64,000 bases of DNA from Gaiellaceae bacterium. GTDB taxonomy: Bacteria > Actinomycetota > Thermoleophilia > Gaiellales > Gaiellaceae. How positions within the stretch are numbered: position 1 is the stretch's first letter; the number at the start of each line of letters is the position of its first letter. The position numbers and the translations under genes were made by a program. This document shows positions 1 to 64,000 of this stretch, piece by piece. The DNA lies in NCBI GenBank assembly GCA_026002995.1, contig BPGK01000001.1, positions 1,364,001 through 1,428,000 on the forward strand. Reading direction: 5' to 3'. Below the pieces are notes generated by a model. That model ran no database searches. It saw nothing but the letters and a program-made list of their open reading frames with translations, and was not told the origin of the DNA.

Positions 1-1
1 C

Positions 2-994
2 GCGGTCTGGACGGTCGTGGACGAGCTCCCGCGGATCGAGCGCCGCATCGTCCTCGCGATGAAGAGCACCGTCCCCGTCGGCACCGGGCGCGTGATCCGC
101 GACCGCCTCGACGCGCGAGGCCTCCGGAACGTCGGGTACGTCTCGAACCCCGAGTTCACGGCGGAGGGCACGGCCGTCCGGGACTTCATGCAGCCCGATC
201 GGATCGTCGTCGGCGCCTTCGATCCGCTCGACGCGGACGCGATCGCCGAGCTGCACGCGCGGATCGACGCGCCCTTCCTGCGCTGCGACGTCGCTTCCGC
301 GGAGATGATCAAGCTCGCGGCCAACGCGGCCCTCGTCACCCGGATCTCGTTCATCAACGAGATTGCGAACGTCTGCGAGGCCACGGGCGCCGACGTCCAG
401 GTCGTCGCCGAAGGCATCGGGCTCGACCGCCGGATCGGGCCCGCCTTCCTGCGTGCGGGGATCGGGTTCGGTGGGAGCTGCTTCCCGAAGGACTCGCTCG
501 CGCTCAAGCAGCTCGCGGCGAACTCCGGTTACCACTTCCAACTCCTGAACGCCGTCATCGAGGTCAACGAGCTCCAGAAGCGCCGAGTGGTCGGGAAGCT
601 CGAGCGCATGCTCGGCTCCCTCCGCGGCGCGACCATCGCGCTGCTCGGCCTCGCGTTCAAGCCAGGTACCGACGACATGCGGGAGGCGCCGAGCCTCGTG
701 CTCGCCGGACGCCTGCTCGCCGAGGGAGCGCACGTGAGAGCGTGGGACCCGGTCGCGGACGGCTCTCGCTACCTGGAGGGGGTCGAGATCGCGCCCACCG
801 CGCTCGCTGCGCTCGAGGGGGCGGACGCGGCGGTCGTCGTGACCGAGTGGCCCGAGATCGCCGAGCTCGACTGGGGCGAGGTGGCGAAGCGGATGGCGCG
901 GCCTGTCGTCGTGGACGGGAGGAACCTCCTCGATCCCGCTGCGATGCGCGCCGCAGGGTTCGAGTACGAGGGGATCGGGCGCGCGGCCGAATGA
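2..994 (+). CDS. ugd: UDP-glucose 6-dehydrogenase (5' truncated by window edge)
   Basis: This enzyme oxidises UDP-glucose to UDP-glucuronate with two NAD+. The frame is open to the first base of the window, so the N-terminal Rossmann nucleotide-binding glycines lie outside it. Visible parts are the NPEFTAEGTA segment, the central-helix lysine in AEMIKLAANA, the catalytic cysteine in GFGGSCFPKD, and the C-terminal UDP-binding domain with LLGLAFKPGTDDMREAPS. About 330 residues of a usual ~430 are present. The gene overlaps the next one by 4 bases (ATGA), so it is co-translated with a sugar nucleotidyltransferase and a cupin. UDP-mannose-type dehydrogenases are related, but the FKPGTDD pattern favours the UDP-glucose type. 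Confidence 0.9.
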   Translation, partial: AVWTVVDELPRIERRIVLAMKSTVPVGTGRVIRDRLDARGLRNVGYVSNPEFTAEGTAVRDFMQPDRIVVGAFDPLDADAIAELHARIDAPFLRCDVASAEMIKLAANAALVTRISFINEIANVCEATGADVQVVAEGIGLDRRIGPAFLRAGIGFGGSCFPKDSLALKQLAANSGYHFQLLNAVIEVNELQKRRVVGKLERMLGSLRGATIALLGLAFKPGTDDMREAPSLVLAGRLLAEGAHVRAWDPVADGSRYLEGVEIAPTALAALEGADAAVVVTEWPEIAELDWGEVAKRMARPVVVDGRNLLDPAAMRAAGFEYEGIGRAAE

Positions 995-2106
995 GTCTTC
1001 CCGCGGTCATCCTCGTCGGCGGGCAGGGCACGCGGCTGCGGCCGCTGACCGATCGCACGCGGAAGGACATGCTCCCCCTCGTCGACCGTCCCCTGCTCGC
1101 GTACACCTTCGAGCACCTCGCTCGCTACGGCGTCCGCCGGGCGATCGTCTCGTGCGGCTACCTCCCGCACCAGGTACGCGAGACCTTCGGCGACGCGTAC
1201 GGCGACCTCGCTCTCGAGTACGCGGTCGAGCCGGAGCCGCTCGGGACGGGTGGGGCGATCGGATTCGCGGGACGGCGGCTCGACGAGACGTTCTTCGCGC
1301 TGAACGGCGACTCGCTTCGCGAGGCCGATCTCGGCGAGCTCGTCCGCTTCCATCGCTCCACGGGCGCGAAGGCGACGATCCTCCTCACGCCCGTGGCCGA
1401 TCCGAGCCGGTACGGGCTCGTGCGTCTCGCCGCCGACGGGCGGGTCGTCTCCTTCCTCGAGAAGCCCCGACCCGAGGAGATCGACACCGACCTCATCAAT
1501 GCGGGCCTGTACGTCCTCGAGCCCGAGGTGCTCGAGCTCGTGCCCGAGGGACGGCCGGTCTCGATCGAGCGTGAGGTCTTCCCGCAGCTCGCCGCCGAGG
1601 GGTCGGTGTTCGGGATCGCCCTCCCCGGCTACTGGCTCGACGTCGGCACGCCCGAGTCGTACCTGCAAGCGCACCGGGACGTCCTCGAGCGGACGTTCGA
1701 GACCGAGGTCGGCAAGGCGCTCGGCGCCGACTTCACGCTCGTCGATCCCGAGGCGGACGTGCACCCGGAGGCCCGGCTCGTACCGCCGGTGTACGTCGGC
1801 CCCGGCGCCGTCCTCGCAGCCCGCTGCCGCGTCGGCAGTCTCGCGGTCGTCGGCTCCGGGTCGCGGGTCGGTGTCGGTGCGGTTGTGGAGAACGCCGTTG
1901 TCGGCTCGCAGGCGGAGATCGGGGAGGAGTCCGTCGTCGTCGGCTCGATCGTCGGGGCCGGCGCCGCCCTCGGCCCCGAGTGCGAGGTGCGGAACCTCGC
2001 CGTCGTAGGCCCCGGGGCGAGCCTCGGGGCCGGGAACGAGCTCGACCATGGCCTCCGGATCGCCGCCGGGCAGTCGATCCCCGAACGGGCTCTGCGGTTC
2101 ACGTGA
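991..2106 (+). CDS. NDP-sugar pyrophosphorylase (mannose-1-P guanylyltransferase / glucose-1-P thymidylyltransferase-like)
   Basis: This 371-residue sugar-1-phosphate nucleotidyltransferase joins an NTP to a hexose-1-phosphate. The N-terminal GT-A domain carries the signature ILVGGQGTRLRPLT at residues ~6-19, the conserved lysine in RTRKDMLPLVDRP, and FALNGDS for the metal-binding aspartate. After residue ~245, repeated hexapeptides (for example VGPGAVLAARCRVGSLAVVG) form a left-handed beta helix. The ATG overlaps the TGA of the upstream dehydrogenase, and its own stop overlaps the GTG of the next gene. Substrate cannot be assigned from sequence alone. The downstream mannose-6-P-isomerase-like cupin hints at GDP-mannose chemistry (inference). 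Confidence 0.85.
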   Translation: MSLPAVILVGGQGTRLRPLTDRTRKDMLPLVDRPLLAYTFEHLARYGVRRAIVSCGYLPHQVRETFGDAYGDLALEYAVEPEPLGTGGAIGFAGRRLDETFFALNGDSLREADLGELVRFHRSTGAKATILLTPVADPSRYGLVRLAADGRVVSFLEKPRPEEIDTDLINAGLYVLEPEVLELVPEGRPVSIEREVFPQLAAEGSVFGIALPGYWLDVGTPESYLQAHRDVLERTFETEVGKALGADFTLVDPEADVHPEARLVPPVYVGPGAVLAARCRVGSLAVVGSGSRVGVGAVVENAVVGSQAEIGEESVVVGSIVGAGAALGPECEVRNLAVVGPGASLGAGNELDHGLRIAAGQSIPERALRFT

Positions 2107-2489
2107 GCGAGGGCGATCGGTTTCGGTCGCAGCCGCGGCGCGTGGAGAAGCCGTGGGGCTGGGAGCTCGTGTGGGCGGAAGCGGAGCAGTACGTCGGAAA
2201 GCTCTTGTTCGTGCGGGCGGGGCAGGCGCTCAGCCTCCAGTACCACCGGCTCAAAGACGAGTCCTGGCTCGTTCAGGAGGGGCGAGCGCGCCTCGAGCTG
2301 GGCGACGTCGGCGGCGCCCTCGAGGAGACGGAGATCGGCCCCGGGGACGCGTTCCGCTTCCGGCCGGGCACCGTGCACCGCGTCACGGCGCTCGAGGACA
2401 CGCTCGTGCTCGAGGTCTCGACCCCGCACCTCGACGACGTCGTCCGCCTCGAAGACCGGTACGGCCGCGAGGGCACCTCGGCTCCCTGA
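2103..2489 (+). CDS. Cupin, mannose-6-phosphate isomerase type II-like
   Basis: This 128-residue single cupin domain resembles the C-terminal isomerase module of bifunctional mannose-1-P guanylyltransferase/mannose-6-P isomerases. Motifs are VEKPWGWELVWA near residues 13-24, the metal-binding QYHRLKDESWLVQEG (cupin motif 1) and FRPGTVHRVTAL (motif 2). The GTG start at 2103 overlaps the preceding stop by 4 bases, giving a three-gene translationally coupled set. In the family this domain interconverts fructose-6-P and mannose-6-P. Here it may supply substrate to the adjacent nucleotidyltransferase, so the two would together equal one bifunctional ManC. That role is an inference. Confidence 0.75.
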   Translation: MSEGDRFRSQPRRVEKPWGWELVWAEAEQYVGKLLFVRAGQALSLQYHRLKDESWLVQEGRARLELGDVGGALEETEIGPGDAFRFRPGTVHRVTALEDTLVLEVSTPHLDDVVRLEDRYGREGTSAP

Positions 2490-2538
2490 GGCACGGAGGT
2501 GCGGCCGTCGCTGGCGCCCGACCTTGACAAGAACGTGG

Positions 2539-2544
2539 TAGGGT
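2539..2544 (+). promoter_or_regulatory. -10-like element TAGGGT, leaderless start
   Basis: TAGGGT ends 6 nt before the GTG of the MerR gene. The same TANNNT-N6 arrangement recurs before many genes in this window, which suggests transcription starts at or near the start codon. A TTGACA at 2524-2529 lies only 9 nt upstream, too close to act as its -35. Confidence 0.5.
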
Positions 2545-2550
2545 TCGGCG

Positions 2551-4225
<1,675 letters not shown>

Positions 4226-4257
4226 GCACCTGCAACCGGGTTGGGGTGCAACGGCCT

Positions 4258-4309
4258 GGGGTCAGGTCTCTCGTGTTGCATCAGGATGCAACACGAGAGA
4301 CCTGACCCC
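4258..4309. repeat. Perfect 25-bp inverted repeat (palindromic element, family A)
   Basis: The arms are 4258-4282 and 4285-4309, perfectly complementary, with a 2-nt loop (AG). The outer end reads GGGGTCAGGTCTC and the inner end GTGTTGCATC. It lies just downstream of ahcY and could fold into a strong hairpin, but no T-run follows, so a simple intrinsic terminator is not evident. A related, degraded copy lies upstream of smpB (16725-16794). Confidence 0.9.
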
Positions 4310-4416
4310 GTTCCTGCGAGAGACCTGACCCCGTTCCTGCATCCTGATGCAACACGAGAGACCTGACCCCGTTCCTGACCCTGACCCCGTTCCTGACCCA
4401 TGCCAGACCTGACCCC
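4294..4416. repeat. Direct repeats of GACCTGACCCCGTTCCTG running into mtnA
   Basis: A 23-bp unit containing GACCTGACCCCGTTCCTG occurs at 4294-4316, 4317-4339 and 4355-4377. A truncated unit is at 4381-4395, and a further partial (AGACCTGACCCC) at 4405-4416 lies inside the mtnA coding region. The units extend the right arm of the adjacent palindrome. There are no unique spacers of constant size, so this is not a CRISPR array. Confidence 0.88.
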
Positions 4417-5383
4417 GGAGCGCATCATTCGACTCGAGGACGACGCCGTCGTCATCCTCGACCAGCGGCGTCTCCCCGACGCCGAGGTGGAGCTGCGCGC
4501 GGGCTCGGCGACCGAGGTCGCCGAGGCCATCGCAGTGCTGGCGATCCGCGGGGCGCCGGCGATCGGCGTCGCGGCAGCGTACGGACTAGCGCTCGCGGCA
4601 CGGCGCGGGGAGGATCTCGACGCAGCCGCCGCGGCACTCGCTGCTTCGAGGCCGACCGCGGTCAACCTCCGCTGGGCGCTAGAGGCAATGCGCGAGGATC
4701 CGAGCCCGGAGCGCGCGCGGGCGCTCCACGAGCGCGAGATCGAGCGCTGCCGGCTCATGGCGGAGCACGGGGCCGATCTGCTCGAGGAGAGCGCTCGGGA
4801 CGGCGCTCGCGTCCGAGTCCTGACGCACTGCAATACCGGGGTGCTCGCCACCGGCGGGGTCGGAACCGCGCTCGGCGCGATTCGGGAAGCCTGGGAGCGT
4901 GGGCTCGTGGAGCACGTCTGGGTCGACGAGACCCGGCCGCTCCTCCAGGGGGCGCGCCTCACGGCCTGGGAGCTGGAGACGCTCGGCATTCCCTTCTCGG
5001 TGGTGGTGGACGCCGCTGCCGCGTCGCTCATGGCCGGTGGCGAGGCGGACGTCGTCCTCACGGGTGCCGATCGGATTGCAGCCAACGGGGACGTTGCCAA
5101 CAAGATCGGGACGTATGGTCTCGCCATCACCGCCGCGCACCACAGCCTCCCGTTCGTCGTCGTCGCTCCCACATCTACCCTCGACCCGCGGACGCGCACC
5201 GGCGAGGAGATCCCGATCGAGGAGCGCGATCCGAGCGAAGTGTCGACGCGATTCGCCGCCCGCAACCCGGCGTTCGACGTCACGCCGAGCGAGCTCATCC
5301 GAGCGATCGTCACCGAGGAGGGCGTGCACCGACCGCCCTACACGGCGTCTCTGCCCGTCTCCAGCGGAGCGGCCGCGCCATGA
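4400..5383 (+). CDS. mtnA: S-methyl-5-thioribose-1-phosphate isomerase
   Basis: This enzyme converts methylthioribose-1-P to methylthioribulose-1-P in the methionine salvage pathway. The 327-residue protein shows AIRGAPAIGVAAAYGLAL, the catalytic cysteine in THCNTGVLATGG (Cys144), and the catalytic aspartate in TGADRIAANGD (Asp224), followed by NKIGT. Length is close to the family norm. The first residues (MPDLTP) are encoded by a copy of the repeat unit found just upstream, so the native 5' end appears to have been replaced or extended by repeat DNA. No better in-frame start is visible before the conserved RLEDDAVVILDQ. It overlaps the next gene by 4 bases. Confidence 0.92.
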   Translation: MPDLTPERIIRLEDDAVVILDQRRLPDAEVELRAGSATEVAEAIAVLAIRGAPAIGVAAAYGLALAARRGEDLDAAAAALAASRPTAVNLRWALEAMREDPSPERARALHEREIERCRLMAEHGADLLEESARDGARVRVLTHCNTGVLATGGVGTALGAIREAWERGLVEHVWVDETRPLLQGARLTAWELETLGIPFSVVVDAAAASLMAGGEADVVLTGADRIAANGDVANKIGTYGLAITAAHHSLPFVVVAPTSTLDPRTRTGEEIPIEERDPSEVSTRFAARNPAFDVTPSELIRAIVTEEGVHRPPYTASLPVSSGAAAP

Positions 5384-6486
5384 CGCTGGCCGGCGTCGAC
5401 GCCGACACCCGGCGCATCCTCGACGAGTACGGCTTCGACGAGGCCGCGTTCGAGGCTCTCCGACGACGCGTCGCCGACGGCAGGCTCTCGCCGGAGTCGA
5501 ACGTCGTCCGGGGCAGGGTGGAGCCGCCGCGCGACGGCGACGTGACGCCGCTTCCGGCGCCCGGCGATCCGCTCTACGACGAGGCTCGGACGAGAGGGCT
5601 CGCTGCGCTCGGCCGCGGGGAGGTCGCGCAAGTCATCCTCGCCGGGGGGATGGCCACGCGCTTCGGTGGCGTCGTGAAGGCAATCCTCGACGTCGTCGAC
5701 GGTCTCAGCTTCCTGGAGGCGAAGCTCCGCCAGACGCGCGATCTCGAGCGCGCGCTCGGCGCGTCCGTTCCGGTCGCGCTGATGACGAGCTTCGCGACCG
5801 ACGCGGCGATCCGAGCCCACGTGGCAGAGCGCGCACTCGGCGAGCCGCTCGTCTTCCACCAGTTCGTGTCGCTCCGGCTGGAGCGGGACGGCGGGCTCTT
5901 CTACGGCGCGGACGGGCGCCCGTCGCCGTACGCCCCCGGGCACGGAGACCTCCTCGAGGCGATTCGCTCCTCGGGAGTCCTCGCAGCGTTCCAAGAGCGC
6001 GGCGTGCGCGTCGTCACCGTCTCGAACGTCGACAACCTGGGAGCCCGCGTCGACCCGGTGGTCGTCGGGATGCACCTCCTCGCCGGTCGTCCGCTGACGT
6101 GCGAAGTGGCGCGGAAGGAAGGAGACATGGGAGGCGCGCCGGTGCGTGTCGACGGCCGGCTGCGGATCGTCGAGGGGCTCTGCTTCCCGCCCGAGTTCGA
6201 CCACGACCTCGTCCCGGTGTTCAACACGAACACGGCCCTCTTCGACGTCGCCGCGCTCGACCGCGAGTACGACCTGACCTGGCTCTACGTCGAGAAAGAG
6301 GTGGAGGGTCGAGTCGCTGTGCAGCTCGAGCGGCTCTACCACGAGGTCTCTGCGTGGCTTCCGACGACGTACCTCGAGGTGCCGCGCCGCGGACCGCGCG
6401 GTCGGTTTCTCCCGATCAAGACCCCCGACGACCTCGAGCGCGCGCGGGACGACCTGCGGGAGCTCCTCAGCGCCTCGCCGATCTGA
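5380..6486 (+). CDS. UTP--sugar-1-phosphate uridylyltransferase (UDPGP type I family)
   Basis: This 368-residue protein belongs to the eukaryotic-type UDP-sugar pyrophosphorylase family. It transfers UMP to a sugar-1-phosphate such as glucose-1-P or GlcNAc-1-P. The N-terminal signature is ILAGGMATRFGGVVKAIL (~residues 86-103), with a downstream VSNVDNLGARVDP segment for the metal-binding aspartate and the C-terminal LPIKTPDDL lysine. The ATG overlaps the mtnA stop, so the two are translationally coupled, although no pathway link is obvious. It could supply the UDP-glucose used by the dehydrogenase at the window start (inference). Confidence 0.82.
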   Translation: MTLAGVDADTRRILDEYGFDEAAFEALRRRVADGRLSPESNVVRGRVEPPRDGDVTPLPAPGDPLYDEARTRGLAALGRGEVAQVILAGGMATRFGGVVKAILDVVDGLSFLEAKLRQTRDLERALGASVPVALMTSFATDAAIRAHVAERALGEPLVFHQFVSLRLERDGGLFYGADGRPSPYAPGHGDLLEAIRSSGVLAAFQERGVRVVTVSNVDNLGARVDPVVVGMHLLAGRPLTCEVARKEGDMGGAPVRVDGRLRIVEGLCFPPEFDHDLVPVFNTNTALFDVAALDREYDLTWLYVEKEVEGRVAVQLERLYHEVSAWLPTTYLEVPRRGPRGRFLPIKTPDDLERARDDLRELLSASPI

Positions 6487-6559
6487 GTCGTCTCGAAGTC
6501 GTCGCGGACTCGGCGCTCATCGGACACGGAGCCGCGCGCGCTCGTAGCTCGCTGCCGCC

Positions 6560-6565
6560 TACCGT
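6560..6565 (+). promoter_or_regulatory. -10-like element TACCGT, leaderless start
   Basis: TACCGT ends exactly 6 nt before the GTG at 6572 and no Shine-Dalgarno sequence is present, matching the recurrent TANNNT-N6-start module. Confidence 0.5.
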
Positions 6566-6571
6566 CAGCGC

Positions 6572-7234
6572 GTGCGCCTGCTCGACGTCCTGCTGCCCGA
6601 CCGCTGCCTTGCGTGTGGCCGGGTCGGGGCCCCGCTGTGCGACCGCTGCCGAGCCGGGCTCGTCCGGCTCGCGCCGCCGGTCTGCGAGCTCTGCGGCGCG
6701 CCAGGCCCGTGGCCCGTGCGGCGGTGCGCGGAGTGCTCGGGTCGCCGGCTCGCCTTCGCGCGCGCCCGTGCGGCCATCGTCTACGACGAGCGCGCGCGCA
6801 CGGTGGTACGAGGCTGGAAGGAGGGGGGACGACGGGGAGTAGCCGAGGTCGCCGCCTCCCTCGTCGTCGACGTCGTTCCGAAGCCCGAGGTGGACGCGCT
6901 CGTTCCCGCGCCGGGCGACCCGGAGCGGACGCTCGCGCGTGGTCGGTCGAGCCCGACGGCACTCGCGACGGCACTCGCGGCATCGTGGGGGCTGCCCGTG
7001 CTCGACCTCCTCCGCCGGACGCGCCCGCTTCCGCCGCAGCGAGGGCTCGCGCTCGCCGAGCGCCGGCGAAACGTGCGTGGGAGCGTCGTGGCGCTGCGCG
7101 CCGCTCCCGAGCGCCTCTGTCTCGTCGACGACGTCTACACGTCCGGAGCGACGGCCGATGCGTGCGCGGCGGCGCTGCGGCAGGCCGGCGCCCGCCGGGT
7201 CGAGGTCGTGACCCTGGCGCGGGCCGTGCGCTAG
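6572..7234 (+). CDS. ComF family phosphoribosyltransferase-like protein
   Basis: This 220-residue ComF protein begins with two zinc-knuckle motifs (Cys12/15/23/26 and Cys38/41/52/55) and ends with a type I phosphoribosyltransferase fold whose PRPP loop reads LVDDVYTSGAT. ComF proteins are needed for DNA uptake in naturally competent bacteria and have been linked to handling of incoming single-stranded DNA. Whether this host is competent is not shown here. It lies directly upstream of hpf. The GTG start is chosen from the -10 spacing and from the MRLLDVLLPDRC beginning, which matches the family. Confidence 0.85.
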   Translation: MRLLDVLLPDRCLACGRVGAPLCDRCRAGLVRLAPPVCELCGAPGPWPVRRCAECSGRRLAFARARAAIVYDERARTVVRGWKEGGRRGVAEVAASLVVDVVPKPEVDALVPAPGDPERTLARGRSSPTALATALAASWGLPVLDLLRRTRPLPPQRGLALAERRRNVRGSVVALRAAPERLCLVDDVYTSGATADACAAALRQAGARRVEVVTLARAVR

Positions 7235-7237
7235 ATT
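7232..7237 (+). promoter_or_regulatory. Possible -10 (TAGATT) for hpf
   Basis: TAGATT overlaps the comF stop codon and lies 47 nt upstream of hpf, which also has its own GAAGGAG ribosome-binding site. No clear -35 is seen, so this is a weak call. Confidence 0.25.
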
Positions 7238-7284
7238 GCAGCGGCTCTCCGCTCGTCGACTCTCTCGAACCCGAAGGAGCACCG

Positions 7285-7674
7285 ATGCGTCTCGAGGTGA
7301 AGGCCCTCCACGACACGCTCACGGACCCCGTGCGCGCCTACGCCGAGAAGCGACTCGGCAAGCTCGCGCGACGGCTGCACCCCGACACGCTCGTCGAGCT
7401 GACGCTGTTCAAGGAGGGCAACCCGGCGATCCGCGACGGGCACGGGGCCGAGGCGATCGTGTACACGAAGGGCCCGAACGTCGTCGCCCGCGAGTCGGCG
7501 CCGACGTACGAGGCTGCGATCGACCGCCTCGTGGAGAAGCTCGAGCGGCAGATCGAGCGTCAGCGCGACAAGCGCGTCCTCGAGCCGCGGCGCCGGGCGC
7601 CGAAGCCGGCCGCTGCCGCCGAAGGAGCGGTCGGGCCGACCGAGCCGAGCGAGTCCGGCGAGGCGGCCGTCTAG
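7285..7674 (+). CDS. hpf: Ribosome hibernation promoting factor / RaiA-type
   Basis: This 129-residue ribosome-associated protein binds the 30S decoding region in stationary phase. The N-terminal S30AE domain includes KALHDTLTDPVRAYAEKRLGK, written here as its conserved core, and the PTYEAAIDRLVEKLERQIER helix. It is the short form: the C-terminal dimerisation domain of long HPF is missing and is replaced by a basic then Ala/Pro/Glu-rich tail. A GAAGGAG ribosome-binding site precedes the ATG. The position upstream of secA is the usual actinobacterial arrangement. Confidence 0.88.
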   Translation: MRLEVKALHDTLTDPVRAYAEKRLGKLARRLHPDTLVELTLFKEGNPAIRDGHGAEAIVYTKGPNVVARESAPTYEAAIDRLVEKLERQIERQRDKRVLEPRRRAPKPAAAAEGAVGPTEPSESGEAAV

Positions 7675-7677
7675 CAG

Positions 7678-8166
7678 ATGTCGTCGCTCGACCCCGCCCG
7701 CGCGTGGCTCGCGGCCGGGATCACCGGGCTCGCCCGCGGGAAGGAGTGGGACGTGGTCGCGACCGCGGAGGCGCCCGGCGCCCCCGGCGACGAGGTCGTC
7801 TTCCTCGCCCTTCCGGACGGGCGGCTGCGCGCCGAGACGGAGTGGGACGGGGACCTCCGGCCGCTCGCGGACGCGCTCGCGGGCGAGATCGAGCCGCCGT
7901 TTCGCGCCCTCGCCCGGCGACTCGCGGATCTCTGGGCTGTCGGGGCGGTCGCCATCGACATCCGCGAGCTGAGCGAGGATCCCGATGGAGACGCAGTGGA
8001 GATCGCTCGAACCGAGGAGGGAGTGAGCGTGCGCATCGACGACGTCCCGACGGCGAGGCCGCTGCCGGAGCTCGAGCGCCTCGGAGAGGCGAGGGCGGCG
8101 ACGTACGTCGTGCGCGCGACCCGCGTCGAGGGACGCCTCTTCGAGGTCGAGGTCGAGCCGCTCTAG
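7678..8166 (+). CDS. Conserved hypothetical protein between hpf and secA
   Basis: I do not recognise this 162-residue acidic protein. It begins 3 nt after the hpf stop codon, so it is almost certainly in the hpf transcript. It has no signal peptide, membrane segment or metal-binding motif. Predicted features are an Ala-rich N-terminal helix (SSLDPARAWLAAGITGLARG), alternating beta-type segments (DEVVFLALPDGRLRAETEW) and a C-terminal strand rich in charged residues (YVVRATRVEGRLFEVEVEPL). A cytosolic partner of ribosome hibernation is only a positional guess. Confidence 0.7.
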   Translation: MSSLDPARAWLAAGITGLARGKEWDVVATAEAPGAPGDEVVFLALPDGRLRAETEWDGDLRPLADALAGEIEPPFRALARRLADLWAVGAVAIDIRELSEDPDGDAVEIARTEEGVSVRIDDVPTARPLPELERLGEARAATYVVRATRVEGRLFEVEVEPL

Positions 8167-8221
8167 CGCGCAAGCCCGGCATCGCTCCGGCGCGCGGCCC
8201 GGCCGCGACCACCGAAGCCGC

Positions 8222-8227
8222 TACCCT
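8222..8227 (+). promoter_or_regulatory. -10-like element TACCCT, leaderless secA start
   Basis: TACCCT ends 6 nt before the secA GTG and no ribosome-binding site is visible. It belongs to the same TANNNT-N6-start series seen across the window. Confidence 0.5.
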
Positions 8228-8233
8228 TGACCC

Positions 8234-10897
<2,664 letters not shown>

Positions 10898-11011
10898 GGA
10901 CGCTCGCGGGCGGCCCCTGGCTGCGGCGCTCGGGCGTGTCCTCCTCAGATCTGTCCGAGTGACGGTCGCCCGCCTTCGGGCATGCGATAGACGAGGGGCG
11001 GGCGCGCTGCG

Positions 11012-11632
11012 ATGAGCCGGCTCCTCTCCGTCCTGCTCGTCGCAGGGCTCGCTGCCTTCGTCGGGCTCGCCCTCGCGCACGAGCATCCTCCCGTCTCGAC
11101 GATCGACGAGGAGACTGCCCGCTGGATCGCGCGCGAGCTCCCAGCTCCGTTCGCATGGGTTGCGCGGCCGTTCTCCTGGATCGGTGGCTGGATCGGGCTC
11201 ACGGCCCTCGGCCTCGTCGCAGCCGTCGTCCTCGTACGCGAGCGGGCGTGGCTCGACCTCGGCTTCTTCCTCGCCGCGTTCGTCGCCTCCCAGCTCGCCG
11301 TGGCGGCGCTGAAGGACGTCATCGATCGCCCGCGCCCGAGCGCCGGCTCCGCCGTTCCGCTCCCGGACTCGTACGCGTTCCCCTCGGGTCACGCAACGGC
11401 AGCCGCGGCGAGTTTCGGGGCGCTCGCGGTCCTCGCTTGCGAGCGGCTCGGGAGTCGGCGGGCGAGGACTTGGGTGTGGTCTGGGGTCGTCGTCCTCGGT
11501 CTCGGGATCGGGCTGTCGAGGATCGCGCTGAACGTGCACTATGTCAGCGACGTCGTCGCAGGGTGGTCTCTGGGGCTCTCTTGGCTCGCCGCCTGCCTCC
11601 TCGCGAGAGATCGTCTCCGACGCGCGGGCTAA
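11012..11632 (+). CDS. PAP2-family phosphatase (membrane)
   Basis: This 206-residue membrane protein has about five or six hydrophobic segments and the three-part acid phosphatase/vanadium haloperoxidase signature: K101 to R108-P109 (KDVIDRPRP), PSGH at 124-127, and SR-x5-H at 169-176. Such proteins dephosphorylate lipid phosphates, for example undecaprenyl pyrophosphate or phosphatidic acid, at the outer face of the membrane. The substrate here is unknown. It stands between secA and prfB. Its stop codon nearly abuts the -10-like element of prfB. Confidence 0.88.
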   Translation: MSRLLSVLLVAGLAAFVGLALAHEHPPVSTIDEETARWIARELPAPFAWVARPFSWIGGWIGLTALGLVAAVVLVRERAWLDLGFFLAAFVASQLAVAALKDVIDRPRPSAGSAVPLPDSYAFPSGHATAAAASFGALAVLACERLGSRRARTWVWSGVVVLGLGIGLSRIALNVHYVSDVVAGWSLGLSWLAACLLARDRLRRAG

Positions 11633-11635
11633 GGT
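11630..11635 (+). promoter_or_regulatory. -10-like element TAAGGT before prfB
   Basis: TAAGGT ends 7 nt before the prfB GTG at 11643. It overlaps the stop codon of the PAP2 gene. No Shine-Dalgarno sequence is present, in line with leaderless initiation. Confidence 0.45.
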
Positions 11636-11642
11636 GTGACTC

Positions 11643-12750
11643 GTGGCCGAGACGACGCTGACGCTCGACCAGCGGCTCGAGGAGATCGGGGCCCAGCTCG
11701 CCTGGGTCCGTGATTACCTTTGACCCGGAGGCGCTCGCCCGGCGTCGCGCGGAGCTCGAGGAGGAGATGGGAGCGCCCGGCTTCTGGGACGACCAGGCGA
11801 GAGCCGCGGCCCTCGCGACCGAGCACGCTCGGATAACGCGCAAGCTCGAGCGCTACGAGCGCCTGCAACGGGAGTACGAGGACGCGCGAGAGCTCGTCGC
11901 GCTGGGCGACGAGGAGCTCGGCGCGGAGATCTCCGAGGCGATCGAGCCGCTCGAGCGCGAGCTCGAGCGGCTCCAGGAAGAGGCGCTCTTCACCGGCCAG
12001 TACGACGCCGGCGACGCCCTGCTCGAGATCCATGCGGGCACCGGGGGCACCGACGCCCAGGACTGGGCGGAGATGCTCTTGCGCATGTACCTACGGTGGG
12101 CGGCGGAGCGGGGATTCGAGACGGAGATCCTGGAGGCGAGCCCCGGGGAGGAGGCGGGCCTGAAGTCGGCGACGGTGGCCGTGCGCGGCGAGAACGCCTA
12201 CGGGGTGCTCCGCGCGGAGCGCGGCGTGCACCGGCTCGTCCGCCTCTCGCCGTTCGACGCCGCCCACCGGCGGCACACCGCGTTCGCGCAGGTCGTCGTC
12301 TCCCCGCTCCTGCCCGAGGATGCCCCGGTCGAGATCGACGAGTCCGAGCTTCGCATCGACACCTACCGCGCGAGCGGCGCCGGCGGACAGCACGTGAACA
12401 AGACCGACTCCGCGGTCCGGATCACGCACCTTCCGACCGGCATCGTCGTCCAGTGCCAGAACGAGCGCTCGCAGAGCTCGAACAAGCAGACCGCCCTCCG
12501 GCTCCTGAAGTCGCGCTTGACCGAGCTCGAGGAAGAGCGACGGGAGGCCGAGCTCGCCAAGGAGCGTGGCGAGGCGCAGGACATCGGCTTCGGGAGTCAA
12601 ATTCGGTCCTACGTGCTCCACCCCTATCAGCTCGTGAAGGACCACCGGACGGACGTCGAGGTCGGGAACGCGCAAGCCGTGCTCGACGGCGCAATCGACG
12701 AGTTCGTGCGCGCGTACCTGCTCGCCCGCTCCGCCGGGAAGGTCGCGTAG
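11643..12750 (+). CDS. prfB: Peptide chain release factor 2 (programmed +1 frameshift)
   Basis: RF2 terminates translation at UGA and UAA. The reading frame starts at GTG 11643, runs 26 codons to an in-frame TGA at 11721-11723, then continues in the +1 frame from GAC at 11722 to the TAG at 12748, giving about 368 residues (E. coli RF2 has 365). The junction reads ...RDYL|DPEAL, the same point as in E. coli. Later motifs are the SPF-type recognition tripeptide (RLSPFDAAHRRHT) and GGQ (SGAGGQHVNKTDSAVRITH). A start at 11710 in the second frame alone would lose the conserved N-terminal helix. The gene leads into ftsE-ftsX, the usual actinobacterial order. Confidence 0.95.
11709..11724 (+). other. 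prfB autoregulatory recoding site (CTT TGA C)
   Basis: The slippery CTT (11718-11720) is followed by TGA-C, the conserved RF2 recoding signal: low RF2 lets the ribosome slip +1. The internal Shine-Dalgarno AGGGGG found 3 nt upstream in E. coli is absent. The equivalent hexamer is CGTGAT, whose GTGAT could pair with AUCAC on the 5' side of the anti-Shine-Dalgarno region of 16S rRNA (inference). Confidence 0.85.
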
Positions 12751-12783
12751 CCATGCCCACGGACGCGCGTGCACGGTCTCCGG

Positions 12784-12789
12784 TAGACT
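12784..12789 (+). promoter_or_regulatory. Possible -10 (TAGACT) for ftsEX
   Basis: TAGACT lies 82 nt upstream of the chosen ftsE start, in the gap after prfB. No convincing -35 is seen at 17 nt, so this is a weak call. The ftsE gene has its own AGGAG ribosome-binding site. Confidence 0.25.
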
Positions 12790-12871
12790 CCTCCCGTCCG
12801 ACAGACCGGAGCGGCCGAGGGGGGCTGCAGCGGGAATGCGCCCGGTGGTGGAAGACGCTCAGGAGCAGACG

Positions 12872-13633
12872 ATGACGGCGATCGCCGAGGAAGAGAAGCA
12901 CACCACCGACGTCGGAGAGCGCTCCCGCGGCGAGTCGAGCTCCGCGGCGATGATCGTCTTCGAGGACGTCCGGAAGGTCTACGAGCCCGGCGTCGTCGCG
13001 CTCGACGGCGTCTCCTTCGTGATCGAGAAGGGCGAGTTCGTCTTCATCGTCGGAGCGTCCGGGTCGGGCAAGTCCACCGTGATCCGGCTCCTCCTCAAGG
13101 AGATCGAGCCGACCGACGGCCGGGTCATCGTCGGCGGGCGCGACCTCGGCCGGCTCAAGCGCTCGAAGGTGCCGCTGCTGCGCCGCAACCTCGGGTGCGT
13201 CTTCCAGGACTTCAAGCTCCTCCCCAACCGGACCGCGTACGAGAACATCGCCTACGCGCTCCGCGTGCAGGGCGAGTCGAACGCGCAGATCCGGAAGAAG
13301 GTGCCCGAGGTGCTGAACCTCGTCGGGCTCGCCCACAAGATGAACTCGCGGCCGCACGAGCTCTCCGGCGGCGAGCAGCAGCGTGTCTCGATCGCGCGCG
13401 CCTTCGTGAACCACCCGCCGCTCCTCGTCTGCGACGAGCCCACGGGGAACCTCGACCCCGACACGTCGGTCGGGATCATGCAGCTCCTCTACCGGATCAA
13501 CCGTACGGGGACGACGATCCTCATGGTCACCCACGACCGCGAGATGGTGGACAAGATGCGCAAGCGCGTCATCGCGCTCGAGGAGGGCAAGCTCGTGCGG
13601 GACGAGCGCCGCGGCGGGTACGCGGAGGCGTGA
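12872..13633 (+). CDS. ftsE: Cell division ATP-binding protein FtsE
   Basis: This is the ATPase of the FtsEX complex, which activates peptidoglycan hydrolases at the septum. The protein (253 residues from ATG 12872, preceded by AGGAG) has a non-conserved ~25-residue N-terminal extension. ABC motifs follow: Walker [25 protein letters not shown] (Q-loop), signature [14 protein letters not shown], Walker [14 protein letters not shown], and switch THDREMV. A later ATG at 12950 would give a more canonical FtsE N-terminus. The stop TGA shares one base with the ftsX ATG. Confidence 0.95.
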
Positions 13634-14508
13634 TGCGGGTCAGGCTCCTCTTCGCCGAAGCGTTTCGCTCGATCGCCGCCAACGTCTCGACGACGGTCGC
13701 CTCCACGCTCTCGGTTCTCATCGGGATGTTCCTCGTCGGCGTCTTCATCGGGCTCGGCACGTGGCTCGTCTCCTGGTCGGACGACAAGAAGCGAGAGCTC
13801 GCCGTCCACGTCTACCTCAAAGACGAGGCGACGCCGAAGCAGATCAACGCCGTCCGCATCGCGCTCGAGTCCGACCCGCGGATCAAGGAGGGCGGAATCG
13901 AGTTCGTCTCGAAGGAGAAGGCGCTCGCGATCATGCGCAAGAAGGCGCCCGAGCTGACGGCGAACCTCGCCTCCAACCCGCTCCCCGCGTCCTTCGACGT
14001 CGTGCCGGTGCGTGGCGAGGACACGGAGGAGATCGCGCTCGCCATCCAGGCCCAGAACCTGCCCGCGGTCGATCAGGTTCGGCACGGCAAGGAGGTCTCG
14101 AAGCGGATCCTCGCGATCGCCCGCGCGATCCAGGTTGTCTTCCTCATCGTCGTCGTCGTGCTGCTCGCGGCATCGACGATCCTCATCTCGAACACGATCC
14201 GCCTCTCGATCTTCGCGCGGCGGCGCGAGATCGAGGTGATGAAGCTCGTCGGCGCGACGAACTGGTTCGTTCGTGGGCCGTTCATGCTCGAGGGCCTCCT
14301 GACTGGGCTCGCCGGGTCTCTCGCAGCGGTCTTCTTGCTTTTCCTGGGGCGGAGCATCGCCATCCCACGGGTGCTCGGGAACATCCAGGACGATCCCGAC
14401 GTCCGCGCCCTCGCGTTCGGGTACACGGCCGCGATCCTCGTGCTGATCGGACTCGCGATCGGCGCGCTCGGCTCCGGCCTCACCATCCGCCGCTTCCTGC
14501 GCGTCTGA
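13633..14508 (+). CDS. ftsX: Cell division permease-like protein FtsX
   Basis: This 291-residue FtsX has one N-terminal membrane segment (~residues 20-45), a large extracellular domain (~46-165) containing the conserved LPASFDVVPV, and three C-terminal membrane segments separated by FARRREIEVMKLVGATNWFV, the coupling loop typical of the family. With FtsE it transmits ATP hydrolysis to an extracytoplasmic peptidoglycan hydrolase. The hydrolase gene that often follows in actinobacteria is not here. ATG 13633 overlaps the ftsE stop by one base. Confidence 0.95.
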   Translation: MRVRLLFAEAFRSIAANVSTTVASTLSVLIGMFLVGVFIGLGTWLVSWSDDKKRELAVHVYLKDEATPKQINAVRIALESDPRIKEGGIEFVSKEKALAIMRKKAPELTANLASNPLPASFDVVPVRGEDTEEIALAIQAQNLPAVDQVRHGKEVSKRILAIARAIQVVFLIVVVVLLAASTILISNTIRLSIFARRREIEVMKLVGATNWFVRGPFMLEGLLTGLAGSLAAVFLLFLGRSIAIPRVLGNIQDDPDVRALAFGYTAAILVLIGLAIGALGSGLTIRRFLRV

Positions 14509-14528
14509 CCTCCACCCTGCCCAAGGGC

Positions 14529-14534
14529 TACGGT
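14529..14534 (+). promoter_or_regulatory. -10-like element TACGGT, leaderless start
   Basis: TACGGT ends 6 nt before ATG 14541 and no ribosome-binding site is present. It belongs to the recurrent TANNNT-N6-start module. Confidence 0.45.
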
Positions 14535-14540
14535 TCGTCG

Positions 14541-16193
14541 ATGCGGAGCCGACGCGCACCGAGGGCGCGGGAGAAGCGGCCGAGCCGCTCCGAGCGCGCG
14601 CGACGGAGGCGGCCCGAGCGCACGATCCGGGCGGCCGAGCGCGCCATCGAGATCACCCTACCCGCTCGCGAGACGCCGCCCGAGCGCGTGCTCGCGTACC
14701 TGGGGCCGACGAACTCGGGGAAGACCCACGCCGCGCTCGAGGATCTCGTCGCCGCCGGCTCCGGCGTCTACGCCGGGCCGCTGCGGATGCTCGCTCAGGA
14801 AGTGCACCGCAGGCTCTCGGCTCGGCTCGGCCACGAGCGCGTCGGCCTCGTCACCGGGGAGGAACGCGTCAACGAAGGCGCGCCGATCCTCTGCTGCACG
14901 GTGGAGATGGCTCCGCAGCAGGGGAACCTGCTCGTCCTCGACGAAGTGCAGTGGGCCGACGACGAGGAGCGCGGGTCGGCCTGGACGCAGCTCATGCTGG
15001 CCGGCGAGTACCGGGAGATTCGACTCCTCGGCGCGCTCGACGCGCTCCCGCTCGTCAGGCGAGCCTTCCCCGAGGTCGAGCTCCGGGTGTTCGAGCGCAA
15101 GGTTCCGCTGGAGTGGATCGGCGCGCGGTCGCTGCGCTCGCTGACGAGCGGGACGGTCGTGGTCGCCTTCAGCCGGCGCGCCGTGCTCGCCCTCGCGGGG
15201 GAGGTGAATCGTCTCCACCCGGGGCGAGTCGCCGTTCTCTACGGTGCGATGCCTCTCGCGTCGCGTCGCGAGGAGAGCGAGCGGTTCCTCTCCGGCGCGG
15301 CCGACGTGTGCGTGGCGACGGACGTGCTCGGGCACGGCGTGAACCTCCCCTGCGAGACCCTGCTCTTCGCGGAGACGACGAAGTTCGACGGCGAGGAGCG
15401 CCGCGAGCTCCATCCGTGGGAGATCGCGCAGATCGCCGGCCGTGCAGGACGGTACGGGCTCGTCGAGCGGGGGCACGTCGGCGTCCTCACCGGGCTCGCC
15501 TGGGGGTCGGCGGACCCGTCGCTCGTCGAGTCGGCGCTCGAGCCGCACGTGCTCCTCGAAGACGGGTACCGCGCCTACCGCGTCGTGGACGAGGCGCGGA
15601 TCCGCCCACGCCTCGCCGACCTCGGCGTCGACGACCCACGCGACCTCGACGCCGCGCTCGAGGCCTGGCATCGCGTGGCGCTCCGGGCGTGGGCGCACGA
15701 GAGCTGGCTGGCCGTCGAGTCGCTGCAGCCGCTCCGCCAACGGCTCCGGGCCGTGCAGAAGCGGCTGCGCGAGCGCGGGAGGCGGCTCTCGCTCGGTGAC
15801 ACGTGGAAGCTCGTCAACGCGCCCGTGGACGAGGACAACCTCGAGCTCCTCGCGACCCTCGCGCTCGCGATCGCGGGCGACCGCATCGCCCGACCCCACC
15901 TCACCTACCTGCTCGACCCGACGCGCCTCCACGACGCCTCGCTCGAGGAGGCCGAGCAGGCGGGGCGCGAGGCGAGCATCCTCCGCTGGTTCGCCCTCCA
16001 GTACCCCGGTGTCGCCGGGGTCACGATCGAGCGTGCGGCCGCGTTGGAGGAGGCGGCGGCCGAGCGCGTCGTCGCGCGCCTGCGGGTCGAGGTCGAGTCG
16101 CCCACGATCGGGCGCTGCCGCTCGTGCGGCCGCTCATGTCCTCCCTGGTTCCCCCTCTGCGACCGCTGCGCGGGCATCGCGCGTCGCTCGTGA
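14541..16193 (+). CDS. SUV3-like RNA helicase with C-terminal zinc ribbon
   Basis: This 550-residue superfamily II helicase resembles mitochondrial SUV3 rather than DEAD-box proteins. A very basic tail (residues 1-38) precedes Walker A GPTNSGKT (55-62), YAGPLRMLAQEVHRRL (motif Ia), VTGEER, CCTVEMA, LVLDEVQ (134-137, the DEVH-like motif II), ATDVLGHGVNLP, and IAGRAGRYG (motif VI). A four-cysteine ribbon (CRSCGRSCPPWFPLCDRC) ends the protein. SUV3 unwinds RNA with a 3'-5' exonuclease in the mitochondrial degradosome, so an RNA-turnover role is inferred here. The gene sits between ftsX and a cNMP-binding protein gene. Confidence 0.82.
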   Translation: MRSRRAPRAREKRPSRSERARRRRPERTIRAAERAIEITLPARETPPERVLAYLGPTNSGKTHAALEDLVAAGSGVYAGPLRMLAQEVHRRLSARLGHERVGLVTGEERVNEGAPILCCTVEMAPQQGNLLVLDEVQWADDEERGSAWTQLMLAGEYREIRLLGALDALPLVRRAFPEVELRVFERKVPLEWIGARSLRSLTSGTVVVAFSRRAVLALAGEVNRLHPGRVAVLYGAMPLASRREESERFLSGAADVCVATDVLGHGVNLPCETLLFAETTKFDGEERRELHPWEIAQIAGRAGRYGLVERGHVGVLTGLAWGSADPSLVESALEPHVLLEDGYRAYRVVDEARIRPRLADLGVDDPRDLDAALEAWHRVALRAWAHESWLAVESLQPLRQRLRAVQKRLRERGRRLSLGDTWKLVNAPVDEDNLELLATLALAIAGDRIARPHLTYLLDPTRLHDASLEEAEQAGREASILRWFALQYPGVAGVTIERAAALEEAAAERVVARLRVEVESPTIGRCRSCGRSCPPWFPLCDRCAGIARRS

Positions 16194-16205
16194 TATGAAG
16201 TCGCC

Positions 16206-16610
16206 GTGACCCCCGACGAGCTCCGTGCGATCCCGCTCTTCTCGCGCGCCAGCTACGAGTCCCTCGAGCGGCTCGCGCAGCGTGGGGGCGAGCTCGAGTG
16301 CGAGGCGGGTCAGCTCCTCGCGCTGCACGGCGACCGAGGCTCGGGGATGTTCGTCGTCCTCGAAGGGAACGTCTCGGTCGAGTGGCCGGGCGGCGCGGTC
16401 GAGCTCGGCCCCGGCGCCTTCGTCGGCGAGCTCACCGTTCTCGTGCCCGACGTGCGGCGGGTGGCGCGCGTCCGCGCGGCGACCCCGGTGCGCTGTCTGG
16501 CGATCGCGCGCGAGGATGCGACCGAGCTCATCGAGTCGGAGCCCACCGTCGCGCTCGCGATGCTCCGAGAGCTCGCTCGCAGGCTCGCCACGACGCTCCC
16601 GGGCGACTGA
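16206..16610 (+). CDS. Cyclic-nucleotide-binding domain protein (no DNA-binding domain)
   Basis: This 134-residue protein is a stand-alone cNMP-binding (Crp/Fnr sensor) domain. It has the leading FSRASYESLERLA helix, the beta roll with SGMFVVLEGNVSVEW, and the phosphate-binding-cassette-like GAFVGELTVLVPDVRRVARV. There is no helix-turn-helix or channel segment, so it could regulate a partner protein by contact. The cassette lacks the exact GExALL...R.A sequence, so cAMP binding is uncertain. The GTG follows a TATGAA hexamer by 6 nt. Confidence 0.75.
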   Translation: MTPDELRAIPLFSRASYESLERLAQRGGELECEAGQLLALHGDRGSGMFVVLEGNVSVEWPGGAVELGPGAFVGELTVLVPDVRRVARVRAATPVRCLAIAREDATELIESEPTVALAMLRELARRLATTLPGD

Positions 16611-16641
16611 CCTGCTCGGAGGTGCGCCCCGGTCGACGGGC

Positions 16642-16829
16642 GGGCGACCCAAGGGTCGCCCCTACGGTCTTACCCTGAACGACCTCGTAGGGGCGAGGCT
16701 TGCCCCGCCCGTGTCCTGCAACAGGGGGTCAGGTCTCCCGTGTTGCAGCGATGGCAGGCGCCGAGCACGCGCGCAACGATAGGGACCTGACCCCGGTGTT
16801 GCGCGGTAGAGCGACCCGAGGGTCGCCCC
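16642..16829. repeat. Cluster of palindromic intergenic repeats upstream of smpB
   Basis: At least three hairpin elements are packed here. One is GGGCGACCC-AA-GGGTCGCCC at 16642-16661, with a shorter second copy at 16811-16826. Another is GGGGC-GAGGCTT-GCCCC at 16690-16706. The third is a degraded family-A element, with GGGGTCAGGTC at 16725-16735 and its complement GACCTGACCCC at 16784-16794, related to the palindrome downstream of ahcY. No open reading frame is credible in this 231-bp gap. Confidence 0.85.
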
Positions 16830-16835
16830 TACACT
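16830..16835 (+). promoter_or_regulatory. -10-like element TACACT for smpB, at the edge of a repeat
   Basis: TACACT ends 6 nt before the smpB GTG. It is formed by the last bases of the GGGTCGCCCCTA repeat element. The first copy of that element is also followed by a TANNNT string (TACGGT at 16663-16668). Confidence 0.5.
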
Positions 16836-16841
16836 GCCCCC

Positions 16842-17306
16842 GTGTCGCGGGAGACCGGAACGAAGACGATCGCGGAGAACCGCCGTGCGCGGCGCGACTA
16901 CGACCTGCTCGAGCGCTACGAGGCAGGGATCGCGCTCACCGGCAGCGAGGTGAAGTCCGTGCGCGCGGGGAAGGTGCAGCTCGGCCAGGCGTTCGCCGAC
17001 ATCCGTGGCGGCGAGGCGTGGCTCGTCGGAGCGTCCATCGCCGAGTACGCGCAGGGAGGCCGCTTCGGCCACGAGCCTGACCGCGACCGCAAGCTCCTCC
17101 TCCACCGGCGGGAGATCGACTCGCTCCTCGGCAAGGTGCGCGAGAAGGGTCTCACCCTCGTTCCGACGCGGATGTACCTCCGAGACGGAAAGGTGAAGGT
17201 GGAGATCGCGCTCGCCCGCGGTCGCGAGAAGGCCGACAAGCGTCGCGCTATCGCCGAGCGCGACGCACGTCGCCAGATGGAGCGCGCGCTCAAGCGGCGC
17301 CGCTGA
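16842..17306 (+). CDS. smpB: SsrA-binding protein SmpB
   Basis: SmpB delivers tmRNA to stalled ribosomes. The 154-residue protein shows the family hallmarks: IAENRRARRDYDLLERYEAG, ALTGSEVKSVRAGKVQLGQA, the LLLHRREIDSLLGKV helix, TLVPTRMYLRDGKVKVEIALARG, and a basic tail. Its RNA partner ssrA is in the same window, about 6 kb downstream (23378-23739). The GTG start has no ribosome-binding site and lies 6 nt after TACACT. Confidence 0.96.
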   Translation: MSRETGTKTIAENRRARRDYDLLERYEAGIALTGSEVKSVRAGKVQLGQAFADIRGGEAWLVGASIAEYAQGGRFGHEPDRDRKLLLHRREIDSLLGKVREKGLTLVPTRMYLRDGKVKVEIALARGREKADKRRAIAERDARRQMERALKRRR

Positions 17307-17531
17307 TCCGCGCGTTGCCGACCGGGCGCACGCCCTTCCCGGATGCCAGAGATGGAGCGCGCACGCGCACGGCAGCCCCGGAAGGTCGTGGCTCAGAGCC
17401 ACGAGCTCGAGGCTCACCCGCAAGCGGTGCGGGTGACCGTGTGGCTCTGCGCCACACGCCCTGACTCCGTCTGGAAACTCAGCCCGCCACGCGATACGCT
17501 CGGACTCGCCCTACGAGGAGAGGAGGGAGCG

Positions 17532-17993
17532 TTGCGACACGTAGCGTTGACCGTCAACGGCGTGCGCCACGAGCTCGAGCTCGAGCCGCGGGAGCTCCTC
17601 GCGTACGTCCTGCGCGAACGGCTTGGCTTGACGGGCACGAACATCGGCTGCGACACCTCGTCCTGCGGTGCCTGCACCGTGCTCGTGAACGGCGAGTCGG
17701 TGAAGTCGTGCACGATGCTCGGCGTCCAGGCCGACGGCCTCGAGATCACCACCATCGAGGGCCTCGCGCGTGACGGAGAGCTCCACCCGGTGCAACAGGC
17801 CTTCCACGAGCATCACGCGCTCCAGTGCGGGTACTGCACGCCGGGGATGGTGCTGGCCGCGGTGAGCCTGATCGAGGCCGGGGCGGCGACCGACGAGCAG
17901 GCGATCCGCCTGGGGCTCGAGGGAAACCTCTGCCGCTGCACGGGGTACCACAACATCGTCAAGGCAGTTGCGGCCGCCGCGGGGGTGAGCTAG
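17532..17993 (+). CDS. Molybdenum hydroxylase small subunit, 2x[2Fe-2S] (CoxS-like)
   Basis: This 153-residue electron-transfer subunit belongs to the xanthine oxidase/CO dehydrogenase family. The plant-type cluster is bound by CDTSSCGACTVLVNG plus a later Cys (residues ~40-63). The C-terminal cluster is bound by CGYCTPGM and CRCTGYHNI. The TTG start is preceded by a perfect AGGAGG (17521-17526, 5-nt gap). An upstream in-frame extension exists but lacks homology to the family. The order small-large-medium is that of form II loci. Confidence 0.9.
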   Translation: MRHVALTVNGVRHELELEPRELLAYVLRERLGLTGTNIGCDTSSCGACTVLVNGESVKSCTMLGVQADGLEITTIEGLARDGELHPVQQAFHEHHALQCGYCTPGMVLAAVSLIEAGAATDEQAIRLGLEGNLCRCTGYHNIVKAVAAAAGVS

Positions 17994-20327
17994 ATGACCG
18001 TAGTCGGAACGCCGATCAAGCGCCGGGAGGACGAGGCGCTGCTGCGCGGGCGCGGGTCGTTCGTCGACAACCTCACGTTGCCGGGCACGGCCTACATGGC
18101 CGTCGTCCGCAGTCCCTACCCCGCGGCGCGGATCGTGAGCGTCAACCTCGACGCGGCGCGCGCGGCCGAGGGCGTCATCGCCGCCTTCTCCGGCGCCGAC
18201 CTGGCGGACGAGTGGGCCGGGCCGCTTCCTTGCGCCTGGCTCGTCACCGAGGACACGAAGAATCCGCCGCACTACCCGGTCGCGATCGACGTCGCCCGCT
18301 ACCAGGGCGACCCCGTCGCCGTGGTTGTCGCCGAGAGCCGCGCGCTCGCGAAGGACGCCGCGGAGCTCGTCGAGGTCGAGTACGAGCCGCTCCCGGCGGT
18401 CGCTGACGTCGAGCAAGCGCTCTCCGACGGCGCCCCGCTCGTCCATGAGGAGCTCGGCACGAACGAGTGCTACGTCTGGAAGCTCGAGACCGACGGCATA
18501 CAGGCTGCGATCGATGCGGCGGACGTCGTCGTCACGCGTCGCTACCGGCAGCCGCGCCTCATCCCGAACGCGATCGAGCCGCGCGGGGTGCTCGCCCAGG
18601 TCGGTCCGACCGGGGACGTCACGCTCTGGTCGGCGACCCAGACGCCCCACATCCAGCGCTTCGTGCTCCAGCTCGTCCTCGGCATTCCCGAAGCGAAGAT
18701 CCGGGTGATCGCTCCCGACGTCGGAGGCGGATTCGGCTCGAAGATCCAGGTCTACGGGGAGGGGCCGCTCGCGATCGTGCTCGCCCGGAGATTGGGGAGG
18801 CCGGTGAAGTGGACGGAGGAGCGGTCCGAGAACTACCTGGGGACGATCCACGGCCGCGACGTCGTCCACGAGGTCACCTTCGCCGCGACGAAGGAGGGGA
18901 AGATCACCGCTGTCCGCTCCGAGGCCTGGTGCGCGATGGGCGCGTACCTCGAGCTCGTGACACCGGGCATCCCGCTGCTCGGGGCCTGGCTCTACTCGGG
19001 GCCGTACGAGATCCCCAACTACAGCGTCACCTTTACCGGCGTGTTCACGAACACGACGCCGACCGACGCGTACCGCGGCGCGGGCCGGCCGGAGGCGACC
19101 TACGTGCTCGAGCGGACGATGGACGCGCTCGCGCGCGAGCTCGGCATGGATCCCGTCGAGCTGCGGCGGAAGAACCTCATCCGCGAGTTCCCGCACACGA
19201 TGGCCTCCGGGCTGACCATCGACTCGGGCGACTACCACGCGTCGCTCGACCGGCTGCTCGAGGTGCTCGACCTCGACGCGGTGCGAGCCGAGCAAGCGGC
19301 ACGCCGGGAGCGCGGCGACGTCAAGCAGCTCGGCGTCGGCTTCTCGACCTACAACGAGATGTGCGGCCTCGCGCCGTCGCGGATCCTCGGCGCGATCCGG
19401 TACGCGGTCGGAGGCTGGGACTCGGCGACCGTCCGCTTCCAGCCGCTCGGCTCCGTGCAGGTCGTGGTCGGCACCTCGCCACACGGGCAAGGCCACGAGA
19501 CGACGTTTGCGCAGATCGTGGCCGACCGGCTGGGCGTCGGGGTGGACGAGGTCGAGGTGCTCCACGGTGACACCGCCATCTCCCAACTCGGGATGGACAC
19601 CTACGGAAGCCGGTCGCTCGCGGTGGGTGGGATCGCCCTCTGGCAGGCGACGGAGAAGGTGATCGCCAAGGCACGGGCGATCGTCGCCCATCAGCTCGAG
19701 GTCTCCGAGGACGATCTCGAGTTCGCCGACGGGACCTTCCGCGTGAAGGGCTCGCCCGACCGCTCGATGGACATCAAGGCCGCCGCCTTCGCCGCGCACG
19801 CGGCGCACAACCTCCCCGACGGGATGGAGCCCGGCCTGGAGGAGACGGCGACCTACGACCCGGCGAACTTCTCGTGGCCGGGCGGTGCCCACGCGGCGGT
19901 GGTCGAGGTCGACACCGAGACCGGAGACACGCGGCTCGTGCGCTACGTGGCGGTCGACGACGTGGGGCGCGCGATCAACCCGATGATCGTCGACGGCCAA
20001 GTGCACGGGGGCCTCGCACAGGGCATCGCCGCCGCGCTGTACGAGGAGGGCGTCTACGACGCCGAGGGGAACCTCCTCACGACGACGATGGCGACGTACC
20101 TCGTGCCATCCGCTGCCGAGCTGCCGTCCTTCGAGACCGATCGGACGGAGACGGCGGCCGACAACCCGCTCGGCGTGAAGGGCGTGGGGGAGACCGGGAC
20201 GATCGCCTCGGCGCCGGCAGTGGTGAACGCGGTCGTCGATGCGCTCTCGCACCTCGGTGTCACCGATGTGCCGCTCCCCGCCACGCCGGAGCGAGTCTGG
20301 AACGCGATTCAGGAGGTGAGGTCGTGA
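17994..20327 (+). CDS. Molybdenum hydroxylase large subunit, form II CoxL-like
   Basis: This is the 777-residue molybdopterin-binding catalytic subunit. Key segments are IKRREDEALLRGRGSFVDN at the start, IAPDVGGGFGSK, the active-site loop AYRGAGR (residues 359-365), and the catalytic glutamate in GVGETGTIAS (Glu733). Form I CO dehydrogenase has AYXCSFR, with a cysteine that binds copper. AYRGAGR defines form II, whose physiological substrate is uncertain (aldehydes, purines or other carbonyl/aromatic compounds are possible). The ATG directly follows the small-subunit stop, and the GTG of the FAD subunit overlaps its own stop. Confidence 0.9.
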   Translation: MTVVGTPIKRREDEALLRGRGSFVDNLTLPGTAYMAVVRSPYPAARIVSVNLDAARAAEGVIAAFSGADLADEWAGPLPCAWLVTEDTKNPPHYPVAIDVARYQGDPVAVVVAESRALAKDAAELVEVEYEPLPAVADVEQALSDGAPLVHEELGTNECYVWKLETDGIQAAIDAADVVVTRRYRQPRLIPNAIEPRGVLAQVGPTGDVTLWSATQTPHIQRFVLQLVLGIPEAKIRVIAPDVGGGFGSKIQVYGEGPLAIVLARRLGRPVKWTEERSENYLGTIHGRDVVHEVTFAATKEGKITAVRSEAWCAMGAYLELVTPGIPLLGAWLYSGPYEIPNYSVTFTGVFTNTTPTDAYRGAGRPEATYVLERTMDALARELGMDPVELRRKNLIREFPHTMASGLTIDSGDYHASLDRLLEVLDLDAVRAEQAARRERGDVKQLGVGFSTYNEMCGLAPSRILGAIRYAVGGWDSATVRFQPLGSVQVVVGTSPHGQGHETTFAQIVADRLGVGVDEVEVLHGDTAISQLGMDTYGSRSLAVGGIALWQATEKVIAKARAIVAHQLEVSEDDLEFADGTFRVKGSPDRSMDIKAAAFAAHAAHNLPDGMEPGLEETATYDPANFSWPGGAHAAVVEVDTETGDTRLVRYVAVDDVGRAINPMIVDGQVHGGLAQGIAAALYEEGVYDAEGNLLTTTMATYLVPSAAELPSFETDRTETAADNPLGVKGVGETGTIASAPAVVNAVVDALSHLGVTDVPLPATPERVWNAIQEVRS

Positions 20328-21166
20328 TCCCGGCACCGTTCGACTACGAGGTCGCCGAGTCCCCGGAGCACGCGGTCGGGCTGCTTCGCGAGCGCGAGGA
20401 CGCGAAGCTCCTCGCCGGCGGGCACTCGCTCTTGCCGGCGATGCGGCTCCGGCTCGCCCGGCCCGCCTGCCTGATCGACATCGGACGCCTCTCCGACCTC
20501 TCGTACGTCCGCGACGTGGGCGACGAGATCGCCATCGGCGCCCTCACCCGCCACAAGGACGTCGCCGGCGCTCCGCTTCTCCAGGAGCACTGCGGGATCG
20601 TCGCGTACGCGGCGGGTCAGGTCGGCGATCCCCAGGTCCGACATCGGGGAACGATCGGCGGCTCGCTCTCCCACGGCGACCCGGCCTCCGATCTCCCGGC
20701 GGTCGTGCTCGCGCTCGGGGGGACGCTCGTCGCGAGGGGGCCGTCCGGCGAGCGCTCGATCGCGGCCTCCGACTTCTTCACGGGCGTCTTCGAGACGGCG
20801 CTCGCGCCGGACGAGATGCTGGTGGAAGTGCGTGTGCCGAAACTCGGCCCGGCGAGCGGCTGGGCGTACGAGAAGCTGAGCAGGCGCGCGCAGGACTGGG
20901 CCACCGTCGCCGTCGCGGCTGTCGTCGAGCGCTCGAACGGGGGTGCCTCGAAGGCGGCAGTCGGGCTCACGAACATGGGCGGGACGCCTCTGCGCGCGAC
21001 CGCAGTCGAGGAGGCGATCGCGGGCGGTGCCCCGATCGCGGAGGCCGCAGCACATGCGGCCGAGGGGACCGATCCGCCTTCCGACCTCGCAGCCAGCGCC
21101 GACTTTCGCCGCCATCTCGCGCGCGTGCTCACGCGGCGCGCGCTCGAGCGCGCGGTCGCCGGCTGA
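20324..21166 (+). CDS. Molybdenum hydroxylase medium (FAD) subunit, CoxM-like
   Basis: This 280-residue FAD subunit passes electrons from the iron-sulfur clusters to the acceptor. The FAD motifs are AGGHSLLPAM (residues ~28-37) and RHRGTIGGSLSHGDPASDLP. The C-terminal CO-dehydrogenase flavoprotein domain follows. An AGGAGGTGAG ribosome-binding sequence lies inside the large-subunit gene, and the GTG overlaps its stop. No MobA/MocA-type maturation gene is in this operon, though MoxR ATPases (relatives of CoxD) lie next door on the other strand. Confidence 0.9.
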   Translation: MIPAPFDYEVAESPEHAVGLLREREDAKLLAGGHSLLPAMRLRLARPACLIDIGRLSDLSYVRDVGDEIAIGALTRHKDVAGAPLLQEHCGIVAYAAGQVGDPQVRHRGTIGGSLSHGDPASDLPAVVLALGGTLVARGPSGERSIAASDFFTGVFETALAPDEMLVEVRVPKLGPASGWAYEKLSRRAQDWATVAVAAVVERSNGGASKAAVGLTNMGGTPLRATAVEEAIAGGAPIAEAAAHAAEGTDPPSDLAASADFRRHLARVLTRRALERAVAG

Positions 21167-21176
21167 GGGAGGGCCG

Positions 21177-21201
21177 GTGCCAGGCACCCGCTGCCTGGCA
21201 C
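21177..21201. terminator. Hairpin between convergent genes (GTGCCAGGCA stem)
   Basis: GTGCCAGGCA (21177-21186) and TGCCTGGCAC (21192-21201) form a perfect 10-bp stem with a 5-nt loop, between the convergent FAD-subunit and MoxR genes. It may act as a two-way terminator, or be another palindromic repeat. No T-run follows on the + strand. Confidence 0.5.
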
Positions 21202-21210
21202 TGGTCTCTC

Positions 21211-22173
21211 TCAGTACGAGTCCGCGACCGTCGGCGCCGGCACGCGCTCGAAGGCGAGTCGGAGCGCCTCCTCCGGCGTCATGCCGTCCTCGCAGATGAT
21301 GCGGTGCCGCAGGACGTTCGGCGCGATCTCCCGCACGTCGTCCGGGGTCACGTAGTCGCGTCCCGCGAGCCGCGCGACGGCCTTCGCCGCACCTGCGAGG
21401 TGCATGATCCCGCGCGAGCTGACCCCGAGCTCCACCCCGGGGAGCTCCCGCGTCGTCCGCGCGACCGAGACGATGTAGCGCGCGACCTCCTCCGGCACCT
21501 CGGTCGCGTCGAGCTCCTGCCGTGCGTGGTCGAGCCCGACGACGCCGAGGAGCGGGCGCACCTCGCCGAGCATGTCCGGCGCCACGCCTTGGTGCGGGAG
21601 GTGGAGCATCCGGAGCTCGCTCTCCTCGTCGGCGAAGTCGAGCTCGATCTTGAACAGGAAGCGGTCGAGTTGCGACTCGGGAAGCTCGAAGACGTCTCGG
21701 TGCTCGTACGGGTTCTGCGTCGCGATGACGAGGAAGGGATCGGGGAGGCGGTGAGCCTTCCCCTCGACCGTCACCTGCCGCTCCTGCATGGCCTCGAGCA
21801 ACGCCGCCTGCGTGCGCGGAGGCGTGCGGTTGATCTCGTCGGCGAGGAGGACGTTCGTGAACACGACGCCCGGGACGAACACCTTCTCACCGGCGCGGAC
21901 GACGTTCACGCCGACGAGCTCGGACGGTGTCGTGTCGGGCGTGAACTGGATCCGCTTGAAGCTCGCTCCGAGCATGTGCGCGGTCGCCCGCCCGAGGAGG
22001 GTCTTCGCGCTCCCCGGGGGCCCTTCGAGCAAGACGTGTCCCCGTGCGAGCGCGGCGACGAGCAGGAGCTCGACCGCGCGATCCTGGCCGAGCACGACCT
22101 TCGACACCTCGGCTCTTGCCCGCCTGCGGAGATCCGCGAGGCTCGAGTACGGCGCTTCGACGATGACGGCCAC
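21211..22173 (-). CDS. MoxR-family AAA+ ATPase (copy 1 of tandem pair)
   Basis: This 320-residue MoxR ATPase has Walker A EGPPGSAKT, the Walker B region VLLADEINRTPPRTQAALLEAM, sensor 1 (ATQNPYEH) and the lid segment LGVSSRGIMHLAGAAKA. MoxR proteins act as chaperone-like ATPases for partner enzymes, often with VWA proteins. No VWA or DUF58 gene is adjacent. It lies convergent to the coxSLM-like operon. CoxD, which matures CO dehydrogenase, is in this superfamily, so a maturation role is possible but unproven. A near-identical paralogue lies 120 bp upstream. Confidence 0.88.
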   Translation of the reverse strand: MAVIVEAPYSSLADLRRRARAEVSKVVLGQDRAVELLLVAALARGHVLLEGPPGSAKTLLGRATAHMLGASFKRIQFTPDTTPSELVGVNVVRAGEKVFVPGVVFTNVLLADEINRTPPRTQAALLEAMQERQVTVEGKAHRLPDPFLVIATQNPYEHRDVFELPESQLDRFLFKIELDFADEESELRMLHLPHQGVAPDMLGEVRPLLGVVGLDHARQELDATEVPEEVARYIVSVARTTRELPGVELGVSSRGIMHLAGAAKAVARLAGRDYVTPDDVREIAPNVLRHRIICEDGMTPEEALRLAFERVPAPTVADSY

Positions 22174-22293
22174 GAGCTCTCCCTGTCCCGATTCCTCTCC
22201 AGCGACCGCAGCCCCCGAGAGGGCAGCCTGCGGTCTCCCGTCCGCATGATCGGGGAGCGCGGCGCCGAGGTCAACCCCAGCCGGGGCCGAGGC

Positions 22294-23262
22294 TCAGGCG
22301 AGCTCGAGCGAAGGCGAGACGGGAACCGGCACGGACGAGAGCGCCTCCAGGAGCACCTCGTCCGTCGATGTGCCCGGGGAGACGATGAGACGATGCCGGA
22401 GCACGTACGGCGCCATCTCCCGCACGTCTTCGATCGTGACCGCGCTGCGTCCGTTGAGCCGCGCGTTCGCCTTGGCCGCGCTGACGAGGTGGATCATCGC
22501 CCGCGAGCTGACCCCGAGCTCCACCCCGGGGAGTTCGCGCGTGCGGCGCCCCACAGCGACGATGTAGCGCCCGACGTACTCAGGCACCTCGGTGGACTCG
22601 AGCTCCTGGCGCGCCTTGTCCAGGCCGACGACACCGAGCAAGGGCCGCACCTCGCCGAGCATGTCGGGGGCGATGCCCTTGTGCGGCAGGTTCAGCATCG
22701 CGAGCTCCGACTCGGCGTCCGCGTAGTCGAGCTCGATCTTGAACAGGAACCGGTCGAGCTGGCCCTCCGGGAGCGGGAAGACGCCCTCGTGCTCGTACGG
22801 GTTCTGCGTCGCGATGACGAGGAAGGGGTCCGGCAGCTTGTGCGCCTTGCCGTCGATCGTCACCTGCCGCTCGCCCATCGGCTCGAAGAGCGCGGCCTGC
22901 GTGCGCGGCGGTGTGCGGTTGATCTCGTCGGCGAGGAGGACGTTCGTGAACACGGCACCCGGGAGGAAGACGTGCTCGCCGGCGCGGATCGTGTTCTGGC
23001 CGTTGAGCTCGGTCGGCGTCGTGTCGGGGGTGAACTGGATGCGCTTGAACGACGCGCCGAGCATGTGCGCCACGGCGCGACCGAGGAGCGTCTTCGCGCT
23101 TCCCGGCGGGCCCTCGAGGAGGACGTGCCCGTGCGCCAATGCGGCGATGAGCATGAGCTCGACGGTGCGATCCTGTCCGACCACCACCTTCGAGACCTCG
23201 TGCTTCGCTCGCTCGCGCAAGCCGGCGAGATCGTCGTAGGACTCCTCCATCATGAGCGCCAC
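22294..23262 (-). CDS. MoxR-family AAA+ ATPase (copy 2 of tandem pair)
   Basis: This 322-residue paralogue is strongly similar to the next gene along nearly its whole length (for example ATQNPYEHEGVFPLPEGQLD versus ATQNPYEHRDVFELPESQLD). It differs mainly at both termini. Walker A EGPPGSAKT, Walker B VLLADEINRTPP and the GVSSRAMIHLVSAAKA lid are intact. The pair reads as an operon running toward the cox genes. It most likely arose by tandem duplication, and both copies look functional. The GTG at 23262 has an AAAGGA ribosome-binding site. Confidence 0.88.
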   Translation of the reverse strand: MALMMEESYDDLAGLRERAKHEVSKVVVGQDRTVELMLIAALAHGHVLLEGPPGSAKTLLGRAVAHMLGASFKRIQFTPDTTPTELNGQNTIRAGEHVFLPGAVFTNVLLADEINRTPPRTQAALFEPMGERQVTIDGKAHKLPDPFLVIATQNPYEHEGVFPLPEGQLDRFLFKIELDYADAESELAMLNLPHKGIAPDMLGEVRPLLGVVGLDKARQELESTEVPEYVGRYIVAVGRRTRELPGVELGVSSRAMIHLVSAAKANARLNGRSAVTIEDVREMAPYVLRHRLIVSPGTSTDEVLLEALSSVPVPVSPSLELA

Positions 23263-23350
23263 AGCCGTGTCCTTTCGCTCGGTGTCGGGTGCCTCGATCG
23301 AAGCCCGCGTACCGTCCAGCCGCAGGCGGGCCGTCCGGCTTATCGGCAGC

Positions 23351-23356
23351 TATCCT
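23351..23356 (+). promoter_or_regulatory. Possible -10 (TATCCT) for ssrA
   Basis: TATCCT lies 21 nt upstream of the mature tmRNA 5' end, which would leave a short precursor leader. No clear -35 is visible. Confidence 0.35.
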
Positions 23357-23377
23357 GAGAACCTGAATCACACATAC

Positions 23378-23739
23378 GGGGGCGACCAGGTCTCGACGTG
23401 GTCGGTTCTCCGGCAGAGCTGCGAGCCGAGGTCGCCGGTTGGCCTCGTAAATCAACCGGCACGAACGCAAGTGCGAAGAGCGATCTCGCACTCGCCGCCT
23501 AGTCGAAGCTAGGTCAGGCGACGCCGACCCGGGCTGGGCCCGAGGCCCGGGAGCCGGCGCCAACGATCGGGCTCGGCGCGGAGGGAGAGCCACTCGCCCG
23601 AAGCGCGACACGCTAGGAGGGCTGGCCCGCCGGTGGGTCGTCCGCGAACCGGCCGGCGGGTGAGAGGAAGCGCGGACTACGCTCGTAGACGCTCTGACCG
23701 GTGCGGCCGCGGACGCGGGTTCGATTCCCGCCGCCTCCA
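23378..23739 (+). ncRNA. ssrA: Transfer-messenger RNA (tmRNA)
   Basis: The RNA is about 362 nt. Its 5' end GGGGGCG (23378-23384) pairs with CGCCTCC (23732-23738), with one G-U, to form the tRNA-like acceptor stem. The T arm is GCGGG-TTCGATT-CCCGC at 23715-23731, and CCA is not encoded after the discriminator A (23739). The tag frame runs 23458-23502: GTNASAKSDLALAA then TAG. It resumes at a glycine codon and ends in the degradation signal LALAA. It acts with SmpB to rescue stalled ribosomes and mark proteins for ClpXP. Confidence 0.95.
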
Positions 23740-23789
23740 CTTCATGAAAATGCCTGCAAAGAGCCACTTTTCGAGGAGACGGTGAGCAG

Positions 23790-24053
23790 GCCGAATCGGC
23801 AGGTTTCGGCAGTAATCGAAGTTGACAGTCCGCGTTGGCATCATCCACTCGGACCCCCGACCGTGCGGAGGTGACTGTGCGCCACTCCGGGTTCTCGCGC
23901 CACGCCTGATGCTGACGCTCGATCTCGCGCAGCACCGCCGCCCACTTCTTTAGGCGGGAAGTCCTCGCTGATCCGGTGCGTATTCGCGTTGGAGAAGAAC
24001 GCCTCCTGCGGCGTCACGAGCGGCCTGCGGCCGCCGGTGGGTTCTCGCACCAC
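23790..24053 (-). pseudogene. Decayed gene remnant next to ssrA
   Basis: Two antisense-strand pieces in different frames join into one plausible protein: TPQEAFFSNANTHRISEDF then PPKKWAAVLREIERQHQAW and RENPEWRTVT. A one-base loss near 23950 separates them. I do not recognise the family. The region just after the tmRNA 3' end is a common landing site for integrative elements, and base composition is less GC-rich than in the neighbouring core genes, so this may be the remains of transferred DNA. Confidence 0.3.
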
Positions 24054-24059
24054 GGGTCG

Positions 24060-24413
24060 GTGTCAAGTTCGGCCTTGCCGGGGACGTGCTGCTCGTCGGG
24101 CCCGAGCCTCCGCATCCACTGGCGTCCCGTTCTCGTCGAGCAGGCGTGGCACGAGCCCTCACCTTTGACACCGACTGCGGCAGAACTCGGGCAGCACGCG
24201 GTCGAGGCGGCGGGCGGTGACCTGAACGTGTGCCCGGGGGACGGCGTCCTCAGCCCCGGGACAGCACACTTTCGGTTCGTGTTCCCAGACGTACCCAGCG
24301 GTGCCGAGGTCCTTCTCCGTTCTTGGGCAGCGAACCGCGGCCTCGAGTTCGACATCGGGTCACTCGCTGATGCCTGGCGCGGCGAGTCAGGCGTTCCCGA
24401 GCCTGCGAGGTGA
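24060..24413 (+). CDS. Hypothetical protein, start uncertain
   Basis: This frame ends 3 nt before the GTG of the next gene. Its C-terminal ~75 residues look protein-like (FRFVFPDVPSGAEVLLRSW, LEFDIGSLADAWRGE), but the 5' part overlaps antisense gene debris and no ribosome-binding site marks a start. It may be the truncated 3' part of a larger gene cotranscribed with the gene at 24417. I recognise no family. Confidence 0.35.
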   Translation: MSSSALPGTCCSSGPSLRIHWRPVLVEQAWHEPSPLTPTAAELGQHAVEAAGGDLNVCPGDGVLSPGTAHFRFVFPDVPSGAEVLLRSWAANRGLEFDIGSLADAWRGESGVPEPAR

Positions 24414-24416
24414 GCG

Positions 24417-25130
24417 GTGTCCGAAGTGACCCTCTCGCAGATCGTCGCCGATATTCGAGTGAGGGAGGCCCTCGAGGCGCCGGTCATCACCGCCCTCTAT
24501 GCGTCTGCCGGCTCGGATACGAAGCCCCTGACCTTCACGCATCCGCGGCACCTCGCCGACTGCGGCGTTAGCTCCGTCCCCTCGCCGAACCTCTTTGTCT
24601 ACGTCGATCGCGGGGACGACTCGGCGCTGAGCTTCGGCGATGCATTGACGTCGATCGCCACCGTGACCGAGGAGCCGATCGAGCTCGCCGGCATCTCTGG
24701 TCGTCTGCTCCTCGTTCATTGGCGCAGCGAGACGCACGACGACCGTACGCTCGCGGTCGTGCGGCTGCGCACTGAGAACGAGACCCTTGCCCGCCACGCT
24801 TGGCAGGAAGGATGGGTGCCCGACCTCTTCATCGGAGTCTGTGACGGATGCCGGTTCGGCGGGAATCAGCACTGCGTCAACAAGCTCGCCCTCCCGCGGG
24901 GGATGCCGGAGTCACTCGCATCACGTGTGCCGACGCCTCGTTGGTGGATCACTGACCACTTCCAGGGTGCTCGTCCTTACGGACGGCTCGAGCCAGGGGA
25001 TCTGGTGGAGGCGGAAGACCGGCGCTTCCCGTTTCGCTTCAAGATGCTCGCGCTCCTCTCGCAGACGTGGGGCCACTACCGGAGTCACGGGATTCCGGGA
25101 GCGACGCTGTTCGAGGTCGAGAGGGTCTGA
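24417..25130 (+). CDS. Hypothetical protein with cysteine cluster
   Basis: I do not recognise this 237-residue protein. The notable segment is GVCDGCRFGGNQHCVNKLAL near residues 140-159, a Cys-rich stretch that might bind a metal, followed by a conserved-looking TPRWWITDHFQGARPYGR. There is no signal peptide or membrane segment. Codon usage is less GC3-biased than in the flanking core genes, in line with recent acquisition downstream of ssrA. The GTG start is taken because it directly follows the upstream stop codon. Confidence 0.6.
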   Translation: MSEVTLSQIVADIRVREALEAPVITALYASAGSDTKPLTFTHPRHLADCGVSSVPSPNLFVYVDRGDDSALSFGDALTSIATVTEEPIELAGISGRLLLVHWRSETHDDRTLAVVRLRTENETLARHAWQEGWVPDLFIGVCDGCRFGGNQHCVNKLALPRGMPESLASRVPTPRWWITDHFQGARPYGRLEPGDLVEAEDRRFPFRFKMLALLSQTWGHYRSHGIPGATLFEVERV

Positions 25131-25140
25131 CCGGCCCGCG

Positions 25141-25467
25141 TCAACCGGTCTGCGTACCCTGTGCCAGCCGTCTTATCGCCGCGATCCCGCGCTCCATGCG
25201 CTCGGCGCCTGCGGGATTCGAGGAGTGCACGCGGATCTCGGCCGGTGGAACGAAGCCTCGTGTCGCGACCGCCTCCTCGAGCCAGAGCACGACGTCGTAG
25301 CCCGTCACCTCGCGCTCGCCGTCGAGGAGCCCGAGGTCGTGGTCGAGCGAGAGCTCGGTCACCGCGGCCGTCTCGAGCAGCGCGATCGCCTCCGCCGGCG
25401 TTCGCACCCAGACCCACGTCTGCGGGTCCGGGGGCGGTGGACGCCGGTCGTCGAGCCAGACCTTCAC
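25141..25467 (-). CDS. Cyclic-phosphate processing receiver-domain (cRec) protein
   Basis: This 108-residue protein matches the receiver-like fold described as the cyclic-phosphate processing Receiver domain. The family pattern is MKVWLDDRRPPPP at the start, WVRTPAEAIALLE, LSLDHDLG, and GYDVVLWLEEAV with IRVHSSNPAG near the end. In the family this compact domain is predicted to act on cyclic nucleotide/RNA-phosphate ends, often in repair or conflict contexts. It is the second gene of a pair, 10 bp after an ARPP-1-type gene. The substrate has not been shown. Confidence 0.75.
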   Translation of the reverse strand: MKVWLDDRRPPPPDPQTWVWVRTPAEAIALLETAAVTELSLDHDLGLLDGEREVTGYDVVLWLEEAVATRGFVPPAEIRVHSSNPAGAERMERGIAAIRRLAQGTQTG

Positions 25468-25477
25468 GAGCGGAGTA

Positions 25478-26420
25478 TCAGCGCCTGCTGCTCGGCCGCG
25501 CGATCCGACCGAAGGGCCTGCGTCCCCCGTCCTCGCTCGTGAACGCCGAGAGTTGGATGACCTCGCCCTCGAGCTCGAGCCCGGAGCCGATGACGCGCTC
25601 TCCCCGCAGGCGCACGTCCTCGCCGAGCCCGGCCGAGGGCTGCCGGGTCGTGAGCGCCGCGCGGACGCCCTCGAGGAAGGACTCGATCGCCGACGGGGTC
25701 ATCGCCGGACGGTCGAGCCGCTCGATCGAGCGCGTCGAGCAGGTAGCCGGCGCGGAGCTTCGGCCACAGCCGCGCGAAGGCGTCCGGCCGCGAGACGAGG
25801 TCGAGGCAGAGGTCCTCGTCGAGCCCCAGGATCGCCCCGCACTGGCCCGGCTCCGCCGGGAACGCGTCCTCGAGCGCGCGCACGTCGTGAGCGTGAGCCC
25901 GGTGGACGTCGGCGGCCGCGCCGGTCGGTGAGTCCACGCTCATCCGCATGCTCAGCTGCCGCACCTCGTCCCAGACCTCGCCCTGCGCGACCCCGCGCGC
26001 GAGCGGGCGGGCGGCAAGCGCCTCGGCCTTCCGGTGCCGGAGCCTGCTGTTCGAGATGTGCGGCGCGGCCTCGAAGTCGCGCGTATCGCGCCGCCAGCGT
26101 CCCTGCTCGACGCAGGAGACGGGGATGCGGAGCGTCGTCTTCTGCTCAACGAGCACGCTCACGTTGAGAGTGCGGTTCTGCTTCGCGCCGACGAGCTCCT
26201 CGCCGTCGTACAGCAGGACGCGCTCGTCGAGCGGGTTTCGGACGACGAGCTCGGGGACGGTGGCCGCCTCGTCCACCTCGGTCGCGCGGAGGCCGCGGCC
26301 GGGCGCCTCGTCGAGCGTGAGGTAGGCCGCGACCGGGTCGCGGCGGGGGAAGAGCGGGGTGACGACGATCCCTCGGTGCTCGAGGGCATCGTCGAGCTGA
26401 ACGAGCTCCTCGAGATTCAC
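25478..26420 (-). CDS. ARPP-1-type domain protein (frameshifted)
   Basis: The N-terminal ~235 residues match the ARPP-1 type seen in bacterial conflict/stress loci: VPELVVRNPLDERVLLYDGE, LVGAKQNRTLNVSVLVEQ and IPVSCVEQGRW. Translation in the start frame then turns into Arg/Gly-rich nonsense. The native C-terminus (ERLDRPAMTPSAIESFLEG ... LSAFTSEDGGRRPFG) is in the next frame, so a one-base gain near 25724-25729 breaks the gene. The stop in the restored frame is at 25478, 10 bp before the cRec gene. An AAGGAGG ribosome-binding site precedes the GTG at 26420. The biochemical role is unknown. Confidence 0.7.
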
Positions 26421-26549
26421 TGCGCCTCCTTCCGTTTCCAGGCGAGTCGCGCCGGGAGCGCACGGCGCTTACGTCCACGTCCATCCCGTAAGAACGCGTC
26501 TCCGCGAGCCGGATTTCGTCTCGACTGCGAGACGACGGAGGGATCGCCA

Positions 26550-26933
26550 ATGAAGGCAATGCTCGCCATCCTCGCCCTCGCCGCGCTCCTGGGCGCGACC
26601 GCGGCGCAGGGCTACGACCGCACGCCGATCCGGCTCTCGGGGCTCACCCCCGACGGCTGGGGGTACACGAACCTCGGCGCCGAGGACGACCTCCTCGACC
26701 GCTACCCCGGCTTGCGGAGCGCCTGGTGCACGGGCGTGATCATGGTCGGCTGGCCGCGCCGCGACTCCACCTGGATCCACGGCCAGACCCGCTACTGGGA
26801 CAAGAGCGCCTGCGCCGGCACGACCTGGAGCGGCAAGCGGTACGCCCTCGTCTACGACGCCAAGGGCAAGTGCCGCATCTGCTTCAGGATCTACCGCCTG
26901 CGCGGCATCGGCCCGCGCGAGCTTCGTCGATGA
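26550..26933 (+). CDS. Small secreted protein of unknown function
   Basis: This 127-residue protein starts with a typical Sec signal peptide (MKAMLAILALAALLGATAAQG). The mature part is rich in Trp, Tyr and Cys (SAWCTGVIMVGWPRRDSTWI, CAGTTW, CRICFRIYRLRG), so it may be disulfide-bonded. I recognise no family. A GGAGGG ribosome-binding site precedes the ATG. Its stop overlaps the ATG of a membrane zinc-ribbon protein, so the two, and the following protease, form one operon. Confidence 0.75.
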   Translation: MKAMLAILALAALLGATAAQGYDRTPIRLSGLTPDGWGYTNLGAEDDLLDRYPGLRSAWCTGVIMVGWPRRDSTWIHGQTRYWDKSACAGTTWSGKRYALVYDAKGKCRICFRIYRLRGIGPRELRR

Positions 26934-27649
26934 GCGGGGTCTGCACGCGCTGCGAGGCGCCACTCGAGGCGGGGGAGCGCTTCTGCACCCAGTGCGGCGC
27001 AGAGGTTCCGCGCGAGCCCGAGGTCGCTGCGCCCGTGCCCGAGCCCTCGCCAATGCCTCCGTGGCCGCGGCGGGCGAAGGTCGCGCTCGCCGCGCTCACC
27101 GCCGTGCTCGCGCTGGCGGCGGGAGCCACCGTCTTCCTCGGGCTCGAGCTCTCCGCGACGATCGACGAGAAGGAGCAGGTCGAGGCCTGGCTTGCGACGA
27201 CCGAAGCCGAGCTCGAGGGCACGAAGGAGCGCCTGCGCGAGTCGGAGAGCCTCTCCTCCCGGCGCAAGACGGTGCTCCAGCAGACGGATCGCGTCCTCTC
27301 GCAGGTCGATCCGCTGCTCACCGCGGTCGACCGGATGAAGCAGATCACGAACCGGATGACCGACACGCAGGAGAGCTTCGCCTCGAACGCCACGCTCGTC
27401 ATCTCGAGCCTCGCCACGCTCCTCGACTACGTCGTCGACGTCGACCCCCTCTACTGGGACGTCTCCTACATCTACTCGCTGCTCGACGACGTGCGGTCGG
27501 GAGCATCGGCGGCGAGCTCCGACCAGGACCGCTTCGGAAGCCTCGAGCGCCAGTACAGGACGGCCTCGCAAGCGTTCGGCAACCGGGCGACGCGCTACGT
27601 ACGGGCGGTCGAACGCCTGCAGCGGCAGCTGACGCGGGTCACGGAGTAG
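26930..27649 (+). CDS. Zinc-ribbon, single-pass membrane coiled-coil protein
   Basis: This 239-residue protein begins with a CxxC...CxxC zinc ribbon (CTRCEAPLEAGERFCTQCG), then a Pro/Glu linker, one membrane segment (~residues 50-73: VALAALTAVLALAAGATVFL), and a long extracytoplasmic helical/coiled-coil region (~75-239). There is no enzymatic motif. The same layout is in the next gene, where a protease replaces the distal part. The ribbon would be cytoplasmic and could bind a regulator or RNA (inference). Confidence 0.75.
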   Translation: MSGVCTRCEAPLEAGERFCTQCGAEVPREPEVAAPVPEPSPMPPWPRRAKVALAALTAVLALAAGATVFLGLELSATIDEKEQVEAWLATTEAELEGTKERLRESESLSSRRKTVLQQTDRVLSQVDPLLTAVDRMKQITNRMTDTQESFASNATLVISSLATLLDYVVDVDPLYWDVSYIYSLLDDVRSGASAASSDQDRFGSLERQYRTASQAFGNRATRYVRAVERLQRQLTRVTE

Positions 27650-27652
27650 GCC

Positions 27653-28525
27653 GTGGCGGCGCCGACCTGCCCACGCTGCGGAGCGGCGAGCCGGCCGGGG
27701 GCGCGCTTCTGTGCCGCCTGCGGCTCGGCGCTCGAGGTCCGTGCGCCGGGAATGCCGTCCGGCGAGCGCCAGCCGAGCCGCCTCGCACTCGGGCTCGTCG
27801 CCGCGCTCGTGCTCCTCGCAGGCGCGCTCGTCGCCTCCTTCCTCGTCCAGCGAAGCGCGACCCGGGCGAACGAGCAGGCGCTCGCAAGCGTCGCCGAGCG
27901 GCTCGAGGGCATCGACCAGAGGATCGGGAAGCTGGACGTGAGCGTCGGCGAGCTCGAGGAGCGGCTCGGGCTCGCCGAGCAGCGCACCAAGGCAACTGGC
28001 GCGCTCGCGGCCCGCGTGCTGCCGAGCGTCTTCTCTATCGACACCCCCGACGGCGGCGGCACCGGCTTCGCCGCCTGGCGGGAGGGCGCCGCCACGATCC
28101 TGCTTACTGCCGCCCACGTGGTCTCCGGCTTCGACGAGGTCACGGTCCGCCGGCAAGACCGCTCGTGGAAAGGTGAGGTAGTGGAGGTGGACGCGACGAA
28201 CGACCTCGCCACCGTGCGCGTCCCTCGCCTGATCGGGCGCGCGCTCTGGCAGCAGCCGGTGACGACGCTCCCGCGGATCGGAGCGACGCTCGTCCTCTTC
28301 GGCTCCCCGCTCGGCTACGAGGGGACGCTGACGCGCGGGGTCGTCTCCCGGGTCGCCTACGACGAGATCCAGACGGACGCGCCCGCGAATCCCGGGAGCT
28401 CCGGCGGGCCCGCGCTCACTGAGGACGGCCACGTAGTGGGCGTCGTGGTCTCCGGGTACGAGGGCCGGGACATCAACTTCCTCGTCCCGATCCGGCGGGT
28501 CTGCGTGAAGCTCCGTGCCTGCTGA
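27653..28525 (+). CDS. Zinc-ribbon membrane-anchored trypsin-like serine protease
   Basis: This 290-residue protein joins an N-terminal zinc ribbon (CPRCGAASRPGARFCAACG, residues 6-24), a membrane segment (~44-64), a short coiled coil (~72-112) and an HtrA/trypsin-type protease domain. The catalytic triad is visible as His155 (LTAAHVV), Asp184 (TNDLATV) and Ser250 (NPGSSGGP). No PDZ domain follows. It probably acts outside the membrane on misfolded or operon-partner proteins. It starts 3 nt after the preceding gene. Confidence 0.82.
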   Translation: MAAPTCPRCGAASRPGARFCAACGSALEVRAPGMPSGERQPSRLALGLVAALVLLAGALVASFLVQRSATRANEQALASVAERLEGIDQRIGKLDVSVGELEERLGLAEQRTKATGALAARVLPSVFSIDTPDGGGTGFAAWREGAATILLTAAHVVSGFDEVTVRRQDRSWKGEVVEVDATNDLATVRVPRLIGRALWQQPVTTLPRIGATLVLFGSPLGYEGTLTRGVVSRVAYDEIQTDAPANPGSSGGPALTEDGHVVGVVVSGYEGRDINFLVPIRRVCVKLRAC

Positions 28526-28536
28526 GGGCACAGTCG

Positions 28537-28542
28537 TAAGAT
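28537..28542 (+). promoter_or_regulatory. -10-like element TAAGAT, probable start of the accessory operon
   Basis: TAAGAT ends 6 nt before GTG 28549, the window's recurrent leaderless layout. It is the best candidate for the main promoter of the long defence-like operon that follows. Confidence 0.5.
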
Positions 28543-28548
28543 CAAGCG

Positions 28549-28850
28549 GTGGCCGAGACGACCATGTCCTCGATGCACGATGGGTGGCCGGCTACTACCA
28601 CCGGCTGGAGACCGGGCTTCTCGATCCCGAGCCCGTCGACGCGAGCGTGTGGGACGCGCTCTCCGAGGTCCTGCGGGCGAACGCGCGTGCGCTCGCGGCG
28701 GCGTTCCAGCCCCCGCCGCCCACCGCCGCGCCCGCCCACCGCCGCGCCGATGAGGGCTTCGCGCTCGCCACGCGCCGGGGGGCCGTTGCTGCGGACCAGC
28801 CGGACTTGGGGCCGGACGAGGTGGACAGGCTCTTTACAGGCAGCGCCTGA
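28549..28850 (+). CDS. Small HTH-antitoxin-like protein (frameshifted)
   Basis: Translation from GTG 28549 gives VAETTMSSM and then loses sense. The adjacent frame continues with DARWVAGYYHRLETGLLDPE, a segment followed by VDASVWDALSEVLRANARAL, ending at 28850. One base near 28570-28576 seems to be missing or extra. The distal part resembles short regulators paired with ImmA/IrrE peptidases, and the next gene is such a peptidase. A DNA-binding helix-turn-helix is not clearly visible, so the regulator role is inferred from the pairing. Confidence 0.5.
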
Positions 28851-28859
28851 ACGGAGAAG

Positions 28860-29437
28860 ATGCGCATGCCTGTGGCGACATACGAGGATCCGCGCGCGCA
28901 CGCCGTCCGCGAGCGCTACCTCGCCACCTTCGGCGGCCCCGAGCTGCCGGTGCCGGTGGAGGCGATCGCGGAGGACCTCCTCGGCCTCCGCGTCGAGGAG
29001 GCCTGGGACCTCGACTGCTCGGGGATGCTCCTGCCCGCCGAGCGGCGGATCGTCCTGAACGCGCGCGAGAAGGCGATCGGCCGCGACACGCCGCCGCTTC
29101 GCCGCTTCCGCTTCACGATCGCGCACGAGATCGGCCACTGGGTCTGCCACTGCCTCGAGGGCCGCGCGCCTCGCCCGCGCCCTCCTACTGCCGCCCGGTC
29201 GACCTGACCGACGCGTCGGATCGTGTGCTCGAGCGCGAGGCGAACGTCTTCGCCGCCGAGCTCCTCATGCCGGAGCCCGCTGTGCGGGAGGCGTGGGCGG
29301 AGCTCGTCGCCCAGAGCCACACGCCCGCCGAGGCGGTCGCCGCCTGCGCCCGCCGCTTCGACGTCTCCCCGACGGCGATGCAGTGGCGGCTGTACGCCTT
29401 CGCGTTAGCCGCCGAGCCCGCTCGCGGGGTGGGCTGA
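28860..29437 (+). CDS. ImmA/IrrE-family zinc metallopeptidase (frameshifted)
   Basis: The first ~105 residues include the catalytic HEIGHWVCH (His89-Glu90, His93) after RRFRFTIA. Translation in this frame ends early at 29207. The true continuation (CRPVDLTDASDRVLEREANV, with the conserved EREANVFAAELLMPE) is in another frame and ends at 29437, so an indel lies near 29160-29170. ImmA/IrrE peptidases cleave a partner repressor on DNA damage or stress, as in ICEBs1 and Deinococcus. Here it may control the downstream island. Confidence 0.75.
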
Positions 29438-29438
29438 C

Positions 29439-29780
29439 GTGGCAAGGCTCAACTGGGACAGAGAGTCGCGCGAAGCGAGGAAGCGGAAGCATGGAGCAGT
29501 GCCGGTGTGGGCAGATCCCGCTGCCATCTCTCACGTGGACAGCCTCCGGATCCATGAGCTTCTCCGACCGCTCGTGGAGACGGTTGACGAGTTCGAAGGC
29601 CTCTCGCGCACGCAGCAACGGCAGCGCGGTAGCGAGTTCGGCTACCGGCTGAGACGTCAGGCAAAGGAAGCCCGCGAAGGGTGTTCGTTCGATGACGCTG
29701 CTGTTCGAGCCGTTCTCATGACGAGACTCGATCATCTGGTCGAGCGTCTGCGGAGACTGGAGTCGGAGGCTCGGTCTTGA
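29439..29780 (+). CDS. Hypothetical protein preceding the helicase
   Basis: I do not recognise this 113-residue, Arg/Glu-rich, mostly helical protein (MARLNWDRESREARKRKHGA at the start, VRAVLMTRLDHLVERLRRLE near the end). The stop codon overlaps the TTG start of the helicase gene, and its GTG lies 1 nt after the peptidase stop. It is therefore embedded in the operon and may be a small accessory subunit. Confidence 0.6.
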   Translation: MARLNWDRESREARKRKHGAVPVWADPAAISHVDSLRIHELLRPLVETVDEFEGLSRTQQRQRGSEFGYRLRRQAKEAREGCSFDDAAVRAVLMTRLDHLVERLRRLESEARS

Positions 29781-32700
29781 AGAGTGGCTTCGAGCCGGTA
29801 CCGACTACCCTCGAAGACCTCACTCCCGGCGCCCGCGTCGCCGGTGTCCTCCCCGACCGTGCCGTGACCGTGGTCGCGACCGAGTGGCACGGAACGCAGG
29901 CGCTCACGCTCACCTACCGCGACGACGAGGGCCGCGTGGATCACGAGCTCCTCTACCGCCCCGACGAAGCGCGCCTCGAGATCGAGGAGCCGGGCCGTGC
30001 CTGGAGCTTCGACGCGGACGCCAAGCTCTTCCGCCTCGCCTCGGAGGCGCTGCGCATCCGTCTCGCGCACCTGTTCGACCCCTACCTCGCGGTGCACACG
30101 TCGAACCTCGAGCCGCTGCCGCACCAGATCCGCGCCGTGTACGGGGAGATGCTGCCGCGCCAGCCGCTGCGCTTCCTGCTCGCCGATGACCCCGGAGCGG
30201 GCAAGACGATCATGGCCGGCCTCCTGATCAAGGAGCTGATGATTCGCGGCGACGTCCGCCGCTGCCTGATCGTCCCGCCGGGCAGCCTCGTGGAGCAGTG
30301 GCAGGACGAGCTCGCGCTCAAGCTCGGCCTCGACTTCGACATCGTCACCCGCCACGAGATCGAGGCGTCGCGCAGTGGTAACCCGTTCGCAGAGCGCAAC
30401 CTCGTCATCGCCCGCCTCGATCAGCTCTCGCGCAACGACGACATCCAGGCCAAGCTCGAGCAGACCGACTGGGACCTGATCGTCGTGGACGAGGCGCACA
30501 AGATGTCGGCCCACTTCTTCGGCTACGAGGTGAAGAAGACGCGCCGCTACCAGCTCGGCGAGCTGCTGGGGAGGATCACGCGGCATCTCCTACTGATGAC
30601 GGCGACGCCTCACTCCGGCAAGCCGGAGGACTTCCAGCTCTTCATGGCTCTGATCGACCCGGATCGCTTCGAGGGCAAGCCGCGCAAGGGCGGCCGGCCG
30701 CTCGATGCCCAGGGTCTCATGCGGCGCATGGTCAAAGAGGAGCTGCTCACGTTCGAGGGCAAGCCGCTCTTCCCCGAGCGCCGCGCCTACACCGTGCAGT
30801 ACTCGCTGTCGCCGCTCGAGGCTCGCCTCTACCACGCCGTCACCGAGTACGTGCGCGAGGAGATGAACCGCGCCGACCGGCTGAAGGCAGAAGGCGAGGG
30901 GCGCCGCGGCAACGTCGTCGGTTTCGCGCTCACCGTGCTCCAGCGCCGGCTTGCATCCTCGCCGGAGGCGATCTACCAGTCGCTTCGCCGTCGCCGCGAG
31001 CGCCTGGAGACTCGTCTCAATGAGGAGCGCCTGGGGCGGCGGGGTCAGAAGGCAGAGCTCGATTTGACCGAAGGCCTGGAGGCGCCGGAGGACATCGACG
31101 ACCTTCCCGAAGGCGAGCTCGAGGAGCTCGAGGAAGAAGTCGTCGATCTCGCCTCGGCCGCGAAGACGATCGCCGAGCTCGAGCGGGAGATCGAGACCCT
31201 GCGCGACCTCGAGGCGCTGGCCAAAGAGGTGCGGCTGTCGGGGACGGATACGAAGTGGACCCGGCTCGCCGAGCTGCTCCAGGACGGCGAGGCGGAGATG
31301 TTCGACGAGTCGGGCGTGCGCCGTAAGCTCATCGTCTTCTCCGAGCACCGAGACACCCTCAACTACCTGGCGGAGAGGATCCGCACGCTGCTCGGGAGAT
31401 CCGAGGCCGTCGTCGAGATCCACGGCGGCCTGCGCCGCGAGCTGCGCCGCGAGGCGCAGGAGGCGTTCCTCCAGCAGCCGGATGTCTTCGTGCTCGTCGC
31501 CACCGACGCCGCCGGCGAGGGCGTCAACCTCCAGCGCGCCCACCTGCTCGTCAACTACGACCTGCCCTGGAACCCGAACCGCATCGAGCAGCGCTTCGGG
31601 CGTATCCACCGCATCGGCCAGACCGAGGTCTGCCACATGTGGAACCTCGTCGCCCACGAGACCCGTGAAGGGCTCGTCTTCCAGCGGCTGCTCGAGAAGC
31701 TCGGCGAGCAGTCGAGAGAGCTCGGCGGCCGGGTCTTCGACGTCATCGGCGACCAGCTCTTCGAGGACCCCCTCCGCGACCTCCTGATCGAGGCCGTCCG
31801 CTACGGCGACCAGCCGGAGGTGCGGGCGCGCCTGGAGCAGGTCGTCGACGAAGCCGTCGGTGAGAAGCTCAAGGCGGCGCTCAAGGAGCGGGCCCTGCTC
31901 TCGGAGATGATGAGCGCCACCGACGTCGACGAGATCCGCCGACAGATGGAGGAGGCCGAGGCGCGGAAGCTCCAGCCGCACTACATCCGCTCCTTCTTCC
32001 TCGAGGCCTTCAGGCTGCTGGGTGGGCAGATCTCCAAGCGCGAGCCCGGTCGCTACGAGATCACGAACGTCCCGGCGGAGATTCGAAACCGTGGCAAGAC
32101 GCTCGGCGCGGGAACACCTATCGTCCCTCGCTACACGAGGGTGACGTTCGAGAAGTCGCTGCTGGCGCCCCCGGGCGAGACCCAGGCGCAGCTCATCGCT
32201 CCCGGCCATCCGCTGCTCGACGCCACCGTCGACCTCGTGCTCGAGCGCTACCGGCCGCTGCTCAAGCAGGGGACGATCCTGGTCGCGGAGGCAGACGAGA
32301 GCGAGGAGCCGAGGGCGCTCGTCTACGTCGAGCACGCGATCCAGAACGCGCGCGAGCTCGCTGGCGGCAGCCGCCAGGTCGTCTCCAAGCGGCTCCAGTT
32401 CGTGGAGCTGACGCAGGACTGGGAGCCGCGGCTTGCGGGCTACGCGCCGTACCTCGACTACCGACCGCTCGAGCCGGAGGAGGCAGAGCTCGTCCGCGGC
32501 CTCGTCGAGGAGGAGTGGCTCTCGCGGGGCGTCGAGGCGGCTGGGCTCGACTATGCCATCACCCACGCCGTCCCCGAGCATCTCGAGGAGGTGCGCAGAC
32601 TCACCGAGACCCGCGTCGATCTGACGAAGGAAGCCGTGCACCGCCGCCTGACGCAGGAGATCCAGTACTGGGACAACCGCGCGAACGAGCTGAAGGAGCA

Positions 32701-33318
32701 GGAGCTCGCCGGCAAGCAGCCGCGCGGAGGCCTCAACTCGGGCCGTGCCCGCCAGCGCGCGGACGAGCTCGAGGCCCGGCTCAAGCGGCGGATGACCGAG
32801 CTCGACCAGGAGCGCCAGCTCTCGCCGCTGCCGCCCGTGATCGTCGGCGGCGCGCTCGTCATCCCGCGTGGCCTGCTCGAGCGCCTGCGCGGCGAGCGCA
32901 CGGTCCAGCCGGGAGTGCACGCCCGCGAGACCGAGCGGGTCGAGCGCCTCGCCGTCGAGGCGGTGCTCGCGGCCGAGCGTGCGCTCGGCCGCCATCCGGT
33001 CGAGATGCCCCGCACCAACCCGGGCTACGACATCCTCTCACGCGCCGACGGCTACGGCGGCCCGCTCTTCTTCATCGAGGTCAAGGGGCGCATCGCGGGC
33101 GCGAAGGAGTTCACGATCACGAAGAGCGAGATCCTCACCTCGCTCAACAAGCCCGACCACTTCATCCTCGCGCTCGTCGAGGTAGGCGAGGATGATGCGA
33201 GACGGAGGTCCGCTACCTGCGGCAGCCGTTCCTCGGCCCCGAGGAGACCTACTTCGACATGACGTGCGCGAGCTACCGCTGGGACGAGCTGTTCGCGCGT
33301 GGAGCTCCGCCCGCATGA
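29777..33318 (+). CDS. SNF2/DEAH-type helicase with C-terminal DUF3883 (frameshift near the end)
   Basis: This ~1180-residue superfamily II ATPase has Q-motif-like LEPLPHQIRAVYGEML, Walker A DDPGAGKT (137-144), DEAH (238-241), MTATPHSGK, and in the second RecA domain TDAAGEGVNLQ and QRFGRIHRIGQ. The distal DUF3883 domain carries a PD-(D/E)XK-like GYDILSRADGYGGPLFFIEVKG, shown in its 20-residue core, whose E-x-K suggests nuclease ancestry. A base loss near 33197 shifts the tail: the frame otherwise stops at 33262, while the restored frame (EVRYLRQPFLGPEETYFDMT) ends at 33318, overlapping the next ATG. It starts at TTG 29777. Confidence 0.88.
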
Positions 33319-35006
33319 CGCCGGAGCGGTTGCGAGAGCTGATCGAGGGAGGCGAGAGCCTCGACGTCGAGTTCAAGGGCGAGCGCAGCGGAATGCTCAG
33401 CGACAGCGACTTGATCGACGAGGCCGTCTGCATGGCGAACCGCCCCGGGACCGACTCCGGCTGGATCCTCGTCGGTGTCGAGGACGACGGAACGGTGAGC
33501 GGCGCGCGAGCTCGGCATGGGGGCCGCACCGACCCGCTTCGCGTGCAGGCGGTGATCGCGAACAACACGGTCCCCTCGCTCGCGTGCCGCGCCGAGCTGA
33601 TCCCGCTCGACTCCTTGGAAGTCCTCGTCATCGAGGTGCCCGCATCGACGGCGCCGGTGGGAACCCGCAGCGGCGTCTACAAGCGGCGGGCGATCGGCGG
33701 TCGCGGGACGCCCGAGTGTCTGCCCTTCCACTTCCACGAGATGCAGGCGCGCATCGCCGACCGCGGAGCGCTCGACTACTCCGCTGTCGTCGTTCCCGAC
33801 GCGCGCTGGGAGGATCTCGATCCGCTCGAGTTCGAGCGCTATCGGCGCGCGATCAGGGAGAGTCGGGGGCGGGGAGACGCGGACCTGGTCGACCTTCCCG
33901 ACGTCGAGCTTGCGAAGGCGCTTGGCGCAGTCGAGGCGAATCACGAGGTGCAGGGGATCAGGATCCTCGGACTTTTGCTCTTCGGCCGCGAGGAGGCCCT
34001 CTTTCGGCTGCTTCCGACGCACGAGGTCGCGTTCCAAGTCTTCGACGGGACGCGAGTCTCGACGAACGACATCTTCCGGTGGCCGCTCCTCCGCGTGATG
34101 GAGGAGTTGCTTCAGCGCTTCCGCGCGCGGAACCGCGAGCAGGAGGTGCTCGTCGGGCTCCTGCGGGTGGGCGTCCCCGACTACCCGGAGCCGGCCTTTC
34201 GGGAGGCGGTCGCGAACGCGCTCATCCACCGGGACTTCACGCGCCTCGGAGCTGTCCACGTCCAGTGGCACTCGGACCGGATCGAGATCTCGAATCCGGG
34301 CGGACTGCCCGAGGGTGTGCGCCTCGACAACCTGCTCGTGACGCCCCCGCGTCCGCGAAACCCGCTGCTTGCCGAGAGCTTCAAGCGTGCCGGTCTCGTC
34401 GAGCGCACGGCTCGCGGCGTCGACACGATCTTCGTCGAGCAGCTCCGGAACGGTCGGCCCGCTCCCTCGTACGAGCGGAGCACTCCGACCGATGTCGTGC
34501 TCGTCCTCCACGGAGGACCGGCGAGCCTCGAGTTCGTCCGGCTGGTCGCCGAGGAGAGCCAAGCGGGGCGTCCTCTGGACCTCGACGAGCTCCTCGTCCT
34601 GAACGCGGTGCGCATCGAGCGTCAGCTCACGACCGCCGACGCCGCAGCTCTCGTCCAGAAGCCCCCGAGTGACGCTCGCGCGACGCTCAACCGCCTCGTC
34701 GAAGCCGGTCTCGTCGAGGCGCGGGGAGAGCGGAAAGGCCGCTCGTACCAGCTCTCGGCGTCGACCTACCAGCGTCTCGGAGAGCGAGCCGCGTACGTGC
34801 GACTGCGGGGCTTCGAGCCACTTCGGCAGGAGCAGATGATCCTCCAGTACGTGGACGCGCACGGCAGAATCACGCGCCGCGAGGTGGTCGAGCTGTGCAA
34901 GCTGAGCCCCCAGCAGGCATCCCGGCTCCTGGCCGCGCTCGTCGAGAAGGGGTCACTCACGCGCCATGGACGGGGGAAGGGCTCGTGGTATGACCGCGAG
35001 CAGTAA
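33315..35006 (+). CDS. Schlafen/AlbA_2-domain ATP-binding protein (COG2865-like)
   Basis: This 563-residue protein has an N-terminal AlbA_2 (Schlafen core-like) domain with ESLDVEFKGE and an SGWILVGVEDDGTVSG core. A GHKL-like HATPase_c_4 region follows (EAVANALIHRDF and ISNPGGLPEG, residues ~300-345), then C-terminal winged helices (RATLNRLVEAGLVEARGERK and a second at the end). Schlafen-type domains cleave tRNA or rRNA in animals. Bacterial members often lie in defence or regulatory loci. The ATG overlaps the corrected end of the helicase, so the two are coupled. Confidence 0.8.
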   Translation: MTPERLRELIEGGESLDVEFKGERSGMLSDSDLIDEAVCMANRPGTDSGWILVGVEDDGTVSGARARHGGRTDPLRVQAVIANNTVPSLACRAELIPLDSLEVLVIEVPASTAPVGTRSGVYKRRAIGGRGTPECLPFHFHEMQARIADRGALDYSAVVVPDARWEDLDPLEFERYRRAIRESRGRGDADLVDLPDVELAKALGAVEANHEVQGIRILGLLLFGREEALFRLLPTHEVAFQVFDGTRVSTNDIFRWPLLRVMEELLQRFRARNREQEVLVGLLRVGVPDYPEPAFREAVANALIHRDFTRLGAVHVQWHSDRIEISNPGGLPEGVRLDNLLVTPPRPRNPLLAESFKRAGLVERTARGVDTIFVEQLRNGRPAPSYERSTPTDVVLVLHGGPASLEFVRLVAEESQAGRPLDLDELLVLNAVRIERQLTTADAAALVQKPPSDARATLNRLVEAGLVEARGERKGRSYQLSASTYQRLGERAAYVRLRGFEPLRQEQMILQYVDAHGRITRREVVELCKLSPQQASRLLAALVEKGSLTRHGRGKGSWYDREQ

Positions 35007-35050
35007 ATATGATCGAGAGCGAAAAAGTTATGATCGCGATCGTATATATG
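35004..35050 (+). promoter_or_regulatory. AT-rich operator/promoter-like region with TATGATCG repeats
   Basis: In an otherwise very GC-rich operon this gap holds TATGATCG at 35008-35015 and 35029-35036. The second copy forms an imperfect palindrome with CGATCGTA at 35037-35044, followed by TATATAT. The layout suits a regulator-binding site overlapping a promoter for the genes downstream. No RNA start was shown. Confidence 0.45.
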
Positions 35051-35112
35051 TCTCAGCGGCTTCGCGGTCGTCGTGGACGTGAGGAGATCGTCGATGCTAG
35101 GGATGGAGACGC

Positions 35113-35226
35113 ATGAGTGAGCCGTATCGGAAGAAGCCGATCGAGGTCGTGCTGCCGCTCGAGGCGATCGACCGCGCGTCGGCACGCGGGAAGCCCGCTG
35201 CGCACAAGGCTAGGGTCTCTGCGTGA
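35113..35226 (+). pseudogene. Fossil N-terminus of a DUF1156 DNA methylase
   Basis: A 37-codon reading frame encodes RKKPIEVVLPLEAIDRASAR followed by a GK and unrelated residues. This is clearly the same as the start of the complete methylase at 36984 (RKKLIEVALPLEAINRESAR). Homology stops before the LHLWWARRPLA segment. Its stop overlaps the GTG of the AAA ATPase. It reads as the stump of a second methylase copy cut off by insertion of the ATPase-DUF4276 pair, or as the left edge of a duplication. Confidence 0.75.
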
Positions 35227-36383
35227 GCGCCGTTTCCCGTCAGAACCTCCGCTTCACGCGCGTGCGCCTCGAGAACTGGAGGAACTTCAAGGCTGTGGAG
35301 GTGGAGCTCGCGCAACGCGTGTTCCTCGTCGGCCCGAACGCGTCCGGGAAGTCGAACTTCCTCGACGTGTTCCGGTTCCTCCGCGATCTCGGCGCTATCG
35401 GAGGAGGTCTTCAGGCGGCGGTCGACCGGCGCGGCGGAGTCTCCCGCATCCGCTCGCTCGCGGCCCGGAGGCAGCCGGACGTCTCGATCGCCGTCAGCGT
35501 CGGCTCGGACGACGATCCCGACCGCTGGACCTACGAGCTCAGCTTCACCCAGGATGCGAAGAGGCGGGCGCTTCTCAAACGCGAGCGGGTGACCCACAGG
35601 GGACGGGAGATCCACGCGAGACCCCGTGACGAAGACGAGTCCGACCCCGAGCGGCGAACGCAGACCTCCCTCGAGCAGGTCAACGTCAACCGCGAGTTCC
35701 GCGAGCTCGCCGACTTCTTCGCCTCCGTCCGCTACCTGCACATCGTCCCCCAGCTCATCCGCGAGCCCGATCGCTCGGCCGGGCGCCCGAAGGACCCCTT
35801 CGGCGGCGACTTCCTGGAGCAGGTGGGGACGACGCCGAAGAAGAAGCGGGACAGCTACCTCCGCCAGATTCTCAAGGTGGCGAAGGTGGCTGTGCCCCAG
35901 CTCCAGGAGCTTCGCCCCGAGCCGGACAATCGCGGAGCCTGGCACTTGAAGGGTCGCTACCAGCACTGGCGGCCGCAGGGCGCCTGGCAGACCGAGCAGG
36001 ATCTTTCCGACGGTACCCTCCGCCTCTTCGGCCTTCTCTGGGCGGTGCTCGAGGAAGGCGGGCCGCTCCTGCTCGAGGAGCCGGAGCTGTCGCTCCATCC
36101 GGAGGTCGTGCGCCGGATTCCGGAGATGCTCTTCCGCCTGCAACGCCGGTCCGGACGCCAGATCCTGATCTCGACCCACTCACCCGAGCTGCTTGCCGGC
36201 GAGGGCATTGGCCTCCACGAGACGCTGCTCCTGATCACGGAGGCCGAGGGCACGAGCGTCAAGCCTGCTTCTGCATTCGAGGAGATCCGGCTCCTGCTCG
36301 CAGGGGGCCTCACCCTGCCGGAGGCCGTGATTCCGAAGACGAGCCCGCGCAATCTCGAGCAGCTTGCGCTGTTTCCGGGATAG
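35223..36383 (+). CDS. AAA/ABC-type ATPase (OLD/AriA-like)
   Basis: This 386-residue SMC/OLD-like ATPase has Walker A GPNASGKS (37-44), a divergent ABC signature LSDGTLRLF (261-269), Walker B LLLEEPELSLHP (282-293) and the switch histidine in STHSPE (His319). The middle region (~70-250) is family-specific. With the next gene (DUF4276) it forms a two-gene unit comparable in layout to the PARIS AriA/AriB pair, an ATPase plus a Toprim-like effector. It overlaps the fossil methylase fragment upstream. Confidence 0.82.
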   Translation: MSAVSRQNLRFTRVRLENWRNFKAVEVELAQRVFLVGPNASGKSNFLDVFRFLRDLGAIGGGLQAAVDRRGGVSRIRSLAARRQPDVSIAVSVGSDDDPDRWTYELSFTQDAKRRALLKRERVTHRGREIHARPRDEDESDPERRTQTSLEQVNVNREFRELADFFASVRYLHIVPQLIREPDRSAGRPKDPFGGDFLEQVGTTPKKKRDSYLRQILKVAKVAVPQLQELRPEPDNRGAWHLKGRYQHWRPQGAWQTEQDLSDGTLRLFGLLWAVLEEGGPLLLEEPELSLHPEVVRRIPEMLFRLQRRSGRQILISTHSPELLAGEGIGLHETLLLITEAEGTSVKPASAFEEIRLLLAGGLTLPEAVIPKTSPRNLEQLALFPG

Positions 36384-36387
36384 GTCG

Positions 36388-36987
36388 ATGAGCCTCGTGA
36401 TGACGGGAGCGGTCGAGGGGATCTTCGACGAGGCCGTAGCGAGGCGTCTAGTCGCCGAGGTGGGCGCCGAGCTGGCCGACGTCTACGGGAAGGCAGGCAA
36501 GGCGGCGCTGCTCCGCAAGCTCCGCGGCTACAACGCGGCAGCGGAGCACTCGCCGTGGTTCGTCCTAGTCGATCTCGACCGCGACGCCGATTGCGCTCCG
36601 CCGGCTCGTGCGCGCTGGCTTCCGCAGCCGGCATCGTCCATGTGCTTTCGGATCGCGGTGCGAGCCGCTGAGACCTGGCTGCTCGCCGACCGCGAGCGCT
36701 TCGCGCGGTTCCTCGGCGTTCGTGTAGCCTCGCTCCCCCGCTCTCCGGAAGACGTGGACGACCCGAAACAGCTCGTGGTCGATCTGGCACGCACGTCCGC
36801 CAAGAGCGACATCCGTTCCGACCTCGTGCCGCTCCCGCGCTCGGGCCGGCGAGTGGGCGGTGCATACGTCGCTCGTCTCACCGAGTTCGTGCTCGGACCG
36901 TGGAGGCCACAAGAAGCCGCGGCGAACGCGGACAGCCTCCGGCGCTGTCTGCACCGCCTCTCCAAGCTCGCCGAGGCTCGCGCATGA
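36388..36987 (+). CDS. DUF4276 (Toprim-like) protein
   Basis: This 199-residue protein follows the ATPase by 4 bp. The pattern fits DUF4276: an early acidic residue in TGAVEGIFDEAVARRL (Glu10), then WFVLVDLDRDADC (Asp62-x-Asp64), and the ETWLLADRERFARFLGV helix. The E...DxD spacing is Toprim-like, suggesting a metal-dependent nuclease or nucleotidyl function. In comparable ATPase pairs the ATPase restrains such an effector until phage sensing. Its stop overlaps the methylase ATG. Confidence 0.75.
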   Translation: MSLVMTGAVEGIFDEAVARRLVAEVGAELADVYGKAGKAALLRKLRGYNAAAEHSPWFVLVDLDRDADCAPPARARWLPQPASSMCFRIAVRAAETWLLADRERFARFLGVRVASLPRSPEDVDDPKQLVVDLARTSAKSDIRSDLVPLPRSGRRVGGAYVARLTEFVLGPWRPQEAAANADSLRRCLHRLSKLAEARA

Positions 36988-39677
36988 CGGATCGCAAGAA
37001 GCTGATCGAGGTCGCGCTGCCGCTCGAGGCGATCAACCGCGAGTCGGCGCGCGAGAAGTCGATCCGCCACGGACACCCCTCGACGCTCCACCTGTGGTGG
37101 GCGCGGCGGCCGCTCGCGGCCTGCCGGGCCGTGCTGTTCGCCTCGATCGTGGACGACCCCTCGTCGCGGCCCGACCTCTTTCCCACCGAGGCGGAGCAGG
37201 AGGCAGAGCGCCAGCGGCTCTTCCGGCTGATCGAGGAGCTCGTCAAGTGGGAGAACACCACCAACGAGACCGTGCTCGAGGCGGCGCGCGAGGAGATCCG
37301 CAAGGCGACGGGCGGCAACCCGCCACCCGTGCTCGACCCCTTCTGCGGCGGGGGCTCGATCCCCCTGGAGGCGCAGCGGCTCGGTTTGGAGGCGCACGCG
37401 AGCGACCTCAACCCCGTGGCCGTGCTGATCACGAAGGCGCTGATCGAGATCCCGCCGAAGTTCGCCGGCAAGCCGCCGGTCAACCCGGAGGCGCGGGCGA
37501 AGCTCGGGCACGGGGCGAGCTGGACGGGCGCGCAGGGGCTCGCCGAGGACATCCGCTACTACGGCCGCTGGATGCGCGACCGCGCCTTCGAGCGCATCGG
37601 CCACCTGTACCCGAAGGCGAAGCTTCCCGACGGCGGCGAGGCGACCGTGATCGCCTGGCTGTGGGCGCGCACGGTGAGATGCCCCAACCCGGCCTGCGGC
37701 GCCGAGATGCCGCTCGTCCGCTCGTTCGCGCTGTCGACGAAGAAGGGCAAGGAGTGGCACGTCGAGCCGATCGTCGAGGACGGGCGCGTGCGGTTCGAGG
37801 TGCGCCAGGGGAAGGACGCGCCGGAGGCGCCGAAGGTCGGGCGCGGAGCGACGTTTCGCTGCCTCGTCTGCGGTCAGACGGCGAGCGACGACTACATCAA
37901 AGGCGAAGGCATGGCCGGGCACATGGGCGCTCAGCTCATGGCAGTTGTCGCGGAAGGTGATCGTCAGCGCGTCTATCTCCCTCCGGACGTGGAGCACGTT
38001 GAGGTAGCTGAGTCGGCGGAACCGCAATGGGGACCCGAGGAAGAGCTTCCGTACGAGCCTCGTGCGATCTGGTGCACGCTGTACGGGCTCAAGAGGTATC
38101 GCGATCTCTTCACGCCGCGGCAGCTCGTGGCGCTGACGACGTTCAGCGACCTCGTCGGCGAGGCCCGCGAGCGCGTGCTCGCCGACGGCGGCGACGAGGC
38201 GTACGCGGACGCGGTCGCGACGTACCTCGCATTCGCGCTCGACAAGTGCGCCGACTACTGGAGCACCATCGCGACATGGCAGCCAGGGGGCTTCATTGCC
38301 CACGCCTTCGCCCGTCAGGCGATTCCGATGACGTGGGACTACGCCGAGGGGAATGTCTTCAGCGAGTCGACGGCCAACGTCGGAGCCGCCGTCGAGTGGG
38401 TCGCGAGGGTTCTCGATGCGCATCCGGCTTTGGGTGATGGTCGGGCGCAGCAGCTCGACGCAACAGCGGCTGTGAACGGGGTCGGCCGTCCGCTGGTTGC
38501 TACCGATCCGCCCTACTACGACAACATCGGCTACGCCGACCTGTCGGACTTCTTCTACGTCTGGCTGCGGCGCTCGCTCGGCTCGATCTACCCCGATCTC
38601 TTCAGCACCCTGCTGACGCCGAAGAGCCAGGAGCTCGTCGCGACCCCGTACCGCTTCGACGGCGACCGCGAGCGCGCGGAACGCTTCTTCGAGGAGGGCT
38701 TGCGGCGGGCGTTCGAGCGGATGCGCGAGGCGCACCATCTCCAGTACCCGCTGACGCTCTTCTACGCCTTCAAGCAGGCGGAGTCCCGCGACGGGGCGCT
38801 CACCTCGACGGGCTGGGAGACGATGCTCACCGGGCTCCTCGAGACCGGCTTCGCGGTCACGGGCACCTGGCCGATGCGCACGGAGCGGACAAGCAGGGTC
38901 ACGATGGGGACGAACATCCTCGCCTCCTCGATCGTGCTCGCCTGCCGCCCGCGGCCCGCCGACGCGCCGATCGCCACCCGCCGCGAGCTCGTGAACGCGC
39001 TCCGGGCCGAGCTTCCCGCAGCGCTCAGCAGCTCCAGCACGGGAACATCGCCCCCGTCGACCTCGCGCAGGCGGCGATCGGGCCGGGGATGGCGGTCTTC
39101 TCCCGTTACGCGAAGGTGCTCGAGGCGGACGGCTCGCAGATGACCGTCAGAAGCGCGCTCGCGCTCATCAACCAGACGCTCGACGAGATCCTCGCCGAGC
39201 AGGAGGGCGACTTCGACGCGGACACGCGCTTCGCCGTCGCCTGGTTCGAGCAGCGGGGCTTCGCGGAGGGGCCGTACGGCGAGGCGGACGTGCTCGCCCG
39301 CGCCAAGGACACCTCCACGGGCGGGCTCGAGGAGGCGGGCATCCTCGTCGCGCGGGCGGGCAAGGTGCGCCTCCTGCGCCGCGACGAGCTTCCCGAGGGC
39401 TGGGACCCGGCCGCCGACCGCCGCCCGACCGTGTGGGAGGCGACGCACCACCTCGCCCGCCGGCTGGAGACGGGCGGGGAGGCGGCGGCGGCGGAGCTCC
39501 TGCGCCGGCTCGGTGGCCTCGGCGAGGTCGCGCGCGAGCTCGCCTACCGCCTGTACACGACCTCGCGAGCGCAAGGGCTTCGCGCAGGAGGCGCTCGCCT
39601 ACAACGCGCTCGTCGTCGCCTGGCCGGAGATCGCCCGGCTCGCGAGCGGCGCGCCCGCGCAGGAGACGATGCTCTGA
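36984..39677 (+). CDS. DUF1156 adenine-specific DNA methylase with zinc ribbon (two frameshifts)
   Basis: This COG1743-type N6-adenine methyltransferase has the DUF1156 signature HPSTLHLWWARRPLAACRA (31-49), SAM-binding motif I DPFCGGGS (118-125), a CxxxxC...CxxC zinc ribbon (CPNPAC, CLVC), and catalytic DPPY (Asp508-Tyr511). Two indels disturb the 3' part, near 39030 and near 39565. The intact frames continue with QHGNIAPVDLAQAAIGPGMA and CERKGFAQEALAYNALVVAW to a stop at 39675. The expected protein is ~897 residues. It would modify host DNA, partnering the helicase and the HEPN-DUF499 ATPase. Confidence 0.88.
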
Positions 39678-40060
39678 TGGCGACCCCGCATCAGGTCGTC
39701 TACGAGGTCGCGGACGGCACGGCGCGCTACGACGGGCGCACGCTCGCCGAGTGGCTGCCCCAGGTGATCGAGGAGGTCGTCCGCGCCTGCGACCCGCTCC
39801 AGATCATCCTCTTCGGCTCGCTCGCCCGCTGCGAGGAGGGGCCGGACTCGGACATCGACCTGCTCGTCGTGCTCCCGCACGTCGATCCGGCCGAGAAGCG
39901 GGCGCTGATGGGATCGATCCGTTTCTCGATCGACGCGCCCGTGCCGATCGATGTCTTCGTCACCGATCCCGACGAGATCGAGCGGCGCAAGGACGTCGTC
40001 GGCTCGTTCCACTACTGGCCGCTGCGGGAGGGCAAGGTGGTGTATGAGCGGGCAGCGTGA
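39677..40060 (+). CDS. MNT-type nucleotidyltransferase
   Basis: This 127-residue minimal nucleotidyltransferase has the GS...DxD active site (Gly47-Ser48, Asp59, Asp61) in FGSLARCEEGPDSDIDLLVV. MNT proteins usually pair with HEPN proteins as toxin-antitoxin modules, AMPylating or polyadenylating the HEPN toxin. A 58-codon gene overlaps its end, and the gene after that starts with a HEPN domain, so such a partnership is plausible here. The ATG overlaps the methylase stop by one base. Confidence 0.85.
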   Translation: MATPHQVVYEVADGTARYDGRTLAEWLPQVIEEVVRACDPLQIILFGSLARCEEGPDSDIDLLVVLPHVDPAEKRALMGSIRFSIDAPVPIDVFVTDPDEIERRKDVVGSFHYWPLREGKVVYERAA

Positions 40061-40220
40061 GGCTGGGCCCGCGCCTGGCCGCTGGCTGCGGGAGGCCAGA
40101 GCATGGGCGATCACCGGACGCTACGTCGGCGATCTGGCGGATGCAGACGCGACGACTGCTCGCTCGCCCGTCGAGATCGCCGCCCGGGTCGCCCGTGTCG
40201 CCGGGGAGGCGCTTCGCTGA
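40044..40220 (+). CDS. Small protein overlapping the nucleotidyltransferase
   Basis: This 58-residue frame starts 17 nt before the nucleotidyltransferase ends and its stop shares a base with the next ATG. The segment GRWLREARAWAITGRYVGDL recalls the first helix of HEPN proteins that accompany MNT enzymes, but the catalytic R-x4-6-H is missing. It could be a degenerate or minimal HEPN partner. It is too short for a firm family call. Confidence 0.45.
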   Translation: MSGQREAGPAPGRWLREARAWAITGRYVGDLADADATTARSPVEIAARVARVAGEALR

Positions 40221-43200
40221 TGGCCGACACGAACAACGAGCGGGTCGGCAAGGCGCTCGCCCTCCTCGCGCAGGGGCTCGCCCCGTTCGTCGAGCGCGAG
40301 TGCGGCCTCAGGTACGGCGCGGACTGGGAGAACGCGGTGCCCGGCGACGGGACAAGGTCGAAGAGCGACGTCCAGTTTCTGCTTCGGACGATGGCGGCGA
40401 CCTGGCGCGACGTCTTCGAGCGGACGCTCGGGCGCATGGAGCGAAACTACGTCTCGGAGCTGATCGACGCGCGCAACCGGTGGGCGCACCAGGAGCTCTT
40501 CTCCTCCGACGACGCCTACCGCGCGCTCGACAGCGCCGAGCGGCTGCTGCTCGCCGTGAACGCCGGCGAGGAGGCGAGCGAGATCGGCCGCATGAAGCAC
40601 GACCTCCAGCGGCGCCGGTACGCGGAGGAGGCCCGGCGCGTGGTCCGCCGCAAGGCGGCGCAGCCGCTCGAGGGGATGCCGAGCGGGAACCTCAAGCCCT
40701 GGCGGGAGGTCGTCACGCCCCATCCCGACGTCGCCTCCGGGCCGCTACCAGCAGGCGGAGTTCGCCGCCGACCTGCACCAGGTGTGGCGCGACGAGGCAG
40801 AAGACGAGTACGGCCGCCCGGAGGAGTTCTTCCGCCGCACCTTCCTCACCGAGGGCTGCGCGACCTGCTCCTGAACGCCACCCGCCGGCTGCGCGGGGAG
40901 GGCGGCGACCCGGTCGTCCAGCTCCAGACGAACTTCGGCGGCGGCAAGACGCACTCGCTGATCGCGCTCCTCCACCTCGCCGGCGGCTACGACCCGGCGA
41001 CGCTGCCCGGCGTCGAGGAGATGCTGGCCGAAGCCGGCCTGGGCGCGCCGCCTCAGGCGCGCAGCGCGGTCCTCGTCGGCACGATGCTCGACCCCGGCAC
41101 GCCCAGGCGCAAGGACGACGGCACGCTCGTGCGCACGCTCTGGGGCGAGCTCGCCTGGCAGCTCGGCGGCGCCGAGGGCTACGCGCTCGTGGCGCAGGCC
41201 GACGAGGCGAGCACGAACCCGGGCGAGCGCCTGATCGCGCTGCTCGAGCGGCACGCACCGTGCCTCGTGCTCATCGACGAGTGGGTGGCGTACGCCCGCC
41301 AGCTCTACGGCCGCGACGACCTCCCCGCCGGCAGCTTCGACACGCAGATGACCTTCGCCCAGGCGCTCTCGGACGCCGTCAAGAGCGTCAAGAACGCGAT
41401 GCTCGTCGTCTCCATCCCCGCCTCGGACATCGAGGTGGGCGGCGAGGCGGGGAAGGCGGCGCTCGACCGGCTCTCGAACGTCATCTTCCGCCAGGAGGCA
41501 TCGTGGAAGCCGGCCTCACCGGAGGAGGGCTTCGAGATCGTCCGTCGGCGGCTCTTCGAGGAGGTGCCCGCCGAGCTCGCCCGCGAGCGCGACGCCGTCG
41601 TCAACGCGTTCGCCGAGCTGTACCTCAAGCACGCGGCCGAGTTCCCGCTGGGGGTGAAGGAGGGCGACTACCGGCGGCGGCTCGCGTCCGCCTACCCGAT
41701 CCACCCGGAGCTCTTCGACAAGCTCTTCACCGACTGGTCGACGCTCGAGAAGTTCCAGCGCACGCGCGGGGTGCTGCGGCTGATGGCGGCGGTGATCCAC
41801 GAGCTCTGGGAGCGCGGCGACAGCTCGCTCATGATCATGCCCGCCTCGGTGCCGATGGACGCCTCGGCGGTGGTCGCCGAGCTCACGCGCTACCTCGAGG
41901 AGGGGTGGACACCGGTCATCGCAGCAGACGTCGACGGGGAGAACGCGCTGCCGCTTCAGCTCGACCGCGAGAACCCGGGCTTCGGGCGCCTGAGCGCGGC
42001 CCGGCGCGTCGCCCGCACGATCTACCTCGGCTCGGCGCCGACGCTCCACCTCCAGAACAAGGGCATCGACGACCGCACGATCAAGCTCGGCTGCGTCCAG
42101 CCGGGCGAGTCGCCGGCGGTGTTCGGCGACGCCCTGCGGCGCCTCGCGACGCGCGCGATGTACCTCGTCGAGGACAAGGGCCAGTACTGGTACTCGCTCG
42201 GCCAGACGATCAGCCGCACCGCGACCGACCGCGCTCAGTCCCGCTTCCTCGAAGAGCACGCGGACGAGGAGATCCGGCGCCGGCTGGGCGCGGTCAGGGA
42301 GCGCGGCGACTTCGCGGGCGTCCACTGGGCGCCGCGCGGGCCGACCGAGGTGCCCGACGAGCCGGTCGCGCGCCTCGTCGTCCTCGGGCCGGAGTTCCCG
42401 CACGCCTCGGGAACGGAGCAGACGCCGGCGCGCGAGCTGGCGGAGCGCATCCTGGCCGAGCGCGCCGGCGGGACGCGGACGAACCGCAACATGCTCGTCT
42501 TCGTCGCGCCGGACAAGACACGCTTGGAGGAGCTGCGCGAGGCCGCCCGCTTCTACCTCGCGTGGAAGTCGGTGAGCGACGAGGCCGCCGAGCTCAACCT
42601 CGACGAGCTCGGTCGCCGCCAGGCCCGTAGCCAGGTCGAGCACTTCGACCTCACCGTTGCCCAGCGGATCGACGAGACCTTCGTGTGGACGCTCGTGCCG
42701 ACGCAGAAGGCCGGCTCGCCCGAGGTCGAGTGGGAGGCGATCCGCGTGACGGGCTCCGATCCCATTCCGGTGCGGGTCTCGCGGAAGCTCGGGGGCGAGG
42801 AGGCGCTGATCGTCGAGTACTCGGGCGTGCGGCTGCGCATGAACCTCGACGGGGTGCCGCTGTGGCAGGGAGACCACGTCTCGACCCTCAAGCTCTGGTC
42901 GTACTTCGCGCAGTACCTCTACCTGCCGCGCCTGCGTGACAGCACGGTGCTGGCGCGCGCGATCGAGAACGGCGTCGCCTCGACGACCTGGGAGCAGGAG
43001 ACGTTCGCCTACGCCGACGCCTTTGACGAGGCGAAGGGCCGGTACGTAGGGCTGCGCGCCGGCGAGCAGGTCGTCGTGCGGATCGACGGCGCGAGCGTGG
43101 TCGTCAAGCCCGAGGTTGCGCGCGAGCAGCTGCGGCAGGTCGTGACCGGCGCCGGAGGGATCGCAAGCGCCGAGTCGATGGGCGTGCCCACGGTCGAGGT

Positions 43201-43468
43201 CGGCGAGGCTCCGGCCGAGGCCGGCCCGGCTCCTCCGGGTCGCTTCTACGGCGCCGTCTCTATCGATCCCGTGCGGATGAGTCGCGACGCCGGACAGGTG
43301 GCCGACGAGGTGGTGAAGCACCTCGTGGGGCTCGCCGACGCCGAGGTCGAGGTGCGGATCGAGATCACCGCGACGCGCGAGGGGGGCTTCCCCGACGACG
43401 TCGTGCGCACGGTGACCGAGAACGCACGAACGCTGAAGTTCGACCAGCACGGCTTCGAGGAGGTGTAG
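40220..43468 (+). CDS. HEPN (Swt1-type)-DUF499 AAA ATPase (compensated frameshift)
   Basis: This ~1082-residue protein starts with a Swt1-like HEPN domain (residues ~1-115) carrying RNRWAH (Arg85-His90), the R-x4-H of HEPN ribonucleases. A DUF499 (COG1483) P-loop ATPase follows with Walker A GGGKTHS (~240) and Walker B LVLIDEW. Between ~40739 and ~40855 the frame is shifted: an extra G and then a missing G restore the downstream frame, leaving ~39 wrong residues. Corrected reading gives [23 protein letters not shown]499 also occurs in BREX PglY/BrxC. It ends the operon. Confidence 0.85.
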
Positions 43469-43473
43469 GCCAG

Positions 43474-43795
43474 ATCCACTGGCTGACGATCGTTACGGGC
43501 ATCGCTGCAGGCGCCGCTGCGGTGACGGCAGTCGGCGTGCTCGCGTTGGAGCGCGCCAGGTCGCGCTGACGAAGCAGCGGCTCGAATACGTCAAGCAGCA
43601 GCACGGAGCCCGCGACCGAACCACCTCATCCTCCACCGCGCGACCTGCCGCACGATCACCGGGCAGCCGACGCGAGGAGGACCCTGGACGGGCCCGGATA
43701 TCAAAGTGTGCGCCGACGACGAGCTCAAGATCGCAGCCTGGGCGGGGCAGGCGGTTGGCGCCGAGCCGACACGTTGTCTCGTGTGTCTGAGCTGA
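43474..43795 (+). pseudogene. Broken small membrane/cysteine protein remnants
   Basis: Three neighbouring frames carry protein-like pieces: a membrane segment (WLTIVTGIAAGAAAVTAVGV), then RQVALTKQRLEYVKQQHG, then HRATCRTITGQPTRGGPW ending in CLVCLS at 43795. At least two frame changes are needed to join them, and no start codon is clear. The last piece may be a separate small cysteine-containing gene. Families are not recognised. Confidence 0.35.
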
Positions 43796-43972
43796 GGTGA
43801 CGCCGACCGCCCGGACTTGCTCCAACGAGCCGACGTGGGCGCTCAAAGCTGCGCTCCGCTCGTGATCGTCCTCAGGAGGCAGAGGCGCTCGAGATCGACG
43901 ACGTCCGCGGCTCGGACCGCTTCCGGACTTGTAGAACCACACTTCGCCCCGCTCGCGGCCCCGAGCGCGCCG

Positions 43973-44293
43973 ATGCGGAGACGTGTCCGGAGGGTCGTCG
44001 ACCACTCCGCCTCTCCGGGGCTGCCCGCCGGGCCGGGCGGCGTCCGGGCGATCCTCGGCGCGATCCGCGAGGCGCTCCCCGACCACGACGCGAAGATCGT
44101 GCACATGGTCGCCGAGGGCGACCTCGTCGCCACGTACAAGACCTTCGCCGGCACGCGCGTGCGCGAGCTCTTCGGCATCCCGCCGAGCGGCAGGACCGGG
44201 ACGATCCGCGTCATGGACTTCGTGCGCTACGCCGACGGCAAGATCGTCGAGCACTGGAACGCCGTCGACCTCTCCGACCTGACGGCGAGCTGA
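43973..44293 (+). pseudogene. N-terminally truncated SnoaL-like / ester-cyclase fold protein
   Basis: From VVDHSASPGLPAGPGG onward the sequence matches the SnoaL-like small alpha/beta fold: GGVRAILGAIREALPDH, GDLVATYKTFAGTR, and VMDFVRYADGKIVEHWNAVD. The usual first ~35 residues, with the RLYEEVFN-type helix, are missing. ATG 43973 gives only a short basic lead-in. It is most likely a truncated gene in decayed DNA after the island. Confidence 0.45.
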
Positions 44294-44354
44294 CGGGAGG
44301 CCCGGCGCCGCCCTCGCGGCGACGACCGGCGCTCCGGCGGCGCAGAATGCGGCC

Positions 44355-45751
44355 GTGGCCGAGGACCAGCTCGCTCGCTACCTCGAGTCGCTCGACCGGG
44401 CGGAGCTCGCTCGGCGCCTCACCGCGCTCGCGCGCCGCGATCCGCAGCTCCGCCTCGCGCTGAGGCCGAGGCCGAGGCCGCGTCGGGCGCGCTCGACGTC
44501 AAGAAGCTGAAGAAGGAGCTGACCGCGCAGCTCCGCGTCACCAAGCGCAGCTACGACCGGCGCTATGCTCGCCGGTACGCCCAGCAGGCGGACGCGGCGC
44601 TCGACCTGCTCGAGGCGCTGCTCGAGGCGGGTCACGCCGAGGCGGTCGTCGCGCTGGCGGAGCACTGCATGAAGCGGATCGACACCGCCGACCGGGCGAT
44701 CGACGACTCGGGCGGGTACGTGGCGACGGTCGCCGACCGCCTCAAGGCGCTCCACCACGACGCCTGCCTCGCCGCGCGCCCCGACGCCCGCGCGCTGGGC
44801 GCGCGCCTCGGCGAGTGGGCGCTCACCGACGACTCGGATCGGAAATGGTTCCTCCACGCGCGGATGCGCTACGCCGACGTCCTCGGGGACGAGGGGCTCG
44901 CCGCGTTCCGGGAGCGCGTCGCGCCCGAGTGGGACGCGCTCCCGTCGCTGCCTCCTACCCGCACTCCCTTCGGGAGGTCGTGGGATTCCCGTCGCTTCCG
45001 GGTCACGTTCCTGCGCGAGGGGCTCGCGCGCGCCGGTGGGAGCGTCGACGAGCTGGTGGAGGTGCTCTCGCGCGACCTGTCGTCACCGCATCAGTTCGAG
45101 CGGATCGCAGAGGCGCTGGAGCAGGCCGGGCGCGAGCGCGAGGCGCTCGCCTGGCTCGAGCGCGGCAACCGCGCGTACGCGCCCGCCGGCGACCCGGGGG
45201 TGCGGTCGCGCCTCCTGGCCGCATACTTGCGCGACGGGCAGGTCGAGGACGCGCTCGAGCTCGCCGCACGCGCGCATGCGCAGGCTCCGTCGGTGCGGAC
45301 GTACGCGGAGCTGAGGGCGGCCGCCGAGGCGGCGGGGGAGTGGCCAGAGCGCCGCGAGGAGGCACTCGAGCGGCTGCGCCGCGCCGATCGCTACGGCGGC
45401 CGCTCGTCGGCGGTCCGGGCCCAGCTCGCCGAGGCCGATCTCGACGGGGCGTGGGCCGATGCGACCGTAGGGGGCTGCGACGACGCCACCTGGCTCGAGC
45501 TCGCCGATGCCAGCCGCGAGCATCGTCCCGACGATGCGGCCCGCGTGTACGGCCGACTCCTGGAGGACGCGCTCGAGATCGCCGACGACCGGCACTACGC
45601 CCGCGTGGTCGATCTCCTCGCCCGTTGGCGCGACACCCTGCGCCTCCACGGCCGGGCGCGGGAGCTCGACCTCCAGGTCGCTGCGATCCGGGAGCTCTAC
45701 GCGCGCCGCCCCCGGCTCCTGAAGCGGCTGGACGGCGCGGGTTTCGTCTAG
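44355..45751 (+). CDS. Helical-repeat protein of the SWIM-associated type (frameshifted)
   Basis: GTG 44355 gives an opening AEDQLARYLESLDRAELARR, then an indel near 44461 moves translation to the frame of EAEAEAASGALDVKKLKKEL, which runs to 45751. The rest (~430 residues) is alpha-helical with TPR-like pairs, for example ERIAEALEQAGREREALAWL and VEDALELAARAHAQAPSVRT. The layout resembles the region that follows SWIM zinc fingers in some actinobacterial proteins, but no SWIM motif is present. A protein-binding scaffold is the safest description. Confidence 0.5.
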
Positions 45752-45842
45752 GACGGGCTTCCTCGCGCCCGCGCCGGTGGCCGGGTGGGCGTCGCCCCGT
45801 GCTCGTTCCGTGACCGCGTGCGTGTCCGTCCGGCTGGGCTGC

Positions 45843-45848
45843 TAGCCT
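45843..45848 (+). promoter_or_regulatory. -10-like element TAGCCT before the HNH gene
   Basis: TAGCCT lies 9 nt upstream of GTG 45858, and 3 nt upstream of the alternative TTG at 45852. It is similar to, but not exactly spaced like, the other leaderless modules of the window. Confidence 0.3.
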
Positions 45849-45857
45849 CTGTTGGCA

Positions 45858-47297
45858 GTGGAGGCAACGAAGTTGGAGAGCGCGAACGCACGGGCGGAGG
45901 AGCGCTTCCGCGCGCAGGTGCGCCTGGAGGAGGAGCTGGCGACGCTCTTCGCGCACGTGAGCGCCGCGATCGCCCGCTGGCTCGAGCTCGCCCGGGAGCT
46001 CGACGAGCAGGGCGGCTGCGAGGATCTCGCCCGCTTCCTCGCCTACCGCTGCGGGATCACGGTCCGCGAGGCTGGCGAGTACGTGCGGGTCGCCGCGGCG
46101 CTGCGCGAGCTGCCCGCGATCCGGGCCGCCTTCGCCCGCGGCGAGCTGACCTTCACCAAGGTGCGCGCGTTGACCAGGGTCGCGACCCCGACCTGCGAGC
46201 AGGGCCTGCTCGAGCTCGCCCGGGTCTTGACCGCCTCCCAGCTCGAGCGCGCGCTCCGCGCCTACCGGCGGCTCGCGGCGGCCGAGGCCCGCGAGACGCA
46301 CGAGCTCGAGTTCGTCGACTACTACTTCGAGGAGGACGGCTCGCTCTACCTGCGCGCGCGCCTGCCGGCCGAGGACGGGACGCTCCTGGTCAAGGCGCTC
46401 GAGGCGGCCCGGGAGCGGGTGCTCGAGCGCCGACGCGCGGAGCGGGCCGCCGCCGCACGCGCTGCTGCGCGGGCCGCTGAACCGGCCGCTGCCTCCGCCG
46501 CTGGACCCGCGCCGGAGGCAGCCGACTCCCTCGCCGCCGCTTCTGCCGCCGCGCCCGCGCCGGAGGCAGCCGACGCCCTCGCGGCCGCTTCTGCCTCTCT
46601 CGTCCCCGCCGCCGAGCCCGAGCGCCCGCTGGGGGTGGAGGCGCTGCTCGAGCTCGCCCGAGCGTCCCTCGCCTCTCCCTCCGACGAGCGCCCGAGCGAG
46701 CGCGCGCGGGTGGTCGTCCACGTCGATGCCGCTGCGCTCGCCGCCGACGGCAACGGCCGCTGCGAGCTCGAGGACGGCCCGGTCATCTCCTCCGAGACGG
46801 CGCGGCGGCTCGGCTGCGACGCCGAGCTCCTTGCCCAGGTGGAGCGGGACGGCCTCCCGCTGAGCGTCGGGCGCCGCCGGCGCACGGTGCCGCCCGCGCT
46901 CCGTCGAGCGCTCGAGGCCCGCGACGACGGCGCCTGCCGCTTCCCCGGCTGCGAACGGCGCCGCCACCTGCAGGCACACCACCGCCGGCACTGGGCCGAC
47001 GGTGGGGAGACGAGCGTCGACAACCTCGTCCTGCTCTGCTTCCACCACCACCGGCTCGTCCACGAGGGCGGGTACACGCTCGAGGACGACGGCGCCGGCG
47101 GCCTTCGCTTCCGCAACCGCTACGGCGTGCTCGCCGCCACCGTCCCGCCGCGGCCTCCGCCCGCGAGCGCGGACGCGCTCCTCGCGGAGAACGAGCGGGC
47201 GGGGCTCGTGCTCGGCCCAGGGACGAACTGTGTCGGCGGCGACGGCCCCTTCGACCTCGCGCTCGCCGTGGCTGCGGTTGTGCAGGCAGCCGCCTGA
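45858..47297 (+). CDS. HNH endonuclease with DUF222 (13E12 repeat family)
   Basis: This ~479-residue protein has the DUF222 helical domain (~residues 25-200) and a C-terminal HNH nuclease (CRFPGCERRRHLQAHHRRHW then DNLVLLCFHHHRLVHEGG). The family is abundant and multicopy in actinobacteria and is thought to be mobile. Between the domains is an Ala/Pro/Glu linker with a 48-bp tandem duplication. The HNH metal-binding histidines and cysteines look intact, so the protein may be active. Confidence 0.88.
   Translation: MEATKLESANARAEERFRAQVRLEEELATLFAHVSAAIARWLELARELDEQGGCEDLARFLAYRCGITVREAGEYVRVAAALRELPAIRAAFARGELTFTKVRALTRVATPTCEQGLLELARVLTASQLERALRAYRRLAAAEARETHELEFVDYYFEEDGSLYLRARLPAEDGTLLVKALEAARERVLERRRAERAAAARAAARAAEPAAASAAGPAPEAADSLAAASAAAPAPEAADALAAASASLVPAAEPERPLGVEALLELARASLASPSDERPSERARVVVHVDAAALAADGNGRCELEDGPVISSETARRLGCDAELLAQVERDGLPLSVGRRRRTVPPALRRALEARDDGACRFPGCERRRHLQAHHRRHWADGGETSVDNLVLLCFHHHRLVHEGGYTLEDDGAGGLRFRNRYGVLAATVPPRPPPASADALLAENERAGLVLGPGTNCVGGDGPFDLALAVAAVVQAAA
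46506..46595. repeat. 48-bp tandem repeat in the HNH-protein linker
   Basis: Two units with a 48-bp period (46506 and 46554), starting CCCGCGCCGGAGGCAGCCGA, encode PAPEAAD(S/A)LAAASA. The sequence is in frame, so it only lengthens the interdomain linker. Confidence 0.8.
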
Positions 47298-47443
47298 GAC
47301 GCGGCCGTGCGGTAGGCGAGCGCGCGCCCCCCACCCGCGCCGCCGCGGATCGACCCGGCTGAAGGCCGCCCGCTCGCGACGACCGCCGGGGCGTGCTCGA
47401 GACCGGCGCGTAAGGCGCAGCCGCTCCAGCGCTGATACTCCGG

Positions 47444-50400
47444 GTGATGCGCCTCGCCGACGACGGCACGCTGCTCCTCTCTCCCTCCGACCTCTCGGCC
47501 CATCTCGCCTGCCCGCACCTGACGAACCTCGAGCTCCGCGTCGCGCGCGGGGAGCTCGAGCGGCCGCGGGTCGACGACACGCACGGCGAGCTCCTGCGGC
47601 GGAAGGGCGACGAGCACGAGGCCGCGTACCTCGCGCGGCTCGTCGCCGAGGGGCGCTCGATCGTCCGCATCCCGACCTACGACGACGCAGGCTTCGACGC
47701 CGACGAGGCGCGGCGGCTGACCGAGGAGGCGATCCGCGCGGGCGAGGCGGACGTGATCTACCAGCCGTACCTCACGGACGGGACGTGGCGCGGGTTCGCC
47801 GACTTCCTCGAGCGCCAGCCCGACGCCACCTACGAGGCCGTGGACACGAAGCTCGCGCGCTCGGCGAAGCCCGCGCACGTGCTCCAGCTCTGCTTCTACT
47901 CGGAGCAGCTCGCGCGGGTGCAGGGACGGATGCCGGAGCGCTGCCACCTCGAGCTCGGGACGGGGCGGCGGGAGACCTTTCGCACCGCCGACTACCTCGC
48001 CTTCTACCGCCGCGCGCGGAAGCGGCTGCTCGAGGCGCTCGCGAGCGAACCGGAGACGTACCCGTGGCCGTGCGAGCGCTGCGGGCTCTGCGACTTCCGC
48101 CACCTCTGCAGGGACCGCCTTCGCGCGGACGACAACCTCGTCCTCGTCGCCGGCCTGCGCCGGAGCCAGGCCGAGCACCTCGCAGGTCACGGCATCCCGA
48201 CCCTCGAGGCGCTCGGCCGCCAGGCGCCGGGGCTCGAGGTGGACGGCATGCGGCCGGAGACGCTCGAGGCGCTCCGCCACCAGGCCGAGCTCCAGCTCCA
48301 CTTCCGTGCGACGGGCGAGCATCGCGTCGACGACCTGCCGCTCGAGGAAGGGCGCGGTTACGCACTCCTGCCCGAGCCGTCCTTCGGCGACGTCTGGCTC
48401 GATCTCGAGGGCCATCCCTACTACGAGCCCGCGCGCGGGCTCGAGTACCTGTTCGGGTGGTGCTACCGCGACGAGAGCGGCACCATTCGCTACGAGGCCG
48501 CCTGGGCGCGCGATCGTGACGAGGAGCGGGCGGTGTTCGAGCGCTTCGTCGACTTCGTCGTCGAGCGCCGGCGCCGCTACCCGGGCGCGCACGTCTACCA
48601 CTACGCCGCCTACGAGCGGAGCGCGCTCCGGCGGCTCATGGGCGAGCACGCGACGCGCGAGCAGGAGGTAGACGCCTTCCTCCGCCAGGACGTGCTCGTC
48701 GACCTCTATCGCGTCGTCAAGCAGGCGCTGCGCGCCTCGGTCGAGAGCTACTCGATCAAGGCGCTCGAGGAGCTGTACGGGTTCGAGCGGACGGCCGAGG
48801 TGAAGGGCGGCGACGAGTCGACCGTCCTCTTCGAGCGCTACCTCGAGACCGGCGACGAGTCGCTCCTGCGCGAGATCGAGGCCTACAACGAGGAGGACTG
48901 TCGCTCGGCGGTCGAGCTCCACGAGTGGCTCATCCGCCGGCGTCCGCTGGACCTTCCCTGGCGCCCGACCGTCGAGCCCGAGCCGCCCGAGGAGGAGATG
49001 CCGCAGGAGCGGGCGCTCCTCCGCGACGCGCTCCTCGCGCGTTCGACCGAGGAGGGCGATCCGCCCTGGCTCCTCGCGCAGCTCCTCGACTACCACCGCC
49101 GCGAGGCGAAGCCGCAGTGGTGGGAGTGGTTCCTCCACCTGGAGCTCGACGAGGAGGAGCTGATCGCCGACACGGACACGCTCGGCGGCCTCGAGCTCGT
49201 CGGCGAGCCCGTCCCCGACAAGGGCTCCTTCGTCTACACGTTCTCGTTCCCCGAGCAGGAGCACAAGATCTCCGGCGAGGCAGTCGATCCGGCAACAGGG
49301 AAGAAGTACGCCGTGACAGTCGACGACGAGCGCGGTCTCCTGCGGCTCCGGCGCGGGAAGAAGCGGGCCGGCGAGCCGCTCCCGCGCGCGCTCGTCCCTC
49401 CGGAGCCGATCCACGACCGGGAACAGCGCGCCGCGCTCGCGCGGCTCGCCCGAGCCTACCTCGACGGGCGCGCGCATCCGGCGGCGGTCGCCGTGCTCGA
49501 GCGCGAGCCGCCGCGGGCTCGGCTCGACGTGCCGCCGGTGGAGGCCGTCGCGACGCTCGATCGGAGCTACCTCTTCATTCAGGGGCCGCCCGGCTCCGGG
49601 AAGACCTGGCAGGGCGCGAAGATGGCGGTCGCGCTCATGCGGGCGGGGAAGCGGGTCGGCGTCACCTCCCTCAGCCACAAGGCGATCCACAAGCTGCTCG
49701 AGGAGATCGAGCGCGAGGCGCGCGAGCAGGACCCGCCCTTCTCGTTCCGCGGCCGGAAGAAGTCAACCGCCGGGAACGAGGAGTCGCGCTTCACGGGCGC
49801 CTTCATCGACTCGGCCGACGGCTGGAAGGAGATGCTGGACCCGGCGCTCCAGCTCCTCGCGGGCACGGCCTGGCTCTTCGCGCGCGAGTGCTTCGAGGGC
49901 CTTCTCGACACGCTGTTCGTGGACGAGGCGGGCCAGGTCGCGCTCGCAGACGTGCTCGCAGTGGCTCCCGCCGCCCGCAACCTCGTCCTGCTCGGCGACC
50001 CGAACCAGCTGCCGCAGGTCTCGCAGGGTGCGCAGCCGGAGCAGGCGAAGGTGTCCGTGCTCCAACACCTCCTCGGCGAGGACGAGACGGTGCCGCCCGA
50101 GCGCGGCATCTTCCTCGACCGCACCTGGCGCCTGCGGCCGGAGATCTGCGCGTTCACGTCGGACGCCTACTACGAGGGCCGGCTCGCGCCGGCCGAGGTC
50201 GCGAAGCGCCGCTCCCTCGCCGCGGGCAACGGGCTCGTCTCGGTCGGGATCGAGCACGCCGGGCGGAGCCAGTCCTCGTGGGAGGAGGTGGACGCGGTCG
50301 CGAAGGCGATCGACGGACTCCTCGGGACCTCGTACGTCGACGCGGACGGCGTCGCGCGCCCGGTGGGGGAGGCAGACGTCCTCGTCGTCGCGCCCTACAA

Positions 50401-50719
50401 CGCGCAGGTGCGGCGGCTGCGGCAGCGCCTCCCAGACGGCGTTCGCGTCGGGACCGTGGACAAGTTCCAGGGGCAGGAGGCGCCTGTCGTCTTCGTCTCG
50501 ATGGCGAGCTCGAGCGCCGAGGACGCCCCACGAGGGATCGGGTTCGCCTTCGACCGCCACCGCGTGAACGTCGCCACCTCGCGGGCGCAGTGCCGGGTCG
50601 AGCTCGTGTGCGCGCCGCGGCTCCTGGACGCCGACTGCAAGACGGTCGAGCAGATGCGGCTCGTGAATGCGGTCTGTCGCTTCCTCGAGCTCGCCCAGCC
50701 CGGAGGGACGACCTCGTAG
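47444..50719 (+). CDS. TM0106-type RecB-like nuclease fused to a superfamily I helicase
   Basis: This 1091-residue protein joins three parts. Residues ~1-230 form a RecB/Cas4-like PD-(D/E)XK nuclease with cysteines placed for an Fe-S cluster (ACPH, then PWPCERCGLCDFRHLC). Residues ~320-500 form an RNase H-like exonuclease (VWLDLEGHPYY, HYAAYERSALR, YNEEDC). Residues ~700-1090 form a Dna2/UPF1-like helicase (GPPGSGKTWQGAK, LFVDEAGQVALAD, GDPNQLPQVSQG, VGTVDKFQGQEAPVV, VNVATSRA). It probably acts in DNA or R-loop processing. ATG 47447 is an equally good start. Confidence 0.88.
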   Translation: MMRLADDGTLLLSPSDLSAHLACPHLTNLELRVARGELERPRVDDTHGELLRRKGDEHEAAYLARLVAEGRSIVRIPTYDDAGFDADEARRLTEEAIRAGEADVIYQPYLTDGTWRGFADFLERQPDATYEAVDTKLARSAKPAHVLQLCFYSEQLARVQGRMPERCHLELGTGRRETFRTADYLAFYRRARKRLLEALASEPETYPWPCERCGLCDFRHLCRDRLRADDNLVLVAGLRRSQAEHLAGHGIPTLEALGRQAPGLEVDGMRPETLEALRHQAELQLHFRATGEHRVDDLPLEEGRGYALLPEPSFGDVWLDLEGHPYYEPARGLEYLFGWCYRDESGTIRYEAAWARDRDEERAVFERFVDFVVERRRRYPGAHVYHYAAYERSALRRLMGEHATREQEVDAFLRQDVLVDLYRVVKQALRASVESYSIKALEELYGFERTAEVKGGDESTVLFERYLETGDESLLREIEAYNEEDCRSAVELHEWLIRRRPLDLPWRPTVEPEPPEEEMPQERALLRDALLARSTEEGDPPWLLAQLLDYHRREAKPQWWEWFLHLELDEEELIADTDTLGGLELVGEPVPDKGSFVYTFSFPEQEHKISGEAVDPATGKKYAVTVDDERGLLRLRRGKKRAGEPLPRALVPPEPIHDREQRAALARLARAYLDGRAHPAAVAVLEREPPRARLDVPPVEAVATLDRSYLFIQGPPGSGKTWQGAKMAVALMRAGKRVGVTSLSHKAIHKLLEEIEREAREQDPPFSFRGRKKSTAGNEESRFTGAFIDSADGWKEMLDPALQLLAGTAWLFARECFEGLLDTLFVDEAGQVALADVLAVAPAARNLVLLGDPNQLPQVSQGAQPEQAKVSVLQHLLGEDETVPPERGIFLDRTWRLRPEICAFTSDAYYEGRLAPAEVAKRRSLAAGNGLVSVGIEHAGRSQSSWEEVDAVAKAIDGLLGTSYVDADGVARPVGEADVLVVAPYNAQVRRLRQRLPDGVRVGTVDKFQGQEAPVVFVSMASSSAEDAPRGIGFAFDRHRVNVATSRAQCRVELVCAPRLLDADCKTVEQMRLVNAVCRFLELAQPGGTTS

Positions 50720-50785
50720 CCCTCGGCGCCGGTGGCGACGGTCTCGTGCCGTAAGACGGCGCCCCGCTCGCGCTGACTCCCAGGC

Positions 50786-51463
50786 ATGACGACCTCTCTG
50801 CCTGTGACCGTTCGCTGCGCGCTCTGCGGGGAGCTCTCCGCGCAGATGTCGCTCGCCTCCACCTCGACCTTCGGCCCGCCCGACCTCGATCTCCGCCCGA
50901 GCGGGCCCGCCCGCTGGGCGCTGCAGTTCCGCGTCCAGCACTGCGCCGCGTGTGGCTACTGCGCTCCCCGCATCGGCGAGTGCGACCCGAGCGCGGCGCG
51001 CACCGTCTCCTCCGTTCTCTACCGCGAGGTGTACGAGCGCGCGAGGATGCCCACGCTCGCCCGCCGCCTCTTCTGCGCTGCGCTCGTCGCCGAGGGAGCC
51101 GAGGAGCGCCAGCAGGCCGCCTGGCACTTCGTCGAGGCCGCGTGGGCGTGTGACGATGCGGGAGCAACCGCGCAGGCTCGCATCTGTCGCGAGCGCGCCG
51201 CCGAGATGTTCGCCGCCGCGCTCGCCTGGGGAGACATCCCGGTCGAGAGCACGGTCGTGCACGGCGTGCGCGCAGACCTCCTGCGCCGCGCCGGCCGGTA
51301 CGAGGACGCGCTCTCGGCGATCGAGGCCGCCGAGGCGACGATCGACGCAGACGACGAGGGCGCAGAGCACGCCGTGTGCGTCCTCGCCTACCTGCGAGAG
51401 CTCGTGGAGGCGGAAGACGACACGTGCCACAACGCCGCCGAGGCCTTCGCCAGGGAGGAGTGA
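50786..51463 (+). CDS. DUF2225-like cysteine-rich protein
   Basis: This 225-residue protein has two N-terminal CxxC pairs (RCALCGELS; HCAACGYCAPRI) and a helical TPR-like remainder (LYREVYERARMPTLARRLFC and on, ADLLRRAGRYEDALSAIEAA). The pattern fits DUF2225 proteins, whose function is unknown. A metal-bound ribbon followed by helical repeats suggests a binding protein. It stands alone between the nuclease-helicase and a small secreted protein. Confidence 0.65.
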   Translation: MTTSLPVTVRCALCGELSAQMSLASTSTFGPPDLDLRPSGPARWALQFRVQHCAACGYCAPRIGECDPSAARTVSSVLYREVYERARMPTLARRLFCAALVAEGAEERQQAAWHFVEAAWACDDAGATAQARICRERAAEMFAAALAWGDIPVESTVVHGVRADLLRRAGRYEDALSAIEAAEATIDADDEGAEHAVCVLAYLRELVEAEDDTCHNAAEAFAREE

Positions 51464-51533
51464 GCCCGGCGCCGGGACTTCCGCGCGGACGCGGCTCCTC
51501 GAGCTCGCGCAGCGCGGCCGAGCTCGCAGAGCC

Positions 51534-51562
51534 TTGACGTTCCCCCGCACGAGGAGTAGCGT
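51534..51562 (+). promoter_or_regulatory. Sigma-A-type promoter, TTGACG-17-TAGCGT
   Basis: TTGACG at 51534-51539 and TAGCGT at 51557-51562 are separated by 17 nt. The predicted transcript has a ~36-nt leader with a GGGAGG ribosome-binding site before ATG 51606. It is the clearest two-box promoter in the window. Confidence 0.6.
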
Positions 51563-51605
51563 CTCGCCGTGGCGTCGCCCGGCGCCACTGAGAGGGGAGG
51601 CCTCA

Positions 51606-51914
51606 ATGTCGAAATCGTTGCTCGTGGCGACGCTCGCCGCCGCCGTCCTCGCTGCGGTAGCTGCCGCTCCGGCGCTCGCGGGCGAGGTGACCGGGAACGG
51701 CAAGCCGACGGCGATGAGAGGACACGCGAAGTCCGAGTGCGGCTTCTCGGGACGGGAAGACGAGACTGAAGCCGGGTCGCCGCTCCGGACGCAGACGCCG
51801 CACCAGGTGTGGTTGAGTCCGGAGTTCTCGGGCGTGGCCGGCGGTGTCGTCGTCACCCCGCAGCCCGGCACTCCAGGCATTGCCTGCAACGGCCACCTGA
51901 GCCCGGCGAAGTAG
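51606..51914 (+). CDS. Small secreted protein of unknown function
   Basis: This 102-residue protein has a clean Sec signal peptide (MSKSLLVATLAAAVLAAVAA, cleavage likely after APALA). The mature part is ~75 residues, polar, with two cysteines (KSECGFSGRE; GIACNGHL) that could form a disulfide. No family is recognised. It has its own promoter and GGGAGG ribosome-binding site, so it is probably a monocistronic secreted protein. Confidence 0.75.
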   Translation: MSKSLLVATLAAAVLAAVAAAPALAGEVTGNGKPTAMRGHAKSECGFSGREDETEAGSPLRTQTPHQVWLSPEFSGVAGGVVVTPQPGTPGIACNGHLSPAK

Positions 51915-52076
51915 CGTCCGTGAGTCCGCGTGAGCCGGCTCCGCCTCGCGCGGGGGCGGCTCACGACCCGCGCGCTCGAGTCGTGGCGCGCTTCCTAGTA
52001 GCCTCTGAGACTCGGAAACCGGCCCCGGGAGGGCGGCCTGACAGGAGTCCGGCCGACCCCGGTGAGAGGAGGGAAG

Positions 52077-52949
52077 ATGTCGAAGAGACTCTCGGTCCTT
52101 GCCCTACTCGCCGCCGTGCTCGCGCTCGTCGCGGTCGGCTGTGGCGGAGGTGACGAAGACGATCTGCTCGCGCAGATCGAGGAGGAGGGCGTCATCACCG
52201 TGTCGACCGATCCGGCGTACCCGCCGCAGTCGCAGCTCAACCAGGAGACGGGAGAGTACGAGGGGTTCGACATCGATGTCGCAAAGGAGATCGCGGAGCG
52301 CCTCGGTGTCGACATCGCGTGGGAGACGCCCTCGTGGGAGACGATCACCGGCGGCAACTGGGCCGGACGCTGGGACATCTCGGTCGGCTCGATGACGATC
52401 ACGCCCGAGCGCGCCGAGGTGCTCCACTTCACGCCGCCCTACTACTACACGCCCGCTGCGATCGCGGTGCACGAGGACAACACGACGATCGACGGGGTCG
52501 AGGATCTGGACGGCAAGCGCATCGGCGTCTGCGGGGGTTGCACCTACCAGACGTACCTCGAGGGGACGCTCGAGATCGCGCAGGATCCATCCGGCGAGGC
52601 CGTGCCGATCGAGTCACCGATCCAGAACCCGAACATCCAGACGAAGGAGACCGACATCGTCGCGATCGACGACCTCGCCCTCGGCGACGGAGTCCGGCTC
52701 GACGCGGTGATCTCCGCGCTTCCGACGCTGCAGGAGGCGATCGACAGCGGCAAGCCGATCAAGATCGTCGGCGAGCCGCTCTACTACGAGCCGCTCTCGG
52801 TCGCGCTCGACCGCAACTCGCAGCTCGACCCGACGCGCCTGCTCGAGCGGATCTCCGAGATCATCGAGGAGATGCACGCGGACGGGACGCTGTCGGCGCT
52901 GTCCGAGAAGTGGTACGGCGTCGACCTGACGCAAGGCCCGGAGAGCTGA
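52077..52949 (+). CDS. Polar amino-acid ABC transporter, substrate-binding lipoprotein
   Basis: This 290-residue periplasmic-binding-protein type lipoprotein has a signal peptide ending in the lipobox VAVGC (Cys22). The SBP_bac_3 domain follows: GVITVSTDPAYPPQSQLN, GFDIDVAKEIAERLGVDIAW, and TPERAEVLHFTPPYYYTPA. It captures a polar amino acid for the permease and ATPase encoded directly downstream. ATG 52077 is preceded by a strong GAGAGGAGGGAAG ribosome-binding site, better than the upstream in-frame start. Confidence 0.92.
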   Translation: MSKRLSVLALLAAVLALVAVGCGGGDEDDLLAQIEEEGVITVSTDPAYPPQSQLNQETGEYEGFDIDVAKEIAERLGVDIAWETPSWETITGGNWAGRWDISVGSMTITPERAEVLHFTPPYYYTPAAIAVHEDNTTIDGVEDLDGKRIGVCGGCTYQTYLEGTLEIAQDPSGEAVPIESPIQNPNIQTKETDIVAIDDLALGDGVRLDAVISALPTLQEAIDSGKPIKIVGEPLYYEPLSVALDRNSQLDPTRLLERISEIIEEMHADGTLSALSEKWYGVDLTQGPES

Positions 52950-52965
52950 GCGGGGGCGGCGAGGG

Positions 52966-53886
52966 ATGACGGAGCTCGAGGGCGGCGGCGCGGGGGGTGC
53001 GTCGCCGCCTTCGCCGTCGTCCACCATCGGGCGCCGCGAGCGGCTCGAGCTCCTCTCGGCGCGGATCCCCTTCCGGCTCAAGCTCGCCCTCGTCTGGGCT
53101 GCGATCGTAGCGATCTTCGCCACGCTCTTCGCCGCCGCCGGCTTCGACACGCAGTGGATGCGCGAGCACGTGCGCTTCATCGCCGGTGGCCTGACGTGGA
53201 CGGCGATCATCGCCGTCGCGTCGATCGCGCTCGCGTGCGTCCTCGCGCTCTTCGGCGCTCTCGGCCGGCTGAGCCGCAACCCGATCGCGATCGGCGTCAC
53301 GAGCTTCTACACCTCGTTCTTCCGGGGCACGCCGCTGATCGTGCAGCTCTTCCTCATCTACCTCGCGCTGCCGCAGATCGGGATCGGGCTCGGCCCTCCG
53401 TGGAACGAGTGGCTCACGCTCGACGTCTTCACGGCCGGGATCATCGCGCTCGGCCTCAACTACGGGGCCTACATGACGGAGATCTTCCGCGCCGGCATCC
53501 AGTCCGTCGGTCATGGGCAGTCGGAGGCGGCCGAGGCGCTCGGGATGACGTACGCGCAGAAGATGCGCCGCGTCGTGCTCCCGCAGGCGGTGCGCGTGAT
53601 CATCCCGCCCACCGGGAACGAGTTCATCGCCATGCTCAAGGACACCGCCCTCGTGAGCCTCCTCGGGGCGAGCGTCGAGCAGATGGAGATCTTCCGGCGA
53701 GCCCAGCTCGCCGGCCGGGCGGACTTCCGCTACCTCGAGGCGCTCCTCATCGCGGCGCTCATGTACTGGGCGCTGACGACGATCTTCCAGTACTTCCAGC
53801 TCCGGCTCGAGCGTCGCCTGAGCAAGGGGTACGTCCGCGGGACCGCGGGCGTCGCCGTCGCCGGCGAGCGGGGAGGCTCGCGGTGA
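52966..53886 (+). CDS. Polar amino-acid ABC transporter permease
   Basis: This 306-residue membrane protein of the His/Glu/Gln/Arg/opine type has a low-complexity N-terminal tail, about five or six membrane segments, and the EAA-type coupling loop [20 protein letters not shown] followed by [17 protein letters not shown]. The [19 protein letters not shown] segment is characteristic. The end overlaps the GTG of the ATPase gene by 4 bases. Substrate is not assigned. Confidence 0.92.
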
Positions 53887-54635
53887 GCGAGGTGCGCATC
53901 GAAGGCCTCGTGAAGTCGTTCGGTGGTCACGTCGTGCTGAAGGGCATCGATCTCGACGTGGCCCGCGGCGAGGTCGTCGTCATCTTCGGCCGCTCCGGGT
54001 CGGGGAAGAGCACGCTCCTTCGCTGCATCAACTTCCTCGAGGAGCCGACGGTGGGGACGATCGAGGTCGCAGGGATCCGGATCGAGGGGGGAGGGCACCG
54101 GACGCGCGCGAAGCGCGAGCGGATCCGCCAGCTCCGGATCCGGACCGGGATGGTCTTTCAGGACTTCAACCTCTTCCCGCACCGGACCGCGCTCGAGAAC
54201 GTGCTCGAGGGCCCGGTGACGGTGCTCGGCAGGCCGCGGGAAGAAGCCGCGCGCCGCGCGCGCGAGCTCCTCGCCATGGTCGGGCTCCCCGACAAGGCCG
54301 ACCACTTCCCGATCCAGCTCTCGGGAGGTCAGCAACAGCGTGTCGCGATCGCGCGGGCGCTCGCGATGAATCCGAGCGTCATGCTCTTCGACGAGCCCAC
54401 CTCGGCTCTCGACCCCGAGTTGACCGGCGAGGTGCTCGCCGTCATGCGCCGCCTCGCCACGGAGCTGCACATGACGATGCTCGTCGTGACGCACGAGATG
54501 GGCTTCGCCCGCGAAGTCGCGTCGCGCATGGTGTTCCTCCACGAGGGCGAGATCATCGAGGAGGGGCCCCCGTCGAGGGTGCTGACGCGTCCCGAGCGGC
54601 CCGAGACGCGTCGCTTCCTCGACGCCGTGCTGTAG
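53883..54635 (+). CDS. Polar amino-acid ABC transporter ATP-binding protein
   Basis: This 250-residue GlnQ/HisP-type ATPase has Walker [11 protein letters not shown]-loop [15 protein letters not shown], signature [17 protein letters not shown], Walker [14 protein letters not shown], and switch [11 protein letters not shown]. The GTG start overlaps the permease stop. With the two preceding genes it forms a complete three-gene importer that is constitutive as far as the sequence shows: no operator was found. Confidence 0.95.
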
Positions 54636-54697
54636 GGGCGGGGCGTGCCTCTTCCTCGTCCGTCGCCTGCCCGGTAACCGGCCACGGAACGCCCGCG

Positions 54698-54703
54698 TAC
54701 GAT
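54698..54703 (+). promoter_or_regulatory. -10-like element TACGAT before the thioesterase gene
   Basis: TACGAT ends 8 nt before ATG 54712 and no ribosome-binding site is seen, a slightly longer version of the TANNNT-N6 leaderless module. Confidence 0.4.
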
Positions 54704-54711
54704 CTCGGCCC

Positions 54712-55437
54712 ATGGAGCCGCTCGTCCCACCGCCGCGAGAGGGGAGGACGTTCGCGGGCCGGCGGCGGATCCGACTCGCCGACCGCGACCCTCGAGCGCG
54801 CCTGCGACTCGATGCCGTCGCGCGCTTCCTCCAGGACGTAGCGACCGACGACGTCGACGAGACCGGCTGGGGGGCGCCCGACCACCTGTGGGTCGTGCGC
54901 TCGCTGAGGATTGACGTCCTCTCGCCGCCGGTTGCCGACGACTACGTCGAGCTTCTCACCTGGTGCAGTGGGACGGGGACGGTGGCCGCCGGCCGCAGGA
55001 TGTCGCTCATCGGCGACCGGGGCGGCCGCGTCGAGGTCGACGGGGTCTGGATCCACCTCGGCCCCGACGCCAGACCACAGCGCATCGAGGACTTCGACGT
55101 GTACGCGGGAGCGACCGAGGGCCGGGTCGTCACGACGAAGCTCGAGCTCGCTGAGCCGAAGCGTGCGATGGGGCGCTTCCCCTGGCACGTGCGGGTCTCG
55201 GATCTCGACCTGATGGGACACGTGAACAACGCGATCCACCTCGCTGCGGTGGAGGAGTGCCTGGCGAGGGGTGGTCCCGATCCGCGCGCGCCCCTGCGGG
55301 CGCGCGTCGACTACCGACACCCGATCGACCTCAGTGAGCCGGTCGAGCTCGTCGTGGAGGTGAGCGACGATGTCCTCGCGGTTGCCTTTCGAGTCGACGG
55401 CGTCACGAAGGCCGTCGCCCGCGTCGAGTCCGCGTAG
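54712..55437 (+). CDS. Acyl-ACP thioesterase (FatA/FatB-like, double hotdog)
   Basis: This 241-residue protein matches bacterial acyl-ACP thioesterases. The first hotdog (~residues 15-120) contains RLADRDPRARLRLDAVARFL, DVDETGWGAPDHLWVVRS and the GRRMSLIGDRGGRVEVDGVW strand. The second carries the catalytic-type DLMGHVNNAIHLAAVEE, whose Asn/His acts in hydrolysis. It releases free fatty acids from ACP. It ends one base before the convergent ABC-2 permease gene, with no room for a terminator between them. Confidence 0.85.
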   Translation: MEPLVPPPREGRTFAGRRRIRLADRDPRARLRLDAVARFLQDVATDDVDETGWGAPDHLWVVRSLRIDVLSPPVADDYVELLTWCSGTGTVAAGRRMSLIGDRGGRVEVDGVWIHLGPDARPQRIEDFDVYAGATEGRVVTTKLELAEPKRAMGRFPWHVRVSDLDLMGHVNNAIHLAAVEECLARGGPDPRAPLRARVDYRHPIDLSEPVELVVEVSDDVLAVAFRVDGVTKAVARVESA

Positions 55438-56241
55438 CTACGGCGTCCGGAGGTCTCGGCGCTCGACGAGCACGGCTCCGCCGGCGAGGGCGACGGCGCC
55501 CGCGAGCACGACGATGAGGGCTCCGAGCCAGTCGATTCCCGTCTGGAGCGGCGACGACCCGACGAGCCAGAACGGCGAGAGGACGCGGAAGGGATCGAGC
55601 CAGCCGGCGACGGCGTGGAGGCCGTTGACGAGGTACGCCGTCGCGGCGACGCCCGCGGGGATCCCGATCGCGACCGCTCGGCTCGGCACCGCCGCGCCGA
55701 GCCCGAGGGCCAGCCACCCGTGGAAGAGCCCGATCGCGGCGAGCCCGGAGACAGCGGCGAGGACGTTCTCCCGTGCGAGCCCGAGCCCGAGGAAGGGATC
55801 GAGGACGAGCATGGCGGCGCCGGCGGCGACGCAGAGAACGAGGACCTGCGCAGCGACGGCGATCCCCCGTGCGAGGACGGCGTCCCGGCGCCGGACGGGG
55901 TAGGCGAGGACGAGCTCGAGCCTGCCTGCGTCCTCTTCTCCAGCGAAGGTGCCGGCACCCGCGCCGATCGCCTGGACGAGCACGAGGAGCGGCAGCATGA
56001 AGCTGAAGAGCTCGACGTCGAGGAAGCCCGGCCCGGAGGTGATGTCGGTCCCTTCGGAGAGGCCGAAGAGGGAGCGGAGCACCTCGGGGTAGCTCTCGAG
56101 GAGCTGGTTGAAGTCGGGCGAGCCCTCGATCGAGGGGAAGATCGCAGCGATCAGCGCGATGTACCCGACGATGCCGAGTGACCAGGCGAGGAGGCCCCGG
56201 CGGTGATCGCCGATGCCCGTCCGGACGAGCTCAGTCGGCAC
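55438..56241 (-). CDS. ABC-2 type transporter permease
   Basis: This 267-residue membrane protein has six hydrophobic segments and the ABC-2 pattern: an N-terminal segment (LLAWSLGIVGYIALIAAIFP), a large loop (EGTDITSGPGFLDVELFSF), then EEDAGRLELVLAYPVRRRDA before the core segments. GTG 56241 is chosen because it lies 11 bp inside the end of the ATPase gene, giving the usual coupled order ATPase then permease. Substrate is unknown, possibly a drug or lipid. Confidence 0.85.
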   Translation of the reverse strand: MPTELVRTGIGDHRRGLLAWSLGIVGYIALIAAIFPSIEGSPDFNQLLESYPEVLRSLFGLSEGTDITSGPGFLDVELFSFMLPLLVLVQAIGAGAGTFAGEEDAGRLELVLAYPVRRRDAVLARGIAVAAQVLVLCVAAGAAMLVLDPFLGLGLARENVLAAVSGLAAIGLFHGWLALGLGAAVPSRAVAIGIPAGVAATAYLVNGLHAVAGWLDPFRVLSPFWLVGSSPLQTGIDWLGALIVVLAGAVALAGGAVLVERRDLRTP

Positions 56242-57142
56242 CGTCCGCCTCCCGGTAGAGCTCGAGAAAGATCTCCTCGAGGTCGGCAGGCTCGGAGACG
56301 AGGTCGACGACCGTGTGCCGCGCGAGCTCCTTGACGAGCGCGTCCATCGCGGTCTCGGGGGCGTTGAGGCGAACCGTGGCGCCCTCGCGCGCGACGACGC
56401 GCACGCCGTCGAGCCGCCCGAGCGCATCGACGTCGACGCTGTCGCCGAACGTCACCCGCACGTGTCGCAGCGACCGCGTCCGGAGCCCCTCGACGGTGTC
56501 GACGTCGACGAGGCGGCCGGAGCGGATGACGCCGACCCGGTCGGCCGTGTGCTGCACCTCGTCGAGCGAGTGCGAGGAGAGGAACACGGTGCCGCCCTCG
56601 GCGGCGGTCTCGCGCATGACGGCGCGGACCTCCGCCTGCAGGAGCGGGTCGAGCCCGGCCGTCGGCTCGTCGAGGACGACGAGGTCGGGTCGGTGCATGA
56701 ACGCCTGGACGAGCCCGACCTTCTGGCGGTTCCCCTTCGAGAGCTGACGCAGTGGCCGGTCGAGCACGACGCCGAGCCGCTCGCAGAGCTCGTCTCGCCG
56801 TGTCACGTCGACCGTGCCGCGGAGGCGAGAGAGCGACGCGAGGTACTCGGCGGCCGTCGGGCGGTCGGGGAGCCGGAGGTCGCCCGGGAGGTACCCGATG
56901 CGACGCCTGGCCTCGACGCCGTCCGCGCGCGAGTGCAAGCCGAAGATCCGCACGTGCCCGGCCGTCGGGTGGACGAGATCGAGGAGGAGGCGGATCGTCG
57001 TCGTCTTGCCCGCGCCGTTCGGCCCCAGGTAGCCGAAGACCTCGCCTCGCTCCACGCGCAGGGAGAGGTCGACGAGGGCCCGCACGCCGCCGCGATACGT
57101 CTTCGAGAGCTCGACGGCCTCGATCGCTGGAACCTCTCCCAC
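56231..57142 (-). CDS. ABC exporter ATP-binding protein
   Basis: This 303-residue DrrA/CcmA-like ATPase has Walker A GPNGAGKTT, YLPGDLRLPDRPTAAEYL (Q-loop), signature LSKGNRQKVGLVQAFM, Walker B LVVLDEPTAGLDP and switch SSHSLDEVQHTADRVG. A ~75-residue C-terminal extension is typical of antibiotic-type exporters. It pairs with the overlapping permease gene. It is transcribed divergently from the intradiol-dioxygenase-like gene 55 bp away. Confidence 0.92.
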   Translation of the reverse strand: MGEVPAIEAVELSKTYRGGVRALVDLSLRVERGEVFGYLGPNGAGKTTTIRLLLDLVHPTAGHVRIFGLHSRADGVEARRRIGYLPGDLRLPDRPTAAEYLASLSRLRGTVDVTRRDELCERLGVVLDRPLRQLSKGNRQKVGLVQAFMHRPDLVVLDEPTAGLDPLLQAEVRAVMRETAAEGGTVFLSSHSLDEVQHTADRVGVIRSGRLVDVDTVEGLRTRSLRHVRVTFGDSVDVDALGRLDGVRVVAREGATVRLNAPETAMDALVKELARHTVVDLVSEPADLEEIFLELYREADGAD

Positions 57143-57148
57143 GCCCCG

Positions 57149-57154
57149 ATCGTA
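57149..57154 (-). promoter_or_regulatory. -10-like element TACGAT (minus strand) for the ABC exporter
   Basis: Read on the minus strand, TACGAT ends 6 nt before the GTG of the exporter ATPase. With the + strand element at 57186-57191 it makes a compact divergent promoter. Confidence 0.5.
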
Positions 57155-57185
57155 CGCGCCGAGCCTCCTGCCCTGGAACGGAGGC

Positions 57186-57191
57186 TATCCT
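57186..57191 (+). promoter_or_regulatory. -10-like element TATCCT, leaderless start
   Basis: TATCCT ends 6 nt before ATG 57198 with no ribosome-binding site, the standard layout in this window. Confidence 0.5.
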
Positions 57192-57197
57192 CGAGGC

Positions 57198-57911
57198 ATG
57201 GCGAACGGGCGTGAGCCCGGGCTCGACCGGCGGCGGGCGCTGCTCGAGCTCGGTGGACTCGCCGCAGGAGCGCTCGGAGCGGGCCTCGCGGGGCGGACGC
57301 TGCTGGGGGCGCGCGATGCGGCGGCGTCGTCGAGCGGGCCGGCGGCGGTCGCCTCGGGGCTCGTGCGGTGCGTGCTCACCCCCGAGCAGACGGAGGGGCC
57401 CTTCTACGTCGAGAACGCGCTCGTCCGTCGCGATATCAGAGAGGGCAGGCGCGGGGTACCGCTCGAGCTCCGGCTCACCGTCCTCGACGTCTCCACGTGC
57501 AGGCCGATCCCCGGTGCCGTCGTCGACGTCTGGCACTGCGACGCGGCCGGCGTCTACTCGGGGGTGCAGGGGGCGAGCGGCACGTTCCTGCGCGGAATCC
57601 AGCGCACGAACGCGAAGGGCGTCGCGACCTTCCGCACGATCTACCCGGGCTGGTACCCGGGCCGGACGCCGCACATCCACGTCAAGGTCGCGCTCGGGGG
57701 AGACGTCGTGCATACCGGCCAGCTCTACTTCCCCGATCGGGTCACCGACGCGGTCTACCGCCGTCCTCCGTACAGCCGACGCCCGGGGCGGACGACACGG
57801 AACGGCGACGACTGGATCTACCGTAACGGCGGGCGACGCTCGCTCCTGCGCCTCACGCGGCGGGGAGCCGGGTACGTAGGAGCGATCGCGATGGGCGTGC
57901 TTCGGAGGTAG
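57198..57911 (+). CDS. Secreted intradiol ring-cleavage dioxygenase-like protein
   Basis: This 237-residue protein has an RRR-led export signal (DRRRALLELGGLAAGALGAG, perhaps Tat-type), then the dioxygenase-like fold: TPEQTEGPFYVENALVRRDI, VVDVWHCDAAGVYSG, and IYPGWYPGRTPHIHVKV with the Tyr/Tyr/His/His iron ligands. The family cleaves catechol-type rings, and many exported members of this TEGPFY class have no known substrate. An export signal on a dioxygenase is unusual for catechol catabolism, where the enzyme is cytosolic. Confidence 0.82.
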   Translation: MANGREPGLDRRRALLELGGLAAGALGAGLAGRTLLGARDAAASSSGPAAVASGLVRCVLTPEQTEGPFYVENALVRRDIREGRRGVPLELRLTVLDVSTCRPIPGAVVDVWHCDAAGVYSGVQGASGTFLRGIQRTNAKGVATFRTIYPGWYPGRTPHIHVKVALGGDVVHTGQLYFPDRVTDAVYRRPPYSRRPGRTTRNGDDWIYRNGGRRSLLRLTRRGAGYVGAIAMGVLRR

Positions 57912-57984
57912 CGCTGCTTCCTCTCAGCCTCCTCTCACGTTCCTCTGCTTCCCTCGGGCCACCCCCTGAGCGAAAGGAGTCGAT

Positions 57985-59004
57985 GTGACCGACGAGACGC
58001 CGGATCGGCCGGCCCCGACGCCGGAGGAGGCGCAGGCCGTTCTCGAGCAGGCGCTGTTCGAGATCCGCCGCGTCATCGCCGGGCAGGACGCGATGCTCGA
58101 GCGCGTGCTCGTGTGCCTGCTCGCCCACGGACACCTCCTGATCGAAGGGGTTCCGGGACTGGCGAAGACCTTGACCATCAAGACGACGGCCGGCGTGCTC
58201 GGAGGATCGTTCTCGCGGATCCAGTTCACGCCCGACCTCGTGCCCTCGGATCTCGTCGGGACGCGTGTCTACCGGCCGGGGGAGGGCGTGTTCGAGACCG
58301 AGCTCGGGCCCGTCTTCTGCAACTTCCTGCTCGCCGACGAGATCAACCGCGCGCCGGCCAAGGTGCAGTCCGCGCTCCTCGAGGTGATGCAGGAACGCCA
58401 GGTGACGATCGGCCACGAGACCTTCCCGGTGCCCGACCCGTTCCTCGTCATGGCGACCCAGAATCCGATCGAGTCGGAGGGCACCTACCCGCTGCCGGAG
58501 GCCCAGGTTGACCGCTTCCTGCTCAAGGTCGTCATCGGGTACCCGAGCCACGACGAGGAGCTGACCGTCGTCCAGCGCCAGCTCGTCGATCCCCCCGTGC
58601 TCCGGCAGGCGCTGTCGCTCGACGAGCTGAGGGCGCTCCAGCGAGCGGTCATGGGCGTGTACGTGGATCCCTCGCTCGTGAGCTACGCCGTCGATCTCGC
58701 CACGGCGACGCGCGATCCCGCCGCCCGCGGCCTGGACGAGCTCGCGCCCTACATCTCGTTCGGCGCGAGCCCGCGCGGGCCGATCAGCCTCGTGCAAGGC
58801 GCACGCGCGCTCGCCCTCCTTCGGGGGCGCGACTACGTGCTCGTGGAGGACGTCCAGGCCCTCGCGCTCGACGCGCTGCGCCACCGGCTCGTCCTCTCCT
58901 ACCAGGCGCTCGCCGAGGAGGTGACCGCGGACGCGATCCTCGCGCGCGTGCTCGAGGCCGTGCCCGCGCCGCAGCTCGACCTCGCGCGGACGACCGCCGC
59001 CTGA
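57985..59004 (+). CDS. MoxR-family AAA+ ATPase (with DUF58/VWA partners)
   Basis: This 339-residue MoxR ATPase has Walker A EGVPGLAKT, Walker B FLLADEINRAPAKVQSALLE, ATQNPIESEGTYPLPEAQVD and the SFGASPRGPISLVQGARALA lid. It opens a MoxR-DUF58-VWA-(secreted)-VWA operon and belongs to a different MoxR subgroup from the tandem pair at 21-23 kb. Such operons assemble or regulate membrane-associated VWA proteins. The GTG has an AAAGGAG ribosome-binding site. Confidence 0.93.
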   Translation: MTDETPDRPAPTPEEAQAVLEQALFEIRRVIAGQDAMLERVLVCLLAHGHLLIEGVPGLAKTLTIKTTAGVLGGSFSRIQFTPDLVPSDLVGTRVYRPGEGVFETELGPVFCNFLLADEINRAPAKVQSALLEVMQERQVTIGHETFPVPDPFLVMATQNPIESEGTYPLPEAQVDRFLLKVVIGYPSHDEELTVVQRQLVDPPVLRQALSLDELRALQRAVMGVYVDPSLVSYAVDLATATRDPAARGLDELAPYISFGASPRGPISLVQGARALALLRGRDYVLVEDVQALALDALRHRLVLSYQALAEEVTADAILARVLEAVPAPQLDLARTTAA

Positions 59005-59008
59005 GGCG

Positions 59009-59938
59009 ATGGGGAGCGTCGCCGCTCTCGTCCGCCGCCCGACTCCGGCACGCCCGGGCCCGGGCGCGATGCCGGAGCCCCTCTTGCGCGCCCTCGACGT
59101 CTCGATCGGCCGCACGGTGCACGGGCTCCTGGCCGGCGACTTCCGCTCGACGCTCCACGGCCCCGGCACCGAGCTCGCGCTCGTCCGGCCGTACGTGCCC
59201 GGGGACGATGTCCGCCGGATCGACTGGAACGTCACCGCGCGAACCACCGTGCCGCACGTGCGCGTCGACCAGGCGGAACGGGTTCTCGTGACCTGGCTCG
59301 TCCTCGACGCGTCCGCGTCGATGCAGTTCGGAACGGCGGAGCGGAGGAAGGCGGACGTGGCAGAGGGGGTTGCGATCGCGGTCGGGCACCTCGCGACCCG
59401 ACGTGGGAACCGGCTCGGAGTCGTCGCCTACGGCGGGACGGCGCCGCGCTCGCTGCGCCCGCTGCCGGGGCGCGCCGGGCTGCTCGGGCTCCTCGCCGAG
59501 CTGCGCAAAGAGGCCGAGGAGGAGCCACCGGCGCGACCCGCCTCGCTCGGCGCGGCGCTCGCGCACACCGCCTCGCTCGCCCGCCAGCGCTCGCTCGTCG
59601 TCGTCGTCTCGGACTTCCGAGGCGCGCGCGACTGGCGCCGAGCGCTGCTCGATCTCGCCGGGCGGCACGACGTCGTCGCGGTCGAGGTGCGCGACCCGCG
59701 CGAGGAGGAGCTCCCCGACGTCGGGCTCCTCTGGCTCGTCGATCCCGAGACCGGGAGGCAGCTGCGGGTGGACACGCGGAGCCGCCGGTTGCGCGAGCGG
59801 TTCGCCGCCGCCGCGGCCGCGGAGCGGGCGGAGGTCGCGCGAGCGCTCGCCTCCGTCGGGGCGCGCCACCTCGTCCTCTCGACGCGAGGGGAGTGGTTGC
59901 GTCCGCTCGTCGCCTTCCTGCGGAGGCGGAGACGGTGA
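59009..59938 (+). CDS. DUF58 domain protein
   Basis: This 309-residue protein of the MoxR operon type has the DUF58 core LVRPYVPGDDVRRIDWNVTA with TVPHVRVDQAERV, followed by a VWA-like fold (LVLDASASMQFG). DUF58 proteins work with MoxR ATPases in assembly of membrane or surface complexes. It starts 4 bp after the MoxR stop. Its own stop overlaps the next GTG. Confidence 0.9.
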   Translation: MGSVAALVRRPTPARPGPGAMPEPLLRALDVSIGRTVHGLLAGDFRSTLHGPGTELALVRPYVPGDDVRRIDWNVTARTTVPHVRVDQAERVLVTWLVLDASASMQFGTAERRKADVAEGVAIAVGHLATRRGNRLGVVAYGGTAPRSLRPLPGRAGLLGLLAELRKEAEEEPPARPASLGAALAHTASLARQRSLVVVVSDFRGARDWRRALLDLAGRHDVVAVEVRDPREEELPDVGLLWLVDPETGRQLRVDTRSRRLRERFAAAAAAERAEVARALASVGARHLVLSTRGEWLRPLVAFLRRRRR

Positions 59939-60912
59939 GCTTCCAGTGGCCGGCCGCTCTCGTCGGGCTCGTCGCCCTCCCTCTGCTCGGGGGCGGCTGG
60001 CTCTGGTGGGAGCGCCGGCGGAAGGCGTCGCGTGCAGCGTTCGCGAATCCGGATCTCCTGCCGAACGTCGTCGACCGCGACCCCGGCCGAGCGCGCCTGC
60101 TCCCGCCGGCGGTGCTCCTTCTCGCGCTCGGGACGATGATCGTCGGCGTCGCGCGCCCGCAGGCGACGGTGACGGTGCCACGGGAGGAGGCGATCGTCGT
60201 GCTCGCGATCGACGTCTCCCGCTCGATGAAGGCCGCCGACGTCGAGCCGACGCGGCTCGACGCTGCCCGCGCGCTCGCGAAGGCGTTCGTCGCGGAGCTG
60301 CCCGAGGCGTTTCGCGTCGGCATCGTCAGCTTCGCCTCGAGCGCGGTCGTTGCGCTCCCACCGACGCAGGATCGGGTGCTCGTGAACGACGCCCTCGACA
60401 CGCTCGCGCCCGGCGAGGGGACGGCTATCGGCGACGCCGTCGCACTCGCGTTGCGAGTGGGAGCCCCGCAGGCGGTTCCGGGAGGGGCCGAGCCCGAGGA
60501 AGAGCCGCCGCCCCGGACGATCGTCGTCGTCTCCGACGGCGCGCCCGACGGGGGCTCCATCGAGCCCGCCGACGCTGCCGAGCAGGCTCACGAGCAGGGC
60601 GTTCCCGTTCACGCGGTGCTCGTCGGCACCTCCGACGGCGTCGTCGAAGAGACGCTCCCCGGCGGCTTCACGCAGGTGCTCCGCGTCCCCCCGAGCCCGG
60701 AGACGCTCGAAGAGCTGAGCGAGACGACGGGCGGGCGGCTCGTCCGCTCGCTCGACGTCGACGAGCTGCGCGTCGTCTGGGAGGAGCTCGGCTCCCGACT
60801 CGGGACGCGGCAGGAGGTGCGGGAGATCACCGACTGGCTCGCGGCGGGCGCGGCCAGTCTCGTCCTCCTCGGCACCGCTCTCTCGGCCTTCCTCTTCCGA
60901 AGGGTGCCGTGA
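59935..60912 (+). CDS. VWA-domain membrane protein (BatA-like), copy 1
   Basis: This 325-residue protein has two N-terminal membrane segments (~5-24 and ~56-72), then an extracytoplasmic VWA domain with an intact MIDAS (DVSRSM, Asp93-x-Ser95-x-Ser97; VVVSDGAPDGG), and a last membrane segment near the C-terminus. In Bat-type operons these VWA proteins act together, as in Bacteroides aerotolerance loci. The function here is unknown. GTG 59935 overlaps the DUF58 stop. Confidence 0.88.
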   Translation: MSFQWPAALVGLVALPLLGGGWLWWERRRKASRAAFANPDLLPNVVDRDPGRARLLPPAVLLLALGTMIVGVARPQATVTVPREEAIVVLAIDVSRSMKAADVEPTRLDAARALAKAFVAELPEAFRVGIVSFASSAVVALPPTQDRVLVNDALDTLAPGEGTAIGDAVALALRVGAPQAVPGGAEPEEEPPPRTIVVVSDGAPDGGSIEPADAAEQAHEQGVPVHAVLVGTSDGVVEETLPGGFTQVLRVPPSPETLEELSETTGGRLVRSLDVDELRVVWEELGSRLGTRQEVREITDWLAAGAASLVLLGTALSAFLFRRVP

Positions 60913-61610
60913 GGCGGGCGCTGCTCCTCGTGGCACTCGTGGGCGTGGCTTCCGTCCTCGTCCCGTCGGCGGCGAGCGCGACGCGCGAGTGCGACGGTCA
61001 CCAGGTCTGCGTGCCGATCGCCGGCCCCTGGGTCGTCGTCTCGACGAGCTCGAGCGCCGAGAGGCCGGCGGTCGAGTACCAGCTCACGTGCCCGCGGGGA
61101 TACGTCGTCGGTGGGCTCGATGCCGAGCTCTCGCACCGGGCAATCGACCTCGCCTTCCTCGGGCTCTTGGGGAGCCCGGTCAATCCCGGGATCTCGACCA
61201 CGCGCTCGGTGGTCTTCCGGGCTTCGTTCGTCGGTCGCGGCGCCTCGGTCGCGAGCTTCCGCCCGCGCGCCGGTTGCATCCCGGCCGCGGGCGCAGGCAC
61301 CCGGATCCCGACCGCGGCGAGCGTGTTCCCACCGGGGCAGCCGGCGATCCGGCGCGTGCGCACCGTGCGCGTGCGGCCGGGAACCGCCACCGTCGCGCAG
61401 GCATGCCGCGCCGGCGAGCGGCTCGTCGGCGCGTCCCATGCCGTGGGGTTCGAGCGGCGTCGTCCGCCGAGCGCGAGCCTCGCGCGAACCGTCTCGGCGT
61501 CGCTCTCGATCCGCGGCAACCGCGTCGTCGTGGTCGTCCGTGCGGACGCGGAGCTCGGCGGCGTGCGCGCGCTCGTCCAGGTGCACGCGCTCTGTGAGGT
61601 GCGCCGATGA
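60909..61610 (+). CDS. Secreted cysteine-containing protein within the Bat-type operon
   Basis: This 233-residue protein has a Sec signal peptide (RRALLLVALVGVASVLVPSA, cleavage after ASA) and a mature part with about six cysteines (ATRECDGHQVC, YQLTCPRGYVVGG, GCIPAAG, ACRAGERLVG, HALCEVRR). I do not recognise the family. Both ends overlap VWA-protein genes by 4 bases, so it is made together with them and may be their extracytoplasmic partner or substrate. Confidence 0.78.
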   Translation: MRRALLLVALVGVASVLVPSAASATRECDGHQVCVPIAGPWVVVSTSSSAERPAVEYQLTCPRGYVVGGLDAELSHRAIDLAFLGLLGSPVNPGISTTRSVVFRASFVGRGASVASFRPRAGCIPAAGAGTRIPTAASVFPPGQPAIRRVRTVRVRPGTATVAQACRAGERLVGASHAVGFERRRPPSASLARTVSASLSIRGNRVVVVVRADAELGGVRALVQVHALCEVRR

Positions 61611-62668
61611 GGTTCGAGAGCCCGTGGCTCCTGCTCACGCTGCTCGTGCTCGTCGGAGCCGTGGCGCTCTGGCGCCTCGCCGAGCGACGGCGGCAGCGCT
61701 ACGCAGTCCGCTACCCCGCGCTCGACGTCCTCGCAACCGTCGCCGAGGAGCGGGCCTGGCGGCGTCTCGTTCCGCCCGCGCTCGTCCTCCTCTCGCTCGC
61801 CGCCCTCCTCCTCGCGCTCGCTCGCCCGCACGTCGAGCGTACGTTCACCGTCGAGCGGGCGACCGTCGTCCTCGTCCTCGACATCTCGCGCTCGATGCAG
61901 GCCGAGGACGTCGAGCCGACGCGCCTCGGTGCCGCGCAGGAGGCCGTGCGGACGTTTCTGGAAGGCGTTCCCGACGAACTCCGGGTCGGGCTCGTGGTCT
62001 TCGCGGGCGAGGCGCAGGTGGCGACGCCCCCGACGACCGACCACGAGACCGTGAGGGCGGCCGTTGACAGCATCGACTCGTTCTTCGTCTTCGGCGGCAC
62101 GGCGATCGGCGACGCCCTCGCGCGCGCCGTCGACGTCGCACGCAGGGCAGTCGACGAACCGCCGCGCTCCGGGGAGGAGATCTCGCTCGTCCGTAGCGAG
62201 CCCGAGCGGATGCTCGCGCAGGCGGCCGGGTGTGCGGAGGAGTCCCCGGCGTCGATCCTCTTCCTCTCGGACGGCGCCCAGACCCGCGGCGTGCTCCAGC
62301 CGCTCGAGGGCGCCGAGCTCGCCGCGTCGGCCTGCATTCCCGTCTACACGGTCGCGCTCGGCACCCCGGAGGGGACGATCGATCGCGGCGCCTTCGGCTT
62401 CGGCTTCGTCGACCCGACGCAACTCCCTCAGCGCATCCCGGTGCCGCCGGATCCCGAGACGCTCCGGCAGATCGCCGAGCGCACCGGCGGCGAGTTCGCG
62501 GAGGCCCGCACCGCCGAGGCGCTCGAGAGCGCGTACGCGCGCCTCGGTTCGAGGCTCGGACGGGAGCCCGGCGAGAGCGAGGTCACGTTCCTCCTCGTCG
62601 CGCTCGCAGCCGCGCTCCTCGTCGCCGCGGGTGTCGCCTCCGCGCTCGTCCAGCCGCGGCTTCCGTAG
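61607..62668 (+). CDS. VWA-domain membrane protein (BatA/BatB-like), copy 2
   Basis: This 353-residue paralogue has a shared layout: N-terminal membrane segments, MIDAS DISRSM (Asp92-x-Ser94-x-Ser96), and ILFLSDGAQTRGV, ending in a membrane segment (LLVALAAALLVAAGVASALV). The two VWA genes match in order and motif, so they arose by duplication or ancient pairing. It ends 6 bp before a convergent secreted-protein gene. Confidence 0.88.
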   Translation: MRFESPWLLLTLLVLVGAVALWRLAERRRQRYAVRYPALDVLATVAEERAWRRLVPPALVLLSLAALLLALARPHVERTFTVERATVVLVLDISRSMQAEDVEPTRLGAAQEAVRTFLEGVPDELRVGLVVFAGEAQVATPPTTDHETVRAAVDSIDSFFVFGGTAIGDALARAVDVARRAVDEPPRSGEEISLVRSEPERMLAQAAGCAEESPASILFLSDGAQTRGVLQPLEGAELAASACIPVYTVALGTPEGTIDRGAFGFGFVDPTQLPQRIPVPPDPETLRQIAERTGGEFAEARTAEALESAYARLGSRLGREPGESEVTFLLVALAAALLVAAGVASALVQPRLP

Positions 62669-62674
62669 AGCCCT

Positions 62675-63130
62675 CTACACGACGACGACCGTGAACGGGC
62701 GATCTTCGTTGTCGCGGATCCCGAGTGCGTGGAGCGAGACTCGGATGACGCCATCCGGCAGCACCTCCGCAGACATCTGCGGAGCCCCCGACGAGGCGAG
62801 GATGGTCGGTGTCGCGATGCCGGGGAAGCGAACCTCGTAGACGCCCAGGCCTGCGCGACGCACCTGGACACCCTTGCCCGTGCAGTTGAACCGACGCGAG
62901 AACAGGACAGGCGCGCTCGTGAAGGTGCCGGGGATGTTCGCGATGCCCTCTCTCGGGTTGCCGGTGACGGCCGCGATGCCGCGGACGGCTCCGGTCGCGC
63001 AGCGCTTCTGGGGAGCGAGGGTGGCGTGCACGCGCTCGCCGATCGCGAAGGCGGATCCGCCGAGCGCGAAGAACAACGCGGCGAGCGAGATCGCGGTGGC
63101 GGGCGTAGCAAAGAGCTTCTTGGTCGTCAT
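62675..63130 (-). CDS. Secreted protein with ALFFALGGSAFA-type signal
   Basis: This 151-residue exported protein has the signal peptide MTTKKLFATPATAISLAALF followed by FALGGSAFA. That hydrophobic pattern is, in my experience, frequent in Thermoleophilia exported proteins. The mature part has two cysteines (KRCATGAVRG, RFNCTGKGVQVRRAG) and a beta-rich C-terminus, with no known domain. A GGAGGATCAG ribosome-binding site precedes the ATG. It is convergent with the VWA gene. Confidence 0.72.
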   Translation of the reverse strand: MTTKKLFATPATAISLAALFFALGGSAFAIGERVHATLAPQKRCATGAVRGIAAVTGNPREGIANIPGTFTSAPVLFSRRFNCTGKGVQVRRAGLGVYEVRFPGIATPTILASSGAPQMSAEVLPDGVIRVSLHALGIRDNEDRPFTVVVV

Positions 63131-63235
63131 CTGATCCTCCGGATTCGGAATCTGCCTGTAGCTTCCACCCGCTGTCGGACGGTGCCGTCCCTCGAGGGCG
63201 GGGTTCTCCAGTCGCGCTTCGGCCGGGAGAGCAGG

Positions 63236-63241
63236 TACCGT
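63236..63241 (+). promoter_or_regulatory. -10-like element TACCGT, leaderless start
   Basis: TACCGT ends 6 nt before GTG 63248 without a ribosome-binding site. Confidence 0.45.
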
Positions 63242-63247
63242 TACGCA

Positions 63248-63832
63248 GTGATCTCTCGGCAGGGCGTCGGCTCGCCCGCGCGACGGGTAGGTGTCGTTGT
63301 GTGCACGGCGATCGCAGCCGTCGCTTTGCTCGTCGCGCCGGCGGCCGCGGGCGAGGGCGACTGGCGCTCCTACCTCGCTCCGGCGGACGCGTGCCGCGGA
63401 GCTCGGGATCCGTCTGCCGTCCCGTCCGTGCAACGACGAGCGATCCGCTGTCTCGTCAACTGGGCTCGTGCGCGCGCCGGGCTTCCACGCCTCGCTCCCT
63501 CTCGTGCGCTCTGGCGTGCGGCGGTGTTGAAGGGGGAGCATGTCGCTGCGTGCCAGCGGCTCTCGCACACGCCGTGCCAGGAGGATCTCACAGCGGCGGT
63601 TCGCGCCTCGGGCTATCGGTTCACCGTGTTCGGTGAGAACCTCTTCGCCACGACGCGGCCGGCCACGTCGGCTCGCTCGGTCGTCGCTGCTTGGCTTCGC
63701 TCGGAGACACACCGCCGCACGCTCCTGCACGGCGCGTTCCGGGAGCTCGGCGCTGCCCGCGTCGATGCTCCTCGCCTCCTCGAGGATCGGCCCGGTATCG
63801 TCTGGGTAACCACGTTCGCGGCGCCTCGGTGA
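63248..63832 (+). CDS. Secreted CAP-domain (SCP/PR-1-like) protein
   Basis: This 194-residue protein has a signal peptide (~residues 12-34, VGVVVCTAIAAVALLVAPAA) and a CAP domain: VQRRAIRCLVNWARARAGLP, the His in EHVAACQRLSH, FGENLFATTRPATSARSVVA, and WLRSETHRRTLLHGAFRELG. Bacterial CAP proteins are exported and of mostly unknown function. GTG 63248 is set by the -10 spacing. Confidence 0.85.
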   Translation: MISRQGVGSPARRVGVVVCTAIAAVALLVAPAAAGEGDWRSYLAPADACRGARDPSAVPSVQRRAIRCLVNWARARAGLPRLAPSRALWRAAVLKGEHVAACQRLSHTPCQEDLTAAVRASGYRFTVFGENLFATTRPATSARSVVAAWLRSETHRRTLLHGAFRELGAARVDAPRLLEDRPGIVWVTTFAAPR

Positions 63833-63878
63833 GGGAGAGCGGAAGGAGTCCCGGGGTGGGCGCTGAACGACGCCCAAC

Positions 63879-64000
63879 GTGGGCGAGCAGAGCCACGTCG
63901 AGGCGATGCGGGCCGCGATCCGCGGCGACTTCGAGCGGCTGGAGCGACGGCGCGGCACGCAGGAGCTGATGCGCATCTCGCCCACTCCCACGGGCACGAC
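63879..64000 (+). CDS. Start of a gene cut by the window end
   Basis: GTG 63879 opens a frame (GEQSHVEAMRAAIRGDFERL) that is still open at the last base. It has the charged, helical look of a cytosolic protein, but 40 residues do not allow a family call. No clear ribosome-binding site is seen. Confidence 0.35.
   Translation, partial: MGEQSHVEAMRAAIRGDFERLERRRGTQELMRISPTPTGT

Follow-up and report, generated by a model that had tools for sequence, protein, structure and literature searches.

REPs of the family described here probably insert at GTAG/CTAC tetranucleotides that already exist, and upstream of smpB the terminal CTAC of a REP dimer would be that of an older leaderless -10 box. This reading rests on the comparison of sites with and without a REP among related genomes. 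The locus lies in a window of 64,000 nucleotides, i.e. the whole stretch of DNA analysed, and belongs to a source genome (G000) consisting of one contig (C1) of 2,622,036 bases. Among named records with an smpB, the closest is an actinobacterial MAG (SIRU01000051.1, 84% identity), and several other near ones are labelled Thermoleophilia.

The region upstream of smpB

Before smpB lies, after a solo Z-form REP, an inverted dimer of GTAG-tagged REPs (Y...Z) that encloses a TIR element (Table 1). The initial annotation had described three palindrome families; the hairpins and the degraded palindrome are indeed present, but the families are only two, since the GGGCGACCC/GGGTCGCCC hairpins (16642-16661 and 16811-16828) and the GGGGC...GCCCC hairpin (16687-16711) are the Z and Y forms of one REP family, the other family being the TIR. 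The degraded copy of the ahcY-mtnA palindrome was correctly recognised: its arms are 77% complementary, versus the perfect arms of the copy at 4258-4370, and outer GCAACA/TGTTGC arms extend to 16718 and 16802. Equally accurate was the observation that the last hairpin supplies a TACACT near the smpB start; it continues into CCCCTACACT, 6 nt before the GTG at 16842, and the CTAC of the right-half Z REP (16829-16832) is itself the CTAC of the smpB -10. The solo Z REP runs into TACGGT on the + strand, as had also been seen, and there no gene start lies within 10 nt.

Table 1. Repeats, genes and putative promoter element in the window (positions within the 64,000 nucleotides).
Feature	Position	Strand	Remarks
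Well preserved TIR (GGGGTCAGGTC) palindrome	4258..4370	.	arms 33 nt, 100% complementary; GGGTCAGGTC family
Upstream co-directional ORF, 134 aa	16206..16610	+	cyclic-nucleotide-binding-like by eye only
Solo Z-form REP GTAGGGGCGACCCTTGGGTCGCCC	16642..16665	-	GTAG at 16665 end; 0 mismatches to family
Y-form REP, left half of inverted dimer	16687..16710	+	GTAG at 16687; 1 mismatch
Degraded TIR element inside REP dimer	arms 16725-16746 / 16773-16794	.	
Z-form REP, right half of inverted dimer	16809..16832	-	1 mismatch
Inferred smpB -10 TACACT	16830..16835	+	found without REP in four congeners
smpB	16842..17306	+	GTG start, 6 nt after TACACT; PF01668 E 1.4e-57; putatively leaderless

The 134-aa ORF, co-directional with smpB, ends 32 nt upstream of the first REP hairpin, and its placement is kept in several congeners. 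The predicted folding of the 221-nt region beats 200/200 dinucleotide shuffles (z -4.5); an Rfam scan of 16500-16950 gave two chance-level matches only, far below gathering scores.

The REP and TIR families and their transposase genes

Z and Y hairpins differ in stem form but belong to a single GTAG-tagged REP family. A repeat search over the whole window yielded mainly codon-composition repeats, and the bare 9-mer GTAGGGGCG, which occurs 74 times against 70 in the reversed control, was rejected as an enrichment test. Conversely, the full 24-nt hairpins, at up to 3 mismatches, gave 34 matches for the Z-form and 45 for the Y-form in the source genome, and none in either reversed control. The genome-wide count that the initial annotation had proposed thus revealed a dispersed family, with 77 distinct copies spread over the contig and mostly intergenic. 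Inverted dimers with GTAG outside are found at 16687-16832 and at many other loci; at C1:717469-718390, REP dimers follow one another in a tandem array every 189 bp, their flanks being nearly identical. GTAG lies directly beside the short palindrome and has been kept intact in 59 of the 67 copies, out of 77, whose flanks were read, so that the opposite strand offers TAC in almost every copy. Collapsing 9 of these 59 edges, whose flank is shared with another, leaves 50 distinct flanks.

The TANNNT motif that had been placed at the repeat edge is therefore real in its first three letters; its closing T is not. T occupies the third outside position in 7/50 distinct flanks of the source genome, and in 27/140 edges after pooling with congeners, against a background of 16.9% (p=0.43); the pool joins the 50 edges of the source genome to 90 congener edges picked by an exact pattern, which also drops flanks whose last position is A. 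With T at background, TANNNT is no part of the repeat. A promoter-carrying mobile repeat would conserve the -10 within itself, whereas the T is found in those 27 edges only; this, together with the occurrence of the same smpB -10 in four REP-free congeners, speaks against the suggestion that the repeat carries a ready-made promoter.

A REP-associated tyrosine transposase, for which a search had also been suggested, is encoded by a RAYT-type Y1_Tnp gene (RAYT-A) at C1:1976899-1977366(-), with the motif PNHVHV and a Pfam Y1_Tnp score of 22.7 bits, just below the cut-off of 23. Y and Z copies flank the gene on both sides, and it is the cognate RAYT gene of the REP family in the source genome. A further Y copy, at 1977093, is read in frame within RAYT-A, where it separates the HUH motif from the C-terminal part. 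The G001 homologue (G001:C135, L246) is without this copy, and in that of G006 a REP edge is found at the aligned position. RAYT-A is found in 3/11 genus genomes (G000, G006, G001), and G004 has 25 REP edges with no RAYT-A match; thus, present activity is uncertain.

Three further Y1_Tnp genes of the source genome exceed the Pfam cut-off. The one at C1:495.2-496.0 kb has GGGTCAGGTC on both sides, that at 1287.5 kb is preceded by one GGGTCAGGTC at 263 nt from the match, and the closest GGGTCAGGTC to the third, among the matches listed, is 2.3 kb off. This inverted-repeat family counts 165 copies in the genome, versus 2 in the control. In 17/40 REP clusters, including the one at 16687-16832 of the window, a GGGTCAGGTC lies 24-69 bp away; for the remaining 23 the distance exceeds 1.8 kb, 10 of these having unfetched flanks. 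Linkers between the two families recur, which shows that composite REP-GGGTCAGGTC units exist; such clusters appear as a composite of two transposase systems. Fusion of REPs to other stem-loops is described for pseudomonads (PMC3733652).

Sites with and without a REP

The smpB start was compared in nine genus genomes, G001 and G008 being without an smpB match. CTACACT is present 6-7 nt before the start in 6/9: it is abutted by a REP in the source genome (Z) and in G006 (Y), and stands without a REP in G002, G003, G007 and G010. In G004 a Y REP ends in CTACCGC, while in G005 and G009 the box is absent and the start lies just past the upstream stop. Among 19 other family members, in counts that leave out L120 and L131 (start not read), CTACAAT is found in 9/19 and some TANNNT near the start, judged by eye, in 15/19; no REP was seen at the smpB start in these 19. 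Since four REP-free congeners have the same -10 with near-identical spacing, the smpB -10 appears to be older than the repeat; its position 6-7 nt before the start and its conservation in relatives suggest that smpB transcription is leaderless. In a DNA tree of smpB and phoH, G006 pairs with G007 (support 0.999), one with the REP and the other without, so the REP state at smpB varies between sisters. The presence of Z in the source genome and of Y in G006 suggests at least two separate insertions at this single tetranucleotide. The second REP junction is hidden by divergence, the intergenic DNA of the compared species being too different.

CTACACT also stands at a REP edge ahead of the start of other genes, namely ispG, moaDE and a cofC-like gene in G004, phoH in G009, a thiolase in G002 and metHF in G000, the names being putative assignments from the protein sequences; at two CTACACT edges (G004:C53 and G002:C6) the hairpins are weak. 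The filled/empty comparison at these starts covered smpB, phoH, ispG, moaDE and metHF; smpB, phoH and ispG had been selected for an exact -10 match. The 16 phoH rows comprise one REP (G009), two hairpin-like sites (the second G005 copy and G004), 11 empty sites with CTACACT and two empty sites without CTAC; with CTACACT in 11/13 hairpin-free genomes, phoH agrees with smpB. G005, a MAG of 58% completeness, has two phoH copies (G005:C205 and G005:C249), either a duplicate or a mixed bin, and a hairpin at one -10 only. For ispG, where the REP sits at CTACACT in G004, CTAC occurs in the -10 of 6/10 REP-free relatives, and the comparison at moaDE in G004 is ambiguous. At metHF of the source genome the REP lies at CTACACT, and CTAC is found there in 0/11 relatives, which have other -10-like boxes instead (TAGAGT, TGCAAT). 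Across the 11 genus genomes there are 68 CTACACT-N6-start sites, mostly without a REP; CTACACT thus belongs to the common -10 boxes of the genus. Taken at the level of -10 boxes, filled and empty sites point to a tetranucleotide that was in place before the REP.

The same tetranucleotide is met at stop codons. By rough, GC3-based gene calls, which also underlie the register counts, the enrichment count of the source genome and that for CTACACT followed by a start, all given below, 13 distinct copies of the source genome have a GTAG whose TAG ends a gene-like ORF in frame; this placement was known earlier for GTAG REPs in general (PMC3733652). At one 3' end a Y REP is found at the same AAGTAG in four species, and at another in two AAGTAG species, the three empty relatives having GTAG, ATAG or TGA. 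At the site orthologous to position 2021760 of the source genome, where four congeners have a Y REP at the stop codon, L168 (G007:C155) has another hairpin, GGGCGGGCATGCCCGCCC, next to the GTAGTAG of its stop codon.

That REPs seek promoters is unsupported when all intergenic CTAC is taken as reference: CTACNNT followed by a start is not clearly enriched at REP edges, with 11/140 versus 15/331 (p=0.18), and with 3/49 versus 15/331 for the source genome only. For CTACACT followed by a start the figures are 8/140 REP edges versus 1/331 (p=3.5e-4), the two sets deriving from different genomes. In the unselected set of the source genome, 8/67 copies face a gene-like start at most 160 nt away, and three of these eight are in exact -10 register, with starts 9, 9 and 12 nt after CTAC.

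Proposed insertion at existing tetranucleotides and its alternatives

From this comparative pattern we infer an insertion chemistry. REPs would be inserted by a RAYT system next to GTAG/CTAC tetranucleotides: the guide would be the GTAG that adjoins the donor hairpin, and the target the complementary CTAC, presumably recognised by pairing; the target would be cut between the C and the T of CTAC, and the REP unit joined to it. The target would keep its own TAC after such a cut, and so the -10 box would survive the insertion. GTAG stop codons and the -10 boxes of leaderless promoters may thus represent natural landing sites that outlast the event. The proposed chemistry agrees with what is published for other TnpAREP enzymes, namely a GTAG guide and cleavage between C and T, and with the Marinomonas enzyme, whose guide was shown to control the cut (PMC8266576).

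The same pattern could arise by survivorship, if REPs had no tetranucleotide preference and brought their own CTAC, promoter hits persisting only where it substitutes for the CTAC of a -10. Such an origin is in line with the nuclease literature, which counts GTAG within the REP (PMC8266576), and with the choice of our best loci by exact match; we nevertheless consider it unlikely, given that three of the eight gene-facing copies stand in exact register (about 0.2 would under an even spread, by rough gene calls), that the 75 nt before the phoH and ispG starts showed no REP in any other position, and that different REP forms occupy one smpB tetranucleotide in G006 and G000. Rather less probable is that the REP edge donates the TAC of a new -10, later completed to TANNNT by mutation. 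At smpB and phoH the -10 exists without a REP, and the closing T remains at background over the 140 edges, although TAC is on offer from every intact copy; metHF of the source genome, with TACACT 9 nt before its start and relatives without CTAC, seems to fit donation better than targeting. Finally, the hairpins might chiefly serve the upstream gene, as RNA or DNA structures in 3' end protection or termination, the position at the -10 being incidental. REPs located 3' of genes act in this way (PMC3733652) and the co-directional ORF ends close by, but the exact register at -10 boxes is left unexplained, which makes this explanation very improbable as the main one.

Insertion at an existing tetranucleotide is thus the reading that we prefer, and it bears on the nature of the tag. 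The chances are about even that GTAG is a target chosen by pairing with the GTAG guide of the donor, inherited at each site, and not cargo of the mobile unit. If so, CTACNNT promoters and GTAG stops would be self-preserving landing sites, hence the location of REPs at gene boundaries; their long-noted placement at stop codons would be an effect of targeting, and hairpins would end up directly upstream of the leaderless promoters of housekeeping genes. Conserved -10 boxes may also serve as markers for filled/empty comparison where the other intergenic DNA is too diverged. The spread and site choice of REPs are termed unresolved or poorly understood in passages of PMC3116915 and PMC8266576.

With regard to known systems, the TIR family resembles the TIRtron/TIRYT repeats, which have the motif GGGGWSAS (Di Nocera 2013): GGGGTCAG fits this motif, copies adjoin Y1_Tnp genes and pair as palindromes, and inverted repeats flank the gene at C1:495.2-496.0 kb as in a TIRYT; unlike in those repeats, the 165 copies here are closely tied to GTAG REPs (17/40 clusters, 24-69 bp). 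The proposed targeting is similar to that of IS200/IS605 elements (IS608), where a tetranucleotide 5' of a hairpin acts as guide in an HUH single-strand chemistry (PMC8266576), whereas here IS ends are absent and the GTAG-CTAC pairing is putative. The closest likeness is to the GTAG REPs, REPINs and BIMEs with their RAYT (TnpAREP), which share a short perfect stem next to GTAG and closed by a 2-nt loop, the arrangement of copies in inverted (head-head) dimers and tandem arrays, their dispersal over intergenic DNA, TAG stops at GTAG and a RAYT gene flanked by repeats (PMC3733652, PMC2817692). The present family differs in its uncultured actinobacterial lineage, in its stems (GGGCGACCC/GGGCGAGGC) and in the filled/empty -10 sites that point to an older tetranucleotide; a literature search, with most subscription papers outside its reach, found no report of empty sites already bearing it. 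By its tag, copy number, inverted dimers and flanked RAYT gene it belongs to the GTAG REPs/REPINs, with putative mobilisation by the RAYT.
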